64,000 bases of DNA from contig NZ_CP117709.1 in assembly GCF_028622875.1 (NCBI RefSeq), positions 3,348,001 to 3,412,000 on the forward strand, written 5' to 3'. The stretch comes from Streptomyces sp. MMBL 11-1 (lineage in GTDB: Bacteria; Actinomycetota; Actinomycetes; Streptomycetales; Streptomycetaceae). Positions 1 through 64,000 of this stretch are shown here, in pieces (position 1 is the stretch's first letter; the number at the start of each line of letters is the position of its first letter). A model generated the notes under the pieces. The model saw nothing but the letters and a program-made list of their open reading frames with translations. It was not told where the DNA came from and did no database searches. Made by a program: the position numbers and the translations under genes.

Positions 1-95
1 CGTCACCTCCACAGCTGCGGCCTTCGCAGCGGTGGCCTTCACCGCCGTCACCCTCGCAGCCGTCGCCCTCGCCCCTGGGGACCCGCCCGCACATG

Positions 96-143
96 AAGGG
101 GCGGCCCCCGCCCGGTGGTTCCGCCGGGTGGGGGCCGCCCCTT
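96..143 (-). terminator. Rho-independent-type hairpin after the DoxX gene
   Basis: A long inverted repeat has arms of about 20 bp (AAGGGGCGGCCCCCGCCCGG at 96-115 against 124-143, one mismatch) around an 8-base loop. It lies just past the stop codon of the minus-strand DoxX gene. It also sits where a plus-strand frame entering from the window edge would stop (TGA 94-96), so it may terminate in both directions. Confidence 0.75.
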
Positions 144-159
144 CGTGCTGTCGTACGGG

Positions 160-1815
160 TCAGCCGAGGAGACCGCCGATCGGGTTCCGGCCGCCGCCCG
201 TGGTCGATCCCTCACCGCCGGAGGAGGTCGAGCCGCCGGTGGGCGCCGGTTCGTCGCCGGTGGACCCGGAGGAGGCGTCGCCGGCGGACCCGGAGGAGGT
301 GGGTCCGGCGCTGGTGGCCGCCGGGGGCTCCTGCGGGGTGGACTGCTGCGGGGGCTCCTGGCCTGTGCCCTGGGTCTGGCTGGGCTGGGTGTCCGAACCG
401 GTGCTCTGGCCGCCGGATTCGCGCACCGCGCCCTGTGTCGTCCCGCCGTCGGCGGGGGTGGTGGCCGCGCCGGAGCGGCTGGGCTCCGGCTGCCGCTCCT
501 GCTCCGGCGTACGGGATGCCTGGCGCTCGCCGGTGGACTCCTGGGGCAGCGGCATGCCGGGGAGGCGGTTGGTGGGGTTGTCGTTGCGGCCGGGGACGGT
601 GACGACCTCGCTGGAGCGGACCGCGCCGCCGAGGATGGAGCCGATGAGCAGGGTGAGGCCGACGACGACCGTCGCGACGACGGTGCCCCGGCGCAGGACC
701 CGGCGGCGCAGGTCCCAGATCTCCGAGCGCGGGCCGAGCTTGCGCCAGGCCTCCCCGGCCAGGCGGCCGTCCACGGAGTAGACCGGCGCGCCCGCGATGA
801 TCAGCGGGCTCCAGGCGGCCAGCAGGATGATGTCGGGGGCGTCGTACACCGCGACCGAACGCCAGCTCACCGTCACCAGCAGCGCGGCGGAGAGCAGCGC
901 GCCGAACACGGCGGCGACCCGCTGCCAGAGGCCGAGGACGGTGAGCACACCGACCACGACCTGGAGGAAGGCGACGGTCAGTCCGGCGCCGACCGGGTGG
1001 GAGAGCGCGAAGTCGCGCAGCGGCTCGGCCATCGCCCACGGATGCAGGGAGGTCAGCCACTTCACCATCGAGCCGCGCTCGCCGCCGTCGAAGTACACGG
1101 GGTCGCACAGCTTGCCCATGCCGGCGTAGATGGAGATGAAGCCGAGGAGCACCCGCATGGGGAGCAGGACGACGCCCAGGTTCATCCGGTGGCCGGGGTA
1201 GTAGGCGTGCCGGACGGGGTCGCCCGTGCCACGCCGGGAACGGGACTCGGCGGCCTCGGCGGATTCGTCGGCCTCGTCGTAGCCGTCGGCGTCGCCGGAA
1301 GCTCCGGGGGCTCCGGGCCGGTCGAAGTCGTCGGGCCCGTCGACCGGGTCGTACGCGCCGACGGCCTGCCGCATGGGCGGCAGCAGCGGACCGGTGCGTC
1401 CCGGCTGTTGAGGGGCGGTCAGTACGGGGTTGGGCTGCGTCTCCTCCAGGAGCGGGATGACCTGCGTCGCGCCCGCTCCGTGCCCGTCCCCGGACGCCGC
1501 GCCGAGTCCGGCGTCGAGGTGTCCGGCGGTGGAGTTGCGCACGGCCTGGAGCAGGCCCGTCGCGCCGGGGTCGCCGGGAGCGGACTTGCCGCTCCAGACG
1601 ACGGGTGCCCGCCTGCGGCCTCCGCCGGCACCGCTCATGGCGGGGATGCGGGCCGTTACCGCGGGGGCACCGCGCAGCCGTGCGCGCTGGCCCGGGGCGA
1701 GCTGCACCCGGAAGCTGGCGTGGTTGACGATGACCTGCGCGGGGTCGCTGTCCACCTTGGTCATGCTCAGGGCGGGTTGCTCGTCGAACCGAGGCGTTCT
1801 GGTGTCCACACGCAT
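160..1815 (-). CDS. DoxX-family membrane protein with long disordered ends
   Basis: Predicted 551-residue membrane protein. The central part, about residues 205-420, carries the hydrophobic helices of the DoxX family; its first part reads VVLLPMRVLLGFISIYAGMGK. The family is a small quinone/redox-associated membrane module, but the substrate here is unknown. The N-terminal ~200 residues are charged and low in complexity, and the C-terminal ~120 are Ser/Gly/Thr/Glu-rich, so the protein is far longer than a bare DoxX domain. I took the ATG at 1815 (MRVDTRTPRF). It is monocistronic on the minus strand with a strong terminator behind it. Recollected synteny puts a DoxX protein next to rlmB in other streptomycetes. 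Family assignment is good, function is not known. Confidence 0.8.
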   Translation of the reverse strand: MRVDTRTPRFDEQPALSMTKVDSDPAQVIVNHASFRVQLAPGQRARLRGAPAVTARIPAMSGAGGGRRRAPVVWSGKSAPGDPGATGLLQAVRNSTAGHLDAGLGAASGDGHGAGATQVIPLLEETQPNPVLTAPQQPGRTGPLLPPMRQAVGAYDPVDGPDDFDRPGAPGASGDADGYDEADESAEAAESRSRRGTGDPVRHAYYPGHRMNLGVVLLPMRVLLGFISIYAGMGKLCDPVYFDGGERGSMVKWLTSLHPWAMAEPLRDFALSHPVGAGLTVAFLQVVVGVLTVLGLWQRVAAVFGALLSAALLVTVSWRSVAVYDAPDIILLAAWSPLIIAGAPVYSVDGRLAGEAWRKLGPRSEIWDLRRRVLRRGTVVATVVVGLTLLIGSILGGAVRSSEVVTVPGRNDNPTNRLPGMPLPQESTGERQASRTPEQERQPEPSRSGAATTPADGGTTQGAVRESGGQSTGSDTQPSQTQGTGQEPPQQSTPQEPPAATSAGPTSSGSAGDASSGSTGDEPAPTGGSTSSGGEGSTTGGGRNPIGGLLG

Positions 1816-2111
1816 CTAACCGCGCGATGTGTGTTTAGGACACTGCCTCGGCCGCCCGGATATGTCCGAGACCCGTCAAGATCAGGCCAAACTCGGGCAA
1901 CTGGAACTGTGTTCGGCGTTCGCGCGTCAACTCGCCCGGCGGGCGAGCCCGTTACCGCGCACGGCCCGCGCGGCGCCACGCACGCGCAATGACACGCACA
2001 CAGTGCCCCGCGCGGTGCCACGCACACGCAGCGCCACGCGCGGCCGCGCACACGCGGTGCCGCACGCGGCGCCACGCGAGAACGCCGCGGCCCCGGCGGC
2101 CCGGCGGACGG
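1816..2111. other. Intergenic region with GCCACGC-rich degenerate repeats
   Basis: No gene seen in these 296 bases between the DoxX gene and rlmB. Positions about 1960-2090 are built from short degenerate direct repeats of the form CGCGGTGCCACGCACACGC. The DoxX promoter must lie at the 1816-1900 end, which is relatively AT-rich for this genome. Confidence 0.5.
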
Positions 2112-3068
2112 CTATCCGCGGCGGCGCGCCACCTCGTACAGCACGATGCCCGCCGCGACACCGGCGTTGAGCGACTCCGCGCCGCCCGGCATCGAGATCC
2201 GCACCCGGTAGTCGCAGGTCTCGCCGACGAGACGGCCGAGCCCCTTGCCCTCGCTGCCGATGACGATGACGACCGGGCCCGCCAGCTGCTCCAGGTCCTC
2301 CACCGTGTGCTCGCCGTCGGCGGCCAGGCCGACGACCGTGAGGCCCGCCTTCTGGTAGCCCTCCAGCGCGCGGGTGAGGTTGGTGACCCGGGAGACGGGC
2401 GTGCGGGCCGCCGTGCCGGCCGAGGACTTCCACGCGCCGGCGGTCATGCCGGCCGCGCGGCGCTCGGGTACGACGACGCCGTGGCCGCCGAACGCGGAGA
2501 CCGAGCGGACGATCGCGCCGAGGTTGCGCGGGTCGGTCACCCCGTCGAGGGCGACGATCAGCGGGTCCTCGTTGTTGTCGTACGCGGCGGCGGTGAGGTC
2601 CTCCGGGTGCGCGTACTCGTACGGCGGGACCTGGAGGACGAGGCCCTGGTGGTTCAGGCCGTTCGTCATCCGGTCCAGCTCGGGGCGCGGGGCCTCCATC
2701 AGGTTGATGTTGCCGCGCTCGCTCGCGAGCTTGAGGGCGTCGCGGACGCGCTCGTCGTTGTCGATGTACTGCTGGACGTAGAGGGTGACGGCGGGCACGC
2801 CGTCGCGCAGGGCCTCGTAGACCGGGTTACGGCCGACGACCATCTCCGAGGTGCCCTTCACCCCGCCGCGCCGGGGCGCGGGGCGGCGGGCCGCGGCCTG
2901 CTTGGCCTGGGCGCCGGCGATCCGGTTCTTCTTGTGTCCCTTACGGGCGGAGGCGGGCGGCGTCGGCCCCTTGCCTTCGAGGCCACGGCGTCGCTGGCCA
3001 CCGCTGCCGACCTGCATGCCCTTCTTGTTGGACGTGCGGCGGTTCCTGCGCTGGCTGTTCCCGGCCAT
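2112..3068 (-). CDS. rlmB: 23S rRNA (guanosine-2251-2'-O)-methyltransferase RlmB
   Basis: SpoU/TrmH-family SAM-dependent 2'-O-ribose methyltransferase acting on the peptidyl-transferase P-loop of 23S rRNA. The 318 residues begin with a basic, low-complexity extension of about 75 residues (MAGNSQRRNRRTSNKK), common in actinobacterial RlmB. The substrate-binding domain follows (GRNPVYEAL), then the knotted catalytic domain. The three SpoU motifs are visible: DPRNLGAIVRS, IGSEGKGLGRL, and the C-terminal ISMPGGAESLNAGVAAGI. Start ATG at 3068. It lies downstream of cysS on the same strand but is separated by a terminator hairpin, so it may have its own promoter. Assignment is secure at family level; guanosine-2251 specificity is by homology. 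Confidence 0.93.
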   Translation of the reverse strand: MAGNSQRRNRRTSNKKGMQVGSGGQRRRGLEGKGPTPPASARKGHKKNRIAGAQAKQAAARRPAPRRGGVKGTSEMVVGRNPVYEALRDGVPAVTLYVQQYIDNDERVRDALKLASERGNINLMEAPRPELDRMTNGLNHQGLVLQVPPYEYAHPEDLTAAAYDNNEDPLIVALDGVTDPRNLGAIVRSVSAFGGHGVVVPERRAAGMTAGAWKSSAGTAARTPVSRVTNLTRALEGYQKAGLTVVGLAADGEHTVEDLEQLAGPVVIVIGSEGKGLGRLVGETCDYRVRISMPGGAESLNAGVAAGIVLYEVARRRG

Positions 3069-3115
3069 GATCTACCTGTTTCGTTGCTTTCAGACGTACG
3101 TATGTATAGGGAAAG

Positions 3116-3143
3116 TGTGCCGCCCGGATCGCCGGGCGGCACA
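3116..3143 (-). terminator. cysS terminator hairpin
   Basis: A perfect 12-bp inverted repeat (TGTGCCGCCCGG, ATCG loop, CCGGGCGGCACA) lies 24 bp after the cysS stop. On the minus strand it is followed by a pyrimidine-rich CTTTCCCTAT tract, consistent with intrinsic termination between cysS and rlmB. Confidence 0.8.
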
Positions 3144-3166
3144 TCTGCACTGCTCGGCGGGGGCGC

Positions 3167-4567
<1,401 letters not shown>

Positions 4568-4680
4568 GCCTCAAGGGTAGTAGGCCCGCACCAGTGCCCC
4601 GCGACCCTTGGGGATCGCGGGGACAACTTTCTGGTACCGGGATGCCCCGGAACGGCCCGGGAAGGGCCCGGAGAGCGTTC

Positions 4681-4748
4681 TCACACCCTCCGTGGGGCCC
4701 GGTCCGGGGCCTAGTCACACCCTCCGTGGGGCCCGGCCCGGGGCCTAG
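4681..4748. repeat. 34-bp direct repeat, two copies, overlapping a stop codon
   Basis: Two tandem 34-bp copies at 4681-4714 and 4715-4748 differ by one base. Each begins TCACACCCTCCGTGGGGCCC and ends GGGGCCTAG. The second copy contains the TAG (minus strand 4747-4745) that ends the PPOX-family gene. It looks like duplication of the gene's last bases plus 3' flank. Just upstream, about 4596-4622, a CCCCGCGA/TCGCGGGG hairpin is a likely terminator. Confidence 0.85.
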
Positions 4749-5149
4749 ATACGGCCGACGACCTTGCGCGGGGAGACGCGGACGACGACACGGGGGTCGT
4801 CGCGGTCGGAGTCCGGGTTGAACTCCGCGTACGGCTTGCCGGTGTACTTCATCGAGAGCTCGTCGATCAGTTCCTGCCCGCCGTCCGTCGTCAGCGTCGC
4901 CTCGCCGCGGATCTCCGCGTAGGTGTACGGGGCGTCGAAGGGCTGGACGACCACGGTGACGCGCGGGTCGCGGCGGAGGTTCTTCTCCTTGCGGCGGCCG
5001 ACGGTGGTGGAGATCAGGACGTCGTCGCCGTCGCGCTTGACCCAGACCGGGGAGACCTGGGGGCTGCCGTCGGGCTGGATGGTGGCGATGTTGACGAAGA
5101 CGGGACTGTCGAGCAGGTTCTTGAGCTCGGCGGAGAGGGTGGCGGTCAT
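4745..5149 (-). CDS. PPOX-class F420/FMN-dependent oxidoreductase
   Basis: A 134-residue single-domain split beta-barrel protein of the pyridoxamine-5'-phosphate-oxidase-like class. Actinobacteria use many of these as F420- or flavin-dependent reductases in the cytoplasm. Family features: the N-terminal LLDSPVFVNIATIQPDGSPQ strand-turn, the VSPVWVKRDGDDVLIST segment, the basic GRRKEKNLRRDPRV cofactor/phosphate-contact helix and the Y-AEIRGEA strand. Start ATG at 5149 has an AGGAGG ribosome site. It is 48 bp downstream of the MFS gene and co-oriented with it, so it could be the last gene of that transcription unit. Substrate unknown; choice between F420 and FMN is inferred. Confidence 0.85.
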   Translation of the reverse strand: MTATLSAELKNLLDSPVFVNIATIQPDGSPQVSPVWVKRDGDDVLISTTVGRRKEKNLRRDPRVTVVVQPFDAPYTYAEIRGEATLTTDGGQELIDELSMKYTGKPYAEFNPDSDRDDPRVVVRVSPRKVVGRI

Positions 5150-5197
5150 GCGTACGTCCTCCTGGGGTGCGGTTCGGTACTTCGTCCGGTGCTGCTC

Positions 5198-6742
5198 CTA
5201 CCCCGCGACCGCGCGCGTTCCCTGATCCTTCCCGCCCCGGCCCACCGGAAGAGTGAACGCCAGTGCCGCCCCCGCCAGGGGGACCGCGGCGAGCGCCGCC
5301 CACCGCACGGGCGCGGGCGCGTCGAGCAGCGCGCCGGTCGCCGCGCTCCCCCCGAGGACGGCGATCCCGGAGACGGAGGACAGCGCCCCCGTGGCCAGCC
5401 CGAGCTGCCGGTCCTCGACCAGGTCGGGCACCAGGCCCCGGGCTGCGGGGACCAGCAGCATCTGGCCCAGGGTCAGCAGGACGACGAGCGCCGCGCCGGG
5501 CAGCAGTCCGCCGGGGCCGGCGGGGGTCAGCGGTACGGCGGCGAACCCGGCGGCGACGACCACCAGGCCGGTGACCAGTGCGGTACGCGGGGCGATCCGG
5601 TGGGCGGAGAAGCGGGTCAGCGGCATTTGGGCGACGACGACGAGCAGCGAGGACAGCGCGAAGAGCCAGCCGAGCGCGGCCCCCGATCCGGTGGCCCGCT
5701 CCACCTCGACGGGCAGCGAGAGATAGAGCTGGTTGTAGGCGACAAGGTAGGTGCTGTACGCGAGGCAGAGCAGCAGGAACGGCCGGTTGGTGAACACCGC
5801 GCGCCAGGACGACCGCCCCGGTCGGGCCGTACGGGTGACGGCGCCCGGGGCCTGTGCCCCGCCCCCTCCCTGTCCCTGTACCCCTTCCCGTTTCCGTTCC
5901 CGTTTCCGTGTCCGTACGGGGTCGGCGCGTGGCATCAGACGGGCGTGCCCGGCCAGTACGGCGACGAAGACGACGGCCCCGGCGAGGCAGGCGGCCCGGA
6001 AGCCGCCGCCGAGCAGCAGGAGCAGGGAGCCGAGCAGCGGCCCGATGAACGCCCCGGCCTGCCCGGCGGCGGAGAACAGGGCGAGGACGTGGGCGCGCGG
6101 GGCGCCGGTGTCCCGTTCGTGCCGGACGGCCTCGCGGGCGGCCTCGGACTCGACGGCCGGGGAGAACAACGCGGCGGCGAAGCCGATGAGGAGCACCGCG
6201 GCGATGACAGTGGCCGTGGACCCGGCGAAGGCGAGCCAGCCGAACCCGGCGATCCGCAGGGCGCAGCCCGCCAGCACGACGGGGCGTGGTCCGTACCGGT
6301 CGGTGAGCGCGCCACCGACGACGAACAGCCCCTGCTGGCTGAAGGTGCGCAGCCCGAGGACGAGGCCGACGAGCCAGCCCGCCATGCCGAGGCCGCTGCC
6401 GAGGTGGGTGGCCAGGTAGGGCAGGACGGCATAGAAGCCGGTGTTGAAGGCGAACTGGGTGGCGGTGAGGAGCCGGAGGTACGGCGTGGGCGCGCTCGCG
6501 AACCGGGGCCGGCGGCGGCTCTTCCCCTCGGCAAGGGCTCCTGCGGGCCCGCCGGCGTGCGCGGGTTCCGGCTCGGGCGCGCCGGTGCGGGTGGGCGCGG
6601 GCTCGGGCGCGTCGGTGCGGGCGGGCGCGGGCGCGGGTTCGCCGGTGCGGGTGGGCGCGGGCGCGACGGTGCGGGTGGGCGCGGGCGCGACGGTGCGGGT
6701 GGGCGCGGGCGCGTCGGCGGGCTCCGGTTCGTGTCGGGTCAC
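5198..6742 (-). CDS. MFS transporter coupled to an ABC permease
   Basis: Predicted 514-residue, roughly 12-helix major facilitator permease. The start is the GTG at 6742, which overlaps the TGA of the upstream permease gene (GTGA), so translation is probably coupled. The first ~75 residues are cytoplasmic and contain imperfect copies of APAPTRTV, encoded by a GC-rich minisatellite at about 6590-6720. The MFS motif between TM2 and TM3 reads GGALTDRYGPRP. A charged loop with RTRKRERKRE separates the two halves. The family includes drug and metallophore exporters. Its position in the operon with a peptide/nickel-type importer behind a Zur-like site suggests export or recycling of a metal chelate. 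That role is inference; substrate unproven. Confidence 0.85.
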   Translation of the reverse strand: MTRHEPEPADAPAPTRTVAPAPTRTVAPAPTRTGEPAPAPARTDAPEPAPTRTGAPEPEPAHAGGPAGALAEGKSRRRPRFASAPTPYLRLLTATQFAFNTGFYAVLPYLATHLGSGLGMAGWLVGLVLGLRTFSQQGLFVVGGALTDRYGPRPVVLAGCALRIAGFGWLAFAGSTATVIAAVLLIGFAAALFSPAVESEAAREAVRHERDTGAPRAHVLALFSAAGQAGAFIGPLLGSLLLLLGGGFRAACLAGAVVFVAVLAGHARLMPRADPVRTRKRERKREGVQGQGGGGAQAPGAVTRTARPGRSSWRAVFTNRPFLLLCLAYSTYLVAYNQLYLSLPVEVERATGSGAALGWLFALSSLLVVVAQMPLTRFSAHRIAPRTALVTGLVVVAAGFAAVPLTPAGPGGLLPGAALVVLLTLGQMLLVPAARGLVPDLVEDRQLGLATGALSSVSGIAVLGGSAATGALLDAPAPVRWAALAAVPLAGAALAFTLPVGRGGKDQGTRAVAG

Positions 6743-8460
6743 TTCAGGCCCGCCGGAGTGCGCCCGCGCACGGCGGCCGAGGTGAGGACGGCCAGTGCGC
6801 CGAGGACGGCGAGCGCGGCGGCGGGAGCGAGGACGGCCCACGGGGCGCGTTCCGCGTACGGCATGTTCTCCGACAGCATCCGGCCCCACTCCGGCGCCGG
6901 GGCCTGCGTGCCGAGGCCGAGGAAGCCGAGGGAGGCGAGGGCCAGCGCGATGGCCGGGATGCGGAGCAGGGCGTGGCGCACCACCGGCGGCAGGACCCCG
7001 GGCAGGACGTGGCGGCGCAGGAGGTGGGCCCGGTCCGCGCCGAGGGCGACGGCGGCGGCGAGGTGCGGGGCCGCCTTCTCCTGGGCGTACAGGGCGGCGG
7101 TGTGGGCGGCGAGCGGGGCCCAGGCGACGGCGGCCACCGCCGCCGCGGCGCCCCAGGGGCCCGGACCGGCGATGCCCGCGACGACGAGGCCGGCGAGCAC
7201 GGCGGGGAGCGCGTTCGCCGTCTCGGTGAGCGCCCCGGCGCGGGCGGCCCCGAGGAGCAGCCCGAGCACGAGGGTGACGGCTCCGACCGCCACGGCGGCC
7301 AGCGCGGTGCGGGCCGCACCGTGGCCGAGGCGGGCGAGGACGTCGCGGCCGAGGTTGTCGGTGCCGAAGGGGTGCGCGGCGGAGGGGCCGGCGAGGCGCG
7401 CGGCCGTGTCGACGTGGAGCGGATCGCGCAGGAGGCCCGCGACGGTGACGGCGATCAGGAGGCCGCCGAGGGCGACGGCGGCGACGGCGAGCGCGCGGCG
7501 GCCGGGCAGCCGGGGCGCGACGAGGGCGGGCAGCGCGCGGTCGGTGAGGGCGGGGCCGAGCAGCGTGCGGACGGCGAGGCGGGAGAGCAGGCCCGCGGCG
7601 ACGCCGAGGAGGAGCAGGACCAGCACGGCCGCCTGGAGGACGGGCAGGTCCTGGGCGAGGGCGGCGGCCAGGGCCGTACCGCCGAGGCCGGGGATCGCGT
7701 ACAGCGTCTCGACGGCGACCGCCCCGCCGGTCAGCCCGACCGTGACCAGGCCGAGCTGGGGCAGCAGCCCAGGCAGCGCCCGGCGCAGGGCGTGCCGGGC
7801 GACGATGCGGCCGGGCAGGCCGTTCGCGGCGGCGGCGCGGGCCCAGGGTTCGGCGAACGCGCCGGGCAGGGCGTCGTCCAGCAGCCGGCCGAGCAGCGCC
7901 CCGGCGGGGACGCCCATGGCGAGCGCGGGCAGCACGAGCTGGTCGGGGGCGCCCCAGCCGAGCGCCGGGAACCACCCGAGGTGCACGGCGAGGACCGTGG
8001 CCAGTACGGCGGCGAGCAGGAACTCCGGCAGCGCGGCGAGCACCGCCGCCCCCGCTCCGGCGCGCACCCGGACGATCCGGCGCGCGGCCCCGCGCCGGAG
8101 GGTGGCGGCGCTCAGCGCGAGGGCGAGGAGCACGGCGACGGCGAGGGAGGCGGCCATCAGGGTGAGGGAGGTGCCGAGGGCGGCGGTCACGTCGGGTCCG
8201 ACGGGCTGCCCGGAGACCCAGGACGTGCCGAGGTCGCCGCGTACGAGCCCGCCGAGCCAGCCGCCCAGGACGTGCCGGGGTCCGCCGTCGAGCCCGGTCT
8301 CGGCGCGGATCGCGGCGAGGGTCTCGGGTGTCGGGGCCCGGTCGGCGTACCGGGCGTGCAGGATCGTGCGGGCCGGGTCGGTCCGGGTCAGCCAGGGCAG
8401 CAGCCCGATCACCGCGACGACGGCGAGCAGCGTGCCGAGCCGTCCCGCGAGGTACTTCAC
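6739..8460 (-). CDS. Fused DppB-DppC type ABC transporter permease
   Basis: Inner-membrane permease of the peptide/nickel (NikBC/DppBC) class, with both permease subunits fused in one 573-residue chain. The N-terminal half (residues 1 to about 270) has the DppB-like start VKYLAGRLGTLLAVVAVIG and the GDLGTSWVSGQPV segment. The C-terminal half (about 300-573) has the DppC hallmark HPFGTDNLGRDVLARL. Its EAA-loop is VALGADRAHLLRRHVLPGVL, the contact site for an ATPase. Start GTG at 8460, 4 bp after the stop of the binding-protein gene. No ATPase gene occurs in the operon or the window, so an ATPase must come from elsewhere if the importer works. Fusion is clear; substrate unknown. Confidence 0.88.
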   Translation of the reverse strand: MKYLAGRLGTLLAVVAVIGLLPWLTRTDPARTILHARYADRAPTPETLAAIRAETGLDGGPRHVLGGWLGGLVRGDLGTSWVSGQPVGPDVTAALGTSLTLMAASLAVAVLLALALSAATLRRGAARRIVRVRAGAGAAVLAALPEFLLAAVLATVLAVHLGWFPALGWGAPDQLVLPALAMGVPAGALLGRLLDDALPGAFAEPWARAAAANGLPGRIVARHALRRALPGLLPQLGLVTVGLTGGAVAVETLYAIPGLGGTALAAALAQDLPVLQAAVLVLLLLGVAAGLLSRLAVRTLLGPALTDRALPALVAPRLPGRRALAVAAVALGGLLIAVTVAGLLRDPLHVDTAARLAGPSAAHPFGTDNLGRDVLARLGHGAARTALAAVAVGAVTLVLGLLLGAARAGALTETANALPAVLAGLVVAGIAGPGPWGAAAAVAAVAWAPLAAHTAALYAQEKAAPHLAAAVALGADRAHLLRRHVLPGVLPPVVRHALLRIPAIALALASLGFLGLGTQAPAPEWGRMLSENMPYAERAPWAVLAPAAALAVLGALAVLTSAAVRGRTPAGLK

Positions 8461-8464
8461 GCGG

Positions 8465-9997
8465 TCACCCGACGCGGGTGTCGGCGGTGATGAGGGTGCG
8501 CTCCATGGGGTCGAGGGCGACGCCCCGGACGCGGGTGTCGTCGTAGCCCTGCACGAAGCGCTCGTGGACGAGCGGGACGAGGGCGTCGGAGCCGAGGATC
8601 GCGGCCTCGGCGGCCATCTCGGCCCGGTGGCGGGCGTCGGTGTCGGCGAGGGCGGCGGCCTTGTCGACGGCGGCGTCGACGGGGGTCGCGCAGAGCTGCG
8701 TGATGTTGAAGCTGCCGTCGCAGGTGAAGTCGGAGGCGAGGTAGGAGACCGGGTCGGCGGTGTCCAGGAGGGTGTTGCGGGCCTGGATGAACGCGTCGTA
8801 CTTCCCGGCGAGCGCGTCGGCCTCCATCTGCGCGTAGTCGCGGACGACCTGCTTGACGGTGAAGCCGCGCTTCTCCAGCTGCTGCTGGACGACGGTGGCG
8901 ACCTCGGGCAGCTCGGGCCGGTTGGTGTAGGTGGCGAGCACGATCTGCCGCGTCCCGGCGACCTCGGCGGGGGCGGCGGCCTTCGCGCGGCCGGTGGGGG
9001 CGGTGCGCAGGTCGGCGGCCCACGGGACGCCGGGGCCCAGCAGCCCCCGCGCGGTGTCGGCACGCCCTTCGTAGACGCCGTCGACGAGGGCCTGGGAGTC
9101 GATGGCCTCGCGGGCGGCGGCGCGCATCGCCGGGTCGGCGAAGACGCCGCGTCCGGTGTTCAGGGAAAGGCCGTTGGTGCGGGCGGAGGGGAACTCGTGG
9201 ACCAGGCCGTCGCCGAGCAGCGAGGCCTGGGAGATCGGTACGTACTCGGCGACGTCGACGTCCTTCGTCCGCAGCGCGTTGGCGCGGGCGGTGCCGTCGG
9301 CGACGAACTTCACGTCGGCGCCGGGGGCCTTGGCCCTGCCGCCCCAGTAGGTGTCGTTGCGCTCCAGGGTGGCGCTGACCGCGCCGTTGACCTCGGCGAG
9401 GGTGAAGGGGCCGGTGGCGTGCCCGGCGGGGTTCACCCGGGCCGCGTCCTTGTACGCGGCGGCGGACAGGATGCTCAGGGAGGGGTTGGCGAGCCGCTGG
9501 GGCAGCAGCGGCTCGGCGTCCTTCGTGGTGATCCGTACGGTCCGGGCGTCCTCGGCCGTGGCGGTGAGCGTGGTGTCGGACAGCACCCGGGGCTTGGGGG
9601 ACGCCTTCTGCGCGGCGGTCAGCGAGCGGACCACGGCGGCGGCGTCGAGCTTCGTCCCGTCCTGGAAGACGGTGTCCTCGCGGACCGTGAACTCCCAGAC
9701 CCGGTCGCCGTCGCGCTTCCAGGAGGCGGCGAGAGCCGGCTCGGCCTCCCCGTTCCGGTCGAGCCGGGTGAGTCCTTCGACGACGGCGAGCCGGCTCAGG
9801 GTGACGGCGTCGTCGCCGTACGGGGACATGGCCTGGGCGGGCGGGAAGGCCATGGCCACCTTCAGCCGCTGGTCGCCGCCGGAGCCGCCGGAATCCGTGG
9901 AGGAGGTGCAGGCGGTGGCGACGGGCACGAGGAGCGCGGCGGCGGCCAGGGGCAGCGCGACGCGGCGGCGGTGAGGGCGGGGACGGGGGGTGGGCAT
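8465..9997 (-). CDS. Family-5 solute-binding lipoprotein of a peptide/nickel/metallophore ABC importer
   Basis: Predicted 510-residue extracytoplasmic binding protein of the SBP_bac_5 (OppA/NikA/CntA) family. A basic N-terminus (MPTPRPRPHRRR) and hydrophobic stretch lead to the lipobox VATAC30, then a Ser/Gly linker. Family features include LSRLAVVEGLTRLDRNGE, the WEFTVREDTVFQDGTKLDA segment and a C-terminal VPLVHERF. It is followed by the fused permease 4 bp away. Start ATG at 9997. A 15-bp Fur/Zur-type palindrome lies 15 bp upstream, so the operon is probably repressed by a metal-loaded Fur-family protein. Families of this type import peptides, nickel chelates or metallophores; the operator favours a metal-related cargo. 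Confidence 0.88.
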   Translation of the reverse strand: MPTPRPRPHRRRVALPLAAAALLVPVATACTSSTDSGGSGGDQRLKVAMAFPPAQAMSPYGDDAVTLSRLAVVEGLTRLDRNGEAEPALAASWKRDGDRVWEFTVREDTVFQDGTKLDAAAVVRSLTAAQKASPKPRVLSDTTLTATAEDARTVRITTKDAEPLLPQRLANPSLSILSAAAYKDAARVNPAGHATGPFTLAEVNGAVSATLERNDTYWGGRAKAPGADVKFVADGTARANALRTKDVDVAEYVPISQASLLGDGLVHEFPSARTNGLSLNTGRGVFADPAMRAAAREAIDSQALVDGVYEGRADTARGLLGPGVPWAADLRTAPTGRAKAAAPAEVAGTRQIVLATYTNRPELPEVATVVQQQLEKRGFTVKQVVRDYAQMEADALAGKYDAFIQARNTLLDTADPVSYLASDFTCDGSFNITQLCATPVDAAVDKAAALADTDARHRAEMAAEAAILGSDALVPLVHERFVQGYDDTRVRGVALDPMERTLITADTRVG

Positions 9998-10004
9998 CGC
10001 AACG

Positions 10005-10033
10005 ACCTTATATGAAAATGATTGTCGTCTAAC
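10005..10033 (-). promoter_or_regulatory. Zur/Fur-type operator inside a likely leaderless promoter
   Basis: TGAAAATGATTGTCG at 10013-10027 (plus strand) is a near-perfect 7-1-7 palindrome. It matches the actinobacterial Zur box as I know it (TGAAAATGATTTTCA) at 13 of 15 positions. On the minus strand it lies between a possible -35 (TTAGAC, 10032-10027) and a TATAAGGT region (10012-10005), whose -10 would place transcription start at or beside the ATG at 9997. Binding would therefore block the promoter directly. It does not resemble the iron DmdR/IdeR box. Confidence 0.65.
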
Positions 10034-10730
10034 TGGCGGGGGCGGTCCGGGTGAAGCCGCCGACGGAGGCCGGGCCGGCCCCGGGCATCGGCAGTTCGAA
10101 GTGGACGATTCCCTGCCCGCCCCCGGGCAGCGTCCGCTCGTCGCACACCTCGCGGGCCAGCGAACGCCAGAAGGGCTCGGCGCCCGGCACGGCCGGGTCG
10201 GTGTGCAAGTACAGCGCCTCGTACCCCCCGGCCCTGGCGGCGAACTCCCCCAGCTCGCGCACCAGCCGCCGGGCCAGTCCGTGCCTGCGGTGCTCGGGGC
10301 GCACATAGATCCGGCAGAGCTGCGCGGTGGTCCCGGAGGGGAAGCGCTCGGCGACCCACGGGGGGTTGGGCGGCGCCTGCGGCCCCCGGTCGCGTACGGC
10401 CCCGGTGGCGACGATCTCGCCGCCGTGCTCGACGACGAGCAGGGTGCAGCGCTCCGGGCGCAGGTAGGCGGCCTGGGGGTCGATGATGTCGGCGTGCCAG
10501 CGGGGTACGTAGCCGGACTTCAGGTCGCGGTAGACGGTGTCGAGCATCACGGCCCGCGCTCCGCCGAGGTCGTCGGCGGTGGCGGTGCGCAGGACGTATC
10601 CGGCGGCGCCGTCGCCTCCGTCACCTGCGTGGCCCCCGTGATCCCCGTGGTCCCTGTAGGTCCCGTGGCCCCCGTGGGCGGTCCGGTCATCGGTCCGGTC
10701 GGTCGCCGTCACCGTGGTCGCGCTGGTCAC
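10029..10730 (-). CDS. GNAT-family N-acetyltransferase
   Basis: Predicted 233-residue cytoplasmic acetyl-CoA-dependent acetyltransferase. The first ~50 residues are low complexity, rich in His/Gly/Asp/Thr, with repeats such as HGGHGTYRDHGDHGGH. The GNAT domain occupies about residues 55-210. The acetyl-CoA P-loop is CRIYVRPEHRRHGLARRLV, followed by YEALYLHTDPAVPGAEPFW. Start taken as GTG 10730 (VTSATTV), with a GGAGG upstream; another GTG at 10757 lies inside an inverted repeat. The gene ends just before the Zur-type site of the transporter operon. Acceptor substrate unknown; the His-rich leader could touch metal, which is speculation. Confidence 0.8.
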   Translation of the reverse strand: MTSATTVTATDRTDDRTAHGGHGTYRDHGDHGGHAGDGGDGAAGYVLRTATADDLGGARAVMLDTVYRDLKSGYVPRWHADIIDPQAAYLRPERCTLLVVEHGGEIVATGAVRDRGPQAPPNPPWVAERFPSGTTAQLCRIYVRPEHRRHGLARRLVRELGEFAARAGGYEALYLHTDPAVPGAEPFWRSLAREVCDERTLPGGGQGIVHFELPMPGAGPASVGGFTRTAPAS

Positions 10731-10755
10731 CGGTGCCACTCCCGCCTCCTGCCTC

Positions 10756-10792
10756 ACATCGCTTGCACCTTCAGCGTACGTGCAAGCGATGT
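10756..10792. promoter_or_regulatory. Perfect 13-bp inverted repeat between ispF and the GNAT gene
   Basis: ACATCGCTTGCAC (10756-10768) and its exact complement GTGCAAGCGATGT (10780-10792) flank 11 bases. It is only about 26 bp before the GNAT start and 34 bp after the ispF stop. It lacks a T-run on the minus strand, so an operator is as likely as a terminator. Confidence 0.6.
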
Positions 10793-10825
10793 GCAGCAGG
10801 CGCGGGGCCGGGCGCCGACCGGGCG

Positions 10826-11347
10826 TCAGGCGGTCCGGTACACCAGGGCGGTCGCGATACCGGCGATGCCCTCGCCCCGGCCGGTGAAGCCGAGCCCGTC
10901 GGAGGTGGCGGCGGAGAGCGAGACCGGGGCGCCGACGGCGGCGGACAGCACCTCCTGCGCCTCCTCGCGCCGCTTGCCGATCTTCGGGCGGAGGCCGACG
11001 ACCTGGACGGCGACGTTCCCGATCTCGAAGCCCTCGGCGCGGACGATCCGGGCGGCTTCGGTGAGCAGCGTGATGCCAGCGGCCCCGGACCACTCGGGGC
11101 GGCCGGTGCCGAAGTGCTGCCCGAGGTCGCCGAGGCCGGCGGCGGAGAAGAGCGCGTTGCAGGCGGCGTGCGCGACGACGTCGGCGTCCGAATGGCCGGC
11201 CAGACCGGGGCCCTCCCCCTCCCACTTCAGGCCGGCGCACCACAGCTCACGGCCCTCTTCGAAGGCGTGGATGTCGGTGCCGATGCCGACGAGCGGGATG
11301 ACGGGGGCGGGGACGGGGGCTCCCGCTCCGGGGTTCTCAGAAACCAT
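10826..11347 (-). CDS. ispF: 2-C-methyl-D-erythritol 2,4-cyclodiphosphate synthase
   Basis: Fifth step of the MEP isoprenoid pathway: CDP-ME-2-phosphate to MEcPP with release of CMP, in a cytoplasmic homotrimer. The 173 residues contain the metal-binding DxH at residues 25-27 (GIGTDIHAF), the [13 protein letters not shown] segment that supplies the third ligand, [10 protein letters not shown], and the C-terminal [18 protein letters not shown]. The first ~15 residues ([15 protein letters not shown]) are a non-conserved extension. Start ATG at 11347 overlaps the end of ispD by 11 bp, so ispD and ispF are translationally coupled. Confidence 0.95.
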
Positions 11348-12104
11348 CGTTGGCCCTCCTGCGGGCGAGTACCGCCTCGGCCAGCACCAGATCGAGCGGC
11401 CGGGTCACCTTGAACGCCTCCTCGTGGCCGGGGACGACGACCACGGGCGCGCCGAGCCGTTCCACCATGCCCGCGTCGTCCGTGGCGCCCTCGCCGTCGA
11501 CCGCGACCTCGGCGTGCGCCCGCGCCAGCGTCTCGCGGTCGAAGCCCTGCGGCGTCTGCACCGCGCGCAGCCTGGCCCGTGCGGGGGTGGAGAGCACCGG
11601 CTCGGGCTCCCCGGGCGTCCCGGCGGGCTCGACCTCCTTGACGGTGTCCGCGAGGGGCAGCGCGGGAACGACGGCGGGCGCTCCGTCGCGTACGGCCGAG
11701 GCGACCGCGTCGACCGTGTCGACCGGCACCAGGGGGCGGGCGGCGTCGTGGACCAGGACGACGGCGACGTCGTCGGGCAGCGCGTCGAGGCCCAGGCGCA
11801 CGGACTCCTGGCGGGTCTCACCGCCCGGCACCACCGAGTAGTCGGTGTGCTCGGGCAGCGCGTGCTCGTCGAGGAGGTGCTTCACCTCGGGCGCGCCGTC
11901 CGGCGGGGCGACGACCACGACGAGGGAGACGGCCCGGGACGCGGCCATGGCGCGAACGGCGTGGATCAGCATGGGCGTCCCGCCGAGCACCCGAAGGGCC
12001 TTGGGCGCGCCCGGCCCGAGCCGCACGCCCCGTCCGGCCGCGGGGATCACCGCGGCGGTACGGGGAGGGCGCGGCCGGTCGGTCGGGGGTGGTGTCGATG
12101 ACAT
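11337..12104 (-). CDS. ispD: 2-C-methyl-D-erythritol 4-phosphate cytidylyltransferase
   Basis: Third step of the MEP pathway: MEP plus CTP gives CDP-ME. The nucleotide-binding motif [21 protein letters not shown] is near the N-terminus. Also visible are [21 protein letters not shown] and [11 protein letters not shown], all typical of IspD. I chose ATG 12104 (MSSTPPP, 255 residues) because a GGAG lies 8 nt before it; an in-frame GTG at 12113 is the alternative. It shares an operon with ispF, with overlapping ends. Upstream carD is co-oriented but separated by more than 350 bp. Confidence 0.95.
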
Positions 12105-12477
12105 CGAGTGCACTCCGAAGGTCCGAGAAGGTCCGAAGGTTCGGCAGGTTTGTTTCCACGACCGACATGGGTAGGGGCCTCACCGAGCCGGGCGTGACGC
12201 CCTGGGCTCGCACCGGGCCCCTTCCGTGACCCCCGGTCGAGCACAGGTCGCATCGGGCGCTCACGCGACACGGGGGCCGCCCTTCACCGGCGGCCACCGC
12301 ACACGCGGATCACACCGCGGGCACGGGGCCTACCGGCAGTCGGGCACCGGATGCGGTCGGGGTCCGAACATGCCGCAGCGCCCGACGACGCAGCGCGAAA
12401 GCGACTGGTCAGCGGGCACCGCAGCACATTCATACGACCGGCGCGATCCGGCATGCCGAGCCGGATCCGTCCGATTC
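12105..12477. other. carD-ispD intergenic region
   Basis: No gene is apparent. It must hold the carD 3' end and, unless there is read-through, the ispD promoter. Short GGTCCGAAGGTCCGAGAAGGTCC-like iterations lie at 12118-12142 immediately upstream of ispD. A weak GGCCGCC/GGCGGCC stem at 12275-12295 is the only hairpin noticed. Confidence 0.5.
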
Positions 12478-12960
12478 TCAGGAGGCGAGGACCTCGTCGA
12501 GCAGAGCCTCGGCCTTGTCCTCGTTCGTGTTCTCCGCGAGGGCGAGCTCGCTCACCAGGATCTGGCGGGCCTTGGCGAGCATGCGCTTCTCTCCGGCGGA
12601 GAGACCGCGCTCGCGCTCCCGACGCCACAGGTCACGCACTACTTCCGCGACCTTGATGACATCGCCGGAGGCGAGCTTTTCGAGATTTGCCTTGTAGCGC
12701 CGGGACCAGTTCGTCGGCTCTTCCGCATACGGTGCGCGCAGCACCTCGAAGACCCGGTCCAGCCCGTCCTGCCCGACCACGTCGCGCACGCCCACGAACT
12801 CCGCATTGTCCGCCGGCACACGAACCGTCAAGTCGCCCTGGGCGACCTTGAGCACCAAGTAGGTCTTGTCCACGCCTTTGATCTGGCGAGTTTCGATAGC
12901 CTCGATCAGCGCGGCCCCGTGATGGGGATAGACCACGGTGTCGCCAACCTTGAACGTCAT
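12478..12960 (-). CDS. carD: CarD/CdnL-family RNA-polymerase-binding transcription factor
   Basis: A 160-residue global transcription regulator that binds the RNAP beta subunit and stabilises open complexes, especially at rRNA promoters in actinobacteria. The N-terminal RNAP-interaction Tudor-like domain starts [20 protein letters not shown]. The helical DNA-binding C-terminal domain includes [20 protein letters not shown] and the basic-aromatic [17 protein letters not shown], then the conserved [16 protein letters not shown]. Length and start (ATG 12960, with GGAAGGGG upstream) match the family. It is transcribed away from the lipoprotein gene. Confidence 0.95.
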
Positions 12961-13799
12961 GTGACAGGTACCCCTTCCGTGGCTATCCAGAGTAACACGA
13001 GAACCGCATCTCCTGAATGGCGTTTTCGCAGGTCAGGGCATATCTCGGGGCTTGACAACAGCAACACGAACGTGCTGCGGAAGGCTTCCGGAAGACGGTA
13101 TTCGCAGGTCGGAGCCACTGTGCGCCGGGGATGAAACACCCACGCCACATGGTCCGGAAGCCCTACAGAAGAGGACGAAAGTCCCGTTTTGTCTGGTTCG
13201 GGAAGGTCGTCATTCCGTACTCCGTTCGATGATCGCTCACCCGTACGGGCGTAACTGTCCGACCGCAATGAAATTGATCAAGCCACATGGCGCCCGGCGC
13301 CTTTCCGCCGCGAAGCCGGGAATGGCGAAGAAGCCACGACGAAGCCACGACGAACCCGCGACACGGGCAGAAGAATTGATCACACGGATTATGTGAACGG
13401 CACATGGCTTACCCGCCGGTAGAACAACACCCGGAGGCGCCCCGCCGGGCCTGCCGAGCCGCCCGGCCCGTCCACGGCCGCCCCCGGGGAACATTCCTCG
13501 CCGCCCCGAGGGGGCCAGGCCCCCGCCACCCGGGGAACCCCTCGCGGGAACCAGGCCTCCGCCACCCCCGGGGAACACCCTCGCCGCGCCCGAAGACGCC
13601 GCTCACCGCCCTCCGGGGAAGGCCCCTCACCACCCTCGACGAAGAGGCGAAGCGCGTAGAGGCGGGTCGGGTGCGGGGCGGGCACGGCGGCTCGGTAGCC
13701 TAAGGCCGCTGACACACCCTTAGGGCGGCTTTACACCACCGCTCGACGACTGACCGCCCGAAGTCCGCAGTCCGACTCGTTCAAGGAGTTGCCGCCGCC
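12961..13799. other. Long divergent intergenic region upstream of carD and the lipoprotein
   Basis: No convincing gene in these 839 bp. Positions about 12961-13400 are noticeably less GC-rich than the rest of the window and should hold the carD promoter. About 13420-13640 is a GC-rich repeat field with recurring CCCGGGGAAC and CCTCGCCGC words. The last 90 bp before 13800 contain AAGGAG at about 13781, the ribosome site of the lipoprotein gene. Confidence 0.5.
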
Positions 13800-14504
13800 G
13801 TGAGCCGCAGCCTTCGACACGGCGCCCTCGCCGCCACCGCCACCGTGTTCTCGATCGTCTCCCTGTCCGCCTGCGCGGCGGGCAACAACGCGGAGACACT
13901 CAAGATCAGGCCGGACAACCCGGCCACCACGGTGGGCGACATCAAGATCCAGAACGTGAACGTGCTCACCCAGCCCGAGGGCGGCGCGGACGGCCCCGCC
14001 GTCGTCGCCGCGACGCTGTTCAACGAAGGTACCGAGCGCGAGGTGCTGGAGGCGGTCACGCTGCCCGGCACCGACGTCGAGGTGAAGCTCCGGTCCGCCA
14101 AGGGCGACGGTCCCGTCGTGGTCCCGGCCGGCGGCCAGGTCACCATCGGCGGGAAGGGCAACGCCGCCGCCACGATCGAGAACAGCGGCGAGGCGGCGCG
14201 CAACGGCGACGTCCAGCAGGTCGTCTTCAAGCTCAGCCGGACCGGCGATGTCGGCCTCGGTGCCAGTGTCTTCCCGGCCGAGGGCTTCTTCAAGGACTTC
14301 GGCCCCAGCCCGAAGGCGGAGGCGCCCGCGCAGAAGCCGAGCCCCACGCCGTCGGGCGAGGCGTCCGGCGACGCGGAGACCCCCGGCGCGTCCGAGGGCG
14401 AGACGTCCGGCACGCCGGCGAACGGCGCGAGCACCGAGGGCGCCCAGGGCGAGACCGGCACGCAGGGCACGGGCGACGCCGCCTCGGTGCCCCCGGCCAA
14501 CTGA
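13800..14504 (+). CDS. Secreted lipoprotein, DUF461/PCuAC-like
   Basis: Predicted 234-residue lipoprotein. Signal peptide MSRSLRHGALAATATVFSIV leads to the lipobox LSACA at about residues 22-26. The central domain (about 35-165) is beta-rich, with DIKIQNVNVLTQPEGGADGP and VVAATLFNEGTEREVLEAVT, resembling DUF461/PCuAC copper-chaperone-like folds. I see no clear Met/His copper motif, so metal binding is doubtful. The last ~55 residues are Glu/Gly/Pro/Thr-rich and probably disordered. GTG start at 13800 with AAGGAG 11 nt upstream. It is convergent with phoP across a perfect terminator. Adjacent to phoPR as in other streptomycetes; function unknown. Confidence 0.8.
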   Translation: MSRSLRHGALAATATVFSIVSLSACAAGNNAETLKIRPDNPATTVGDIKIQNVNVLTQPEGGADGPAVVAATLFNEGTEREVLEAVTLPGTDVEVKLRSAKGDGPVVVPAGGQVTIGGKGNAAATIENSGEAARNGDVQQVVFKLSRTGDVGLGASVFPAEGFFKDFGPSPKAEAPAQKPSPTPSGEASGDAETPGASEGETSGTPANGASTEGAQGETGTQGTGDAASVPPAN

Positions 14505-14535
14505 CGCGGGACCCCGCCCCGTAAACGGGCGTACG

Positions 14536-14583
14536 GCATGCCGAAGGGGCGCTTCCCGGCCGGGAAGCGCCCCTTCGGCATGC
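14536..14583. terminator. Perfect 48-bp palindromic bidirectional terminator
   Basis: Arms of 24 bp are exactly complementary with no unpaired loop bases (first arm begins GCATGCCGAAGGGGCGCTTC). It lies between the convergent lipoprotein gene and phoP, 31 bp after one stop and 13 bp after the other, so it can serve both transcripts. Confidence 0.9.
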
Positions 14584-14596
14584 GCGGCCCCGCGGT

Positions 14597-15277
14597 CTAC
14601 GGCTCGAACTTGTACCCCAGGCCCCGCACGGTGACGAGGTAGCGCGGGGCGCCCGGGTCGGGCTCGATCTTGGCGCGCAGGCGCTTCACGTGGACGTCGA
14701 GGGTCTTGGTGTCGCCGACGTAGTCCGCGCCCCAGACGCGGTCGATGAGCTGCATCCGGGTCAGCACGCGGCCCGCGTTGCGCAGGAGCATCTCCAGCAG
14801 GTCGAACTCCTTGAGCGGGAGGTCGACCTTGCCGCCGGAGACCGTGACCACGTGCCGGTCCACGTCCATCCGGACCGGGCCCGCCTCCAGGGCGGCCGGG
14901 GTGACCTCCTCCGGCTCCCCGCGGCGGCGCAGGACGGCCCGGATGCGGGCGACGAGCTCCCGGGAGGAGAAGGGCTTCGTGACGTAGTCGTCGGCTCCTA
15001 TTTCCAGCCCGACGACCTTGTCGATCTCGCTGTCCTTGGCGGTGACCATGATCACCGGAACGTTGGAGCGGCTGCGGAGCTGGCGGCACACCTCGGTGCC
15101 GGGCAGGCCGGGCAGCATCAGGTCGAGCAGGACCAGGTCGGCACCGTTGCGCTCGAACTCGTCCAGCCCCTCGGGGCCGGTCGCCGCGATGGCGACCTCG
15201 AAACCTTCCTTGCGCAGCATGTAGGACAGGGCGTCGCTGAAGGATTCCTCATCCTCGACGACAAGCACTCGGGTCAC
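14597..15277 (-). CDS. phoP: Phosphate-response regulator PhoP
   Basis: OmpR-family response regulator of the PhoR-PhoP system, which in Streptomyces activates phosphate scavenging and represses much nitrogen and secondary metabolism. It has 226 residues. The receiver domain carries D52 (LVLLDLMLPG), the acidic E8-D9-E10 cluster and the conserved lysine in VTKPFSS (about residue 101). The winged-helix effector domain includes LPLKEFDLLEMLLRNAGRVL and DVHVKRLRAKIE. The start ATG overlaps the phoR stop by four bases. Identification rests on sequence, the phoR partner and the PHO-box/phoU context. Confidence 0.95.
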   Translation of the reverse strand: MTRVLVVEDEESFSDALSYMLRKEGFEVAIAATGPEGLDEFERNGADLVLLDLMLPGLPGTEVCRQLRSRSNVPVIMVTAKDSEIDKVVGLEIGADDYVTKPFSSRELVARIRAVLRRRGEPEEVTPAALEAGPVRMDVDRHVVTVSGGKVDLPLKEFDLLEMLLRNAGRVLTRMQLIDRVWGADYVGDTKTLDVHVKRLRAKIEPDPGAPRYLVTVRGLGYKFEP

Positions 15278-16536
15278 GGAAGAGCCTCCGGGGCAGGGAA
15301 GGGGTCAAAGGTGTCGGTCTCGTACGGCCCCTCGTCGTCGCCGTTGACGATAAGCGGTCCGCCGGTGGTGCGCTCCCTCGCGGCGCCCGATTCGGGCAGC
15401 CGGAGGGTGAAGGTGGAGCCCTGGCCCTCGGAGCTCCAGACGGTGACCTCCCCGCCGTGCGAGGCGGCCACGTGTTTGACGATGGCGAGGCCGAGACCGG
15501 TGCCACCGGTGGCCCGTGAACGGGCCGGGTCGACGCGGTAGAACCGCTCGAAGACCCGTTCGCGGTCCTTCTCGGAGATGCCGATCCCCTGGTCAGTGAC
15601 GGCTATCTCGATGAGGTCCCCGCCCGGGGAGGTCATGCGGCGTGCGGCGATGCCGACGCGGGTGTGGGCGGGGCTGTAGTTGACGGCGTTCTCGACGAGA
15701 TTGCCGAGCGCGCCGACCAGCTGGCCGCGGTTGCCCCAGACAGTGAGGCCCTCGGCTCCCGCGGACGCCATGGTGATCTGCTTCGAGCCGGCCTGCTGGC
15801 GGCAGCGGTCGATCGCCTCGGCGACCAGCGTCTCCACCTTGACGGGCTCGGCGTCCTCCAGCGGGTCGTCGTTCTGCACCCGGGAGAGGTCGATGAGCTC
15901 CTGGACGAGGTTGGTCAGCCGGGTGGCCTCGATCTGCATCCGCCCGGCGAACCGCTCCACCGCCTCCGGGTCGTCGGAGGCGTCCATGACCGCTTCGGAG
16001 AGCAGGGAGAGCGCTCCGGTCGGCGTCTTCAGCTCGTGGCTGACGTTGGCGACGAAGTCGCGCCGTACCGCTTCTATCCGGCGGGCCTCGGTGAGGTCCT
16101 CGACCAGCAGCAGCACCAGCCGCGAGCCCAGTGGGGCGACCCGGGCGGAGACCGCGAGGGTGTCCCCCCGGCCCGTGCCGCGCCGTGGCAGATCCAGCTC
16201 GCCCTGTCGTATCTCTCCGTCCCGCCGGGTGTCCCTGGCCATGTTGAGCATCGGCTCGACGGCCAGCCGGCCGCCTCGGACCAGGCCCAGGGCATACGCC
16301 GCCGAGCTGGCCTTCACCACTCCGTCGCTCTCGTCGAGGACGACGGCGGAGGAGCTGAGTACGGAGAGGACGGTGTCCACTCCGGGGGGCAGGGCCGCGT
16401 TGCCGTCCGGCCGGAGCGACGTACGCGTGGGCCGTTTCAGGTCGCGCTCGCTCCAGCGGAACGCCAGCATGGCGATCACACCGGTCAACAGCCCGGCGAT
16501 CGCTGCAGCCGCGGCGACCGCCGCGTTCACGTCCAT
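15274..16536 (-). CDS. phoR: Phosphate sensor histidine kinase PhoR
   Basis: A 420-residue membrane histidine kinase. A single N-terminal transmembrane helix (about residues 4-27) is followed by a short cytoplasmic PAS-like region (about 50-150). The phospho-acceptor is H167 in FVANVSHELKTP. The ATPase domain has the N-box LVENAVNYSPAHT, then VTDQGIGISEKD and GTGLGLAIVKHVAASHGG. It has no extracellular sensor domain, as usual for PhoR that senses phosphate through Pst/PhoU. Start ATG at 16536; phoP follows with ATGA overlap. Transcribed divergently from phoU with PHO boxes between. Confidence 0.94.
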   Translation of the reverse strand: MDVNAAVAAAAAIAGLLTGVIAMLAFRWSERDLKRPTRTSLRPDGNAALPPGVDTVLSVLSSSAVVLDESDGVVKASSAAYALGLVRGGRLAVEPMLNMARDTRRDGEIRQGELDLPRRGTGRGDTLAVSARVAPLGSRLVLLLVEDLTEARRIEAVRRDFVANVSHELKTPTGALSLLSEAVMDASDDPEAVERFAGRMQIEATRLTNLVQELIDLSRVQNDDPLEDAEPVKVETLVAEAIDRCRQQAGSKQITMASAGAEGLTVWGNRGQLVGALGNLVENAVNYSPAHTRVGIAARRMTSPGGDLIEIAVTDQGIGISEKDRERVFERFYRVDPARSRATGGTGLGLAIVKHVAASHGGEVTVWSSEGQGSTFTLRLPESGAARERTTGGPLIVNGDDEGPYETDTFDPFPAPEALP

Positions 16537-16609
16537 GCTTCAAGGTTATGCGGGTGCGACGACTCCCTCCCAGCCGTCCGAGTGCCATCTCGAACACTCG
16601 TCGCCCAGA

Positions 16610-16642
16610 GTTCATCGAGGGGTAGGAGCCGGTTCACTTAGG
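16610..16642 (+). promoter_or_regulatory. PHO box between phoRP and phoU
   Basis: Three consecutive 11-nt direct-repeat units: GTTCATCGAGG (16610-16620), a degenerate unit (16621-16631) and GTTCACTTAGG (16632-16642). The outer units fit the PhoP-binding unit G(G/T)TCAYYYR(G/C)G. The spacing of exactly 11 and 22 nt is diagnostic. The site lies 74-126 bp from the phoR and phoU starts, so PhoP can control both directions, including autoregulation. Confidence 0.85.
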
Positions 16643-16735
16643 GGGTTGGATCCGGACGCGTTCCGGCCCCACCGTGTAACCGTGGGGGTCGGTCCGAGAC
16701 CCCGGCCTCAGTTCGGAACTGGAGAGGGACTTCCC

Positions 16736-17413
16736 ATGCGCGACGCTTACCACGAGGAACTCGATTCGATCGGAGAAGGCCTGGTCGAGATGGCCCGGCT
16801 GGTCGGCTCGGCGATCGGGCGGGCGACCACGTCCATGCTCGACGCCGACCTGGCGCTGGCGGAGACCGTGATCGCCGGCGACCAGAAGGTCGACGACCTC
16901 CAGCACGACCTGGAGGCCCGCGCCATCGCGCTCCTCGCCCGCCAGCAGCCGGTGGCGACCGACCTGCGCATCGTGGTGACCTCGCTGCGGATGAGCGCCG
17001 ACCTGGAGCGCTCGGGCGACCTCGCCCAGCACGTGGCGAAGCTGGCCCGGCTGCGCTTCCCGCAGGCGGCGGTCCCGAACGACCTGCACGCCACCATTCT
17101 GGAGATGGGCCAGCTCGCCCAGCGCCTGATGGCCAAGGCGGCCGAGGTCATCATCACCAAGGACGTCGATCTGGCGCTCCAGCTGGAGCAGGACGACGAC
17201 GAGATGGACCTGCTGCACCGCACGTTGTTCCAGCACCTGATGGACGACCGCTGGAAGCACGGCATCGAGACGGCCGTCGACGTGACCCTGCTGGGCCGCT
17301 ACTACGAGCGCTTCGCCGACCACGCGGTGTCGGTCGCCAAGCGGGTCGTCTACCTGGTGACGGGCGAGCACGCGGACGAGATCCAGGCGGCGGCCCCGGT
17401 CGAGGGCGCCTGA
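16736..17413 (+). CDS. phoU: Phosphate-signalling protein PhoU
   Basis: A 225-residue all-helical protein with two PhoU three-helix repeats (about residues 8-105 and 110-210). It restrains PhoR/Pst activity when phosphate is plentiful. Family features are MRDAYHEELDSIGEGLVEMA at the start, VATDLRIVVTSLRMSADLER in the first repeat and LLGRYYERFADHAVSVAKRV in the second, holding the conserved metal-cluster acidic residues (ExxxD). Start ATG at 16736 with GGAGAGGGA upstream. It is transcribed from the PHO-box promoter, opposite to phoRP. Confidence 0.95.
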   Translation: MRDAYHEELDSIGEGLVEMARLVGSAIGRATTSMLDADLALAETVIAGDQKVDDLQHDLEARAIALLARQQPVATDLRIVVTSLRMSADLERSGDLAQHVAKLARLRFPQAAVPNDLHATILEMGQLAQRLMAKAAEVIITKDVDLALQLEQDDDEMDLLHRTLFQHLMDDRWKHGIETAVDVTLLGRYYERFADHAVSVAKRVVYLVTGEHADEIQAAAPVEGA

Positions 17414-17655
17414 CGGCCACTCCGGCGGTCCCGGCGGTTCCCGCCGCCCCGGCAGTCACTGACGTACCGGAGTATCAACGGCGCACGCGGGTCGCACTCA
17501 TGTTCCCGCACGTGTGCGCTGTTGATGCGCCCGCCGGGATGGGCATGCAATGGGGCGGGGGCGGTGCCATGGCCGTGAGCGGTGGGTCATGCCGTACGTC
17601 CCCGGCGGCGGCGCACCGGCGTCCGCCGCCCAGCCGTATGCCCTGAGGAGGAACC

Positions 17656-17805
17656 ATGGCCGATTCCCCCACGACCGAACCCCAGCGGGAGACCCCGACC
17701 GAAGTGGTGCGCGGAGCCGCGCTCGGCGCCTGCGGCTGCGGACCGGGCTGCGGGTGCGGCTGCCAGTCCGGTGCCCCGTGCCAGTGCGGCGGCTGCTCCG
17801 GCTGA
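17656..17805 (+). CDS. Cys-rich mini-protein, metallothionein-like
   Basis: A 49-residue ORF (MADSPTTEPQRETPTEVVRG, then a Gly/Cys tail). Eight cysteines fall in 22 residues at positions 26, 28, 32, 34, 36, 42, 44 and 47, spaced as C-G-C, C-G-C-G-C and C-Q-C-GG-C. There are no aromatic residues and no His. This is the composition of small metallothioneins that sequester Cu(I), Zn or Cd, and the size is like mycobacterial MymT, though the sequence is not obviously homologous. A very strong AGGAGGAA lies 3 nt before the ATG, and a clean terminator follows 17 bp after the stop. Real gene likely; metal binding is inference. Confidence 0.75.
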   Translation: MADSPTTEPQRETPTEVVRGAALGACGCGPGCGCGCQSGAPCQCGGCSG

Positions 17806-17822
17806 CCCGCGCCGCGTACGTA

Positions 17823-17866
17823 CGTACGGTGCCCGCCCGGCTTCTCCTCCGGGCGGGCACCGTACG
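17823..17866. terminator. Bidirectional terminator hairpin
   Basis: A perfect 18-bp inverted repeat (CGTACGGTGCCCGCCCGG and complement) with an 8-base CTTCTCCT loop sits between the Cys-rich peptide gene and the convergent MFS gene. Confidence 0.9.
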
Positions 17867-17886
17867 CGCGATCCCGCTCCCCCGGA

Positions 17887-19215
17887 TCAGCCCGCCCGCT
17901 CCACCGCCGCGGCGGGTACGGCCTCCGGCTCTGCCTGGTCCGGCCGGGCCCCGGCCGGTACGGGCGCGGGCCCGGGCAGGACGTCCGCCACCGTGTGCTC
18001 CTCGCGCGGCAGATTGCGCATCAGCAGCCAGTAGCCGAGGCCGGCGACCGTGCCGATCACGGCGCAGGCGGCCCAGAGCCAGGCGGCGCCGTAGTGGTCG
18101 ATCACGAAGCCGGACATCAGCGGGGCGACGAGCGCGGCCACCGACCAGGACATCGTGTACATGCCCTGGTAGCGGCCCCGGCCCCGGACGGGCGACAACT
18201 GCACGACCAGGCTCGTCTGCGTGGGCGCGTTCACGATCTCGGCCAGGGTCCACACGCACACCGTCAGGGCGTACGCCGCGACGGACCCGGCGAAGGCCGT
18301 CAGCCCGAAGCCGTACCCGGCGAGCAGCGAGGAGATGATCAGCAGCCGGCGCGGGTCGCGGTGCTGGATGTAGCGGGTGACGGGGATCTGGAGGACCACG
18401 ATCAGCACGCCGTTGACGGCGATGGCGGTACCGAAGTCGGAGCTGGAGAGCCCGTCCGTACCCATCGCCACCGGCAGCCCCACGTACCCCTGCTGGAAGA
18501 TGAGCGCCACCAGGAACGACAGCCCCACGACACCCATGTAGCGCCCGTCGCGCAGGACGGTGGTCAGCCGCACCTCGTCCTTGGGCCGCTTGCCGCCGAC
18601 GGTCTTCACGGCCGCTTCCTCGGGCCGTGACTCCGGCACCTTCAGGAAGACGAGAACGGCGCACACGAGCGTCATCAGGGCCTCGCCGATGAAGCCGGCG
18701 AGGTAGCTGTACTCGGCGATGAAGCCGGCCCCGGCGGAGGAGATCGCGAAGCCGAGGTTGATGGCCCAGTAGTTGAGCGAGAAGGCACGCACGCGGTCCT
18801 TCGGGGGCACGATGTCCGCCATCATCGCCTGGACGGCGGGGCGGGAGGCGTTGCTCGCCATGCCGACGAAGAACGCCACGGCGCCGATGGCGAAGGGGTG
18901 CACCATGAACCCGAGCACCGCCACCGACACCGCGGTGGAGAGCTGCGCGATCAGCATGGTGGGCCGCCGCCCGAGCCGGTCGGTCATCACGCCCGCGCCG
19001 AGCGAGGAGATGACCCCGCCGAGGCCGTGGAGGGCGGCGACGAGACCGGCGTACGACGCGGAGTAGCCCCGGTCCAGGGTCAGGTACAGGGCCATGAAGG
19101 TCGCGACGAACGCGCCGAGGCGGTTGACGAGGGTGCTGGTCCACAGCCACCAGAACTCGCGGGGCATCCCGGAGACGGTCTCGCGGGCGGCTGTGCGCAG
19201 ACCGGCGACGGACAT
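17887..19215 (-). CDS. MFS transporter
   Basis: A 442-residue, 12-helix major facilitator permease. It begins MSVAGLRTAARETVSGMPRE, then TM1 LWTSTLVNRLGAFVATFMAL. The signature loop between TM2 and TM3 reads GAGVMTDRLGRRPTML. A cytoplasmic linker rich in Glu/Lys splits the halves (PESRPEEAAVKTVGGKRPKD). The C-terminal ~40 residues are Pro/Ala/Glu-rich. Family members are multidrug or metabolite exporters; nothing here narrows the substrate. I chose ATG 19215 because GGGGGGA lies just upstream; an in-frame GTG at 19230 is the alternative. It has a terminator shared with the Cys-rich peptide gene. Confidence 0.88.
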   Translation of the reverse strand: MSVAGLRTAARETVSGMPREFWWLWTSTLVNRLGAFVATFMALYLTLDRGYSASYAGLVAALHGLGGVISSLGAGVMTDRLGRRPTMLIAQLSTAVSVAVLGFMVHPFAIGAVAFFVGMASNASRPAVQAMMADIVPPKDRVRAFSLNYWAINLGFAISSAGAGFIAEYSYLAGFIGEALMTLVCAVLVFLKVPESRPEEAAVKTVGGKRPKDEVRLTTVLRDGRYMGVVGLSFLVALIFQQGYVGLPVAMGTDGLSSSDFGTAIAVNGVLIVVLQIPVTRYIQHRDPRRLLIISSLLAGYGFGLTAFAGSVAAYALTVCVWTLAEIVNAPTQTSLVVQLSPVRGRGRYQGMYTMSWSVAALVAPLMSGFVIDHYGAAWLWAACAVIGTVAGLGYWLLMRNLPREEHTVADVLPGPAPVPAGARPDQAEPEAVPAAAVERAG

Positions 19216-19350
19216 AAGGATTCCCCCCACGGGACGTACGGAACGAGGCCTCGGGTAACACCCCCGACAACGTCCGAGACATTACGAAGGCCGGCTCCCC
19301 GCCCGCCACTGGATTGACGTCCCCCGTCAATCGTCCGCCCGGCGGGCCCT

Positions 19351-19452
19351 CCGGCCCGGGCCCTGTCCGCGTTACGGGCGGGCCCCCGGCCCGGGCCCTG
19401 TCCGCGTCACGGGCGGGCCCCCGGCCCGGGCCCTGTCCGCGTTACGGGCGGG
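19351..19452. repeat. 35-bp tandem repeat, three copies
   Basis: Units start at 19351, 19386 and 19421, exactly 35 bp apart, each CCGGCCCGGGCCCTGTCCGC followed by GTTACGGGCGGGCCC (one copy has GTCAC). They fill the gap between the divergent MFS gene and gpmA, ending about 25 bp before the gpmA -10. Confidence 0.9.
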
Positions 19453-19490
19453 CGCGCGGACCCCGCAAGGGTTCGATTACGCTCGGACTC

Positions 19491-20252
19491 ATGGCCGACG
19501 CACCGTACAAGCTGATCCTCCTCCGCCACGGCGAGAGCGAATGGAACGCGAAGAACCTGTTCACCGGTTGGGTGGACGTCAACCTCACCGAAAAGGGCGA
19601 GAAGGAAGCAGTCCGCGGCGGTGAGCTGCTCAAGGACGCCGGTCTGCTCCCCGACGTCCTGCACACCTCCCTCCAGCGCCGCGCGATCCGGACCGCCCAG
19701 CTGGCCCTGGAGTCCGCCGACCGCCTCTGGATCCCGGTCCGCCGCTCCTGGCGCCTCAACGAGCGCCACTACGGCGCGCTCCAGGGCAAGGACAAGGCGC
19801 AGACGCTCGCCGAGTTCGGCGAGGAGCAGTTCATGCTGTGGCGCCGCTCGTACGACACCCCGCCGCCGCCGCTGGACCGCGACGCCGAGTACAGCCAGTT
19901 CGACGACCCGCGCTACGCGACGCTCCCCCCGGAGCTGCGCCCGGACACGGAGTGCCTGAAGGACGTCGTCGTCCGCATGCTCCCGTACTGGTTCGACAGC
20001 ATCGTCCCGGACCTCCTCACGGGCCGCACGGTCCTGGTCGCCGCCCATGGCAACAGCCTCCGCGGTCTGGTGAAGCACCTGGACGGCATCTCGGACGAGG
20101 AGATCTCGGGCCTCAACATCCCGACGGGCATCCCTCTCTCCTACGAGCTCGACGCCGACTTCAAGCCGCTGAAGCCGGGCGGCACGTACCTGGACCCGGA
20201 CGCGGCGAAGGCCGCCATCGAGGCCGTGAAGAACCAGGGCAAGAAGAAGTAG
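19491..20252 (+). CDS. gpmA: 2,3-bisphosphoglycerate-dependent phosphoglycerate mutase
   Basis: Glycolytic/gluconeogenic enzyme interconverting 3- and 2-phosphoglycerate. It has 253 residues and belongs to the histidine phosphatase superfamily. The catalytic [10 protein letters not shown] (phospho-His at about residue 14), ARRAI-like [23 protein letters not shown] and second histidine in [15 protein letters not shown] are all present. Start ATG at 19491 has no Shine-Dalgarno. TACGCT at 19478-19483 ends 7 nt before the ATG, which predicts a leaderless transcript. A strong terminator follows. Confidence 0.96.
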
Positions 20253-20275
20253 CCCTCGTCTCCTCCGGCTCAGCC

Positions 20276-20314
20276 GAGCCCCCCACCTGCGGTTTTCCGC
20301 CTGGTGGGGGGCTC
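20276..20314 (+). terminator. gpmA terminator
   Basis: GAGCCCCCCACC (20276-20287) pairs with GGTGGGGGGCTC (20303-20314), with an inner GCGG-TTTT-CCGC stem. It is followed by GTTCGTG on the plus strand, 24 bp after the gpmA stop. Confidence 0.85.
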
Positions 20315-20395
20315 GTTCGTGCGGTCGTTCAGCCGATGCCACTCACGTCCGGTCGGGCGCCCCGAGGCGGCTGGGCCGCGCCCGGCCCCGCTGTC

Positions 20396-21139
20396 TCAGG
20401 TCGCCGGCTTGCGCCAGACCGAGATGTGCTTGGCGGAGTCCTGGCCGAACGGCGTCCCGCCCCAGTCCTCGACCCGCTGTTCCAGCTCCAGCCCGGCGAT
20501 GCGGGCCATCAGGTCCAGCTCCGCCGGCCAGGCGTAGCGGTGCCGGGAGTTGGCGCGGCGGTAGTGGCCGTCCTCGCCGTCGCGGGTGAAGTGGTGCGAG
20601 ACGAGGATCTGCTCGACCAGGTCGAAGGTGTCGAAGCCGAGATGCCGCTCGGACACGTCGAACGGCACCGCGACCTGGCCCGGGGGCAGGAACCGCAGGG
20701 GCGGAACGCCCAGTTCGATGACGAACCGGCCGCCGGGCGCGAGATGGCGGGCCGCGTTGCGGAAGCACTCGACCTGCTCGTCCTGGGTGAGGAGGTTCGA
20801 GATGGTGTTGTAGACGAGGTACACCAGGGTGAACTCGCCGGGGACGACCGTGGTGGCCATGTCCCCGATGGTCACCGGGAGGGTGTTCGCGTCGACCTTG
20901 CGGCGGAGTACCGCCGCCATCGGTTCGGACAGTTCGATACCCGCCACCGGCACGCCGCGCTCCCGGAGCGGCACGCCCACGCGGCCGGTCCCGATGGCGA
21001 ACTCCAGGGCCCTGCCGGATCCGGCGAGCCGGGCGAGGAAGTCAAGGGTCGGTTCGAGGGCGGCGGCCGAGGAGTTCTCGGCCTCCTCGGCGTCGTAGCG
21101 GTCGGCGGTCTCTCGGCTCCACAGTTCGCTGCTCGTCAC
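20396..21139 (-). CDS. Class I SAM-dependent methyltransferase
   Basis: A 247-residue cytoplasmic methyltransferase. SAM motif I reads ALEFAIGTGRVGVPLRERG (about residues 44-62), the acidic post-I residue is in VAGIELSEPM, and motif II is FTLVYLVYNTISNLL. The remainder (PGGRFVIELGVPPLRF) fits the Methyltransf_25 type. Start ATG at 21139. It stands alone between gpmA and a YunG-like gene. Substrate unknown. Confidence 0.87.
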   Translation of the reverse strand: MTSSELWSRETADRYDAEEAENSSAAALEPTLDFLARLAGSGRALEFAIGTGRVGVPLRERGVPVAGIELSEPMAAVLRRKVDANTLPVTIGDMATTVVPGEFTLVYLVYNTISNLLTQDEQVECFRNAARHLAPGGRFVIELGVPPLRFLPPGQVAVPFDVSERHLGFDTFDLVEQILVSHHFTRDGEDGHYRRANSRHRYAWPAELDLMARIAGLELEQRVEDWGGTPFGQDSAKHISVWRKPAT

Positions 21140-21302
21140 GGGCGACCACTCTGCCGGGTGGCCGGGGGCTCTGTCGACGCGATTGATGGCGGCCGGCTCC
21201 CCGTGCGTGAGCTACGGATACGCGTCCCATGTACGGGTGTTGGCGGAGGAGTCCGGGCAAGTCCGCAGTTCCGGGAGGACGCGTTGTCAGTGCCCCCTGC
21301 CA

Positions 21303-21317
21303 CCATAATCATTATGG
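21303..21317. promoter_or_regulatory. Perfect Fur/PerR-type 7-1-7 palindrome on a start codon
   Basis: CCATAATCATTATGG is a perfect 15-bp palindrome. Its core ATAAT-C-ATTAT equals that of classic Fur and PerR boxes. The ATG of the YunG-like gene (21314-21316) lies inside the right arm, and CATAAT in the left arm could double as a -10 hexamer. Such an AT core is rare in this GC-rich sequence. Confidence 0.55.
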
Positions 21318-21703
21318 CGACCTACCTGCTCACCGACATCGAACAGGCGCTCCGCGACAGTTGGAGCGCCGAGACCTGCACCCCGGAGTACCGGGACCGC
21401 TGGACGCCGGACAATCCGGCGCGGGACCAGTGCGGGGTGACCGCCATGGTGCTCAACGACCTGCTCGGCGGGGAGCTGATCCGGGGCGAGGTCCATGTCG
21501 ACGGGGTGCGCACCGACTTCCACTGGTGGAACCGCCTGGGCCCGGGCGTGGAAATAGACCTGACCCGGGAGCAGTTCGGGCCGGAGGAGGTCGTCGTCGG
21601 TGGTGACGTCATCGTCAGGCCGCCCGTCAGCGAGTGGCGGCGGCTTCAGGAGGAATACGCGATCCTGCGCGACCGGGTCGCGGAGCGGCTCGGGCGGGAC
21701 TGA
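21314..21703 (+). CDS. YunG-like hypothetical protein
   Basis: A 129-residue soluble protein: MATYLLTDIEQALRDSWSAE, then ETCTPEYRDRW. A central DQCGVTAMVLNDLLGGELIR (Cys at about 42) and VDGVRTDFHWWNRL (His at about 72) follow, then EIDLTREQF. The ordered Cys, His and Asp/Glu set resembles papain-fold or transglutaminase-like proteins. YunG-family proteins share this pattern but have no known function. Catalysis is only a suggestion. The ATG at 21314 lacks a Shine-Dalgarno and lies in a Fur-type palindrome. A TTG at about 21284 behind GGGAGG would add ten residues (SVPPATIII) and is a real alternative. Confidence 0.75.
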   Translation: MATYLLTDIEQALRDSWSAETCTPEYRDRWTPDNPARDQCGVTAMVLNDLLGGELIRGEVHVDGVRTDFHWWNRLGPGVEIDLTREQFGPEEVVVGGDVIVRPPVSEWRRLQEEYAILRDRVAERLGRD

Positions 21704-22013
21704 GAGCCCGGTGGCGGTCCGTGCGGTGCCGCGCCGCCGTCGGGCCATGGGGCCGGGCCGGGGCGCAGCTTCGGCGCACCCCGTCCGGCCGCCGCGTGGT
21801 TGCCGGGTCCCGCAGCGAGGTCGCCTCGTCGTATCCCGTTCCGTCGCCGTGTAGTTGCGGCGTACCCGGCCCGCCGCCGCACGGCTGCGGCGCGCCCCCG
21901 GTCCGTGCCCGATCCGTGACCCCGCCGGGGCCGCCGAAGTGCCCCTCGCACGCACTACGGTGGGCCCATGCCGTCCGTGTGCTTCCAGGGCAAGGAGATC
22001 GAGGAGAGCGATC
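21704..22013. other. Intergenic region before the toxin/antitoxin-like pair
   Basis: 310 bp of GC-rich DNA with repeated CCCGGYCCGCCGCCG-like words. No gene seen. The promoter of the downstream pair is presumably in the last 100 bp (TACGGTGGGCCCATG at about 21957-21971). Confidence 0.4.
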
Positions 22014-22262
22014 ATGGGTGAGTCTCTGAAGACCTTCGTCGGCGGTGCCGAGGTCGAGGTGCCCAACAGCATCCCGGCCATCCGGGCCGCGCTGCCCAAG
22101 GAGAGACGCGAGGAGTTCGATTCCGCGATCAACGAGGCCGGGGTGCACGAGATTCAGGCCGTCATGCGGCACTGGATGCTGGAGGCCGTCCCCGACCCCG
22201 AGGCCGAGAAGATCCTGGACCGGCTGGCGCAGGACGAGGCCGAGAGGCGGAGCGTCGCTTGA
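22014..22262 (+). CDS. DUF6247-like small protein, possible antitoxin
   Basis: An 82-residue acidic helical protein (MGESLKTFVGGAEVEVPNSI). It contains PAIRAALPKERREEFDSAIN, the pattern I associate with DUF6247 and antitoxin-like proteins, and ends with charged EKILDRLAQDEAERRSVA. ATG 22014 has a GAGGAGAG ribosome site. Its TGA overlaps the TTG start of the next gene (TTGA), a layout typical of type II toxin-antitoxin operons. No DNA-binding motif is obvious. Antitoxin role is inference. Confidence 0.7.
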   Translation: MGESLKTFVGGAEVEVPNSIPAIRAALPKERREEFDSAINEAGVHEIQAVMRHWMLEAVPDPEAEKILDRLAQDEAERRSVA

Positions 22263-22501
22263 GCTTCCGCATCTCCTACGCACCGCCCGCCGACGACACC
22301 CTGGCCAAGATGCGCGGCGGCCAGGTCTTCCGCGACGAGATGGCCCGCACCCTCGGTGAGGAGCCGTACGGCCACGCGTCCTCCGCCGTCAAGAGCGAAC
22401 AGGACCGGCGTGAGGCGACCGTCTCCGGGGCCATCGTCCTCTACTACGTCTCCCGGTCCGTCCTGACCGTCACCGTCGTCCGCCTCGTCCCCCTGCCCTG
22501 A
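22259..22501 (+). CDS. RelE/ParE-like small protein, possible toxin
   Basis: An 80-residue protein starting at a TTG that overlaps the previous stop (MSFRISYAPPADDTLAKMRG). The order of elements (strand, helix pair AKMRGGQVFRDEMARTL, GEEPY, then three strands EATVSGAIVLYYVSRSVLTV and TVVRLVPLP) matches the short RelE/ParE ribonuclease/gyrase-toxin fold. Canonical RelE catalytic residues cannot be confirmed: Arg70 is present, but the basic cluster is modest. It could be a degenerate or housekeeping relative. Coupling to the upstream gene supports a functional pair. Confidence 0.65.
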   Translation: MSFRISYAPPADDTLAKMRGGQVFRDEMARTLGEEPYGHASSAVKSEQDRREATVSGAIVLYYVSRSVLTVTVVRLVPLP

Positions 22502-22549
22502 CCCCACCCGAGGGGCGGGCGGGGAGGGCAGGGGCGCGGCCTCCGTACG

Positions 22550-23359
22550 TCAGGCGAGCTTCTTGTCCTGTGCCGCCACGACCTCGACCGGTACCTCGAA
22601 CTTCACGTCGCCGCCCGCCGCCGCCAGGTTGAAGGAGAAGAACGTCGCCACGGTGGCCTCCTTGCGCAGCGCCACCAGCTTGAACGGGGCCGTGTCGCCG
22701 TCGTCCTCGGAGGTGACCGTCCAGGCCGCGGCCTCGTCGCCGCCGGTGACCTTCTCCTCGGCGATCGAGGCGACCTTCGTCGGCGTACCCGCGACCGTGG
22801 CGGTGAAGCCGCCCGCGCAGTCGGCCGCGGCCTTCTTCAGCGCGGCGAACGCGTCCGGGCCCGCCGTCCCCTCGTACGAGTGCAGGGCGACGAACGTGGA
22901 CGTCAGGTCGAAGGCGTCCTTGAACGCCTCCCCGGCTTCGCCTTCCGCCATGTCCTCCAGCGACTTCTTCTTGCCGTCGGTCTTCGGCTCGTCGATCACC
23001 TTGCGCTTCGTGGTGGCCACCGAACCCTTCTGCGCCACGCCGAACATGGCGTGGGCGACCGGCAGACAGCCTTCCTTGTCGACCGTGACGCCGTCCGCCG
23101 GGACCTCGTCGGCCGGGCCGGCCTTGGTGACCTTGCGGCCCTCCACGTCGCCCTGGGCGAGGGTGGCCTTCTCCAGCTCGGCGGCGGTGAGCGCCTCGGC
23201 CGGGGCCTTCGGGGCCGAACTGCTGCCGCTCGACGCGCCCTTGTCGTCCTTCCCGTCCTTCTTGTCGGCGTCCGACGTGGAGCCGCAGGCGGTGGCCAGC
23301 AGGGTGAGGGCTGCCGCGGAGGCGGCGAGGGCGGTACGGCGTACGGCAGTGGCGCGCAT
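22550..23359 (-). CDS. Putative lipoprotein
   Basis: A 269-residue secreted lipoprotein. The signal peptide MRATAVRRTALAASAAALTL ends in LATACG (lipid-modified Cys at about residue 25). A Lys/Asp/Gly/Ser linker (about 27-50) follows, then a soluble domain of about 210 residues with a CLPVAHAMFG segment and DCAGGF, two Cys that may form a disulfide. It ends in VKFEVPVEVVAAQDKKLA. No family recognised. ATG 23359; monocistronic, 48 bp from the RelE-like gene end (convergent). Confidence 0.75.
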   Translation of the reverse strand: MRATAVRRTALAASAAALTLLATACGSTSDADKKDGKDDKGASSGSSSAPKAPAEALTAAELEKATLAQGDVEGRKVTKAGPADEVPADGVTVDKEGCLPVAHAMFGVAQKGSVATTKRKVIDEPKTDGKKKSLEDMAEGEAGEAFKDAFDLTSTFVALHSYEGTAGPDAFAALKKAAADCAGGFTATVAGTPTKVASIAEEKVTGGDEAAAWTVTSEDDGDTAPFKLVALRKEATVATFFSFNLAAAGGDVKFEVPVEVVAAQDKKLA

Positions 23360-23634
23360 GGTTCTACTTCCTGCAATCTCCGGATCGGGGGCAACCGCCC
23401 TCCCCGATGCGGCACTTCGACACCGTCTGGGACGGGCCGTCGCAGTGATCCACACCTTACGATCGAACCTGTGAGCGATGCCCGGCCCAGTGGCACCCTC
23501 CGGTGATCGTGATTCTGCTGTGACCACCCTGTGAACACACTGTGGGGCGGCTCCGTACAACCCCGCCGCGCAGGCCGTCGGCCCGCGTCGCCTGTTCACA
23601 GAGAGCCGCCGGGGCGATCGGCAGAAGACGGGCG

Positions 23635-24147
23635 TCAGCTGTCGGACGAACCCCGGGTCAGATGACTGAACGCGTCCAGGTTCCGGGTGGACTCGCCGCG
23701 CGACACCCGCCACGCGTACTCCTTGCGGATCGAGCTCGCGAAACCGAGCTCCAGGAGGGTGTTGAACGCCCCGTCGGCCGCTTCGAGCACCACGCCGAGC
23801 AGCCGGTCCAGCTCCTCGGGGGTGACCACCGACAGCGGCAGCTTGCCGACCAGGTAGACGTCGCCGAGCGAGTCGATCGCGTAACTCACCCCGAACAGGC
23901 GGAGGTTGCGCTCCAGCAGCCAGCGGTGCACCTCGGCGTCGTTCTCGTCGGGGTGCCGGACGACGAACGCGTTGAGGGAGAGGGAGTGCTTGCCGACGAT
24001 CAGCGAGCAGGTTGTCGACAACTTGCGGGTGCCGGGCAGGGTCACGACGTAGTTGCCGTGCTCCGGGCTCTCCCATACGAGCCCGGCGTCGTTCAGCGTC
24101 GCCTCGATGACCTGGGCCGCTGCGGTTTCGTCCGGTACGTCAGCCAT
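23635..24147 (-). CDS. YbjN-domain protein
   Basis: A 170-residue cytoplasmic protein with the YbjN / sensory-transduction-regulator-like fold related to type III secretion chaperones: HGNYVVTLPGTRKLSTTCSL, VVRHPDENDAEVHRWLLERN and VSYAIDSLGDVYLVGKLPL. Actinobacterial YbjN proteins next to mshA are conserved but uncharacterised. Start ATG 24147. It lies downstream of mshA on the same strand, separated by a five-copy tandem repeat. A link to mycothiol is only positional. Confidence 0.85.
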   Translation of the reverse strand: MADVPDETAAAQVIEATLNDAGLVWESPEHGNYVVTLPGTRKLSTTCSLIVGKHSLSLNAFVVRHPDENDAEVHRWLLERNLRLFGVSYAIDSLGDVYLVGKLPLSVVTPEELDRLLGVVLEAADGAFNTLLELGFASSIRKEYAWRVSRGESTRNLDAFSHLTRGSSDS

Positions 24148-24158
24148 GCAGCGAGCGT

Positions 24159-24352
24159 ACGACAGGAGTGCCCCGCGCACGCCACGGGACCGAGCGCACG
24201 ACAGGGGTGCCCCCGCACGGCACGGGACCGAGCGCACGACAGGGGTACCCCCCGCACGCCACGGGACCGCGCGTACGACAGGGGTGCCCCCCGCACGGCA
24301 CGGGACCGCGCGTACGACAGGGGTGCCCCCCGCACGGCACGGGACCGGCGAC
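24159..24352. repeat. 39-bp tandem repeat, five copies, between mshA and ybjN
   Basis: Units begin ACGACAGG at 24159, 24198, 24236, 24275 and 24314 (38-39 bp periods), each followed by GGTGCCCCCCGCACGGCACGGGACCG with minor changes. No unique spacers, so not a CRISPR. The array fills nearly all of the gap and would be transcribed from mshA into the YbjN gene if they are co-transcribed. Confidence 0.92.
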
Positions 24353-24387
24353 GCCCGCCCCACGAACGGGGGCAGCCCCGACCGTGC

Positions 24388-25740
24388 TCAGCCGTGGTGC
24401 ACCCGGGCCCGGCGGCGGTGGTCGCAGAGCGCGGCCGTGTACACGTCGGCGGTCGCCGAGGCGGCCGTGTCCCAGCCGAAGGACTCGGCGTGCGCCGCGG
24501 CGGCCGCCCCCATCCGCTCGACCAGCTCCGGTGCGTCCGCGAACCGCCCGAGCGCGCGGGCGTACGCCTCCGGTTCGTGCCCCTGCACCAGGAAGCCGCC
24601 GACCCCGTCGCGCACCGCCACCGGCAGCCCGCCCACGGCGGCGGCGACCACCGGGGTGCCGGTCGCCTGCGCCTCTATGGCGACCAGCCCGAAGGACTCG
24701 CTGTACGACGGCATGACCAGCACCGACGCGGCCCGGAACCAGTCGGCGAGCCGGTCCTGGCCCACCGGCGGATGGAACCGCACGACGTCGGCGATGCCGA
24801 GGCGGGCGGCCAGCTTCTGGAGGCCCTCGGGCTTGGCGAGTCCGCTGCCGCTCGGGCCACCGACCACCGGCACGACGATGCGGGACCGCAGGGACGGTTC
24901 CCGGTCCAGCAGCACCGCCACGGCGCGCAGCAGCACGTCCGGGGCCTTCAGCGGCTGGATACGGCCCGCGAAGAGCGGGATCAGCGCGTCCTGCGGCAGA
25001 CCGAGCCTGGCCCGCGCGGCGGCGCGGCCGTCGGCCGGGCGGAAGCGGTCCAGGTTGACGCCGGGGTGCACGACGGCGACCGCGGCGGGATCCGCGTCGT
25101 AGAAGCGGACGAGCTCGTCGGCCTCCTCGGTGGTGTTGGCGATCAGCCGGTCGGAGGCGTTCACGATCTGGGTCTCGCCGATGACCCGGGCGGCCGGCTC
25201 GGGGGCGTCGCCCTCGGCGAGCGCGGCGTTCTTGACCTTGGCCATGGTGTGCATGGCGTGCACGAGCGGGACGCCCCAGCGCTGGGCGGCGAGCCAGCCG
25301 ACCTGGCCGGAGAGCCAGTAGTGGGAGTGCACGAGGTCGTAGTAGCCGGGGCGCTGGCCGGCCCAGGCCTGCATCACGCCGTGCGTGAAGGCGCAGAGCT
25401 GGGCGGGCAGCTCCTCCTTGGCGAGCCCCTCGTACGGGCCGGCGTCGACGTGCCGGACCAGGACACCGGGCGCCAGCTCGACCGCGGGGGCCAGCGAGCC
25501 GGTGGTGGCCCGGGTGAATATCTCGACCTCGATGTTGATCGCGGCGAGACGCTTGGCCAGTTCGACGATGTAGACGTTCATCCCGCCCGCGTCGCCCGTG
25601 CCGGGCTGGTGGAGCGGGGACGTGTGCACGGAGAGCATCGCGACGCGGCGTGGCTTGCGGGAGGTCCCGGAGAGGCCTCCGGGAAACCTGAGGCGCGCGG
25701 CCGTGCGGGTGGAGCCGAGCCGGGAGACGTACTGGCTCAC
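24388..25740 (-). CDS. mshA: D-inositol-3-phosphate glycosyltransferase (mycothiol biosynthesis)
   Basis: First committed step of mycothiol synthesis: transfers GlcNAc from UDP-GlcNAc to 1-L-myo-inositol-1-phosphate. GT4-family, GT-B fold, about 450 residues. Diagnostic segments are [20 protein letters not shown] (nucleotide-sugar and glycine-loop region), [46 protein letters not shown] and the EX7E motif in [20 protein letters not shown]. Start chosen as GTG 25740, which has AGGAGG at the right distance; the in-frame ATG at 25767 lacks one. Mycothiol genes are restricted to actinobacteria, which fixes the phylum. Confidence 0.94.
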
Positions 25741-25952
25741 CTCGTCGGTCCTCCTCGATCGGGGCATGCTGACCGGAGGGCACGGGGGTCCTCCGAAGGG
25801 CGAGAACAGTGGAATCCCGCCTTTCATTTCCGCTTTGCCAAATCATTACGTTGTCGGGCGGCGCGTCGCACGGCGACGGCGGGGCCTGCGGGCATCGGCC
25901 CCGGCCCGGAGGCCCCACCGGGCCGACCCGCCCCGTCGCATACGCTCGACCC

Positions 25953-26738
25953 ATGCGCCAGCGCCCCATCGGCACCGCCACCCGCGGGACCACCAACCCG
26001 AACCGGCTGCGCCGCATGGACCGCTGGATCGCCGACGCGCACGGCCCCGCCCTGCGCCGCGCCGGTACGCCGGTCGCCGTCGACCTCGGGTACGGGGCGG
26101 CCCCCTGGACCGCGGTCGAGCTGCTCGACCGCCTGCGCACCGCCGAGCCGCGCACCGTGGTGGCGGGCATCGAGATCGACCCGGAGCGGGTCGCCGCCGC
26201 GCAGCCGTACGCCCGGGAGGGCCTCACCTTCGTGCACGGCGGCTTCGAGGTCCCGCTGGACACCCGGCCCCTGCTCATCCGGGCGGCGAACGTGCTGCGC
26301 CAGTACGACGAGGACCAGGTCGCCGAGGTCTGGGCACGGCTGTGCTCCCGCCTCGCCCCGGACGGGCTCCTGGTGGAGGGGACCTGTGACGAGATCGGGC
26401 GGCGGCACGTCTGGGTGGCCCTGGGGCCCGGGGGCCCGCGCACGGTCACCTTCGCGACCCGTCTCGGCTCGCTGGAGCGCCCGTCGGACCTCGCGGAACG
26501 CCTGCCGAAGGCGCTGATCCACCGCAACGTGCCGGGCGAGCCGGTCCACGCGTTCCTGCGGGACTTCGACCGGGCCTGGGCGACGGCCTCCCCGTACGCC
26601 TCGCTCGGCGCGCGACAGCGCTGGATCGCGGCGGTGCGGGCGGTGTCGGCGGACTGGCCGGTGGCGGACGGGGTACGGCGGTGGCGGCAGGGCGAGATCA
26701 CCGTGCCGTGGGACGCACTCCGGCCCAACAGCCACTGA
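25953..26738 (+). CDS. Class I SAM-dependent methyltransferase-like protein
   Basis: A 261-residue protein beginning MRQRPIGTATRGTTNPNRLR with a Rossmann methyltransferase core: VAVDLGYGAAPWTAVELLDR (motif I), VAGIEIDPERVAAAQPY (motif II acid) and LLVEGTCDEIGRRHVWVAL. The family is conserved beside mshA in actinomycetes; substrate unknown. Start ATG 25953 has no Shine-Dalgarno. TACGCT at 25941-25946 ends 6 nt before it, implying a leaderless mRNA. Divergent from mshA. Confidence 0.85.
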   Translation: MRQRPIGTATRGTTNPNRLRRMDRWIADAHGPALRRAGTPVAVDLGYGAAPWTAVELLDRLRTAEPRTVVAGIEIDPERVAAAQPYAREGLTFVHGGFEVPLDTRPLLIRAANVLRQYDEDQVAEVWARLCSRLAPDGLLVEGTCDEIGRRHVWVALGPGGPRTVTFATRLGSLERPSDLAERLPKALIHRNVPGEPVHAFLRDFDRAWATASPYASLGARQRWIAAVRAVSADWPVADGVRRWRQGEITVPWDALRPNSH

Positions 26739-27203
26739 GCCGTGGCCCGGAAGGGCAGAAATCCTCCGCTCCGGGAACGCCTCGGGGGCATCGTTCGTCC
26801 CAGTGAGGGGAGAAGGCGCAGGTCGAGGCGGAGAGCGAGCCGGGCAGGCCCGGGGGGAATCATGACGAAGCAGCCCTGCGGGGGCGATATGTGACGCGGC
26901 AGGTGCCGTCGGCCTCTGTTGCTTTACGGGGCGACATGGCACGATCGCGACGTTGCCGAAAAGTTACTGACGGTAAGTCAGATGCACGGTATCCGCATTC
27001 TGTTGCTTCCCGGATGCACGGCATTCCTGGCCTTCGTCACCTCTATTGCTTTCATCATCTTCGCCACCTTCGCCGTCTTCGCCACCTTCGCCGTCTTCGT
27101 CACCTTCGCCGTCTTCATCATCCTCATCGCCTTCATCGCCTTCATCAACTTTGCCGCCTTCGTCCGGAGGCGGGCCCGGAGTAACCACCCGGAGGGGGAG
27201 CTC
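26739..27203 (+). other. 465-nt upstream region of the NlpC/P60 gene
   Basis: No independent gene is certain. A frame open from ATG 26982 (or 26919) runs without a stop into the NlpC/P60 start and encodes a hydrophobic stretch from a TTCGCC-type repeat. Positions about 26790-26900 are G-rich with several potential stems (GCCGGGCAGGCCCGG). Streptomyces cell-wall-hydrolase genes often have long structured leaders, including c-di-AMP (ydaO) riboswitches. I could not confirm that fold by eye. Confidence 0.4.
27060..27170 (+). repeat. TTCGCC/ATCGCC simple-sequence repeat encoding hydrophobic FATFAV iterations
   Basis: A run of hexanucleotide-like units (TTCGCCACCTTCGCCGTC and variants) in a frame contiguous with the downstream hydrolase. 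The translation reads FATFAVFATFAVFVTFAVF and then FIILIAFIAF. Codon phase is maintained over about 110 bp. Confidence 0.7.
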
Positions 27204-28286
27204 GTGAACCGACGCCACTGCGCCACTGCCGCCATCACGCTGGTCTGTGCGCTGGCCCTGCTGACGTCCACGGGACAGGCCGTGGCCGCCCCGGTGCCGG
27301 AGCCTTCGCCCGCCCCGTCCTCCTCCACCGGCTCGCCGCCGCGCTACTCCAACGCGGACCTGGAAAAGGTCCGCGAGCAGATCGACACGCTGTACCGGAA
27401 GGCGGGTGCGGCGACGGACGCGTACAACCTCGCCGAGGAGCAGACGAAGAAGCAGTCCGGCGAGATCGTGAAGCTGGCCAAGGCGATCGTCGACGGCCAG
27501 GCGAGCATCGCCGCCCTGAAGGACCGGGCCGGGGCCCAGGCCCGCGAGCAGTACCGCAACGGCGGCCTGCCGCCCGGCGCGCAGCTGGCCCTGAGCAACG
27601 ACCCGAAGCTCTTCCTGGACGGGCTCAACAAGGTCCGCCAGAGCCAGCAGGCCTCCAAGTCGCTCATGACCGAGCTGACCCAGACGCAGGAGGACCTGGA
27701 GACGTACACCCAGGACGCCAGCGCGAACTGGGAGAAGCTGGAGACGATCCGGGTCAAGCAGGCCAAGGCCAAGAAGAAGATCAACGCCCAGATCAAGGCG
27801 GCGGAGAAGCTCGAATCGCAGCTGGAGGAGAAGGAGCGCGACCGGCTCCGCCAGCTGGAGCGGAACGCCGCCGACAAGGCGCAGACCGCCTGGCTCTCCT
27901 CCGGCACCGTCAAGGACGTCAGCGGCGAGGCGAGCGAGAGCGGAGCGGTGGCGGTGGCCTTCGCGACGGCCCAGATAGGCAAGCCTTACGTCTGGGGAGC
28001 CGAGGGCCCCGGTTCGTACGACTGCTCCGGGCTGACCTCGCAGGCGTGGCTGGCGGCGAAGCGCCCGATCCCGCGCACCTCGCAGGAGCAGTGGCGGCTG
28101 CTGCCGCGCATCGACATCCGGGACATGCGCCCCGGCGACCTGATCATTTACCACGCCGACGCCAGCCATGTCGGGATGTACGTCGGCGACGGCTCGATCG
28201 TCCACGCGCCGCGCCCCGGCCGTAACGTCACGCTGGCGGGCGCGGGCACGATGAAGATCCTCGGCGTGGTCCGCCCGGACAAGTAG
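27204..28286 (+). CDS. Secreted NlpC/P60 cell-wall endopeptidase
   Basis: A 360-residue exported peptidoglycan hydrolase that cleaves stem peptides (gamma-D-Glu/mDAP type in this family). Signal peptide MNRRHCATAAITLVCALALL ends near VAA-AP. A long coiled-coil (about residues 50-235, many KxxE/Q heptads such as LESQLEEKERDRLRQLERNA) precedes the C-terminal NlpC/P60 domain. The catalytic Cys is in GSYDCSGLTSQ, the His in ASHVGMYVGDGSIVHA. This is the RipA-like layout in which the coiled coil holds the enzyme inactive or recruits it. GTG 27204 has GGAGGGGGAG 3 nt upstream. Upstream in-frame sequence could add a hydrophobic extension. Confidence 0.9.
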   Translation: MNRRHCATAAITLVCALALLTSTGQAVAAPVPEPSPAPSSSTGSPPRYSNADLEKVREQIDTLYRKAGAATDAYNLAEEQTKKQSGEIVKLAKAIVDGQASIAALKDRAGAQAREQYRNGGLPPGAQLALSNDPKLFLDGLNKVRQSQQASKSLMTELTQTQEDLETYTQDASANWEKLETIRVKQAKAKKKINAQIKAAEKLESQLEEKERDRLRQLERNAADKAQTAWLSSGTVKDVSGEASESGAVAVAFATAQIGKPYVWGAEGPGSYDCSGLTSQAWLAAKRPIPRTSQEQWRLLPRIDIRDMRPGDLIIYHADASHVGMYVGDGSIVHAPRPGRNVTLAGAGTMKILGVVRPDK

Positions 28287-28300
28287 GGCCGACCGCGCAC

Positions 28301-28505
28301 GCGGGGCCGGGGCGTGTGTGCGGGACCGGGGCGTGTGCGGAGGGCCGGGGCGCGTACGGAGGACTGGGGCGCGTACGGAGGGCCGGGGCGCGTACGCAGG
28401 ACCGACCGCGTACGCGGAACCGGGGCGCGTACGCGGGACCGAGGCACGTGCGCAGGACCGGACCGCTACGCAGGCCCGGGGCGCGTCGTAGGCAGGACCG
28501 GGGCG
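28301..28505. repeat. About ten imperfect 18-20-bp tandem repeats
   Basis: Units of the form GGGCCGGGGCGCGTACGGAG with drift (GGACCGGGGCGCGTACGCG, GGACTGGGGCGCGTACG). They begin 15 bp after the NlpC/P60 stop. The rest of the gap to 28794 (508 bp in total) holds the promoter of the phosphatase gene and nothing else I can identify. Confidence 0.85.
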
Positions 28506-28794
28506 GCCCGGGCGGCGGGGACGCGACCCTGCGGCCCCGTGAGCGGGGCCACGTGACCGGGGCCACGCCCCCACTCGTGGGCGCGTGATGTTTGTCATGT
28601 GCGCTTCCCCGCCGTCAGGGTGGCCCGTCGCGCCGGATCCGTGCCGGGACGCGGCTTATGGCGGCACACACGGCGGGGGCCGGCCCCGTTGCGCCATTCC
28701 GTTCCCCCGTCGCGGACCGCTATCGTCCCCGACTGGCGGATCGTCGATCGTCGACCCGCCGCGCCCTCGGGGGGAGGGAAGGAAACTCGAACCG

Positions 28795-30246
28795 ATGCCC
28801 GTACCCGTACCTCAGCAGCGATCCGTTCCCGCTGCGGAGACCTCGCACAGCGACCTCACCCTGCTGGTGATCGAGGACGACCCGGCGGGCACCACCATCA
28901 CCGTCCCCGAACTCTCGGCAGCCGCCGGGACCCGGGTCCGTGTCCGTACCGCCCGCAACCTCACCGAGGCCGCGCGGCTGCTCACCGACGACGTCGACTG
29001 CATCCTGCTGGACCTGGCGCTGCCCCTCACGGGCGGCGGGACCGGCCCCGGCACGCCCCCCGTCGGCACAGGGACGGCCGACGCCGGGACGTCCGGCCAC
29101 GGGATGTCCACCACCGGCGCGGCCGGCCGCGGTTCCCTGCCCGAGCCCGTCTCCGGGCGGGCCGACGAGCTGGCGGCCCTCACCCACGTACTCCGCATCG
29201 CACCGCTGCACGCGGTCCTCGCGCTGACCGCGCAGGACGACACGGAGCTGGCGGCCGAGGCGGTCCGGGTCGGGGCGCAGGACTACCTCTTCCGGGGCGA
29301 GCTGGACGCGCGCGTCCTCAGCCGCGCCATCCGGTATGCCGTGGAGCGCAAGCGCGCCGACATCGCCCAGCACCAGCTGACCGAGTCCCGGCTGCGCGCC
29401 CAGGAGAACGCGCGCCTGGAACGCGGCCTGCTCCCCACCCCGCTGCTGGACGGCTCCGGCCTGAGCTTCGCCGCCCGCTACCGCCCCGGCCGCAGCCGTG
29501 CCCTCCTCGGCGGCGACTTCTACGACGTCGTCCGCACCCCGGACGGCACGGTGCACGCGATGATCGGCGACGTCTGCGGGCACGGCCCGGACGAGGCGGC
29601 GCTCGGTGTCGAGCTGCGGATCGCCTGGCGGGCGCTGACCCTGGCCGGGCTGTGCGGGGACGAGCTGCTCTCCACGCTCCAGCAGGTGCTGGAGCACGAA
29701 CGCCAGAGCGAGGAGATCTTCGCGACGCTCTGCACGGTGGACATCACGCCCGACGGGCGACGGGCCGGCCTCTGCCTGGCCGGGCATCCCGCACCGCTGC
29801 TCGCCCGCCACGGCCTGCCCGCCCGGCTGCTCCCGTACGAGGACGGCGGCCCGGCGCTGGGGCTGCTGCCGCGGGCCCGGTGGCCGCGCCGTCAGGTCGA
29901 GCTGGGCGGCGCCTGGAGCCTGATGCTGTACACGGACGGGCTCATCGAGGGGCGCGTGGGGACCGGCGGCAGCGAGCGGCTCGGCCAGGACGGCATGGTC
30001 GCGATGGTCAACAGCCGGCTGGAACAGGGGCTGGCGGGCGAGGAGCTGCTGGAGGCGGCGGTCGCCGAGGTGCGGGAGCTGAACGGCGGCGAACTGACCG
30101 ACGACGTGGCGGTCCTGCTGCTGGGCCGCGATCCGGAGCGGATACGACGATGGGGCGGCAGCGCACCGCGCTCCCACCCCGCGTCCGTCGGCCGGCCGCC
30201 GTGCCCGCCCCCGAGGGCGGCGAGGGCTCAGCGCCCGCCGTTGTAG
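28795..30246 (+). CDS. Response-regulator-like receiver fused to PP2C/SpoIIE phosphatase
   Basis: A 483-residue cytoplasmic signalling protein. The N-terminal receiver (about residues 22-165) has the acidic pair in LLVIEDDPAG and the acceptor D in CILLDLALPL. It is interrupted by a Gly/Thr-rich insertion (about 82-120) before AVLALTAQDD. A helical linker (DIAQHQLTESRLRAQENARL) leads to the PP2C SpoIIE domain (about 215-440). The metal ligands are visible in GGDFYDV, IGDVCGHGPDEA and the late LTDDVAVLLLG. The family dephosphorylates anti-anti-sigma factors, so partner switching is likely. ATG 28795 with GGAAGGAAA upstream. It overlaps the convergent DUF2516 gene by 19 bp. Confidence 0.9.
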   Translation: MPVPVPQQRSVPAAETSHSDLTLLVIEDDPAGTTITVPELSAAAGTRVRVRTARNLTEAARLLTDDVDCILLDLALPLTGGGTGPGTPPVGTGTADAGTSGHGMSTTGAAGRGSLPEPVSGRADELAALTHVLRIAPLHAVLALTAQDDTELAAEAVRVGAQDYLFRGELDARVLSRAIRYAVERKRADIAQHQLTESRLRAQENARLERGLLPTPLLDGSGLSFAARYRPGRSRALLGGDFYDVVRTPDGTVHAMIGDVCGHGPDEAALGVELRIAWRALTLAGLCGDELLSTLQQVLEHERQSEEIFATLCTVDITPDGRRAGLCLAGHPAPLLARHGLPARLLPYEDGGPALGLLPRARWPRRQVELGGAWSLMLYTDGLIEGRVGTGGSERLGQDGMVAMVNSRLEQGLAGEELLEAAVAEVRELNGGELTDDVAVLLLGRDPERIRRWGGSAPRSHPASVGRPPCPPPRAARAQRPPL

Positions 30247-30563
30247 GGACCGTACGGGCCGTCGCTGCTGGAGCCGCCGCTGCGGCCACCGCCGCCGGAG
30301 ACCGCCTTGAGCGCGGGACGCACGTCGACCATGAACACGATCGACGCGACCACGCCCGCGAGCTGCAGGAACAGCATCGGGATGAGCAGGTTCACGGCGA
30401 CGGCGACGCCGAGGATCACCAGCCAGAAGGACTTCTTCTTCTTGTCGGCGGCACGGTAGGCGTCCTCACGGGCGGTCGCCGCGAAGACGAACGCGACCAC
30501 GGCCAGCACCAGCATCGCCAGGTAGAGCAGCTGGAGGAGCGAGCCGAACGCTGAGAGCAACAT
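30228..30563 (-). CDS. DUF2516 small membrane protein
   Basis: A 111-residue protein. One or two N-terminal helices (LLQLLYLAMLVLAVVAFVFA) are followed by a basic AYRAADKKKKSFW turn, then helices LVILGVAVAVNLLIP and LQLAGVVASIVFMVDVRPAL, and a Gly/Ser-rich tail. The pattern matches DUF2516, conserved in actinomycetes beside HbhA-like genes. Function unknown. Start ATG 30563. Its 3' end overlaps the end of the phosphatase gene on the other strand. Confidence 0.88.
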   Translation of the reverse strand: MLLSAFGSLLQLLYLAMLVLAVVAFVFAATAREDAYRAADKKKKSFWLVILGVAVAVNLLIPMLFLQLAGVVASIVFMVDVRPALKAVSGGGGRSGGSSSDGPYGPYNGGR

Positions 30564-30718
30564 GGTGTGTACCGCCTAGTAAGTGGAGGAGCGCCCTGCG
30601 GCCGGAAGGGCCAAGGTACCGGGACAACGAGCCGGCCACCCGTAAAGGTGCCCGCCCCGCGTCCCGGTCACGCGTCCCGCGTACCTCGGCCGGGAAGAAC
30701 CCGTGGAACCCGTGGGGG

Positions 30719-31435
30719 TCACTTGTCGGCGGGCGGCGGGGTCTTCCTGGCCGCGGGCTTGCGCGGCGCGGGGGTCTTCTTCGCGGGCGCGGCCTTGGCA
30801 TCGGCGGACTTCACCGGGGCGACGGGCTTGGCCTCGGCGGGAGCGGACTTCGACGCGGCGGGAGAGGCCTTCGTGGCGGCGGGCTTGGCGGCGGGCGCGG
30901 CCTTGGCCTCGGTCTTCGGCTCCGCGGTCTTGGGCTCCGCGGTCTTGGGCTCCGTGGTCTTGGGCTCCGTGGTCTTGGGCTCCGCCTCGATGACGGTGGC
31001 GATCTCGACGATCTCCTCCGCCGTCTCGCCGCGCCAGGTCCGTACGGTCTGCTCGCCGTGCTCGGCGACCTTCTCGTACGTCTCCCGGGCCCTGATCGCG
31101 TACTCGGCGGCGACGCCCACACTGCGGAGCGCCAGGTCCTGAGCGGTCTCGCCCAGCTTCTTCAGGTCGGCGGCGTCGAACGAGCCGAACACCTCGGTGA
31201 CCTTCGCCTGCACGGTGGCCTGGGCCTCCTTGGCCTGCGTGGTCACCTTCTCCTGCACGGCCTTGGGGTCGGTGTTGCGTACGGCGTCGATCCGCTCGGG
31301 CGCCTCGGCCCGCAGCTGCTCGATCAGCGCCGGGACCTTGCGCGCCTGCTGCACGGCCAGGTCGGCCGTGCCGGCGGCGAAGTAGAGGGGGGTGGGGTCG
31401 GTGAGGGTCTTGCGCAGGTCATCGGTGATGGCCAT
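30719..31435 (-). CDS. HbhA-like helical protein with Lys/Pro/Ala tail
   Basis: A 238-residue protein resembling mycobacterial heparin-binding haemagglutinin in layout. The N-terminal helix is MAITDDLRKTLTDPTPLYFA, and a long coiled-coil reaches to about residue 145. An EPKTT/EPKTA pentapeptide repeat (five copies at about 152-176) comes next. A Lys/Pro/Ala tail, typical of HbhA and nucleoid-associated proteins, ends the protein. In mycobacteria HbhA is surface-exposed and lipid-binding; in Streptomyces the role is unknown and no signal peptide is seen. Start ATG 31435, 35 bp after the XRE regulator gene on the same strand, so probably one operon. Confidence 0.82.
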   Translation of the reverse strand: MAITDDLRKTLTDPTPLYFAAGTADLAVQQARKVPALIEQLRAEAPERIDAVRNTDPKAVQEKVTTQAKEAQATVQAKVTEVFGSFDAADLKKLGETAQDLALRSVGVAAEYAIRARETYEKVAEHGEQTVRTWRGETAEEIVEIATVIEAEPKTTEPKTTEPKTAEPKTAEPKTEAKAAPAAKPAATKASPAASKSAPAEAKPVAPVKSADAKAAPAKKTPAPRKPAARKTPPPADK

Positions 31436-31470
31436 GACTGTGGTCCTCCCGGATCATCAGAACCAGCTGT

Positions 31471-31938
31471 TCAGCTGTGAGGGTCTTGGTCGTCGGTGGC
31501 GCCCGCACCGGCGTCGTCGCCGTTACGGGGCCCGGCATCGCCGCCCGTGCCGGCGCCGGCATCCGTTTTCCCGTCCGCGTCGGGGCCGGGGACGAATCCG
31601 TTCTCGCGGCGGAAGGAGTCGTAGATCTGCAGCAGCACGTTCTTCTGCCGCTCGTTGATCGACGGATCGGCCAGAATGACCGCCCGCGTCTCCAGCTCCT
31701 CCCGCTCCCGCTCGTCGAGGATCCCCGCACGGACGTACAGGGTCTCGGCCGAGATCCGCAGCGCCTTGGCGACCTGCTGGAGCACGTCCGCACTGGGCTT
31801 GCGCAGACCGCGCTCGATCTGACTGAGATACGGGTTCGACACCCCGGTCGCATCGGCGAGCTGCCGCAGCGAGAGCTGCGCCGCACGGCGCTGTTCCCGC
31901 AGGTACTCACCGAGATTGCCGACGTTGAGTGATGCCAT
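31471..31938 (-). CDS. XRE-family helix-turn-helix regulator
   Basis: A 155-residue DNA-binding protein. The Cro/C1-type HTH is at residues 8-65 (LGEYLREQRRAAQLSLRQLA, ATGVSNPYLSQIERGLRKPS). A second small helical domain (ISAETLYVRAGILDEREREE, then INERQKNVLLQIYDSFRREN) follows, and the tail is Gly/Asp-rich and disordered. Start ATG 31938. CACTAT at 31950-31945 ends 6 nt before it (leaderless type), with TTGCAA as -35. A 28-bp palindrome covers the -35, pointing to autorepression. The HbhA-like gene follows in the operon and is a likely target. Confidence 0.88.
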   Translation of the reverse strand: MASLNVGNLGEYLREQRRAAQLSLRQLADATGVSNPYLSQIERGLRKPSADVLQQVAKALRISAETLYVRAGILDEREREELETRAVILADPSINERQKNVLLQIYDSFRRENGFVPGPDADGKTDAGAGTGGDAGPRNGDDAGAGATDDQDPHS

Positions 31939-31944
31939 GACCCG

Positions 31945-31992
31945 ATAGTGCAACACCCTTGCTAACTTTTGCAAGCACATGCTTGCAAAAGT
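31945..31992 (-). promoter_or_regulatory. Promoter and 28-bp palindromic operator of the XRE gene
   Basis: ACTTTTGCAAGCA (31965-31977) and TGCTTGCAAAAGT (31980-31992) are perfect 13-bp arms around CA. On the minus strand, TTGCAA (31974-31969), 18 nt, then CACTAT (31950-31945) form a plausible promoter whose -35 is inside the palindrome. The best candidate ligand is the XRE protein itself. Confidence 0.8.
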
Positions 31993-32212
31993 GTCGCGCG
32001 CCACTGCCGGAGCAGAAGGGTCCTCGGCTACGGGGGCTGTTCGGTCTCTGCCGACCTGTGCATGCCCGCTGTGGACGGCGGGCTGCACGCCGGTCGTCTC
32101 GGTGATCTTGGCGAAGGCGGCGAACGCCGTGCGCGACGGCGCGACAGCGTGGAGATGTACGCGCGCGGCGCGCTCGTCGCGGATCTCGTCAGCGAGGAAG
32201 TCGACCCTCGGA

Positions 32213-32236
32213 TTCGCGTGATGCGCATCACGCGAA
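32213..32236. promoter_or_regulatory. Perfect 24-bp palindrome upstream of the sigma-like gene
   Basis: Arms of 12 bp (TTCGCGTGATGC and complement) meet with no spacer, about 95 bp before the sigma-like gene. It looks like a dimeric regulator site. The region 31993-32331 otherwise contains no gene I can support. Confidence 0.7.
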
Positions 32237-32286
32237 CACTCGGAGGGGCCAGGCACCTGAAGGTGATGTTAGAGCGCTCTGGTGTC

Positions 32287-32307
32287 CCTCTGCCCCTCGG
32301 GCAGAGG
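32287..32307 (+). promoter_or_regulatory. Nine-bp stem, three-base loop hairpin in the sigma-like gene leader
   Basis: CCTCTGCCC-CTC-GGGCAGAGG, perfect, ends 24 nt before the GTG at 32332. It could be a short terminator or a translational control structure. Confidence 0.6.
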
Positions 32308-32331
32308 TCTCGATCGTGAAGGACAACCGCA

Positions 32332-32961
32332 GTGAGCAAACCCAAGCGCTGGCGAAAGGCTGACCAGGAGCCGCACACCCTGGGTGAGCCCTCGGCCTCG
32401 CTGTCCCCGCTGGCTCAGGAGCAGTGGGAGGAAGTCAGGCGTAACGAGAAGTCCCTCCGCCGGTACACCCGCGCGTGGGCTACGGCCGAACACGAGACCG
32501 GGGTCTTCGTGAAAGCCGAGGAGAGCCTGCACAGGAAGCTGGAGAACAGCGGTCCCGTCGAGGGCAGCGTGCTCGCCTATATGAAGACGATCTGCAAGCG
32601 CGAGGCGGGCCAGCACCGCAAGAAGATCGCGGAGCAGCACAAGCGCGCGCTCCTCGTCGGGGACGACACCTACCTCTTGGACACCGAGGACTCGGCCACC
32701 GCCGAGGACATCGTGGTGCTGAAGGAGATCCGGGAGTCGCTGAACAAGAAGCTGCCGCTCCTCAGAAAGGTGCTCAGCGACCAGCAGTACGTGGTCTTCC
32801 TGCTCGCCGAGGCCGAAGGCATGAACTCCGTCGAGATCAGCGAGGCGTTGGACGGCACGGTGTCGCCGGGCGCGGTCCGCCAGTCGTTGAAGGCGGCCCG
32901 GGACAAGCTGAAGCGCCCCGCGATCCGGGCGCGTCTGGGGGTGTCGCCCCTGGCGGAGTAA
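32332..32961 (+). CDS. Sigma-70-like regulatory protein
   Basis: A 209-residue protein (MSKPKRWRKADQEPHTLGEP). It has a sigma-region-2-like helical part (about 45-110, VEGSVLAYMKTICKREAGQH) and a region-4-like HTH near the C-terminus (LLRKVLSDQQYVVFLLAEAE, then SVEISEALDGTVSPGAVRQSLKAARDKL). The -10 recognition residues are not obvious, so it may be a divergent ECF-like sigma factor or a sigma-like DNA-binding protein. GTG start with AAGGAC upstream. The nearby small membrane proteins suggest an accessory group. No anti-sigma factor recognised. Confidence 0.7.
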   Translation: MSKPKRWRKADQEPHTLGEPSASLSPLAQEQWEEVRRNEKSLRRYTRAWATAEHETGVFVKAEESLHRKLENSGPVEGSVLAYMKTICKREAGQHRKKIAEQHKRALLVGDDTYLLDTEDSATAEDIVVLKEIRESLNKKLPLLRKVLSDQQYVVFLLAEAEGMNSVEISEALDGTVSPGAVRQSLKAARDKLKRPAIRARLGVSPLAE

Positions 32962-33059
32962 CCGTTCCCTCGGGTGCACGGGACGGTCAGCCGGCCGACG
33001 TTCCGCGCACACCGAGGGTGGGTTGCTTCACCCGCCGCTCGTGAAGGAGAGAACGAGAG

Positions 33060-33296
33060 ATGGAAATGACGAAACGCCGCCCCAGGGCGAGCTTCACGCT
33101 ATGGGTCGGATCACATGTGGCCCTCGCCTGGGCCAGGGTCGTGCACCTGATCGACCGAGTCCTGCTGTTCTTGACGCCGACGCCGACGCCGACGCCGCGG
33201 AAGCGGCCGGAGCGTCACTCAGTGATGACCTTGGTCGCGCTCACGGCACTGTTCACCTCGCGGGGGACGCCGGAGGCGGCACACAGGAACAGCTGA
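33060..33296 (+). CDS. Small hypothetical protein with one hydrophobic segment
   Basis: A 78-residue protein (MEMTKRRPRASFTLWVGSHV) with a hydrophobic helix at about residues 14-40, a Thr-Pro repeat (LTPTPTPTPRKR) and a polar tail. AAGGAGAG lies 8 nt before the ATG, which supports a real gene. No family recognised. It sits 98 bp after the sigma-like gene and is followed by a terminator, so it may belong to that transcript. Confidence 0.5.
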   Translation: MEMTKRRPRASFTLWVGSHVALAWARVVHLIDRVLLFLTPTPTPTPRKRPERHSVMTLVALTALFTSRGTPEAAHRNS

Positions 33297-33306
33297 GCCG
33301 CTGAAT

Positions 33307-33345
33307 CGGGCCGGGGTTCTCCTCACACGGGAGGGCCCCGGCCCG
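33307..33345 (+). terminator. Hairpin after the sigma-like / small-protein genes
   Basis: CGGGCCGGGG (33307-33316) pairs perfectly with CCCCGGCCCG (33336-33345), 10 bp after the stop of the 78-residue gene. Confidence 0.8.
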
Positions 33346-33449
33346 CTGATGTATGTGCCGGCACGCAACGTGCGGGGCCGGGCTCGTGGTGGGCCCGGGT
33401 AGAGGGGCCGCTCGGGTAGCGGGCGCCCTGGACTGAGGGGCCAGTACCA

Positions 33450-33713
33450 GTGCACGTCACGTTCGACTTCGGCACCGTCGTTTGGACGGTCATGGGGACG
33501 CTCGCCGGGTTCATCGTCTTCCAGTGGACCCGGCCGGCCGTCTCCACCACGCCGACGGCTCAGCCCGCGGGTATGACCAGGGGCGAGCGGCTGGTCCTTG
33601 CGCTCACCGCGGCCATGGCGGTCATCACGATCGGCAGCTACCTTACGGGCGGCGTCGAGAAGGTCGAGATCGACAGGCCCAAGCCGTCGGTCAGCGTGAC
33701 CACCCGGGTCTGA
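33450..33713 (+). CDS. Small two-helix membrane protein
   Basis: An 87-residue protein starting at GTG 33450 (MHVTFDFGTVVWTVMGTLAG). Two predicted transmembrane helices lie at about 9-25 and 46-66, joined by a Pro/Thr loop, with a polar C-terminus VEKVEIDRPKPSVSVTTRV. Ribosome site is weak (GAGGGG 12 nt upstream). No family known. Could pair functionally with the neighbouring small protein, but this is a guess. Confidence 0.5.
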   Translation: MHVTFDFGTVVWTVMGTLAGFIVFQWTRPAVSTTPTAQPAGMTRGERLVLALTAAMAVITIGSYLTGGVEKVEIDRPKPSVSVTTRV

Positions 33714-33926
33714 GGAGGCGCTGGCCCGCGAGTTGGACCGTTTCCGCCCCCCCCTTGCTTCCTATGGATTCAGGGCAGCCAAGGGGTTGGTAAGACGATC
33801 GGCCCAGAAGCAGTGCCGACGGCGGCGAGCAGCCCAAAGTCCGGGGCCCCGTGCCAAATCCACGTGCGTATGAGCTGGTTCGCATTCCTATACTGGTGCG
33901 AGCTCATGGAGGGGGAGGTGGAGACG

Positions 33927-34397
33927 GTGAAGCTTGCTGAGGCACTGGCGGAGCGCGCGGAAGCGACGCGCCGTGCGGAACAGTTGCGAGCGCGCGTCGT
34001 CAGCAGTGCGCGGTACCAGGAGGGGGAGACGCCCGCCGAGGATGCCGCCCAGTTGCTGGCCGAGGCCGGTGAGGTGCTGAGCGCTCTGGAAACGTTGATC
34101 CGGCGGATCAACCGGACCAATGCCACCGTGGAGATGGGTTCGGACGGCACGCTCACCGATGCCCTCGCGCGCCGGGATGTCCTGCGGTTGCGTCACTCCC
34201 TGGTCACCGCGGCGGCGGACGCGGCGGCGGGTAACGGCGAGCGGGGATACGGCCGGCAGCTTCGGTCCGAGCTGGTGATGCTGGCCGCGCTTCCGGTGGC
34301 GGAACTGCGCGGTCAGGCGGATGCTCTCGCGAGGGAGATCCGCGAGGTCGATACACGGATCCAGCGTACGAACTGGGAGGCGGATCTGCTGGACTGA
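33927..34397 (+). CDS. DIP1984-family protein
   Basis: A 156-residue helical, cytoplasmic protein matching the DIP1984/septicolysin-like family. It starts MKLAEALAERAEATRRAEQL (GTG), then LIRRINRTNATVEMGSDGTL, LTDALARRDVLRLRHSLVTA and DTRIQRTNWEADLLD. The family is widespread but uncharacterised. I chose GTG 33927, preceded by GGAGGGGGAGGTGGAG, because the family begins KLAEAL at this point; the longer frame from 33813 adds 38 unrelated residues. Confidence 0.85.
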   Translation: MKLAEALAERAEATRRAEQLRARVVSSARYQEGETPAEDAAQLLAEAGEVLSALETLIRRINRTNATVEMGSDGTLTDALARRDVLRLRHSLVTAAADAAAGNGERGYGRQLRSELVMLAALPVAELRGQADALAREIREVDTRIQRTNWEADLLD

Positions 34398-35034
34398 GCA
34401 GTCCAGCAGGCGGGGCGATGTGGAGCAGGTAGCAGCTTCGGAGGCGTGCACACACCGAGGGTCGGCGGTTTTCCGGCCCACTCCTGGCGCGTGAAGAGCA
34501 ACGCGGGGGTTCGACTCCCCATCAACAGTGCAGCTCAGCACGGCGTACAGGTAAAGGTGCACATCGCACAGCACATCACCACGTGCAGATCCGAAGCGGT
34601 GAGGGCGGGTTCGGGGCTTTCCACATCGCAACACCCTGGACGACGGCGGTCCGAGCACGACGGGGCGTGCGCATGGCTGATCCGTGCATCACTCTCCACG
34701 AGCTCGCCCAGGAGCTTCCGCCGATGCCACAGGGCGATCGCCGGTCGCACCCCGCACGACGAGCGCATCATCAAGTCATTCCGTCTGCTGATCGCGGTGT
34801 CGGCCGTCGCTGACGAGAGCGCTTCCACTCGGCATGCCGGGCGCGGACGACGAATGCGCGCGGGCACCGATGACGACGGCGCGCGTTGGGCCCGGCCGTG
34901 GGCCCGCCGTGGGCCCGTGGACCCCTGACAGGAGGGTCGGCCGGACCTACCGTCTATGCGGGTAGACCCCCGCATCCCGTCGCCCCGCTCACCCACTCAC
35001 CCCGTGCGCCCCGACCCCCTTCGAGGGAGACATC
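34398..35034. other. Non-coding or decayed region upstream of the M23 peptidase
   Basis: No gene is convincing in these 637 bp. Codon bias is disrupted; the frames at 34680-34860 read as short unrelated pieces (ITLHELAQELPPMP, ERIIKSFRLLIAVSAVADE), as a frameshifted relic might. At 34505-34520, GGGGGTTCGACTCCCC looks like a tRNA T-arm but no tRNA can be folded around it. A GTCTA-TGCGGG-TAGAC element lies at about 34951-34966 near the peptidase promoter. Confidence 0.45.
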
Positions 35035-36027
35035 ATGTGCCGATCCTGTGCGACCACCACCGCGCCGACCGAAACGCCCGTGGACACGGAGGGCCTGAAC
35101 CACGGGCTCTCTCGTCGAAGGCTGCTGGGCGGCCTGGGCCTGGGCGTGCTCACCATGAGCCTGTCGGCCGGGACATCCACAGCCACGGCGGCAACGACAA
35201 CGGCAACGGCCAAGAACGGGGCGTGGGCCAATCCCGCCCTGGGCAGGTTCCCGGCCGGCGGCCACTACGGCGCGCCCAGAGGCAGCGCGTCCCACGCCGG
35301 TCAGGACGTCAGCAACTCCACGGGTACCGCGGTCTACGCAGCGGCCGCGGGCACGGTCGTCCGCAGGTCGTGGGGCGGAGGGCTGCCGGGCCGGACCGGC
35401 AACGCCCTGGTGATCTCGCACGGCAACGGCCAGTACACGTATTACGGGCACCTCAACGCCTACCGGGTCGCGCTCAACGCCAGGGTCTCGGCCGGGCAGC
35501 GCATCGCCGACATGGGCGCCACCGGCAATGTGACCGGCCCCCACCTGCACTTCGAGACCCACTCGGGTCGCCTCGGCACCACGGTGAACCCGGTCGCCTT
35601 CCTCGCCGCCCGGGGTGTGGACCTGTCCGGCGGCTGGTCGAGGATCGACCCGGGTGCGAGCGGCGCCACGGTCGTCGTGATCCAGCACCTGATGAACCAG
35701 CGCGGCCATGGGCTCGCCGTCGACGGGCAGTACGGCTCCGTGTCCGTCGAGGCGGTCAAGCGGTTCCAGCGCTCCAAGGGGCTGGTGGCCGACGGCCAGG
35801 TCGGACCGGCCACCTGGCCCGCGCTCGTGTACACGCTGCGGCAGGGGGCGAGCGGGTCCCACGTCCGGGCCCTGCAGACCGCGCTCAACAAGCGCAGCGC
35901 CCGGCTGGCGGTCGACGGTGGGTTCGGTTCCGTCACGACGAGCGCCGTACGCGCCTACCAGAGCGTCAACCGCCTGGTGGTCGACGGCGAGGCGGGCCCG
36001 GTGACCTGGCGCGCCCTGACCGGCTGA
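35035..36027 (+). CDS. Tat-exported M23 metallopeptidase with two peptidoglycan-binding domains
   Basis: A 330-residue cell-wall hydrolase. The twin-arginine signal (SRRRLLGGLGLGVLTM, Arg at 27-29) implies folded export with zinc already bound. The M23/LytM domain (about 70-200) has the zinc ligands H87 and D91 (SHAGQDV) and the HLHFET motif, plus YYGHLNAY. Two PG_binding_1 repeats follow (about 215-265 and 278-328), each with LAVDGxFGS/QYGS and VxxFQRS/AYQSVNRLV. Likely an endopeptidase acting on cross-bridges. ATG 35035 has GAGGGAG 6 nt upstream. Chromosomal context is accessory-looking. Confidence 0.92.
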   Translation: MCRSCATTTAPTETPVDTEGLNHGLSRRRLLGGLGLGVLTMSLSAGTSTATAATTTATAKNGAWANPALGRFPAGGHYGAPRGSASHAGQDVSNSTGTAVYAAAAGTVVRRSWGGGLPGRTGNALVISHGNGQYTYYGHLNAYRVALNARVSAGQRIADMGATGNVTGPHLHFETHSGRLGTTVNPVAFLAARGVDLSGGWSRIDPGASGATVVVIQHLMNQRGHGLAVDGQYGSVSVEAVKRFQRSKGLVADGQVGPATWPALVYTLRQGASGSHVRALQTALNKRSARLAVDGGFGSVTTSAVRAYQSVNRLVVDGEAGPVTWRALTG

Positions 36028-36129
36028 CCGCCTCCGATCGTGGGGCACACGGTGACGCGTGATGTCCCGCGGCCGCCCGAACGAGCGGCTGTGGTCGGCC
36101 ATGAACGGTCCGGCGGCCGTTTATGGTCG

Positions 36130-36200
36130 ACCACGCACCACCGCACTGCCCGCACCGCCGCACTGCCCGCTCCACCGCACTGCCCGCACCGCCGTGCCGC
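36130..36200. repeat. CACCGCACTGCCCG tandem repeats
   Basis: Four imperfect copies of CACCGCACTGCCCGC with 14-24-bp periodicity directly upstream of the HAD gene; they end about 20 bp before its ATG. Confidence 0.75.
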
Positions 36201-36222
36201 AAGCCGCCGTAGGAGACCAGCC

Positions 36223-36966
36223 ATGAGCACGCGACACGCGCCCGCCCCTGCCCCTGGCGACGGCCTCGGCCGCGCCCCGGCCTCCCTCGGCCGCGCCTTC
36301 GACGCCGTGCTCTGCGATCTCGACAACGTCGTCCGCTTCTACGACACGGCTCCGCTCGCCGCCCTGGAGCGGGCCGCCGGACTTCCGGAGGGCACCACGA
36401 CGGACATCGCCTACGCACCCGAGGTCGACCTCCCGCTGCTCCTGGGCCGCATCACCCCGGACGCCTGGGTGGAGTCCATCGCCGCCGGGCTCGCGGAGCG
36501 GGTGGGCGCGGACCGGGCCCGCGCGCTGGGCCGGGCACTCGCCAACGCACCGTTCCGGGCCGACGAGGAGGTGGTGGCGCTGCTGCGCCGGGCCAGGACC
36601 CATGTCCCCCTGGTGCTCGTCACCAACGCGACTCTCCAACTTGACGCCGATCTGGCCCTGTTGGGCCTGTCCGACCTGGCCGACGCGGTCGCGAGCAGCG
36701 CGGTGGAGCAGGTGGCCAAGCCCGACCCGGCCATCTACCGCATCGCGGCCGACCGGGCGGGCGTACCGCCGTCCCGGTGCCTGTTCGTGGACGACCGACA
36801 GGAGAACGTCGACGCGGCCGACACTCTCGGCATGACCGGTGTCCTCTACCGCGAACCGGCGGACCTGCGGAGGGCGTTGGGGTCTTGCGCCGAGGAGGCG
36901 GGGAGCGCGGCGGCGGTTGACGGGGCGACCGACGGGGTGCGGCAGTCCGTCGCGCGGACGCGTTGA
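36223..36966 (+). CDS. HAD-superfamily hydrolase
   Basis: A 247-residue cytoplasmic phosphatase-like protein. Motif I reads AVLCDLDNVVRF: the nucleophile Asp and the general-acid Asp (DLD) are present. Motif II is LVLVTNAT, the motif III Lys is in VAKPDPAIY and motif IV is LFVDDRQENV. It has a small helical cap (about 55-115) of the subfamily IA type. Substrate unknown. ATG 36223 with AGGAGA upstream. Its stop overlaps the next start (TTGA), so the two are coupled. Confidence 0.88.
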   Translation: MSTRHAPAPAPGDGLGRAPASLGRAFDAVLCDLDNVVRFYDTAPLAALERAAGLPEGTTTDIAYAPEVDLPLLLGRITPDAWVESIAAGLAERVGADRARALGRALANAPFRADEEVVALLRRARTHVPLVLVTNATLQLDADLALLGLSDLADAVASSAVEQVAKPDPAIYRIAADRAGVPPSRCLFVDDRQENVDAADTLGMTGVLYREPADLRRALGSCAEEAGSAAAVDGATDGVRQSVARTR

Positions 36967-37763
36967 GCCCGGTGGACCGGGGCCCGCAGGTGCTGTCCGG
37001 CGGACTGGCCAACGCCGGAGCCGTCCTCCGTCACGGCGACACCGTCGAACGCCCCGCCCCACCGCACGCCGCCCTCCTGCACGCCCACCTCCGGGCCCTT
37101 CGGGAGCAGGGGTTCGCCGGCGTACCCGTCCCTCTGGGGGTCTCGGCCTCCGAACGCCGCGAGCGGCTCTCGTACGTCCCCGGCGAGGTCGCCGTCGCCC
37201 CGCACCCCCCGTGGGCCTGGACGGACGAGGCCCTGCGCTCCGTGGGGGCGCTGCTCCGGCGCATGCACGACGCGGCGGCGGCCGTCCCGTCCGGCCGGGC
37301 GGCCGGCTGGCCCGGCGACCTGGCCGACCCGGAGGGGGCGACGGCTCCCGGCTCGGTGGTCTGCCACAACGACGTGTGTCTGGAGAACGTGGTGTTCCGC
37401 GACGGCCGCGCCGTCGCGCTCATCGACTTCGATCTGGCCGCGCCCGGCCGCCCTGTGTGGGACGTGGCCATGGCGGCGCGCTACTGGGCGCCGATGCGGG
37501 GCCGCGCAGGCCTCGACCCGCCGCACCGGCTGCGTGTCCTGGCCGACGGTTACGGACTCGGGCGCGCGGACCGGGCCGCCCTGCCCCGGGTGATCGAGCA
37601 GGCCACCGCGGTGTGCCGGGCGTTCGTCGAGTCGCGGGTGAAGCGGGGAGACGCGGCGTACGCGACGGCGTACGCGGAGAGCGGGCGCGCGGTGTGGGAC
37701 CGGCACCAGACCTGGCTGGCCGACCACCGCCACGCGCTGACAGCGGCCCTGCTCGCCGACTGA
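36963..37763 (+). CDS. Aminoglycoside-phosphotransferase-family kinase-like protein
   Basis: A 266-residue protein with the APH / small-molecule kinase fold. The catalytic loop is VCHNDVCLENVVF (HxDxxxxN-type, with Asp as base) and the metal-binding Asp is in ALIDFDLAAPGRPVWDVAMA. The N-lobe is short (VLSGGLANAGAVLRHGDTVE). The start is the TTG at 36963 overlapping the HAD stop; a GTG at 36972 is possible. HAD phosphatase plus APH kinase on one transcript suggests paired turnover of a sugar- or aminoglycoside-like phosphate. That is inference. Resistance cannot be claimed. Confidence 0.82.
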   Translation: MSPVDRGPQVLSGGLANAGAVLRHGDTVERPAPPHAALLHAHLRALREQGFAGVPVPLGVSASERRERLSYVPGEVAVAPHPPWAWTDEALRSVGALLRRMHDAAAAVPSGRAAGWPGDLADPEGATAPGSVVCHNDVCLENVVFRDGRAVALIDFDLAAPGRPVWDVAMAARYWAPMRGRAGLDPPHRLRVLADGYGLGRADRAALPRVIEQATAVCRAFVESRVKRGDAAYATAYAESGRAVWDRHQTWLADHRHALTAALLAD

Positions 37764-37893
37764 CCATCGCCGCCCACCGCCAACGGCCCTGCTCGTGCCG
37801 ACCGACCATCGCGAACCTGCCCACGCCCTCAAGGCATCGGCCTCGTACCGTGCGCCGTCGGGCCCGGCCCCGGTCCCGGCCCCCGGCTCCGGT

Positions 37894-38625
37894 TCAGCCC
37901 GGCTCCAGCCCCGTCCGCAGCTGGGCGAACGCCTGCTCGGCCGCCCGCACCGCCGACGCGTGAACCCCGTCCGCGCTCTCCCCCGCGTCGATCCGCCGCC
38001 AGTTCTCCAGGGCCAGGATGCGCAGGACGGCGATGATCTGTCCGGCCGCGAGCCGTGCGGGCAGTCCGCCGCCGAGGGCGCGGGCGAGCGCCGCCTCGGC
38101 GCGGCCCTGGTAGGCGTACATGCGGGCGACCAGCGACGGCGTTCCGTACAACAGGCGGTGGAACTCCAGCACTTCGGGTACGTCGCAGAGGCCGGTCACC
38201 GGGTCGCGCCGGTCGAGGCCGTCGAGGAAGTGGCGGCGCAGGGCGTCCAGCGGGCCCTCGCCCGGGGGCCGTTCGGCGACCACCCGGGCGGACTCGTCCT
38301 CATGGTCGGCGAACCGGTGCAGCACCAGGTCCTCCTTGGCGGGGAAGTACCGGAAGAGCGTCGGTTTGGAGATGTCCGCCGCGGCCGCCACCTCCGCCAC
38401 GGACACCTTGTCGAAGCCGCGTTCCAGGAACATCGCGATGGCCGCGTCGGAGACCGCCTGATAGGTCAGCCGCTTCTTGCGCTCCCGCAGACCGGCCGGC
38501 GCCGGGGGCCGCTCCGGGGCCCGGCCGCGGGCCCACACACCGGCCCCGCCGCTGGCCCCGCCCCCGGGCCGGCTCCCGGACCCGCTCCCGGGCTCGCCGC
38601 CGGCCTTCTCTCCGCTCATGACCAT
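37894..38625 (-). CDS. TetR-family regulator
   Basis: A 243-residue repressor-type protein. The N-terminal ~45 residues are Gly/Pro/Arg-rich (about four Gly-Ser-Arg turns). The TetR HTH (about 52-98) reads LTYQAVSDAAIAMFLERGFD, then VAEVAAAADISKPTLFRYFP. The C-terminal ligand domain begins DEDESARV-like and includes LEFHRLLYGTPSLVARMYAY. Start uncertain: ATG 38625 or 38619 (MVMSGEK), or ATG 38661 overlapping the upstream gene. It follows another TetR gene in the same direction. Confidence 0.83.
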   Translation of the reverse strand: MVMSGEKAGGEPGSGSGSRPGGGASGGAGVWARGRAPERPPAPAGLRERKKRLTYQAVSDAAIAMFLERGFDKVSVAEVAAAADISKPTLFRYFPAKEDLVLHRFADHEDESARVVAERPPGEGPLDALRRHFLDGLDRRDPVTGLCDVPEVLEFHRLLYGTPSLVARMYAYQGRAEAALARALGGGLPARLAAGQIIAVLRILALENWRRIDAGESADGVHASAVRAAEQAFAQLRTGLEPG

Positions 38626-38644
38626 GAAGCGTACGCCCCCGACC

Positions 38645-39469
38645 TCAAGCGGACTTGACATCCCCGCCGGAACCGCCTGAACCGTCAGAGCCGCCGGAGC
38701 CGTCTCCCGCCCTGCGGATCAGCGCCTCCACCCCGTCCAGCAGCACGCCCATGCCGAAGGTGAACTCGTAGTCCGCCTCGTCCGGCCCGCTCATGACCCC
38801 GGTCTCCAGCTGCCGGGTGATCCCGGGGTGCCGCTCGGGGTCGACGAGCCGCTTGAGGGTGCGTTCGTGGGAGGCCGCCAGTTCCTCGGGCGTGATCCCG
38901 CGCGCGGTGACGGCGGCCGTCAGGTCGCTCATCATCAGCGCCTCGCTGCGCACGAAGTTGGATACCAGCAGGATCACCGAGGTCTTGTCGCCCTCCCCGA
39001 GACCGCTGCCCCTCAGCGCCTGGAGCCCCTGCTCCCACCACGCGATCGAGTTCGGCGTCGCGGGCGGGCCGCCGATGGGGATCCGGAGCGCCCAGAGGTG
39101 GCCGTGGTAGCGCTCGCGCTGCGCGGCCGCCCATTCGGTGAGCGCGGCCCGCCAGCCCGCGCCGGTCTCCAGGGCGGCCAGGGGCTCCGGCGGGCCGACG
39201 GCCGCCTCCTGCATCAGGACGTACAGCTCGTCCTTGGCGGAGACGTACCGGTACAGGGACATCGTGGACGCGCCGAGCTCCTGCGCGACCCGGCCCATCG
39301 ACACGGCGGCGAGCCCGTCGGTGGCCGCGACGCCCACCGCCGCGGCCACGATCCGCTCCAGGCTCAGGCCGGGCTTCGGCCCCTTGGCCGGGCGGTCCCG
39401 CAGCCCCCAGGCCGCCTCCAGACTGGCCGGCAGATCGCCGCCGCCCGAGCCGCCGTTCTTCTCCGTCAC
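38645..39469 (-). CDS. TetR-family regulator of the adjacent ABC exporter
   Basis: A 274-residue regulator. The HTH (about 38-85) is LSLERIVAAAVGVAATDGLA, then MGRVAQELGASTMSLYRYVS, and the C-terminal domain is TetR_C_1-like, binding large hydrophobic ligands (WALRIPIGGPPATPNSIAWW). A Ser/Gly repeat tail ends it (SGGSDGSGGSGG). GTG start at 39469. Divergent from the ABC exporter genes with two inverted repeats between, the classical arrangement for a drug-responsive repressor. Ligand unknown. Confidence 0.88.
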   Translation of the reverse strand: MTEKNGGSGGGDLPASLEAAWGLRDRPAKGPKPGLSLERIVAAAVGVAATDGLAAVSMGRVAQELGASTMSLYRYVSAKDELYVLMQEAAVGPPEPLAALETGAGWRAALTEWAAAQRERYHGHLWALRIPIGGPPATPNSIAWWEQGLQALRGSGLGEGDKTSVILLVSNFVRSEALMMSDLTAAVTARGITPEELAASHERTLKRLVDPERHPGITRQLETGVMSGPDEADYEFTFGMGVLLDGVEALIRRAGDGSGGSDGSGGSGGDVKSA

Positions 39470-39568
39470 CGCAATCCCCTTCGCCCGGCACCCCGGCCAC
39501 GCCGCCGCCCTGCTGCCCTGCCGCCGTCACGCCCCGCACCCCCGGACGCCTTGACCCCATCCTAGAGA

Positions 39569-39605
39569 TGCGTAATGCTTACGCAATAACGCGTATGTCA
39601 TACGC
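39569..39605. promoter_or_regulatory. Twin TetR-type operators of the ABC exporter
   Basis: Two adjacent perfect inverted repeats share the GCGTA core: TGCGTAATGCTTACGCA (39569-39585) and GCGTATGTCATACGC (39591-39605), with centres 21 bp apart, about two helical turns. They sit 16 bp before the ATP-binding gene and 100 bp before the TetR gene. Confidence 0.85.
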
Positions 39606-39620
39606 AGAAGGAGCCCGACC

Positions 39621-40718
39621 ATGAGCGGTCCGACCAGAACGACCGGGAACGGCGGCGGCGACACCGCCGACGCCCGCTCCCGCGATCACGCCCACGCCCG
39701 TGATCACGCCCACGTCCGCGATCACGCCATCGAGGCGTACGGCCTCACCAAGTCCTACGGAAAACCCGCCGTCCGGGTCCTCGACGGCATCGACCTCCAA
39801 GTCGGGCGCGGCACCGTCTTCGCCCTGCTCGGGCCGAACGGGGCCGGCAAGACCACCACCGTGCGGATCCTCGCGACGCTGACCGAGGCCGATTCCGGCT
39901 CCGCCCGCGTCGCGGGGTACGACGTGGTCGCCGAGCGGAGCGCGGTGCGCCGGTCGATCAGCCTCACCGGCCAGTTCGCCGCCGTCGACGAGACCCAGAC
40001 CGGCGAGGAGAACCTGCGGATGATGGCCCGGCTCACCGGGCTCTCCCGGGCCCATGCCCGGCGCCGCGCCGGGGAGTTGCTGGAACGTTTCGACCTCACC
40101 GCGGCGGCCCGCCGCCCCGTCCGGACCTACTCCGGGGGCATGCGCCGCCGTCTCGACCTGGCCGCCGGGCTCGTCGGGTCACCGGAGCCCGGGGTGTTCT
40201 TCCTGGACGAGCCGACCACCGGCCTCGATCCGCGCAGCCGCCAGGAACTCTGGGAGGTCGTCCGGCAGTTGGCCGCGAGCGGGGCGACCATCCTGCTCAC
40301 CACCCAGTACCTGGAGGAGGCCGACCGCCTCGCCGGCCGGATCGCCCTGCTGAACCAGGGCCGGATCGCCGCCGAGGGCACCGCCGCCGATCTCAAGTCC
40401 CGTGTCGGCGGACACCGTCTCGACCTGGTCCTGGCCAGCAGCGAGGCGTACCTCCGGCTGGCCGGGCGGGCCGTCCACCACTCCCCCGAGACCCTGACAC
40501 TCGGCATCCCCACCGACGGCTCGGCGGCCCAGGTGCGTGCCCTGCTCGACGAGATCGACCCGACAGGCCGCGAGATCGAGCGCTTCAGCCTGCACAGCGC
40601 GACCCTTGACGACGTCTTCCTGGAACTGACCTCGAAGGCCTCCAGGGTTTCCACGGCCCCGGAGGTTTCCCCGACCTCCGAGGCGCCCACCACTCCGGAG
40701 GCATCCGCCCATGTCTGA
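39621..40718 (+). CDS. DrrA-type ABC exporter ATP-binding protein
   Basis: A 365-residue ATPase of the daunorubicin-resistance (DrrA) type. An unusual His/Asp/Arg N-terminus (repeats RDHAHARDHAHVRDHA at about 21-37) precedes the ABC domain. Walker A is GPNGAGKTTT, the Q-loop SLTGQFAAVDE, the signature YSGGMRRRLD, Walker B VFFLDEPTTGLDP. The switch position is TTQYLEEADRLA, with Gln in place of His as usual in DrrA. The DrrA C-terminal domain contains SLHSATLDDVFLELT. ATG 39621 with AAGGAG upstream. It overlaps the permease gene by 8 bp. Confidence 0.93.
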   Translation: MSGPTRTTGNGGGDTADARSRDHAHARDHAHVRDHAIEAYGLTKSYGKPAVRVLDGIDLQVGRGTVFALLGPNGAGKTTTVRILATLTEADSGSARVAGYDVVAERSAVRRSISLTGQFAAVDETQTGEENLRMMARLTGLSRAHARRRAGELLERFDLTAAARRPVRTYSGGMRRRLDLAAGLVGSPEPGVFFLDEPTTGLDPRSRQELWEVVRQLAASGATILLTTQYLEEADRLAGRIALLNQGRIAAEGTAADLKSRVGGHRLDLVLASSEAYLRLAGRAVHHSPETLTLGIPTDGSAAQVRALLDEIDPTGREIERFSLHSATLDDVFLELTSKASRVSTAPEVSPTSEAPTTPEASAHV

Positions 40719-41571
40719 CACCGCCGTTCGACGCGGAACCCCGGCCCGGCACGCCGACGGGGCCGCGCGGCGCCCCGGACCCGGTCCCGGACCCGGTCCC
40801 GGACCCGGACCCGGTCCGGTCACCCACACCGTCGTCATGGCCGCACGCGCCCTGCGCATCAGCAGCCGTAACACCGACGCGCTGATCACGTCCCTGGCCC
40901 TGCCGATCATGCTGATGCTGATCTTCGTCTACTTCTTCGGCGGCGCGATCGACACCGGCACGGACTACGACTCGTACGTCATGTACGTCGTTCCGGGCGT
41001 CCTGCTCCTGTCCGCCGGGTTCGGTGCCGCGACCACCGCCACCGCCGTCAGCGAGGACATGAAGGGCGGCATCATCGACCGCTTCCGCTCCGTGGACGTG
41101 GGCGGTACGCCGGTGCTCGCCGGGCATGTGGCGGCCAGCACCGTCCGCAATCTCTGCGCCACGGCCCTGGTCTTCGGCGTCGCGCTGCTGATCGGTTTCC
41201 GCCCCGCCGCCGCCTGGAGCGGCTGGCTCCTGGTGGCCGTCGTGCTGGTGGCCTACATCGTGGCCCTGTCCTGGATCTCGGCGGCGATCGGCCTGCTGGC
41301 CCGGACCCCGGAGGCGGCGAGCGGCTTCACGTTCTTCATGTCGTTCCTGCCCTACCCGAGCAGCGCGTTTGTCCCGACCGAGAACATGCCGGACTGGCTG
41401 CACGGCTTCGCCGACCACCAGCCGATCACCCCGGCCATCGAGTCCCTGCGCGGGCTGCTGCTCGGCCAGGAGGTGGGCAACACCCCCTGGATCGCGCTCG
41501 CCTGGGCCGCCGGGTTGCTCGCCCTGGCGATCGGCGCCTCGGGGACGCTGTTCCGGATCCGGACGCGCTGA
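40711..41571 (+). CDS. DrrB-type ABC-2 exporter permease
   Basis: A 286-residue, six-helix ABC-2 permease. A Gly-Pro repeat (RPGPGPGPGPGPGPGP, about 21-36) separates a polar N-terminus from the membrane domain. Helices are visible from ITSLALPIMLMLIFVYFFGG onward. The conserved cytoplasmic EDMKGGIIDRFRS and the family's FLPYPSSAFVPTENMPDWL are present. Forms the exporter with the preceding ATPase. Drug or metabolite substrate unknown. Expression is presumably relieved by ligand of the divergent TetR. Confidence 0.92.
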   Translation: MSDTAVRRGTPARHADGAARRPGPGPGPGPGPGPGPVTHTVVMAARALRISSRNTDALITSLALPIMLMLIFVYFFGGAIDTGTDYDSYVMYVVPGVLLLSAGFGAATTATAVSEDMKGGIIDRFRSVDVGGTPVLAGHVAASTVRNLCATALVFGVALLIGFRPAAAWSGWLLVAVVLVAYIVALSWISAAIGLLARTPEAASGFTFFMSFLPYPSSAFVPTENMPDWLHGFADHQPITPAIESLRGLLLGQEVGNTPWIALAWAAGLLALAIGASGTLFRIRTR

Positions 41572-41594
41572 CCGTCGCGCGGGAATGCCCGCCG

Positions 41595-41789
41595 GGCCGT
41601 ACCGGAGGCGCCTGGCGCGGCCGTACCGGAGGCGCATGGCGGGGGCCGTACCGGAGGCGCATGGCGGGGGCCGTACCGGAGGCGCATGGCGCGGCCGTAC
41701 CGGAGAGGCGTGGCGGGGGCCGTACCGGAGGCGCCTGGCGCGGCCGTACCGGAGAGGCATGGCGCGGGCCTTACCGGAGGCGCCTGACC
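41595..41789. repeat. Eight imperfect 23-26-bp tandem repeats
   Basis: Units share GGCCGTACCGGAGGCGCATGGCG with CATGG/CCTGG and GGAGAGG variants; copies of GCCGTACCGGA begin near 41596, 41619, 41645, 41669, 41694, 41719, 41742 and 41768. They fill most of the 321-bp gap between the ABC permease and the convergent acetyltransferase; no gene is present. Confidence 0.9.
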
Positions 41790-41892
41790 ACTCGTACCGG
41801 GACCGCGCCGACCGCCCGCCCCGGTCGCCCCGAACGCCCCGAACGCCCCCGGTCGCCGACCGACCGTCCCCCGTCGGCGCTCCCCGGACCGC

Positions 41893-43146
41893 TCAGAACA
41901 CGTCCGGGCACCACGGCCGCCGGCCCGTACGGAACACGGCGTCCGCCGTCGTCACCGCACCCGCCCGCAGCTCCTCGGCCCGGCCCAGGTCCGCCAGCCG
42001 CCGCACGGACTCGTCGCCCAGATACAGCGTCGCCAACTCGGACACGTCCAGGGCCAGATCGGCGCTGCGGGTGGTCGGGGCGCACCGGGCGCCGGACGTC
42101 GAGGCGTCCAGCAGGAAGCGGCCCCCGGCCAGCCCCGCGTCGTCCCGGACCTCCAGGACGAGCGACGCCTCGGTGCCGTAGGTCCGGGCCTCCAGGGCGC
42201 GCGGCACGTCCAGCATCCGCAGCCACAGCCAGTCCATCTTCGTGATCACCCGGGCCGCGCGGGGGTCGGGAAGCAGCAGAGGGAGCAGGTCGTCGGAGGC
42301 CCGCCTGCCGGAGCGGACCGCGGTGACCCAGTCGAGCGAGCAGACGTAGTGCCACAGGGCCCGCTCGGCCGCCGGGTTCAGCGCGATCATGTCCCGTACG
42401 GTGACGGTGTTCTGCGGCTGCCCGGAGTCGCCCCACGTGCCGTCCGTGCCGTACACCATCAGGCCGTCGACCGTGCCGTCGGCGGCACGGTGCACCACAT
42501 AGAAGGGCTCGGTCCACTTCTCGTGGTCATGGCGGGGCCCGACCCCCGTCTGCAGCCGCCACCAGCGCTCCCCGCGCGTGACGACGCCGGGCTGCCGGGC
42601 CGCCAGCCCGGCGTGCACCTCGGGACCGGTCTTGCGGATGTCCGCGCCGTCCACCATCTCGATCCGGCCACCGTTCGCCGGCTGCCCGGAGCGGCGCGGG
42701 TCGAGGCCGGCCCGGAGGAGGGAGACCTCCCACTCGGTGTTCCAGGCGGCGGGGCCGAAGCCGTACCGCCCGTAGATCGGGTACTCGGCGGCGATCAGCG
42801 AGGCGACCGGCTCGCCGCGCTCCTTGGCCGCCGCCAGGTCCGTCGCCATCATCCGGCTGAGCAGTCCGCGCCGGCGGTGCGTGGGCGTCACCGTGACCGC
42901 GGTGATCGCGTCGGCCGCCACGGTGGCCCCGCCGACGACGGTCAGCTCCTGGGCGAACGAGCGGAACGTCGCCACGCAGCGCCCGGCGTCGAAGACGCCC
43001 TGCGCGCGGGAGAGGTCGACATCGGCGAGCCGGTCCGCGACGAGCTCCTCACTCGGCCCCTCGTTGGGGGTCAGGAAGCCGGTGCCCACCGACCTCATCC
43101 ACTCGGGGAACTCGGACGCGGCGACGGTACGGACATCGAGGCTCAT
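41893..43146 (-). CDS. Eis-like GNAT acetyltransferase
   Basis: A 417-residue protein with the Eis tripartite layout. The first GNAT domain has the acetyl-CoA loop [20 protein letters not shown] at about 88-107 and [13 protein letters not shown] degenerate second GNAT domain follows, then a C-terminal SCP2-like domain, ending in the conserved Phe carboxylate (PWCPDVF), which in Eis serves as catalytic base. Eis enzymes acetylate amines, including aminoglycosides and lysines; the substrate here is unknown. Start ATG 43146. Confidence 0.9.
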
Positions 43147-43170
43147 CCCTCCACGCTAGGCAGGCGCCCC

Positions 43171-44157
43171 TCAGAATGTCGCGCGAATTTCCCCGACCTC
43201 CGCCGCCCCGCCCAGCAGCGGCGAGCGTCCGATCCGGGCGACCACCGGGGCGTCCACGCCCCACAGCTCCAGGACGCGGGCCAGCACCGGTCCGAGTACC
43301 CGGACCGACCCGTCGTCGATCTTGAAGGCGAGGGACCGGCCGTCGGCCAGCGCCACCGCCTGGACCGCCTCGGCTCCCATCTTGGAGAGCGTCCCCGGCA
43401 CCTCGCGCATCAGCCAGGTGTCCGGACGCCGGGTGCCCGCGACGTACTCCGGGTGGGCGCGCATCGCGTCCGCGACCCGGCGTTCGGCGCTCCCGGGCTC
43501 CGCGAGCACGAAGGACCGGAAGGCACGGGCCAGGCCCGTCAGCCCGATCGCCATCAGCGGGGCCCCGCAGCCGTCCGTACCGAGCGCCGCGACGGGCTCG
43601 CCCGCCGCCTCGGCGACGACCTCGCCGACGAGCCGCTGGAGCGGGTGGGCGGGGTCGAGGTAGGTCGCGGTGTCCCAGCCGTTGCGGACGCAGACGGCGA
43701 GCATGGCCGCGTGCTTGCCGGAGCAGTTCATCGTGACCCGATCGCGCACGTGTCCGGCGGCGAGGTAGGCCTCCGCCTCCACCGGGTCCAGCGGCAGGTC
43801 CGGCGGGGTCTGGAGGTCGGCCGGGCTCAGGCCGTGCTCGGCGAGCATCTTCCGCGCGAGGTCGAGGTGGAAGGGCTCCCCGGAGTGGCTCGCGGCGGCC
43901 AGCGCCAGCCGTTCGCCCGAGAGGACGAGGCCGGCCCGCAGGATCGCGGCGGCCTGCATCGGCTTGTTGGAGGACCGGGGGAAGACCGGCGCCGCCGGGT
44001 CCCCGATCGCCCGCTCCACGCTGCCGTCGGCGGCCAGCAGGACGAGCGACCCCCGGTGGTGCCCCTCCGTGAACCCGGAGCGCACGACCTCGGCCAGGAC
44101 GGGCGGGGCGGGGGCCGGGGCGGAGGATATGGCGGACGGAACGTCGGTGGACGTCAT
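43171..44157 (-). CDS. Asparaginase (L-asparaginase II family)
   Basis: A 328-residue protein of the Rhizobium-type thermolabile L-asparaginase II family, unrelated to EcAII: VVRSGFTEGHHRGSLVLLAA, the FPRSSNKPMQAAAIL segment (Ser/Lys active-site region), ASHSGEPFH, NCSGKHAAML (Cys/Lys pair of the family) and GTDGCGAPL. It hydrolyses asparagine to aspartate and ammonia if active. No signal peptide. Start ATG 44157; 24 bp downstream an Eis-like gene follows on the same strand. Confidence 0.88.
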   Translation of the reverse strand: MTSTDVPSAISSAPAPAPPVLAEVVRSGFTEGHHRGSLVLLAADGSVERAIGDPAAPVFPRSSNKPMQAAAILRAGLVLSGERLALAAASHSGEPFHLDLARKMLAEHGLSPADLQTPPDLPLDPVEAEAYLAAGHVRDRVTMNCSGKHAAMLAVCVRNGWDTATYLDPAHPLQRLVGEVVAEAAGEPVAALGTDGCGAPLMAIGLTGLARAFRSFVLAEPGSAERRVADAMRAHPEYVAGTRRPDTWLMREVPGTLSKMGAEAVQAVALADGRSLAFKIDDGSVRVLGPVLARVLELWGVDAPVVARIGRSPLLGGAAEVGEIRATF

Positions 44158-44207
44158 GGTGGCCTTCCGGGGACGGGGGTGCGGGACCCGCGCCCGGAAG
44201 GATCGCT

Positions 44208-44864
44208 TCAGGCGAGCAGGTCGTCTACTTGTGCTTCACCGTCACGGTACCTGCGGGCGATCTCCGCGCCACAATCGTCGGCGGTGCGCTGGAGCTCGTG
44301 ACGGCGGCGGGAGACCTGCTGTTCGTAGCGGACGAGCCGCCCCATCGCGGTGTGCAGTTCCTCGTCCGTCCGGGCGTCCAGATCGGACAGCTCGACCTCG
44401 GCGAGGTTCTCGGCGGCGAGCTGCCGGAACTCGTCGCCGCGCGGCGTCGTCAGCGTGACGTGCCGCACGGAGGTGCGGTGCCGGGACGGGGTGTCGGCCA
44501 GGATCTCCGAGAGCCGGCTCACCACCGCCGCGTCCTCCACCGGGGCCGCCGGGCCCCGGCGGCGGGCCAGCTCGGCGCGCAGGATGTCGATCCGGCCCTG
44601 CACCAGCCGGCGTACGTAGCTGAGATCGGCCTCGTCGCGCTGGGCGTCCCGGCGCAGCGTCCGCAGCTCCGGCAGCCGCAGCCCGCCGAAACCCGCCTCG
44701 GCACCGGTCTGCTCGGGCACGGTGGCGGCCACCGCGGGCGTCGCGGGCGGCAGCACCGGACCCTGCCCCGGCAGACTGCGCTGTACGGGTGACCGCAGGG
44801 TGCTGGTGCGGTGACGTGCGCCCGGTACGGCACCGGGAGATCGTCCGGTTCCATATGTACTCAT
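44208..44864 (-). CDS. rsiG: RsiG, c-di-GMP-dependent anti-sigma factor for WhiG
   Basis: A 218-residue, mostly coiled-coil protein. Two copies of the c-di-GMP motif E(X)3S(X)2R(X)3Q(X)3D are exact: E78-S82-R85-Q89-D93 in the first long helix and E181-S185-R188-Q192-D196 in the second. This is the signature of RsiG, which with c-di-GMP sequesters the sporulation sigma factor WhiG and so gates aerial hyphae to spore differentiation in Streptomyces. The first ~60 residues are disordered. ATG 44864 with GAGGGGAC upstream. The dtd gene is divergent. Confidence 0.93.
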
Positions 44865-44966
44865 GCTGTTCCGTCCCCTCGACCGGTGCGTCGGCACACC
44901 GACATCGTGCATCGTGCCACTCCGCACGGTGCCGATGCAGGTGCTCTGTACCCGTTCAGCCCAAGA

Positions 44967-44979
44967 TAGGTTGGTCTGT
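44967..44979 (+). promoter_or_regulatory. Leaderless -10 of dtd
   Basis: TAGGTT (44967-44972) ends 7 nt before the ATG at 44980, where no Shine-Dalgarno exists. The spacing predicts transcription starting on the A of ATG. Confidence 0.6.
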
Positions 44980-45429
44980 ATGCGTGCAGTGGTGCAGAGA
45001 GTGGACGGCGCGAGCGTCTCCGTCGCCGGTGCGACGGACGACCCCTCGGCCCACGGGACCGTCGGGGAGATCATCGGTGAGGGCCTGTGTGTGCTGGTCG
45101 GGGTCACCCATGACGACACCCCGGAGAAGGCGGCGCAGCTGGCCCGCAAGCTCTGGTCGGTGCGCATCCTGGAGGGCGAGAAGTCCTGTTCGGATGTGAA
45201 CGCCCCTCTCCTGGTGATTTCTCAGTTCACTCTCTACGGGGACGCGCGCAAGGGCCGCCGCCCCACCTGGAATGCCGCCGCGCCCGGCGAGGTGGCCGAA
45301 CCGCTGGTGGACGAGGTCGTGAAGCAGCTGCGGGCGCTGGGGGCGCAGGTGGAGACGGGCCGGTTCGGAGCGGACATGCGGGTCTCGCTCACGAACCACG
45401 GCCCGTTCACGGTGATCATCGAGGTGTAG
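44980..45429 (+). CDS. dtd: D-aminoacyl-tRNA deacylase
   Basis: A 149-residue homodimeric proofreading enzyme that hydrolyses D-aminoacyl (and glycyl-mischarged) tRNA. Family signatures: [40 protein letters not shown], and the Gly-cisPro hairpin [11 protein letters not shown] near the C-terminus. The SQFTLYGD and GPFT motifs form the active site. Predicted leaderless start. Convergent with ygfZ 15 bp away. Confidence 0.96.
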
Positions 45430-45444
45430 CCGTACGCGGAGGGC

Positions 45445-46410
45445 CTACGGCTCGACGACCGTCTCCTGGGCGGCCGCCGTGTCCCCGGCGAGCAGCTCCG
45501 CGTCGACGGCCACGTTCCGCTTGACCAGGGCGAGGGCGATCGGGCCCAGCTCGTGGTGGCGGGCCGAGGTGGTGACGAAGCCGAGCTGGCGGCCCTCCTG
45601 GCCGTCGGCGGCCAGCCGCACGGGTGTCCCGTGTCCGGGCAGGTGCACCTCGCTGCCGTCCAGGTGCAGGAAGACGAGCCGGCGCGGCGGCTTCCCCAGG
45701 TTGTGGACGCGGGCCACCGTCTCCTGGCCCCGGTAGCAGCCCTTCTGGAGGTGGACGGCACTGCCGATCCAGCCCAGCTCGTGCGGGATGGTGCGGTGGT
45801 CGGTCTCGAAGCCGACGCGCGGCCGGTGCCCCTCCACGCGCAGCGCCTCGTACGCCAGGATCCCGGCGGCGGGGCCGTGGGCGGCGGCGTACGCCTCCAG
45901 GTCGGCGCGCGGCAGGAACAGGTCCCGGCCCTGCGGGGTCTCCCGTACGGCCGCCCCGTCCGGGGTCTCCGCGATGGAGCCGGCCGGGAGGTGGACGACC
46001 GCGATGTCGCCGGTGCGGTCGGCGACCTCGACCCGGTAGAAGAACTTCATCGACTCCAGGTAGGCGATCAGGTCGCCCTGGGTGTCCGGCTCGACGTGCA
46101 TCCACACCGTCGTACCGTCGTCCACCAGGTACATCGCGTGCTCGATGTGCCCGTTGGCGGAGAGGATGAGCGCCTCGGTGGCCTGGTGCGGGGCGAGGTC
46201 GCTGACGTGCTGGGTGATCAGCAGGTGCAGCCAGCTCAGCCGGTCGTCGCCGGTGACGGTGATGACGCCCCGGTGGGAGAGGTCGACGAAACCGTTGCCG
46301 TCGGCCAGGGCGCGTTGCTCGCGGAACAGGTCGCCGTAATGCGCGGCGACACCTTCGTCGCGGCCTTCGGCGGGAACGGCACCGGGCAGGGACAGCAAGG
46401 GGCTCTTCAT
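45445..46410 (-). CDS. ygfZ: Folate-binding YgfZ/GcvT-like protein
   Basis: A 321-residue cytoplasmic tetrahydrofolate-binding protein related to aminomethyltransferase and involved in Fe-S cluster enzyme maintenance. The invariant signature KGCYRGQETVARVHN with its Cys is present (about residue 224 onward), along with FVDLSHRGVITVTGDDRLSW and VGFETDHRTIPHELGW. Start ATG 46410, nine bp after the nur stop on the same strand; the two are probably co-transcribed. Confidence 0.93.
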   Translation of the reverse strand: MKSPLLSLPGAVPAEGRDEGVAAHYGDLFREQRALADGNGFVDLSHRGVITVTGDDRLSWLHLLITQHVSDLAPHQATEALILSANGHIEHAMYLVDDGTTVWMHVEPDTQGDLIAYLESMKFFYRVEVADRTGDIAVVHLPAGSIAETPDGAAVRETPQGRDLFLPRADLEAYAAAHGPAAGILAYEALRVEGHRPRVGFETDHRTIPHELGWIGSAVHLQKGCYRGQETVARVHNLGKPPRRLVFLHLDGSEVHLPGHGTPVRLAADGQEGRQLGFVTTSARHHELGPIALALVKRNVAVDAELLAGDTAAAQETVVEP

Positions 46411-46419
46411 GCGCCCAGC

Positions 46420-46956
46420 CTACGACTTGGCGGAGGCGTCCTTCGCGGGCGTGTTCGCACCCGCTTCGGGGGCCCCGCCGGAGGTCCCGCCTGCGGTCCC
46501 GTCGGAGACTCCGCCCGCGGTCCCGTCCGCCGCCGCTTTCGTGGCCGTGCACTCCGCACAGCGGCCGAAGATCGCGAAGTGCTTCATGTCCGTCTCGAAG
46601 CCGAATTCGGCGCGCAGCTTCTCTGTGAAGTCGGCGACGACGGAAAGATCCGCCTCGATGACGTCCGCACAGTCCCGGCAGACCAGGTGGATGTGGTGGT
46701 GCCGGTCGGCCAGGTGGTAGGTCGGGGCGCCGTGCCCCAGATGGGCGTGGCTCACCAGCCCGAGCTCCTCCAGGAGCTCCAGGGTCCGGTACACCGTGGA
46801 GATGTTCACGCCGGACGCGGTCCTGCGCACCTCGCACAGGATGTCGTCCGGAGTCGCGTGCTCCAGGGCGTCGACCGCCTCCAGGACGAGCTGGCGCTGG
46901 GGCGTCAGCCGGTAGCCGCGCTGCCGAAGGTCGGTCTTCCAGTCGGTGCTCACCAC
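46420..46956 (-). CDS. nur: Nickel-responsive Fur-family regulator Nur
   Basis: Numbered from GTG 46956 (VVSTDWKTDL), this 178-residue protein has every published Nur metal ligand in place: H33, H86, H88, H90 for the M-site, H70, H72, H126 for the nickel site, and C93, C96, C133, C136 as a structural zinc site. The HTH (GVNISTVYRTLELLEELGLV) is Fur-type. Nur with Ni(II) represses nickel uptake and sodF and indirectly favours sodN. The Gly/Ala/Thr-rich C-terminal ~45 residues are longer than usual. TACACT (46968-46963) ends 6 nt before the GTG, suggesting a leaderless message and confirming this start. Confidence 0.95.
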   Translation of the reverse strand: MVSTDWKTDLRQRGYRLTPQRQLVLEAVDALEHATPDDILCEVRRTASGVNISTVYRTLELLEELGLVSHAHLGHGAPTYHLADRHHHIHLVCRDCADVIEADLSVVADFTEKLRAEFGFETDMKHFAIFGRCAECTATKAAADGTAGGVSDGTAGGTSGGAPEAGANTPAKDASAKS

Positions 46957-47014
46957 ACGCCCAGTGTAGGGCGGGGTGAGCACCGGGCAGCAGCCCCAGT
47001 TCGGGGCGGGCTCC

Positions 47015-47587
47015 CTACTTGAAGAACGCGATGCCGTCGTCGGGCATGTCCTCGAGGTTCCGCGCCATCTCGGCGACCTCCTCGGGGGTGACGACCTTCT
47101 TCAGGTGCGCCGACATGTACGGACGCAGCTCGACCTCGGGGGTGGCCTTCTCGCCGACCCACATGAGGTCGCTCTTGACGTACCCGTAGAGCCGCTTGCC
47201 GCCGCTGTACGGGCCGGAGGCCGCCGTGCGGGCCACCGCGTCGGTGACCAGGTCGATCTGCGGCTTCTGGTCGGCCAGCTCGCCGTACCAGATCTCGATG
47301 ACTCCCTGGTCGCGGGCCATGACGACCTCGACCTTGCGGTCCTTGTCGATGCGCCAGTAGCCGGTCTCGGTCTCCAGCGGCCGGACCTGCTTGCCCTCGT
47401 CGTCCAGGACCCAGGTGTGGGAGACGTACTCCAGGAAGTCGCGGCCGTCGTGGCTGAAGGTGACTTCCTGGCCGAAGTTGCACTTCTCGGCGCCGGGGAA
47501 GTCGGACACGCCCGCGCCCGCCCAGTTGCCGAGGAGGAAGGCCAGCGGGACGAGGTCCGGATGGAGGTCGGACGGAATCTCGATCAT
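47015..47587 (-). CDS. Nitrobindin-like FABP-family haem-binding protein
   Basis: A 190-residue single-domain beta-barrel of the THAP4/nitrobindin family. The barrel-entry motif GxWxGxG is present as LGNWAGAGVSDFPG (about residues 19-32). The HLHP-like axial region is replaced by the late YMSAHLKKVVTPEEV, with His at about 165 positioned as haem ligand. Bacterial nitrobindins bind ferric haem and handle NO/peroxynitrite. Start ATG 47587. Downstream, nur is on the same strand. Confidence 0.87.
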   Translation of the reverse strand: MIEIPSDLHPDLVPLAFLLGNWAGAGVSDFPGAEKCNFGQEVTFSHDGRDFLEYVSHTWVLDDEGKQVRPLETETGYWRIDKDRKVEVVMARDQGVIEIWYGELADQKPQIDLVTDAVARTAASGPYSGGKRLYGYVKSDLMWVGEKATPEVELRPYMSAHLKKVVTPEEVAEMARNLEDMPDDGIAFFK

Positions 47588-47675
47588 GAGCGGCTCAGAC
47601 GATCTGTGAGGGAGGGGCGGGACGATCGGGTGCCGGTCCGGTGCGGGGTCGTGCCCGGACCGGGTGCGACGAGGG

Positions 47676-47777
47676 TCAGCGCTGGCCCTGGTACAGCTTC
47701 TTCACGGTGATCGCGGCGAAGGCGGTGACGCCCACGCAGACCAGGATCAGCAGGGCGGAGAAGAATGCCTCAAGCAC
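47676..47777 (-). CDS. 33-residue membrane peptide
   Basis: A very short ORF, GTG 47777 to TGA 47676: start MLEAFFSALLILVCVGVTAF, then a short hydrophobic end and the basic tail VKKLYQGQR. One transmembrane helix, N-out/C-in by the positive-inside rule. GAGGAG lies 6 nt before the GTG. I recall similar tiny proteins annotated at this place in streptomycetes. Too short for normal gene calling. Possibly regulates or anchors a membrane partner; function unknown. Confidence 0.75.
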   Translation of the reverse strand: MLEAFFSALLILVCVGVTAFAAITVKKLYQGQR

Positions 47778-47815
47778 AGGGGGCTCCTCGTGACGAACGG
47801 GTGGCGGCAGGTGAC

Positions 47816-47855
47816 AGGGCCGGGCCCCCAGCCTAATGGGTGGGGGCCCGGCCCT
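47816..47855. terminator. Terminator of the three-gene membrane-protein operon
   Basis: AGGGCCGGGCCCCCA (47816-47830) pairs perfectly with TGGGGGCCCGGCCCT (47841-47855), ten-base loop, 51 bp after the operon's last stop. Confidence 0.88.
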
Positions 47856-47906
47856 CTCGTTCAGGTGTCGGCCTCAGGTGTCGGCCGACGGCCGCCGCGA
47901 CGGCTC

Positions 47907-48788
47907 TCAGGCGAGCAGCTGGTTCTGCAGGATCAGCGTCTGCTGGAAGGGGATCCGGTCCGACTCCCGTTTCCCGGGGCGCTCGTGCACGACGAGGGCC
48001 AGCGTGTCCCCCGCCAGGGTGTACGCCTGCCGGACGTGTTCGGCCCCGAAGGGCGCCTGCTCGGCGAAGACGAACGACGAGGTGTTCTCGAAGTCGTTCT
48101 GCGAGCTCCAGGAGCCGTCGATCTCGGTGGTGTCCGTGCGGTCCAGCGGCGTACCGGCCGAGGAGCCCACGTTCAGGTCGTCGAGCATGCCGCTCGCGAA
48201 CGCCGTCGAGTTGAACCGCACCAGGTAGATCCGGGACACCGTGCCGTCCGGCATGGTCCAGCCACGGGCCGCGATGTGCCGCGCCGGGGCGTCCTTCAGG
48301 AGCTGGGCCACCGACTGCCGGTCCTGCTGCCGGTACGCGTCCAGGAACGTCCGGGTGGAGATCCAGCCGCCGGGCAGCTTCTTGTCCGGCACCGCTCCGG
48401 CGGGGGCCGGCAGCAGCAGGTCGCGCAGGTCGGCGTGGTGGATCTCGGCCGGGTTGCCGGCCCCGAACGGCCGGGGCGAACCGGCCGGGAGCGCGGGCAG
48501 GGACAGCTCCGGATAGTCCCAGCGGCCGTCGCCCTCGGTGGCGAGCCCGGGAACGTCGGTCCGCTCCAGGGAGGCGATCCCGAAGGCCGTACCGGTGCCG
48601 AGCACCCCGAACGCCAGGGCGGCGGCGGTCCACCGGGCCACGGCGCGCAGGACCCGCCGGGGCGGCTTCGGCGACGCGTCGGGCGCTTCGGGCGGGAGGA
48701 CGGGCGGCGCGAACACGTTCACCGGCGGCGGTGCTTCGGGCATCGCGGGCGTCCCGGTGGCCCCGGGGGTTACCGTCTGCTCGCTCAT
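47907..48788 (-). CDS. Membrane-anchored hypothetical protein, third gene of a paralogue operon
   Basis: A 293-residue type II-like protein. A Pro-rich cytoplasmic N-terminus (about 1-45) precedes one transmembrane helix (WTAAALAFGVLGTGTAFGIA). The extracellular domain starts LRDLLLPAPAGAVPDKKLPG and includes MPDGTVSRIYLVRFNSTAFA. It shares topology and the DLRxLLxxxPxGA motif with the two upstream genes, so the three are probably diverged duplicates. ATG 48788 overlaps the previous stop (ATGA). No family recognised. Confidence 0.75.
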   Translation of the reverse strand: MSEQTVTPGATGTPAMPEAPPPVNVFAPPVLPPEAPDASPKPPRRVLRAVARWTAAALAFGVLGTGTAFGIASLERTDVPGLATEGDGRWDYPELSLPALPAGSPRPFGAGNPAEIHHADLRDLLLPAPAGAVPDKKLPGGWISTRTFLDAYRQQDRQSVAQLLKDAPARHIAARGWTMPDGTVSRIYLVRFNSTAFASGMLDDLNVGSSAGTPLDRTDTTEIDGSWSSQNDFENTSSFVFAEQAPFGAEHVRQAYTLAGDTLALVVHERPGKRESDRIPFQQTLILQNQLLA

Positions 48789-49636
48789 ATGTACTCCCCC
48801 GGGGACGCGATGTGGTCGAGCTGGTCCTTCACCAGGTCCGCGACGTCGGACGGGCTGAACGGCTTGCTGCCGTTCGCGTCGACGGTGACCGAGACCTCTC
48901 CCTCGTACGCGATGCAGCTGATGCCGTCGAGGGTGTCCTTGTCGCCCTTGGGCTGCCGGTAGCAGGTGGCCTTCTTGTGGCCGTCGATCGACGGCCCCTT
49001 GCGGAAGACGTCGAAGGAGTCCAGCAGCTCCTTGCGGTTCACGTACGACGTGCGGACCGCCCGCTTGTCCCGCATCTTCATGACCTGGACGTTCACGACG
49101 AGGTCGTTGCCGTCCGAGGTGTACGAGCGCTGCGCGACGCCCCGGATACGGAGCCTCTCGACGTACTTGTTCAGTTCGCGGCGGTCCTTCCCCGCCAGAC
49201 CGCGCCCCATCTCCTTCATCGCGGCGGCGGCCTTGGCCCCGCTCGTCTCGCTGTCGTTGCCGAGTTCGCCGATGTCCGGGCCGAGCCGGTAGCCCTTGGG
49301 CACCGGGAGCAGGAGCTTGGTCAGCTCGGTGTCGTGGCGGCCCCGGGCCGGACCGCCCGCCGGGTCCTCGTCCGAGGGCGCGTGGTCCACGTCCAGGACG
49401 GTCGTGGTGACCGTCCGGTCCGCGGTGTCCACGGTGTTCTTCGTGTAGACGGCCGCGCCGCCGACCGCCCCGAGCACCAGGACGACGGGCAGCGCGGTCA
49501 GCACCACCCGGCGCACCCGACGGGCGGGGGCGGGCACGGGCGCGGGGGCGGGCACGGGCGCGGGGGCCTCGGCCGATTCGGTCGGGCCGGTCGGGCCGGT
49601 CGGCTCGTTGACGGGGTTCGTGTCGTCGTCGTTCAC
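48785..49636 (-). CDS. Membrane-anchored hypothetical protein, second gene of a paralogue operon
   Basis: A 283-residue protein. The cytoplasmic tail has Pro-Ala repeats (PAPVPAPAPVPAPA), then a transmembrane helix (VVLTALPVVLVLGAVGGAAV) and an extracellular domain beginning ELTKLLLPVPKGYRLGPDIG. Two Cys (ATCYRQPKGD and GISCIAYEG) may form a disulfide. It ends DLVKDQLDHIASPGEYI. Start and stop overlap its neighbours by four bases each (ATGA), so translation is coupled along the operon. Function unknown. Confidence 0.75.
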   Translation of the reverse strand: MNDDDTNPVNEPTGPTGPTESAEAPAPVPAPAPVPAPARRVRRVVLTALPVVLVLGAVGGAAVYTKNTVDTADRTVTTTVLDVDHAPSDEDPAGGPARGRHDTELTKLLLPVPKGYRLGPDIGELGNDSETSGAKAAAAMKEMGRGLAGKDRRELNKYVERLRIRGVAQRSYTSDGNDLVVNVQVMKMRDKRAVRTSYVNRKELLDSFDVFRKGPSIDGHKKATCYRQPKGDKDTLDGISCIAYEGEVSVTVDANGSKPFSPSDVADLVKDQLDHIASPGEYI

Positions 49637-50469
49637 AGCCGCTCCAGCTGTCGCTCGGCCAGCGTCCGGATGTCCTTCTTGCGGATCGGGGCGGTGTCGA
49701 AGATGTTGATGTCGAGGACGATGTCACCGCGTACGGCCAGTGCCCTGGCCCGGTAGGACGGGAGGTATCCCGCCTTCCGCTCGACCGGGTAGAGGAAGTA
49801 GCGGCCCTCGCGGCTGCCCTTGACCGGGTCCCCCGGGTTGCCCGCGCCGTCCTTGTCCCACGGCATGTACATCAGCTGGTCGCCGAAGTGCTCCGCCGCG
49901 CCGTTCCGGTCACCGGACCGGAACTGGAGCAGTTGGACACCGGTCTCCCGGTGCTCCCCCTGCCGCCACGCGGCCGAGGCGACCCGACGCAGATCGAGCT
50001 CGGAGAACGACTCGAACATGAAGTGCGGGTCGTCGTAGTACGTCTCGGCATACTGATCGAGCGGCTGCCAGCCGTCGTCGAGGCCCAGCTCGTCGGCGAT
50101 CGTCTTCTTCGCGCCCTTGGGCCGGTCGACGAGCAGCTTGCGCAGGTCTCCGTCCGTCTTGACCCGCCGGTCCTGGGCCACGGGCAGCGGGGCCGGAGCC
50201 CGGTCGGCGGACAGCGGCTTCGCCGGGTAGCCGAGGCCGGGCTGCGACAGGGCGGCCAGGGGCGTCGGCGCCCGCTCGGCCTGGATGCCGTAGCCCACGG
50301 CCACTCCGCCCGAGATCCCGAGCAGCGCCGCCGCCGCGATGATCAGCGTCGTACGTCCGCGCGGCCGGCGGCGTACCGGCGCGTCGGCGGCGGCAGGCGG
50401 CTCCGTCGGCACGGGCGGCACCGGTGCGGGCTCTTCCGGTTCGGCAGGAATGGTGTCGTTCGGTTCCAA
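49633..50469 (-). CDS. Membrane-anchored hypothetical protein, first gene of a paralogue operon
   Basis: A 278-residue protein. The acidic Pro-rich N-terminus MEPNDTIPAEPEEPAPVPPV is followed by a basic RRRPRGR stop-transfer flank and a transmembrane helix (TTLIIAAAALLGISGGVAVG). The extracellular domain begins DLRKLLVDRPKGAKKTIADE and ends IRTLAERQLERL. Same plan as the two downstream genes. ATG 50469. Divergent from the DsrE gene. A coupled trio of single-pass proteins suggests a membrane complex. Confidence 0.75.
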   Translation of the reverse strand: MEPNDTIPAEPEEPAPVPPVPTEPPAAADAPVRRRPRGRTTLIIAAAALLGISGGVAVGYGIQAERAPTPLAALSQPGLGYPAKPLSADRAPAPLPVAQDRRVKTDGDLRKLLVDRPKGAKKTIADELGLDDGWQPLDQYAETYYDDPHFMFESFSELDLRRVASAAWRQGEHRETGVQLLQFRSGDRNGAAEHFGDQLMYMPWDKDGAGNPGDPVKGSREGRYFLYPVERKAGYLPSYRARALAVRGDIVLDINIFDTAPIRKKDIRTLAERQLERL

Positions 50470-50561
50470 AAGGGTCCCCCCAAGAGACCTGAAGCGCGGG
50501 TTCCCTTACCCGCGCGCACAAGTGACCCCCAGGTCAGCAAGGAGGTTGCGTACTGGACGAT

Positions 50562-50574
50562 TACAGTTCGGCAT
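50562..50574 (+). promoter_or_regulatory. Leaderless -10 of the DsrE-family gene
   Basis: TACAGT (50562-50567) ends 7 nt before ATG 50575; no ribosome site is present there. Confidence 0.55.
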
Positions 50575-50937
50575 ATGCCGAAGAAGCTTGTGATCAAGGT
50601 GACCGCCGGGCCCGAGGCCGCCGAGCGCTGCTCCCAGGCCTTCACCGTGGCGGCCGTGGGTGTCGCCAGCGGTGTGGAGGTCTCGCTCTGGCTGACCGGG
50701 GAGTCCTCGTGGTTCGCGCTGCCGGGCCGGGCGGCGGAGTTCGAACTGCCGCACGCCGCGCCGCTGCCCGATCTGCTGGACTCGATCCTGGCGGGCGGCC
50801 GGATCACCCTGTGCACCCAGTGCGCGGCCCGGCGCGACATCACCGAGAAGGACGTGCTGGAGGGCGTACGCATCGCGGGGGCGCAGGTCTTCGTGCAGGA
50901 GGCCATGGCGGACGGCACCCAGGCGCTCGTCTACTGA
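50575..50937 (+). CDS. DsrE-family protein
   Basis: A 120-residue cytoplasmic protein of the DsrE/TusD-like alpha/beta fold: MPKKLVIKVTAGPEAAERCS, VAAVGVASGVEVSLWLTGES, then a short helix and TLCTQCAARRDITEKDVLEG. The CTQC pair (about residues 80-83) sits where sulfur-carrier DsrE proteins have an active Cys, so sulfur transfer or a peroxiredoxin-like role is possible. Conserved neighbour of the sulfurtransferase locus 1 kb away. Predicted leaderless start. Confidence 0.85.
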   Translation: MPKKLVIKVTAGPEAAERCSQAFTVAAVGVASGVEVSLWLTGESSWFALPGRAAEFELPHAAPLPDLLDSILAGGRITLCTQCAARRDITEKDVLEGVRIAGAQVFVQEAMADGTQALVY

Positions 50938-50949
50938 CCCGGCAGGCTC

Positions 50950-51207
50950 TCAGCGGCGCTTCTTGCCGTCCAGCTCGTCCCACCACGCGTCGGACTCCGG
51001 ATCACCGGAGGGGTCGTCCCACCAACGGTCGTCCGGGCCCCGCCGGTTGGCGATCATCGCGGCGACGGGCGGGATCACCATGGCGACCAGGCACATGCCG
51101 ACGGCCACGGGCATGGACCACAGGCGCACCACGGCCCAGGCGGACACGAAGAGGACGACGCATCCGCCCATCATGAGGAAGTAGTTCCGCCTGCGCCGGG
51201 CGTACAT
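50950..51207 (-). CDS. DUF3099 membrane protein
   Basis: An 85-residue protein. A basic start MYARRRRNYFLMMGG is followed by two transmembrane helices (CVVLFVSAWAVVRLW and VAVGMCLVAMVIPPVAAMIA) and a conserved tail GPDDRWWDDPSGDPESDAWW. The WWDDP-type tail is typical of DUF3099. Unknown function, actinobacteria-specific. Start ATG 51207. Converges with the DsrE gene 12 bp away. Confidence 0.88.
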   Translation of the reverse strand: MYARRRRNYFLMMGGCVVLFVSAWAVVRLWSMPVAVGMCLVAMVIPPVAAMIANRRGPDDRWWDDPSGDPESDAWWDELDGKKRR

Positions 51208-51269
51208 GCTTCCAGCGTAGGACTGCCCGGGCCGCCCGCCCACCCGGTGGCGGCCCACGGAAGGCACGA

Positions 51270-51319
51270 AGGGCCGCGCCCCGCGTCGGGTGGCGTCCAA
51301 CCCCCTGGGGTGCGGCCCT
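51270..51319. terminator. Hairpin after the sulfurtransferase/DUF1416 genes
   Basis: AGGGCCGCGCCCC (51270-51282) pairs with GGGGTGCGGCCCT (51307-51319), one G-T mismatch, about 50 bp after the DUF1416 stop. Confidence 0.7.
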
Positions 51320-51370
51320 CCGGCCGTTCTGCGTGCCGTACGGAACGGCGAGCCGTGGATCCAGACGGGA

Positions 51371-51658
51371 TCAGACGGCGATGGCGACCTCGGCGAGTCC
51401 GCCGGTCTGCGCGACGACGGTGCGGTCGGCGCTGCCGCCGGGGACCAGGGCGCGGAGCGTCCAGGTGCCCTCGGCGGCGTAGAACCGGAACTGTCCGGTC
51501 GCCGAGGTCGGGACCTCGGCGGTGAACTCGCCGGTCGAGTCCAGCAGCCGCACGTAACCGGTGACGGGCTCGCCGTCGCGGGTCACGCTGCCCTGGATGG
51601 TGGTCTCACCGGGCTTGATCGTCGAAGCGTCGGGGCCACCGGCCTGTGCTCCACACAT
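51371..51658 (-). CDS. DUF1416 protein coupled to sulfurtransferase
   Basis: A 95-residue small beta-sandwich protein (MCGAQAGGPDASTIKPGETT). The Ig/carboxypeptidase-regulatory-like fold is suggested by IQGSVTRDGEPVTGYVRLLD and GQFRFYAAEGTWTLRALVPG. The conserved MCGAQ N-terminal Cys is a DUF1416 hallmark. It lies 47 bp downstream of the sulfurtransferase gene and is conserved there across actinomycetes, so a role in the same sulfur chemistry is likely but undefined. Confidence 0.88.
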   Translation of the reverse strand: MCGAQAGGPDASTIKPGETTIQGSVTRDGEPVTGYVRLLDSTGEFTAEVPTSATGQFRFYAAEGTWTLRALVPGGSADRTVVAQTGGLAEVAIAV

Positions 51659-51705
51659 GGTTCTGTCCTTCTGGTCGGGTCGTGCGGGTCGGTCGGTCGG
51701 ACGGA

Positions 51706-52545
51706 CTACTTGGCGGGGCCGAGCTCGATCGGCACGCCGACGAGGGAGCCGTACTCGGTCCAGGAACCGTCGTAGTTCTTGACGTTCTCCTGGCCGAGCA
51801 GCTCGTGGAGCACGAACCAGGTGAGCGCGGAACGCTCACCGATGCGGCAGTAGGCGATGGTGTCCTTCGCCAGGTCGACCTGCTCGGCCTCGTAGAGGGC
51901 CTTGAGCTCGTCGTCCGACTTGAAGGTGCCGTCGTCGTTGGCGTTCTTCGACCACGGGATGTTGCGGGCGCTCGGCACGTGGCCGGGGCGCTGCGACTGC
52001 TCCTGGGGGAGGTGGGCCGGGGCGAGCAGCTTGCCGCTGAACTCGTCGGGCGAGCGCACGTCGACCAGGTTCTGGCTGCCGATGGCCTTGATGACGTCGT
52101 CGCGGTAGGCGCGGATCGACTCGTCCTGCGGCTTGGCCGTGTACTGGGTGGCCGGGCGCGTCGGGACGACGTCGGTCAGGTCGCGGGAGTCGAGCTCCCA
52201 CTTCTTGCGGCCGCCGTCGAGGAGCTTCACGTTCTCGTGGCCGTACAGCTTGAAGTACCAGTAGGCGTAGGAGGCGAACCAGTTGTTGTTGCCGCCGTAG
52301 AGGACGACCAGCGTGTCGTTGCCGATGCCCTTCTCGCCGAGCAGCTTCTCGAAGCCGGCCTGATCGACGAAGTCCCGGCGGACCGGGTCCTGGAGGTCCT
52401 TGGTCCAGTCGATCCGGATCGCGTTCGTGATGTGGTTCTTCTCGTACGCCGAGGTGTCCTCGTCCACCTCGACGATGGCGACCTGCGGGTCGTCGATGTG
52501 GGCCTCGACCCAGTCGGCGTCTACCAGGACGTCGCTGCGGCTCAT
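51706..52545 (-). CDS. Thiosulfate sulfurtransferase (rhodanese)
   Basis: A 279-residue two-domain rhodanese. The N-terminal inactive domain starts MSRSDVLVDADWVEAHIDDP; the C-terminal catalytic domain has the active-site loop YCRIGERSALTWF (Cys at about residue 234). It transfers sulfane sulfur from thiosulfate to cyanide or cellular thiols. Orthologous, as I recall, to the gene called cysA/sseA in actinobacteria. ATG 52545 with GGAGGAGAAC upstream. The message starts far upstream and carries a Cys-containing leader peptide and a hairpin, suggesting cysteine-responsive attenuation. Confidence 0.93.
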   Translation of the reverse strand: MSRSDVLVDADWVEAHIDDPQVAIVEVDEDTSAYEKNHITNAIRIDWTKDLQDPVRRDFVDQAGFEKLLGEKGIGNDTLVVLYGGNNNWFASYAYWYFKLYGHENVKLLDGGRKKWELDSRDLTDVVPTRPATQYTAKPQDESIRAYRDDVIKAIGSQNLVDVRSPDEFSGKLLAPAHLPQEQSQRPGHVPSARNIPWSKNANDDGTFKSDDELKALYEAEQVDLAKDTIAYCRIGERSALTWFVLHELLGQENVKNYDGSWTEYGSLVGVPIELGPAK

Positions 52546-52654
52546 GTTGTTCTCCTCCGGGGCAGTCTGCGGCGGGGTGGTGCGAGATGCGGAGTTGCTG
52601 GGTGCGGGTGTACGCGCGGAGGGCACGGAACGCGGCGCGTACGGGGCACGGGGG

Positions 52655-52682
52655 CCGGCCCTGACGACGGTCGAAGGGCCGG
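52655..52682 (-). promoter_or_regulatory. Candidate attenuator hairpin between leader peptide and sulfurtransferase
   Basis: CCGGCCCT (minus 52682-52675) pairs perfectly with AGGGCCGG (52662-52655), 12-base loop. It lies 28 nt after the leader-peptide stop and 110 nt before the sulfurtransferase ATG, followed on the minus strand by CCCCCGTGCC. Placement fits a terminator or anti-terminator governed by leader translation. Confidence 0.5.
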
Positions 52683-52710
52683 GGGAAACGGGACGGTGCG
52701 AACGCCTCGA

Positions 52711-52791
52711 TCAGAAGGTGCGACAGAGCATGGCGGCGACGCGGCACAGGTCTACTGCCCGCCGCTTCGTGAGATCCGCCTGTCGCTTCAT
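52711..52791 (-). CDS. Putative leader peptide of the sulfurtransferase operon
   Basis: A 26-residue peptide. It begins MKRQADLTKRRAVDLCRVAA and ends MLCRTF, matching the Streptomyces leader-peptide family (MxR-LTxRxxVDLxRVxxxxCR). Two Cys codons are each followed by Arg. Such peptides occur before sulfur-metabolism genes. TACGAT lies exactly 7 nt before the ATG and GTGACA 18 nt further up, so the mRNA is leaderless. Translation stalling at Cys codons probably regulates the downstream sulfurtransferase; mechanism is inference. Confidence 0.85.
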   Translation of the reverse strand: MKRQADLTKRRAVDLCRVAAMLCRTF

Positions 52792-52798
52792 GGGTCCG

Positions 52799-52850
52799 AT
52801 CGTAGGGAGGTACGTACGGAGATGTCACCGTCGTGTCGCATGATGAGACA
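52799..52850 (-). promoter_or_regulatory. Promoter and upstream operator of the sulfurtransferase leader
   Basis: -35 GTGACA (52828-52823), 18-nt spacer, -10 TACGAT (52804-52799), start at the leader ATG 52791. Immediately upstream, TGTCGCATGATGAGACA (52834-52850) is a 17-bp near-palindrome (TGTCnCATnATGnGACA) placed where an activator would bind. Confidence 0.65.
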
Positions 52851-53001
52851 CGATCATCCGTGATGCGAGACGGAGAGCGGGCGAGCAGGCCCCGGATCCC
52901 GCGCGGGGTTCTCGCGGGCCTTCCTCGCATCTGCGGACCGGACGCGAACGTCTCACTATCCGGATCGGCCGGTTGGGGCGGTCAGCCGGCCGGCAGGGCG
53001 G

Positions 53002-53691
53002 TCAGCCCGTCAGGGAGACGTCCGCGCCGGTCACCGAGATCTCCAGGCCCTTCTCGGTCACCTTGACCTCCTGGAGCTCCAGGCCCTTCGGCAGCCCGTC
53101 GATGTCGCCCTGGAAGTCGGTCTTCTTGCGGACCAGTTCCTCGACGCCGGGAAGCCCCTCGCCCGGCACCTCGTCCGCGCGCACCCTGATCGTGTGACCG
53201 TCGGCGCGGGTCACGGTGGACAGCACGCTGCGCGAGATCGGCCGGCCGAGGATCTCGACCGTGCCGGTGACCTTCGCCTTGCCGTTGCCGCCGTACTCCA
53301 CGATGACGCCGTCGCTGGCCGCCGCCGTCAGGTCCTCGTAGCCGACGAGCGCGGTGCCGGTGGCGCGGGTGGCCGTGGCGCTCCGGTAGCCGGAGCCGAG
53401 CTTCACGTCGCGCAGCTCGGCCCGGACCTCGCTGACCCGTATCGCGCGGCCGGCGGCGCTGGTCTCCATGCCGGTGAGGCTGACGTCGACCCGGTCGAGC
53501 CGCGAGGCGGCGAGCTGGGTGAGGAAGGGGAAACCCTTGATCGAGATCTCCGTCGTGGCGGGCCCGCCCTCGCTGATCGTGACGCGGTCCTCGGCCTCGG
53601 ACTCGGCGAACCAGACGGCGGCGCGGTCGACGGCGAGGAAGAGGCCGCCGAGCACCACCACCAGGACCAGCAGTATTCGCAGTGCGCGCAT
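53002..53691 (-). CDS. LmeA/DUF2993-family membrane-anchored lipid-binding protein
   Basis: A 229-residue protein. An N-terminal signal anchor MRALRILLVLVVVLGGLFLA leads into a beta-rich DUF2993 domain: DRVTISEGGPATTEISIKGF, FPFLTQLAASRLDRVDVSLT, and ends in EVKVTEKGLEISVTGADVSL. The fold resembles LmeA, the mycobacterial lipomannan elongation factor, and lipid-binding tubular proteins. Role in a Streptomyces envelope unknown. ATG 53691 preferred; in-frame GTG 53706 possible. Confidence 0.87.
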   Translation of the reverse strand: MRALRILLVLVVVLGGLFLAVDRAAVWFAESEAEDRVTISEGGPATTEISIKGFPFLTQLAASRLDRVDVSLTGMETSAAGRAIRVSEVRAELRDVKLGSGYRSATATRATGTALVGYEDLTAAASDGVIVEYGGNGKAKVTGTVEILGRPISRSVLSTVTRADGHTIRVRADEVPGEGLPGVEELVRKKTDFQGDIDGLPKGLELQEVKVTEKGLEISVTGADVSLTG

Positions 53692-53780
53692 GTGTCGTTC
53701 CCCCACCCTGAGCCGATCGGTCCCCCTGGCGGCCGTGAGCCTGCTGCCGCAGGAGGGACGCCCTGGATGATCGACGAGCG

Positions 53781-53810
53781 ACGGCCCCCCATCGGTTCCC
53801 GGGGGGCCGT
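53781..53810. terminator. Perfect ten-bp hairpin downstream of the repeat-rich membrane protein gene
   Basis: ACGGCCCCCC (53781-53790) and GGGGGGCCGT (53801-53810) with a ten-base loop, in the gap between the minus-strand DUF2993 gene and the minus-strand repeat-rich gene. Confidence 0.8.
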
Positions 53811-53817
53811 CAGCAAC

Positions 53818-53876
53818 GGTGGCCGTCAGCGCCGATGGCCGTCAGCGCCGGGTGGCCGTCAGCGCCGGGTGGCCGT
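53818..53876. repeat. 16-18-bp tandem repeat, four copies
   Basis: GGTGGCCGTCAGCGCC is iterated with GATGGCCGTCAGCGCC variants up to the stop codon at 53884-53886 of the repeat-rich membrane protein gene. Confidence 0.85.
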
Positions 53877-53883
53877 GCGTCGG

Positions 53884-55434
53884 TCAGAGGAGGGCGCGGC
53901 CGATCAGGTAGACGGCCGGGGCCGCCGCGGTCAGCGGCAGCGCCACCCCGGCGGTCATGTGCACGAACCGGGACGGGTAGTCGTAGCTCGCCACCCGCAG
54001 CCCGACGAGCGCGCACCCGCCCGCCGCGAGGCCGAGCAGTACGCCCTTCGTCCCGAGGTCGGTCAGGGCGCCGGCCGCGAGGCCCGCACCCGCACCCGCG
54101 AGCAGGGCCACCGCGAGGGAGACCGCCCCGGGCAGCCGAAGGGACCGGACGAGCGTGGCCGCCGCGACGGCCACCCCGCCGACCGTCACCGCGTCCGGGG
54201 CCGCCGCGAGGTGTCCGCCCGCGAGCACCGCGAGGGAGGCCGAGACGACCGTGGCCATCAGGCCGTACATCCGCTCGTCGGCCCCCGCGTGGCTGCGGAG
54301 CTGGAGGACCACCGTGAGCAGCACCCAGACACCCAGGGTGCCCAGCAGCGCGGCGGGACCGTGCTCCCGGCCCGCCGCGAGCAGGGCGACATCGGCGACC
54401 AGGCCCCCGGCGAAGGCGAGCGCGATGCCCTGGCGGGCGGGCCACATGCCGTTGAGCCGGAACCATCCGGCGGCCGTCACCGCCTGGAGGAGCACCACCG
54501 GGACGAGCAGGGCGTACGGCCCGACCGCCGCGCCCCCCGCGAGCAGCAGGCCGAGTACGGCGGTGAGCACCGCGGGCTGCGTCCCCGGCGCGATGATCGG
54601 CGAGCGCCCTTCCGCGCGGGCCCGCTGCGCCTCGGTGAGCCGGGCGTTGCCCAGCGTCGTGGGCGCGCCGTAACCCGTGTCGCCGGCCTCCGGCCGCGCG
54701 GGCTCGGGCCCAGTCGCGGTCGCGGGCCCGGTCGCGTGCGCGGGTGTGGGTGTGGCGGGCGCGACGGGTGTGGCGGACGCGGCCGGGACCTCGGGCGGCA
54801 GCGGGAAGGAACCCGATGCCCCCTGGGGCGGCAGGGAGGCGGTGTCGGCGGCCGAGGGCCGGTAGGGCTGGTAGGGCTGCTGCGGCTGGTCCTGCACGCG
54901 CGGCTGCTGCGGTTCCTGGTACTGCGGCTGGTGCTGCCGCGGCTCCTGATACTGCGGCTCGTACTGCCGCGGCTCCTGGTACTGCGGCTGGTGCTGCCGC
55001 GGCTCCTGATACTGCGGCTGGTGCTGCCGCGGCTCCTGATACTGCGGCTCGTACTGCCGCGGCTCCTGGTACTGCGGCTGCTGGTACGGAGCGTGCGGCT
55101 CCGGTGTTCCGTACGGGTCGGGCTGCCGCTGCCCGTACAGCTCCGGCTGCGGCTCCGGTTGCGGCGTCCCGTACGGGTCGGGCTGCCGCTGCCCGTACCC
55201 CTGGGCCTGCCCCTGCGCCCGGTGCGGTTCCCCGTCCGGGCGGATCGTCGGCTGGTACTGCGTGTCCCAGGTCGGCGCCTGCCACGTCTGCGTCGCGCCC
55301 TGGTCGAAGGCAGCCGGATCCCGGGGCGCGGTGGCGGACTGCCCGGCCGTCCCGTCGGGCCAGTGCGGCGCCGCCGGCCGCTGCCGCCCCTCGGGGTCGT
55401 ACGGATACGGGTACTGCTGATCGCTGCTGCTCAT
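53884..55434 (-). CDS. Repeat-rich polytopic membrane protein
   Basis: A 516-residue protein in two parts. Residues 1 to about 260 are Gln/Pro/Tyr/Glu-rich and disordered, containing six decapeptide repeats of the form PQYQEPRQHQ (about 118-178). Residues about 285-516 carry eight or so transmembrane helices (VLTAVLGLLLAGGAAVGPYA onward). The membrane part resembles conserved Streptomyces integral proteins of unknown function. Start ATG 55434, ten bp downstream of the MoaD-like gene end, so both are probably co-transcribed. Function unknown; the tail may be an interaction platform. Confidence 0.8.
   Translation of the reverse strand: MSSSDQQYPYPYDPEGRQRPAAPHWPDGTAGQSATAPRDPAAFDQGATQTWQAPTWDTQYQPTIRPDGEPHRAQGQAQGYGQRQPDPYGTPQPEPQPELYGQRQPDPYGTPEPHAPYQQPQYQEPRQYEPQYQEPRQHQPQYQEPRQHQPQYQEPRQYEPQYQEPRQHQPQYQEPQQPRVQDQPQQPYQPYRPSAADTASLPPQGASGSFPLPPEVPAASATPVAPATPTPAHATGPATATGPEPARPEAGDTGYGAPTTLGNARLTEAQRARAEGRSPIIAPGTQPAVLTAVLGLLLAGGAAVGPYALLVPVVLLQAVTAAGWFRLNGMWPARQGIALAFAGGLVADVALLAAGREHGPAALLGTLGVWVLLTVVLQLRSHAGADERMYGLMATVVSASLAVLAGGHLAAAPDAVTVGGVAVAAATLVRSLRLPGAVSLAVALLAGAGAGLAAGALTDLGTKGVLLGLAAGGCALVGLRVASYDYPSRFVHMTAGVALPLTAAAPAVYLIGRALL
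54903..55083. repeat. Intragenic 30-bp repeats coding PQYQEPRQ(Y/H)(E/Q)
   Basis: Six in-frame 30-bp units, alternating RQYE and RQHQ forms (unit core CTGCCGCGGCTCCTGATACT on the plus strand). Frame is preserved, so copy number can vary without breaking the protein. Confidence 0.92.
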
Positions 55435-55444
55435 GGCCTGCGGT

Positions 55445-55699
55445 TCACCCTCCTGCGAACGGCGGGAGCACCTCGACCGTGCCGCCCTCGGCAAGGCGTA
55501 CGGTCTCATGCCCGCGGGTCCCGACGGGGGTCCCGTCGATGAGGAACGAGCACCGCCGGAGCACCTGGCCCAGCTCGCCCGGGTGCCGTTCGCGCACCGC
55601 GTCGAGCGCCTCGGCGAGGGTCTCCGCCGCGTACGGTTCCTCCGCGGTGCCCGCGGCGGCCTTGGCCGCGGCCCAGTAGCGGATCGTCCCCGCTGCCAT
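55445..55699 (-). CDS. MoaD/ThiS-family sulfur carrier
   Basis: An 84-residue ubiquitin-like protein (MAAGTIRYWAAAKAAAGTAE). It ends in the diagnostic Gly-Gly (VEVLPPFAGG), which is adenylated and thiocarboxylated by an MoeB/ThiF enzyme. It could supply sulfur for molybdopterin or another pathway. RCSFLIDGTPVG is the usual beta-turn region. ATG 55699. No partner MoaE or ThiF gene is in the window. Confidence 0.9.
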   Translation of the reverse strand: MAAGTIRYWAAAKAAAGTAEEPYAAETLAEALDAVRERHPGELGQVLRRCSFLIDGTPVGTRGHETVRLAEGGTVEVLPPFAGG

Positions 55700-55758
55700 G
55701 GCGCCACTCCTTCGGGTCGGTTCGTCGGACGCCTCGTGCGTCAGCTCTCCATGATGGG

Positions 55759-56676
55759 TCACGCGGACGGCACGGCCGTCGCCCAGTCGGCGATACGGGC
55801 CAGGAGAGCGTCGTCCGCCGCGTTCTCGGCGTGGCCCATGCCCCTTTCCAGCCACAGTTCCGCGCCGCTCGGGCCGGCCGCCTCCGCCAGCATCCTCGGG
55901 TGGTCCAGCGGGAAGTAGGGGTCCCGGTCGCCGTGCACGAGCAGCAGCGGGGCCGGGGCGATGAGCGGGACCGCGGCGACCGGGGAGAGCGGGACGGGGT
56001 CCCAGTCCTCCGTGGCGATGCGGGTACGGAGTCCGTAGCGCCCGACGAGGCGGCCCGAGGGGCGCGTCACCACCCAGTGCAGCCGGCGCATCGGGGCCGT
56101 CCCCCGGTAGAACCAGCGGGCGGGAGCGCTCACGGAGACCACCGCGTCCGAGTGCGCCCCCTCACTCCCCGTGCGCCCCTCGCGCGCCGGTACCCGAACG
56201 GGCGTATGCCCCGCGGCGGTTTCCGCCGTATACAGAGCGCCGTGCCGGAGCACCACCGAACCGCCCATCGAGAACCCGACCGTCACCACCCGGTGGTGCC
56301 CCAGCTCCCGCGCCCAGGCCACCGCCGCGGCCAGGTCCAGCACCTCCCGGTCGCCCACCGTGGAGCGCCCGCCGGACCGCCCGTGGCCCCGGAACGAGAA
56401 CGTGATCACGGCCGCACGCTGGGCGAAGACCCGTGCTGCGCGCCGTACGGCGGGGCGGTCGGCCGAGCCGGTGAACCCGTGCGCGACGACGATCGCGGGG
56501 GCAGCCGCGGGCCCCTCGGCCACGTCGTTCCCCGGCGTCCCGGCGCCCGCCGTGCACGGTGCGTACACCGCCTCGACCGGCACGCCGTCATCGGTCAGCA
56601 AGGTGGCGCGCCGCGAGGGAGGCGTGAGCAAGGGAACAGGGGAACCCGGGAATCGCCCCTCGGACACGGAAGTCAT
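55759..56676 (-). CDS. Alpha/beta hydrolase
   Basis: A 305-residue alpha/beta-hydrolase-fold protein with HGFTGSADR (oxyanion hole), nucleophile elbow GFSMGGSV (Ser about 146), acid in LLVHGDRDPYFPLD and catalytic His in ERGMGHAENA. Probably an esterase or lysophospholipase-type enzyme. No signal peptide. Start ATG 56676; divergent from glnR. Substrate unknown. Confidence 0.88.
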   Translation of the reverse strand: MTSVSEGRFPGSPVPLLTPPSRRATLLTDDGVPVEAVYAPCTAGAGTPGNDVAEGPAAAPAIVVAHGFTGSADRPAVRRAARVFAQRAAVITFSFRGHGRSGGRSTVGDREVLDLAAAVAWARELGHHRVVTVGFSMGGSVVLRHGALYTAETAAGHTPVRVPAREGRTGSEGAHSDAVVSVSAPARWFYRGTAPMRRLHWVVTRPSGRLVGRYGLRTRIATEDWDPVPLSPVAAVPLIAPAPLLLVHGDRDPYFPLDHPRMLAEAAGPSGAELWLERGMGHAENAADDALLARIADWATAVPSA

Positions 56677-56907
56677 GTGGGCTATTCTGCTGCGATGAGG
56701 ATCCGGGCAATGCAGCCCCCGGGTCCTTTTGTGCTTTACCGGCGTTGTTTCGGCGACGTTTCCACAAGCTCAGCGGTCCCCGGGGCGCGGGACCGCACCG
56801 CAGGACCCGCAGGACGCATGACGCATGACGTACGAAGCAGTGCCGCATACTCCCCCGGGTCCGGCCCGGGAGTGCCCCTCTCGCAGGGAACGAGGAGGAC
56901 CGACGTA

Positions 56908-56964
56908 ATGGGCGAGCGAACCGTGCAACACGATCGACCGAACCAGGCAGGTGGACGGCGATGA
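56908..56964 (+). CDS. 18-residue upstream ORF coupled to glnR
   Basis: ATG 56908 to TGA 56964 encodes [19 protein letters not shown] strong GAGGAGGA lies 8 nt before the ATG, better than glnR's own site. Its stop overlaps the glnR start (ATGA at 56961-56964). It is polar and has no hydrophobic segment. Translational coupling to glnR is the likely purpose. Conservation across species is untested. Confidence 0.6.
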
Positions 56965-57788
56965 GTTCACTGCTGCTTCTGACGAACGCACTCCAGCCGT
57001 CGACGGAGGTGCTCCCCGCCCTCGGGCTTCTGCTCCACAGCGTGCGGGTGGCGCCCGCCGCGGGCCCGGCCCTCGTGGACACCCCGGGCGCCGACGTGAT
57101 CCTCATCGACGGGCGGCGCGACCTTCCGCAGGTCCGCTCGCTCTGTCAGCTGCTGCGGTCCACGGGACCCGGCTGTCCGCTGATCCTCGTCGTCACCGAG
57201 GGCGGTCTCGCGGCCGTCACCGCCGACTGGGGCGTCGACGACGTCCTGCTGGACACGGCGGGGCCGGCCGAGGTCGAGGCCCGGCTGCGGCTCGCCATGG
57301 GCCGCAGCCAGATCACCTCCGACGACTCCCCGATGGAGATCCGCAACGGTGATCTCTCCGTCGACGAGGCGACGTACAGCGCGAAACTCAAGGGCCGGGT
57401 CCTGGACCTGACCTTCAAGGAATTCGAACTGCTGAAATACCTCGCCCAGCACCCGGGCCGCGTGTTCACCCGCGCCCAGCTCCTCCAGGAGGTCTGGGGC
57501 TACGACTACTTCGGCGGTACGCGGACGGTCGACGTCCACGTGCGGCGGCTGCGCGCCAAGCTCGGCCCCGAGCACGAGTCGCTGATCGGCACCGTGCGCA
57601 ACGTCGGCTACCGCTTCGTCACGCCGGAGAAGGTCGAGCGCGCGGCGGAGGACGCGAAGGAGCGGGCCGCCGCCCAGCGGGAGCGCCGGTCGCGGGAGAC
57701 GGAAACCGTCACCCGTTCGGAGCCGTCACCGCAGTCACCGGCCGCGGGAGGGACGGACGAAGCCCCGGTGAAGGCTGCCAAGAGGTAG
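56961..57788 (+). CDS. glnR: Nitrogen regulator GlnR
   Basis: A 275-residue OmpR-family orphan response regulator that controls glnA, glnII, amtB-glnK, nir and other nitrogen genes in Streptomyces. The receiver (about 1-115) is atypical: D45 and D50 are kept ([15 protein letters not shown]) but the acidic pocket and switch residues are missing, as in GlnR, which works as a phosphorylation-independent dimer. The winged helix (about 125-225) has [20 protein letters not shown], then [12 protein letters not shown]. The C-terminal ~50 residues are charged. ATG 56961, AGGTGGA upstream. Confidence 0.95.
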
Positions 57789-57928
57789 AGGGCTGTCCGG
57801 TGGGGTGCCCGACGCCGGAACGCCCTCGTCGCGGAACGATTCGGGCGTTTCGGCAACGCCGTCAGGTGCCGTGCCGGACGTCCTGACAACGCTCCTGATC
57901 CACCGGACACCCCCTGGGTCCATCCGCG

Positions 57929-57941
57929 TAGACTGCGGCGC
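57929..57941 (+). promoter_or_regulatory. Leaderless -10 of the LacI gene
   Basis: TAGACT (57929-57934) ends 7 nt before GTG 57942 and there is no Shine-Dalgarno, predicting transcription from the start codon. Confidence 0.6.
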
Positions 57942-58982
57942 GTGGCCAAGGTGACGCGGGACGATGTGGCGAGACTGGCGGGGACGTCGACCGCGGTCGT
58001 CAGCTATGTCATCAACAACGGACCCCGGCCGGTCGCCCCGGCCACACGTGAGCGGGTGCTCGCCGCGATCAAGCAGTTGGGCTACCGGCCCGACCGGGTC
58101 GCCCAGGCCATGGCCTCGCGCCGCACGGACCTCATAGGCATGATCGTGCCGGACGCCCGGCAGCCGTTCTTCGCGGAGATGGCGCACGCGGTCGAACAGG
58201 CCGCCGCCGAGCGCGGGAAAATGGTGCTCGTCGGCAACTCCGACTACCGCGACGAGCGCGAGGTCCACTATCTGCGGGCCTTCCTCGGTATGCGCGTCTC
58301 CGGGCTGATCCTGGTCAGCCAGGGCCCCAGCGAGCGCGCCGCCGCCGAGATCGAGGCCTGGGACGCCCGGGTCGTCCTGCTGCACGAGCGCCCCGAGGCG
58401 ATCGACGACGTCGCCGTCGTCACCGACGACGTGGGCGGCGCCCAGCTCGCCACCCGGCATCTGCTGGAGCACGGCCACGCGTACGTGGCCTGCCTCGGCG
58501 GCACGGAGGAGACGCCGGTGGTGGGCGACCCGGTCGCCGACCACGTCGAGGGGTGGCGCCGGGCGATGCACGAGTCGGGCCGCTCCACGGAGGGCCGGCT
58601 GTTCCAGGCCCCGTACAACCGCTATGACGCCTATCAGGTGGCCCTCGGGCTGCTGGCGGGCCCGGACCGGCCCCCGGCGATCTTCTGCGCCACGGACGAC
58701 CAGGCCTTCGGCGTGCTGCGGGCCGCCCGTGAGCTGCGCATCGACGTACCGGGCGAGCTGGCGGTGGCGGGCTTCGACGACGTCAAGGAAGCCGGCCTCA
58801 CCGATCCGCCGCTGACCACGGTCCACTCCGACCGCCCGGCGATGGCGCGGGCGGCGGTGGACCTGGTGCTGGACGACTCGCTCCGGGTCTCGGGGTCGCG
58901 GCGCGAGCGGCTGAAGCAGTTCCCCTCCGCGCTGGTGGTCCGGCGCTCGTGCGGCTGCGGGGAGCCCCCCGCCTCCGCCTGA
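57942..58982 (+). CDS. LacI-family regulator
   Basis: A 346-residue repressor-type protein. The HTH is [20 protein letters not shown], with the hinge region [16 protein letters not shown]. The periplasmic-binding-protein-like ligand domain includes [20 protein letters not shown] and [20 protein letters not shown]. It ends unusually in [11 protein letters not shown] with two Cys. Conserved next to glnR in streptomycetes; ligand unknown. Predicted leaderless start GTG 57942. Confidence 0.9.
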
Positions 58983-59090
58983 CCGCCCGCGCTTCGCGCC
59001 GTCGGCCCTTACAGCGGGCATACACGGTTCTTCCGGGCTTCTCAGGACGTACTCAGGCCCTTCTCATCTTCGCTGACCAGCCTGGTGGAC

Positions 59091-60134
59091 ATGACGGAGA
59101 ACCTTCGCCCCAGCGGCGCGTACACGACGGACCAGGACCCGACCCCGTACGGCCACGGCACGGCGTACGACGGCACCCCGGGCGGCTACCCGCCGCCGCC
59201 CCCGTACGCCCCCACCGCCCCCACCACCAGGCGCCGGGCGAAGCGGCCGGTCGCGCTGCTGACGGCGGTGGCGCTCGCGGCGGGCGTGATCGGCGGCGGC
59301 ACCGCGACCCTCGTCGGCCGGCTGGACGACGGTGGCCCCGGAGCCACCGGCTCGGGCGGCGCGGTCAACGGCACCACCGTCTCGCAGAGCAGCAAGGGCA
59401 CCGTGGCGGGCGTGGCCGAGGCGGTCTCGCCCGCGATCGTGGAGATCGGCGCGGCCTCGTCGGCGGGCAGGTCGACCGGGTCCGGGGTCGTGATCACCGG
59501 GGACGGCGAGATCGTCACCAACAACCACGTCATCTCGGGCGCGCGGCAGATCCAGGTCACGCTCCCGGCCGGCAAGACGTACACGGCCGACGTCGTGGGC
59601 ACCGACCCCGGCAAGGATCTCGCGCTCATCAAGCTCCGGGGCGCGAGCGGCCTGAAGACGGCCACGCTCGGCGACTCCTCGCAGGTCAAGGTCGGCGACC
59701 AGGTCGTGGCGATCGGCTCGCCGGAGGGCCTGACCGGCACCGTCACCAGCGGCATCGTCTCGGCGCTCGACCGGGACGTCACGGTCGCCAAGGACGACTC
59801 CGGCAGCTCCGGGCAGGGCCAGGGCGGGCAGGGCGGCGGCGACGGGCAGTGGCCGTTCGAGTTCGGTGGGCGGCAGTTCAACGGCGACACGGGCGAGGAG
59901 ACGACCACGTACAAGGCGCTCCAGACGGACGCCTCGCTCAACCCCGGCAACTCCGGCGGTGCGCTGATCAACATGGACGGTGAGATCATCGGCATCAACT
60001 CCGCGATGTACGCGCCGAGTTCCTCGGCGGCCGGCAGCGGTTCCGCGGCGGGCAGCGTGGGCCTCGGCTTCGCGATCCCGGTGGACACCCTCAAGGCCGA
60101 CCTGGACACCCTGCGCGCGGGCGGCGGTTCCTGA
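59091..60134 (+). CDS. Trypsin-like HtrA/DegP-type serine protease
   Basis: A 347-residue membrane-anchored protease. A Tyr/Pro/Gly-rich cytoplasmic N-terminus (about 1-45) precedes one transmembrane helix (VALLTAVALAAGVIGGGTA). The S1 chymotrypsin fold has the triad His in IVTNNHVI, Asp in KDLALIKLR and Ser in NPGNSGGALIN. A Gly/Gln-rich insertion (GQGQGGQGGGDGQ) lies between. The PDZ domain usually found in HtrA is absent. The gene stands directly upstream of a two-component system, suggesting envelope stress control. Start ATG 59091 or GTG 59085. Confidence 0.92.
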   Translation: MTENLRPSGAYTTDQDPTPYGHGTAYDGTPGGYPPPPPYAPTAPTTRRRAKRPVALLTAVALAAGVIGGGTATLVGRLDDGGPGATGSGGAVNGTTVSQSSKGTVAGVAEAVSPAIVEIGAASSAGRSTGSGVVITGDGEIVTNNHVISGARQIQVTLPAGKTYTADVVGTDPGKDLALIKLRGASGLKTATLGDSSQVKVGDQVVAIGSPEGLTGTVTSGIVSALDRDVTVAKDDSGSSGQGQGGQGGGDGQWPFEFGGRQFNGDTGEETTTYKALQTDASLNPGNSGGALINMDGEIIGINSAMYAPSSSAAGSGSAAGSVGLGFAIPVDTLKADLDTLRAGGGS

Positions 60135-60239
60135 TCCCGCGCGGCGCCCCGGCCGTGCGAGGCTCCGTGCGAGGCTGAGACACCCCCGTGGACCGGGCGG
60201 ACCGGGCCGGGACAGAACACGAGAAGAGGACCAGCTGCG

Positions 60240-60974
60240 ATGAGCCCCGCCGAAGACGATCCCCAGCGCATCCTGATCGTCGACGACGAGCCGGCCGTGC
60301 GCGAGGCGCTCCAGCGCAGCCTCGCCTTCGAGGGATACGGGACCCAGGTCGCGGTCGACGGGTACGACGCCCTGGCGATGACCGACGCCTACGCCCCCGA
60401 CCTCATCGTCCTGGACATCCAGATGCCCCGGATGGACGGCCTCACCGCCGCCCGCCGCATCCGGGCCACCGGCTCGACCACGCCCATCCTGATGCTCACC
60501 GCCCGCGACACCGTCGGGGACCGGGTCACCGGCCTCGACGCCGGGGCGGACGACTACCTGGTCAAACCGTTCGAGCTGGACGAGCTGTTCGCCCGCATCC
60601 GGGCCCTGCTGCGCCGCAGCTCCTACGCCTCGGCGGCGGGCACGGACGCCCCCGACGACGACGTCCTCTCCTTCGCCGACCTGCGGATGGACCTGGCGAC
60701 CCGCGAGGTCACCCGGGGCGGGCGGCGGGTCGAGCTGACCCGCACCGAGTTCACGCTGCTGGAGATGTTCCTGTCCCACCCGCGCCAGGTGCTGACCCGG
60801 GAACAGATCCTCAAGGCCGTCTGGGGCTTCGACTTCGAGCCGAGCTCCAACTCCCTGGACGTGTACGTGATGTATCTGCGCCGCAAGACGGAGGCGGGCG
60901 GCGAGCCGCGCCTCGTCCACACCGTGCGCGGGGTGGGGTACGCGCTGCGTGCGGGCGGGAGCGGGGAGGCGTGA
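60240..60974 (+). CDS. OmpR-family response regulator
   Basis: A 244-residue MprA-like regulator. The receiver has acceptor Asp in [13 protein letters not shown] (about residue 61), acidic VDDEPAV and the Lys in [13 protein letters not shown]. The winged helix (about 145-240) has [20 protein letters not shown] and [17 protein letters not shown] 60240; its stop overlaps the sensor kinase GTG (GTGA). Downstream of HtrA protease in the same direction; likely an envelope-stress regulon. Confidence 0.93.
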
Positions 60975-62476
60975 GCGGGCCGGTACCCACCGGGGAGAAC
61001 GGGCGGGGGCCGCGGGGAACGGGGGGTGGGCCGGTACCCACCGGGAAGAGCGGGCCCGAGCTGCGAGGGGTGAGCCCGGTACGCCGCTTCCGGGCCCTGC
61101 CGCTGCGCTCCCGGCTCGCGATGCTGGTCGCGACGGCGGTCGCGGTGGCGGTCGCCGCGGTGGCCGCCGCCTGCTGGCTGACCACCCGCGACCGGCTGAC
61201 CGAGCAGCTCGACACGACGCTGTCCCGGGTGAGGCCGGACGCGGACGCGATCGGGCTGCTGGCGACGTCCTGTACGAGGGGGCTGGCCGGCGACTTCCAG
61301 ATCGTGGGCCCGTACACGATCCAGTTGGTGCCGGCCACGGGCGCGGCGCCCTGCACGGTGCCCGGCAAGTCCGCCATCCCGATCGAGCCGGCCGACCGGG
61401 CCGTCGCCGCCGGGCTGCGCGAGGACACCACCCACACCACGACGGCCGAGGACGGCACGGCGATGCGGGTCTACACCTCGCCCGCCGGACCGGGCCGGCC
61501 CGGCGTCGCCGTGTCCGTCGCCGTCTCCATGAAGCAGGTCACCGACCCGCTGACCCAGCTCGCCTGGGTTCTGCTCATCGTCTCCGGCATCGGCGTCCTC
61601 GGCGCGGGCGCGGCCGGCCTGTGGATCGCGCGCGCCGGCCTCCGGCCGGTCGACGAGCTGACCGAGGCCGTCGAGCACGTGGCCCGTACCGAGGACCTGA
61701 CCGTACGCATCCCGGTGTCCGGCGAGGACGAGATCGCCCGGCTGTCCAGCTCCTTCAACTCGATGACGGCCCAGCTCGCCTCCTCCCGCGACCGCCAGGC
61801 CCAGCTGATCGCGGACGCGGGCCACGAGCTGCGCACCCCGCTGACCTCGCTCCGGACGAACGTGGAGTTGCTGGCCCGCAGCGACGAGACGGGCCGGGTG
61901 ATCCCGCCGGAGGACCGCAAGGCGCTGATGGCCTCGGTGAAGGCCCAGATGACGGAGCTGGCCGCGCTGATCGGCGACCTCCAGGAACTGGCCCGCCCCG
62001 ACGCGGCGGAGCCCGGCCCGCTCCAGGTGGTGGCCCTGCACGAGATCACCCGTACCGCCCTGCGCCGCGCCCGCCTGCGCGGCCCCGAGCTGACGATCAC
62101 CCAGGACCTGGCCCCCTGGTACGTACGCGCGGAACCGGCCGCCCTGGAGCGGGCGATCGTCAACGTCCTGGACAACGCGGTGAAGTTCAGCCCGCCGGGC
62201 GGCACGGTCGACGTGCGGCTGCACCGGGGCGAGCTGACGGTCCGGGACCGGGGCCCCGGCATCCCCGCCGAGGATCTCCCGCACGTCTTCGAACGCTTCT
62301 GGCGCTCCCCGACCGCCCGCCAGCTCCCCGGCTCGGGCCTGGGTCTGTCCATCGTGGCCCGTACGGTGCACCAGGCGGGCGGCACGATCGCCCTGCGCCC
62401 GGCCCCGGACGACGGCCCCGGCACCGTGGCGGTGCTCACGCTGCCGGGGGCGCCGACGCCGCCGCCGGGGATGTGA
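60971..62476 (+). CDS. Sensor histidine kinase
   Basis: A 501-residue, two-transmembrane-helix kinase. A Gly/Pro N-terminus contains a duplicated GPVPTG motif (positions 3 and 21). TM1 is [20 protein letters not shown], followed by an extracytoplasmic sensor of about 120 residues with two Cys ([17 protein letters not shown]), TM2 [20 protein letters not shown], a HAMP domain, HisKA with phospho-His in [13 protein letters not shown], and HATPase with [31 protein letters not shown] 60971 overlaps the regulator stop. Signal unknown. Confidence 0.93.
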
Positions 62477-62494
62477 TTCCGGGCCGACCGCCCC

Positions 62495-63502
62495 TCACCC
62501 CGTCGGGTTGTGCCGGATCAGCGACTCCACCAGGCCGGAACGCTGGTTCGGGTAGTCCAGCGGGACGATGCCGAGCCCCGTCCACCCGGCGGTCTCCGCA
62601 CGGTCGAGGAAGGAGTGCACCTGCGGGTTGAGCCGGTCGGCGTTCCAGCGGGGCGGCATCAGCGCGGCGGTGGAGACGTAATTCATGAAGAACTTGCCCG
62701 GCTGCTGGGCCGCCTTGCGGAACTGGGCCTCGATCTTGGGGTACTTGGCGAACGGCTCCGCCATGTAGTCGTCCTGGATGTCGAAGAGAGCCTGGTCTCC
62801 GTACCGCACCCCGGGCAGCCCGCCGTTGTCCGCGAGCAGCACCACCTTGCCCCGGGCTCCGCCGAGGTCGGGCAGGGTGGCGTCGAGGCGGAACAGGGAC
62901 CGCCAGCCCCGTGTGTCGAGATAGTCGTCGAAGACCGCCCGGAACGCGGCGTCGCTCTCCTCGGAATACTCCTGCTTGACCCGCATCAGCACGGTCTCGG
63001 TCGGCCGCGCCGCCAGGAACTCCCGGCAGGCGACGAGGACGTCGCCGAACATCAGGTTCTGGAAGGCGGCCCCGTGGTGGATCGCGAACGAGCCCCCGGT
63101 GATCCGGCACCGTACGTCGAGGAAGCGGATGCCACCGGCCAACTGCTGGGCGATCGTGGTGTTCTGGCACTCCGCCCAAGGGCCACCGAACCGGGCCCCC
63201 GAGTCGTGCGTGCCCGGGATCGTGAGCCGCCGGAGCTCGGTGGCGTCGGGCAGGGCGGCCATCCAGTCCCGCGTTCCGCGCACCGCCTCCCGCGTGGCGG
63301 CGACGGCCGGGGCCGCGCCGACGATCGCGGTGGCGGAGACGGCGAGGGCACCGGCCAGGAAGCTTCTGCGGGAGGGCCGGGAGAGAGGACCCGCCAGGAA
63401 GCTTCTGCGGGAGGGCCGGGACAGGGGGCCGGGCACGGGACCGGGCTCGGGACTGGGCCTGGGCACGGGACCGGGCATGCGCGCGGGGCTGGGGCTGGAC
63501 AT
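62495..63502 (-). CDS. Tat-exported phosphatidylinositol-specific phospholipase C-like protein
   Basis: A 335-residue secreted protein of the PI-PLC X-domain family. The catalytic His pair is H99 (TIPGTHDSG) and H142/H143 (SFAIHHGAAF), with DVRCRITGG between and ETVLMRVKQEYSE after. The N-terminus holds a tandem 13-residue duplication (PLSRPSRRSFLAG at about 26-51), giving two twin-arginine motifs in a row before the hydrophobic ALAVSATAIVGAAPAVAA. Family enzymes cleave PI or GPI-like lipids. Start ATG 63502. It converges with the histidine kinase gene. Confidence 0.9.
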   Translation of the reverse strand: MSSPSPARMPGPVPRPSPEPGPVPGPLSRPSRRSFLAGPLSRPSRRSFLAGALAVSATAIVGAAPAVAATREAVRGTRDWMAALPDATELRRLTIPGTHDSGARFGGPWAECQNTTIAQQLAGGIRFLDVRCRITGGSFAIHHGAAFQNLMFGDVLVACREFLAARPTETVLMRVKQEYSEESDAAFRAVFDDYLDTRGWRSLFRLDATLPDLGGARGKVVLLADNGGLPGVRYGDQALFDIQDDYMAEPFAKYPKIEAQFRKAAQQPGKFFMNYVSTAALMPPRWNADRLNPQVHSFLDRAETAGWTGLGIVPLDYPNQRSGLVESLIRHNPTG

Positions 63503-63620
63503 GCGGGGTGCCTCCAAGGGCCGTGGGGGGGCAGGGGGTGTCGGACCCCCTGGGCTCTTGGATTCTGACGGGCTCACGTCACCTCCGGAAGAGGGTGGCC
63601 GCCCCGCCCTCGTTCCCGGC

Positions 63621-64000
63621 TCAGCTCGCGTGCTGGTACGAGGCGTAGGTGACGTACCCCGCGTCACCCCCCTGGAAGTACGTCGCCTCGTCCTCCGGAG
63701 CGATCGGCAGCCCGGCGCGCATCCGCTCGACCAGGTCCGGGTTGGCGATGAACGCCCGGCCGAAGCTGATGAGATCGGCGCCCAGCCCGAGCCAGCGGTC
63801 GGCGTCCGGGCGCGCGGCACGCTTGGGCCCCATCGGCAGCACCGGGTTCATGATCAGCGTTCCGGGCCACGCCCGGCGCAGGGCGACCAGCACGTCCTCG
63901 TCGGCCGTCGCCTCCAGGTGCACGTAGGCCGGCTCCAGGCGCGCCAACTCCCGGAGCAGCACGGTGTAGAGCTCGGGTACGTCCCGCTCCTCGACGCCCC
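63621..64000 (-). CDS. OYE-family NADH:flavin oxidoreductase, C-terminal fragment (cut by window edge)
   Basis: The last ~126 residues of an Old Yellow Enzyme alkene reductase; the gene continues past position 64000. The frame reads RELARLEPAYVHLEATADED, then GTLIMNPVLPMGPKRAARPD and the FMN-phosphate-binding GLGADLISFGRAFIANPDLV. It ends with the family tail YFQGGDAGYVTYASYQHAS. FMN-dependent reduction of activated alkenes is expected. Start not visible. Confidence 0.88.
   Translation of the reverse strand, partial: GVEERDVPELYTVLLRELARLEPAYVHLEATADEDVLVALRRAWPGTLIMNPVLPMGPKRAARPDADRWLGLGADLISFGRAFIANPDLVERMRAGLPIAPEDEATYFQGGDAGYVTYASYQHAS

Follow-up and report, generated by a model that had tools for sequence, protein, structure and literature searches.

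How can an importer of the Dpp type work if no ATPase is encoded with it, and what would it import? This question is raised by a cassette of four genes in a Streptomyces genome, all on the minus strand of the window (by which we mean the whole stretch of 64,000 nucleotides that was analysed). The first gene encodes a GNAT acetyltransferase (PF00583; 10029-10757) and is followed by genes for an SBP5 lipoprotein receptor (SBP; PF00496; 8465-9997), whose nearest NCBIfam model is Opp5A_nikA, for a fused DppB-DppC permease (6739-8460), with two BPD_transp_1 stretches and both EAA coupling loops kept, and finally for an MFS transporter, probably an exporter (5198-6742). The GNAT and SBP genes are 31 bp apart, the SBP and permease genes 4 bp, and the permease and MFS genes overlap by 4 bp. 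Next to the cassette, also on the minus strand, lies a PPOX gene (Rv1155-type, F420; TIGR03618; 4745-5149). An earlier reading of this DNA from its letters (the sequence-only reading) had described this gene set correctly, down to the missing ATPase; indeed, none of the five proteins of the block (PPOX, MFS, permease, SBP and GNAT) is an ABC ATPase. We found no published description of the cassette in a literature search that took in few subscription papers and no supplements. In our opinion there is an even chance that it is a nickel/zinc-chelate importer under Nur and Zur control, which works with a borrowed ATPase and came from a Zur-controlled operon by one ATPase loss.

The cassette is an insertion between cysS (3167-4567, minus strand), which flanks it downstream, and ispF (10826-11347, minus strand), which flanks it upstream. 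This had been supposed before, together with the proposal to compare junctions, and the comparison agrees: in a survey of 61 Streptomyces genomes, 59 of which have cysS and ispF on one contig, the cassette is present at 7 of the 59 readable junctions and absent from 52, where the gap measures 44-1016 bp (48 genomes) or 3.2-4.0 kb (4 genomes). The PPOX gene had been counted as a member of the block, which we do not uphold. It is found at 16 of the 20 cassette-free junctions that were fetched (in one on the opposite strand), and gave no match in the cassette-bearing loci L040-L042. Since it occurs at junctions without the cassette, it lies outside it; it is an older resident of the junction and drops out as a component of the system.

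What switches the cassette on? Between the GNAT and SBP genes, 15 nt upstream of the SBP start codon, stands the Zur box TGAAAATGATTGTCG (10013-10027, no strand assigned). With a matrix built from the znuA promoters of relatives it scores 23.4 bits, against 3.3 bits for the runner-up in the window, and a pattern modelled on TGAAAATGATTGTCG itself has one match in the 64 kb where 0.03 are expected. It is also one of five sites in the 8.5-Mb genome with at most two mismatches from TGAAAATNATTTTCA; three of the remaining four are at znuA, at a paralogous importer and near a FecCD importer. By its sequence, then, the site is a Zur-type operator, as the sequence-only reading had it (Fur/Zur-type). 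A box above 15.2 bits is found between the GNAT and SBP genes in 27 of 29 relatives located at cysS-ispF, and somewhere in 35 of the 59 relatives sited elsewhere (none in the other 24). A background purged of real Zur sites held nothing above 15.2 bits; an earlier threshold of 27.1 bits was abandoned because its background still contained such sites. In 25 of the relatives away from cysS-ispF the box is upstream of the GNAT gene, in several beside a divergent gene, which it may serve there.

Zur is probably not the whole of the control. Upstream of the GNAT gene there is a Nur-type (nickel regulator) box, CTGCACATCGCTTGCA (10781-10796, minus strand), whose best match in the genome, its own site aside, is the sodF promoter. 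Both sodF and nikABCDE are known targets of the nickel sensor Nur. With the matrix made from the sodF promoters of 27 relatives, the nikABCDE promoter turned up unprompted in the background scan, with 27.5 bits; the window's own box is weak on this scale (9.4 bits, and a site at 31946 scores higher, 11.8). In the roughly 300 bp preceding the GNAT core, a box above 9.3 bits, a bar placed just under the score of the window's own box, is present in 88 of 88 loci, and one above 12.95 bits in 76 of 88, compared with 10 and 2 of 880 shuffled control regions. Because the box recurs in every relative scored, a predicted Nur site probably acts along with the Zur site; the earlier picture of control was thus right about the Zur-type operator and incomplete in taking it as the sole box. 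The box is repeated in inverted and weaker form at 10752-10767, and we considered the whole inverted repeat (10752-10796) as the element. A strict pattern for it matched only L081, L084 and L098, with degenerate forms elsewhere; what is conserved is the single Nur-type box.

For both SBP and permease, nickel-importer models rank at the top, above peptide models, all of them below cut-off. In a VIA-align comparison the fold predicted for SBP is most similar to that of S. aureus NikA, which leads by 1.2 Z, with peptide and other ligand binders following within a few Z units. The last observation, together with membership in the Dpp/Opp superfamily, would also suit an ordinary di/oligopeptide (peptide-nickel) transporter, with metal boxes that are incidental or concern peptide-bound metal. 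We think this quite improbable, given that nickel models outrank peptide models and that boxes for metal regulators are kept in most relatives. Like Streptomyces nikABCDE, the presumed metal-chelate importer combines SBP5, a Dpp-type permease and a Nur-type box in front; nikABCDE differs in having separate NikB and NikC and its own ATPases NikD and NikE. In the cassette the two permease domains with EAA loops are present, in fused form, and two dedicated ATPases in the operon are absent. The nikABCDE-like operon of the same genome (L329, at G000:C1:7.80 Mb), for which nickel models are among the best-scoring though below cut-off, shows neither an MFS match nor a Zur box over the stretch fetched.

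The origin of the cassette is easier to see from relatives that still have ATPases. Operons with SBP, a fused permease, two Dpp-type ATPases (D and F) and often an MFS gene (28 tree rows) exist in other actinobacterial genera and in Streptomyces, and the genome of the window holds one itself, the paralogue L035, without an adjacent MFS gene. Our literature search found no published name for such operons. They share homologous SBP and permease with the cassette, whereas they have both ATPases, and several close with an MFS gene about 60% homologous to that of the block. A Zur box lies at most 400 bp upstream of the SBP or ATPase gene in 22 of the 28 loci. None of the 28 has a credible Nur box (the five matches are four Zur boxes read through and one site off the operon), and none, L035 excepted, has a GNAT match. 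The 51 ATPase-less permeases of Streptomyces type form a single clade (SH-aLRT 99) in a tree that was made by a short search without bootstrap and rooted on L299. On this tree the ATPases appear to have been lost once and not regained, and the clade to have gained the GNAT gene with a Nur-type box upstream. The order SBP-PERM-D-F-MFS (PERM being the fused permease) is kept in L300, L301, L061 and L286-L289; deletion of D-F therefore yields the order of the window. It had been proposed to look for an ATPase gene adjoining homologues of the fused permease: of 86 ATPase-less loci with full flanks, one has a Dpp-type match on the same strand no more than 5 kb away, yet such genes are present in the 28 ATPase-bearing rows. 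We left out of this count a partial match in L106 (45% over about one third of the query), upstream of SBP, and rejected an ABC ATPase in L054, 5.3 kb from the permease (35%), of a family whose L050 member has the general ABC domain only.

Is the cassette then a relic of the paralogous importer in decay? Its ATPases are gone, and in one branch SBP was lost as well, leaving GNAT-PERM-MFS with a Nur box in six loci (L050, L054, L102, L118, L129 and L150). However, dN/dS is 0.15-0.39 for the four cassette genes against four relatives, and 0.18-0.25 for the permease, values that indicate purifying selection. This low ratio disfavours decay; the operators are conserved too, and the permease of the window has no internal stop, so that we find this reading barely credible. 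A function in detoxification, in which GNAT would acetylate metal ligands or metal-mimic antibiotics that come in through the block or by another route, and MFS would expel them, is in our view unlikely. GNAT is found upstream in 79 of the 86 loci, SBP in 81 and MFS after the permease in 74, GNAT and MFS both remain in the SBP-less branch, and the NCBIfam model that MFS matches best, below cut-off, is that of the efflux family MdtH. (The first ~90 residues of MFS are Pro/Ala-rich, and the true start may be downstream of the one called; GNAT has no PDB relative at E 0.001.) On the other hand, the boxes are like those in front of genes for nickel and zinc uptake, and MFS was already part of ATPase-bearing operons that have no GNAT match.

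What would power such an importer? Glycines 214 and 474 of the coupling loops do not vary in any of 106 ATPase-less and 27 ATPase-bearing rows. The B-half loop is closer to canonical Dpp/Opp loops than in the ATPase-bearing kin (1.39 vs 0.57 per column), while the C-half loop is not (0.68 vs 0.94), and the loops are intact in the SBP-less forms too. Given this conservation, an ATPase in trans is likelier than none, which suggests that the permease borrows an ATPase encoded elsewhere, the earlier guess being the likeliest reading. One could argue instead that SBP and permease have ceased to be an ABC importer, and that the permease now does without ATP, be it as channel, as sensor or in partnership with MFS: the ATPases never came back on our tree, a single locus of 86 has one nearby, and the six GNAT-PERM-MFS loci do without SBP. 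We consider this unlikely, as it is hard to see what loops that stay intact even there would be for if no ATPase docked. Rather unlikely is its bolder form, that the family has left the ABC mechanism and become, with GNAT and MFS, a new kind of nickel/zinc-ligand transporter switched by Nur and Zur. ATPases that serve importers in trans are known. In Streptomyces, sugar importers are served by the ATPase MsiK. In S. aureus, FhuC powers the Isd, Hts and Sir importers, whose operons lack an ATPase of their own (PMC10147376). The cassette operon resembles these in lacking an ATPase, whereas they belong to other transporter families.

As for the partner of such a borrowing importer, no orphan Dpp-type ATPase was found among 18 PF08352 matches (10 operons) and the pair L071, each of which lies beside its own importer, in a search that is blind to ATPases without that domain. 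Likeness of coupling loops was not discriminating and did not single out NikB. The ATPases of L035 are rejected as universal partner because G005, G019, G029, G052 and G053 carry the cassette and have no L035-type permease or ATPase at high similarity. NikDE is one co-regulated candidate pair, and the L035 pair another, in the genome of the window only.

We would thus picture an importer whose ancestor was an actinobacterial operon under Zur control, made up of SBP, fused permease, two Dpp-type ATPases and MFS. Both ATPase genes, which stood between those for permease and MFS, would have been lost in one event, and the GNAT gene and Nur box gained. Nickel shortage would release Nur, and/or zinc shortage Zur, and the cell would make a lipoprotein receptor for a metal-ligand complex and a permease that draws its power from an ATPase pair of another locus; MFS would most likely export the ligand or a GNAT-modified ligand.

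The surviving ATPase-bearing kin, the clade of a single loss, the gain of GNAT and Nur-type box, the conserved coupling loops and the SBP-less branch are new here. One genus holds a series from a Zur-boxed importer with ATPases, through one without, to one that lacks SBP too, the latter two having a nickel-type box, and the genome of the window itself contains a paralogue with ATPases. This natural series therefore makes two questions testable, ATPase sharing in the Opp/Dpp/Nik family and the reach of the Nur regulon, which may extend past sodF and nikABCDE.

A likeness to metal importers of the Cnt/Nik type with an MFS partner had been proposed and is supported. Staphylopine Cnt comprises the CntABCDF importer, the MFS exporter CntE and the CntKLM synthases. 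The cassette likewise pairs an SBP5/Opp-type importer with an MFS gene under metal control (here from predicted boxes); unlike Cnt it lacks ATPases and synthase genes, and the CntA and CntC models score far under their cut-offs. Some opine zincophore clusters, though not all, are described as having an MFS gene beside an Opp-type importer (PMC7438024). The block contains no opine dehydrogenase, nicotianamine-synthase-like or racemase gene; opine dehydrogenase PF10100 gave no match in 12 of 12 genomes, nor in the control genomes. Elsewhere in the genome, 2.8 Mb from the cassette and beside the ATPase-bearing paralogue L035, there is a candidate metallophore gene set, unstudied so far, which we bring to notice here.

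The block reads on the minus strand between ispF (10826-11347) and cysS (3167-4567), both on that strand too, and comprises a GNAT gene (10029-10757), an SBP5 lipoprotein gene (8465-9997), a fused DppB-DppC permease gene (6739-8460), an MFS gene (5198-6742) and a PPOX gene (4745-5149). The sequence-only reading had taken it for a Zur-box transporter block without an ATPase, inserted at this place. Indeed, no ABC ATPase is present among the genes between cysS and ispF, and the junction comparison confirms the insertion. In 59 of 61 Streptomyces genomes cysS and ispF share a contig, and 7 of these 59 junctions carry the cassette; 48 have a cassette-free gap of 44-1016 bp and 4 a cassette-free gap of 3.2-4.0 kb. 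PPOX is ruled out as a cassette member, being found at 16 of 20 cassette-free junctions (once on the opposite strand) taken from the 52, mostly by larger gap. Therefore, a four-gene cassette was inserted next to PPOX, which is the older resident.

Two details concern the sequence itself. The cysS-PPOX space holds a 34-nt tandem repeat (4681-4748; two copies, 97% alike), and the MFS frame begins with Pro/Ala/Thr-rich repeats (6470-6742), and translation may truly start further downstream.

The ATPase-less sample was the best 80 of 545 confirmed stretches plus loci from the genome sample, 106 in all and 103 without duplicates. Among the matches listed, 86 loci (sufficient flank, duplicates removed, window included) could be counted for composition: GNAT occurs in 79, SBP in 81, MFS in 74 and all three in 68, and a same-strand Dpp-type ATPase match within 5 kb in one (L134). 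At least six loci (L050, L054, L102, L118, L129, L150) have a three-gene form, GNAT-permease-MFS, with a predicted Nur box and with neither an SBP nor a Dpp-type ATPase match. In a separate branch (L055, L058, L059, L106, L303) SBP and permease are present, and GNAT and MFS are both missing. In L055 (5648-10948) this pair adjoins a divergent ABC-3 permease/ABC ATPase gene pair, with a Zur-like site at 6521. The stretch upstream of the cassette in Streptomyces sp. TRM68416 (L096:3692-7799) contains an SbnA-like gene, another MFS gene and an ORF without Pfam match, in our reading possibly a Fur-type regulator.

The proposed search for an adjacent ATPase among homologues of the fused permease did yield ATPase-bearing relatives. 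One is a paralogue in the same genome (L035, G000:C1:566000-585000), with GNAT, SBP5, two Dpp-type ATPases and a fused permease 58% identical to ours; no MFS gene follows this importer. A class-wide search of 394 genomes turned up closely related fused permeases, at E 1e-90 or better, in 28, and nine other genera account for 14 of these. We fetched 14 loci from these genera. Two Dpp-type ATPases are present in 13, the exception being L290, without an ATPase match. An MFS match is likewise present in 13, on the opposite strand in L295 and L296; L292 lacks one. Within Streptomyces, MFS follows the ATPase genes in L300, L301 and L061, and is missing after them in L060, L062-L069, L302 and L305. 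We built a permease tree of 80 rows (28 with a neighbouring ATPase, 52 chosen from 107 without) by a short search without bootstrap, rooted on L299. It places 51 ATPase-less permeases in a single clade with an SH-aLRT of 99; overall it requires two changes of ATPase state, the second being L290. Since the order SBP-permease-ATPase D-ATPase F-MFS is retained in L300, L301, L061 and L286-L289, deletion of D and F yields the order of the window.

Does the cassette still encode an ABC importer? Against L038, L039, L076 and L094, dN/dS is 0.18-0.25 for the permease, 0.29-0.39 for SBP, 0.17-0.37 for MFS and 0.15-0.28 for GNAT, with 0.13-0.24 for cysS; all four genes are under purifying selection. 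The coupling-loop glycines are retained in the aligned permease rows, SBP-less forms included. Compared with ten Dpp/Opp/Nik operons of the same genome, the B-half loop is nearer to the reference loops than that of the ATPase-bearing kin and the C-half loop is not; by loop likeness no reference operon stands out as partner. The genome has 18 PF08352 matches in 10 operons and an extra pair at L071, near the metallophore-like gene set described below, and all 11 ATPase pairs adjoin their own SBP and permeases, with no orphan pair. Given the selection and the kept loops, an ATPase supplied in trans fits best, with no orphan to indicate. FhuC of S. aureus offers a precedent (PMC10147376). In how it works the cassette would resemble a Nik/Cnt-type importer, but it lacks ATPases of its own, the defining feature of that type.

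As to regulation, the predicted Zur operator held up: on a matrix of 58 sites from znuA promoters of 29 relatives (own genome excluded) the box at 10013-10027 scores 23.4 bits, against 3.3 for the next site in the window. Boxes above 15.2 bits occur in 27 of 29 cysS-ispF relatives and, among the matches listed, in 35 of 59 relatives elsewhere; in 25 of the latter the box is upstream of GNAT, in several beside a divergent gene which it may serve. In 22 of 28 ATPase-bearing loci a Zur box lies within 400 bp upstream of the SBP or ATPase gene.

A motif shared by the relatives lies upstream of GNAT, in the form TTGCAC-N5-TTGCA or TTGCACATCATATGCATTA or close to these. Outside the window, this motif's best match in the own genome falls within the promoter of sodF, an established target of the nickel regulator Nur (published box tTGCaa-N5-ttGCAA, PMC3919588); the scan gave 22 hits against 21 in the control, so only the closest hits carry meaning. 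The sodF promoters of 27 relatives, with the own genome excluded and the best matches to TTGCA-N6-TTGCA taken as sites, gave a Nur matrix on which the own sodF site scores 33.1 bits. In the roughly 300 bp preceding the conserved GNAT core, all 88 loci with a GNAT hit among the matches listed exceed 9.3 bits (shuffled regions, 10 of 880) and 76 exceed 12.95 (2 of 880). The background, 345 kb, contains 5 sites above 9.3 bits, two of these being both readings of one strong box (27.5 bits) before a nikABCDE-like operon of this same genome (L329:2770-7948; G000:C1:7799769-7804947), whose leading models, all below cut-off, are among others those for NikA, NikD, NikE and a nickel permease. That this operon surfaced unasked supports the matrix. 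Because its operon bears a Nur box, NikDE may be regarded as one candidate ATPase partner. No credible Nur box was found at the operon in the 28 ATPase-bearing loci; the predicted box travels with the ATPase-less state and GNAT in the sampled loci. For the window copy the nickel box is, judged by its score, the weaker half of the case, since it reaches 9.4 bits only, the 9.3-bit bar was placed just under it, and a Nur-like site at 31946-31964 scores 11.8.

Other predicted Zur sites were noticed in this genome. At the paralogue L035 they precede the SBP gene and a downstream pair of CobW and, in our reading, an rpmF-like gene; at L036:5659-9908 (G000:C1:7745658-7749907) two lie within or adjoining FecCD-type importer genes. 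A weak one (13.6 bits) stands before a candidate metallophore set on the minus strand (L035:1-7762; G000:C1:566000-573762), which comprises an ATP-grasp ligase, DUF364 ('putative heavy-metal chelation'), an SbnA-like PLP enzyme (below cut-off), an MR_MLE protein, MFS, a methyltransferase and SBP5 with a Dpp-type importer. The SbnA-like enzyme has relatives at 77% or above in 15 of 61 genomes, its own counted.
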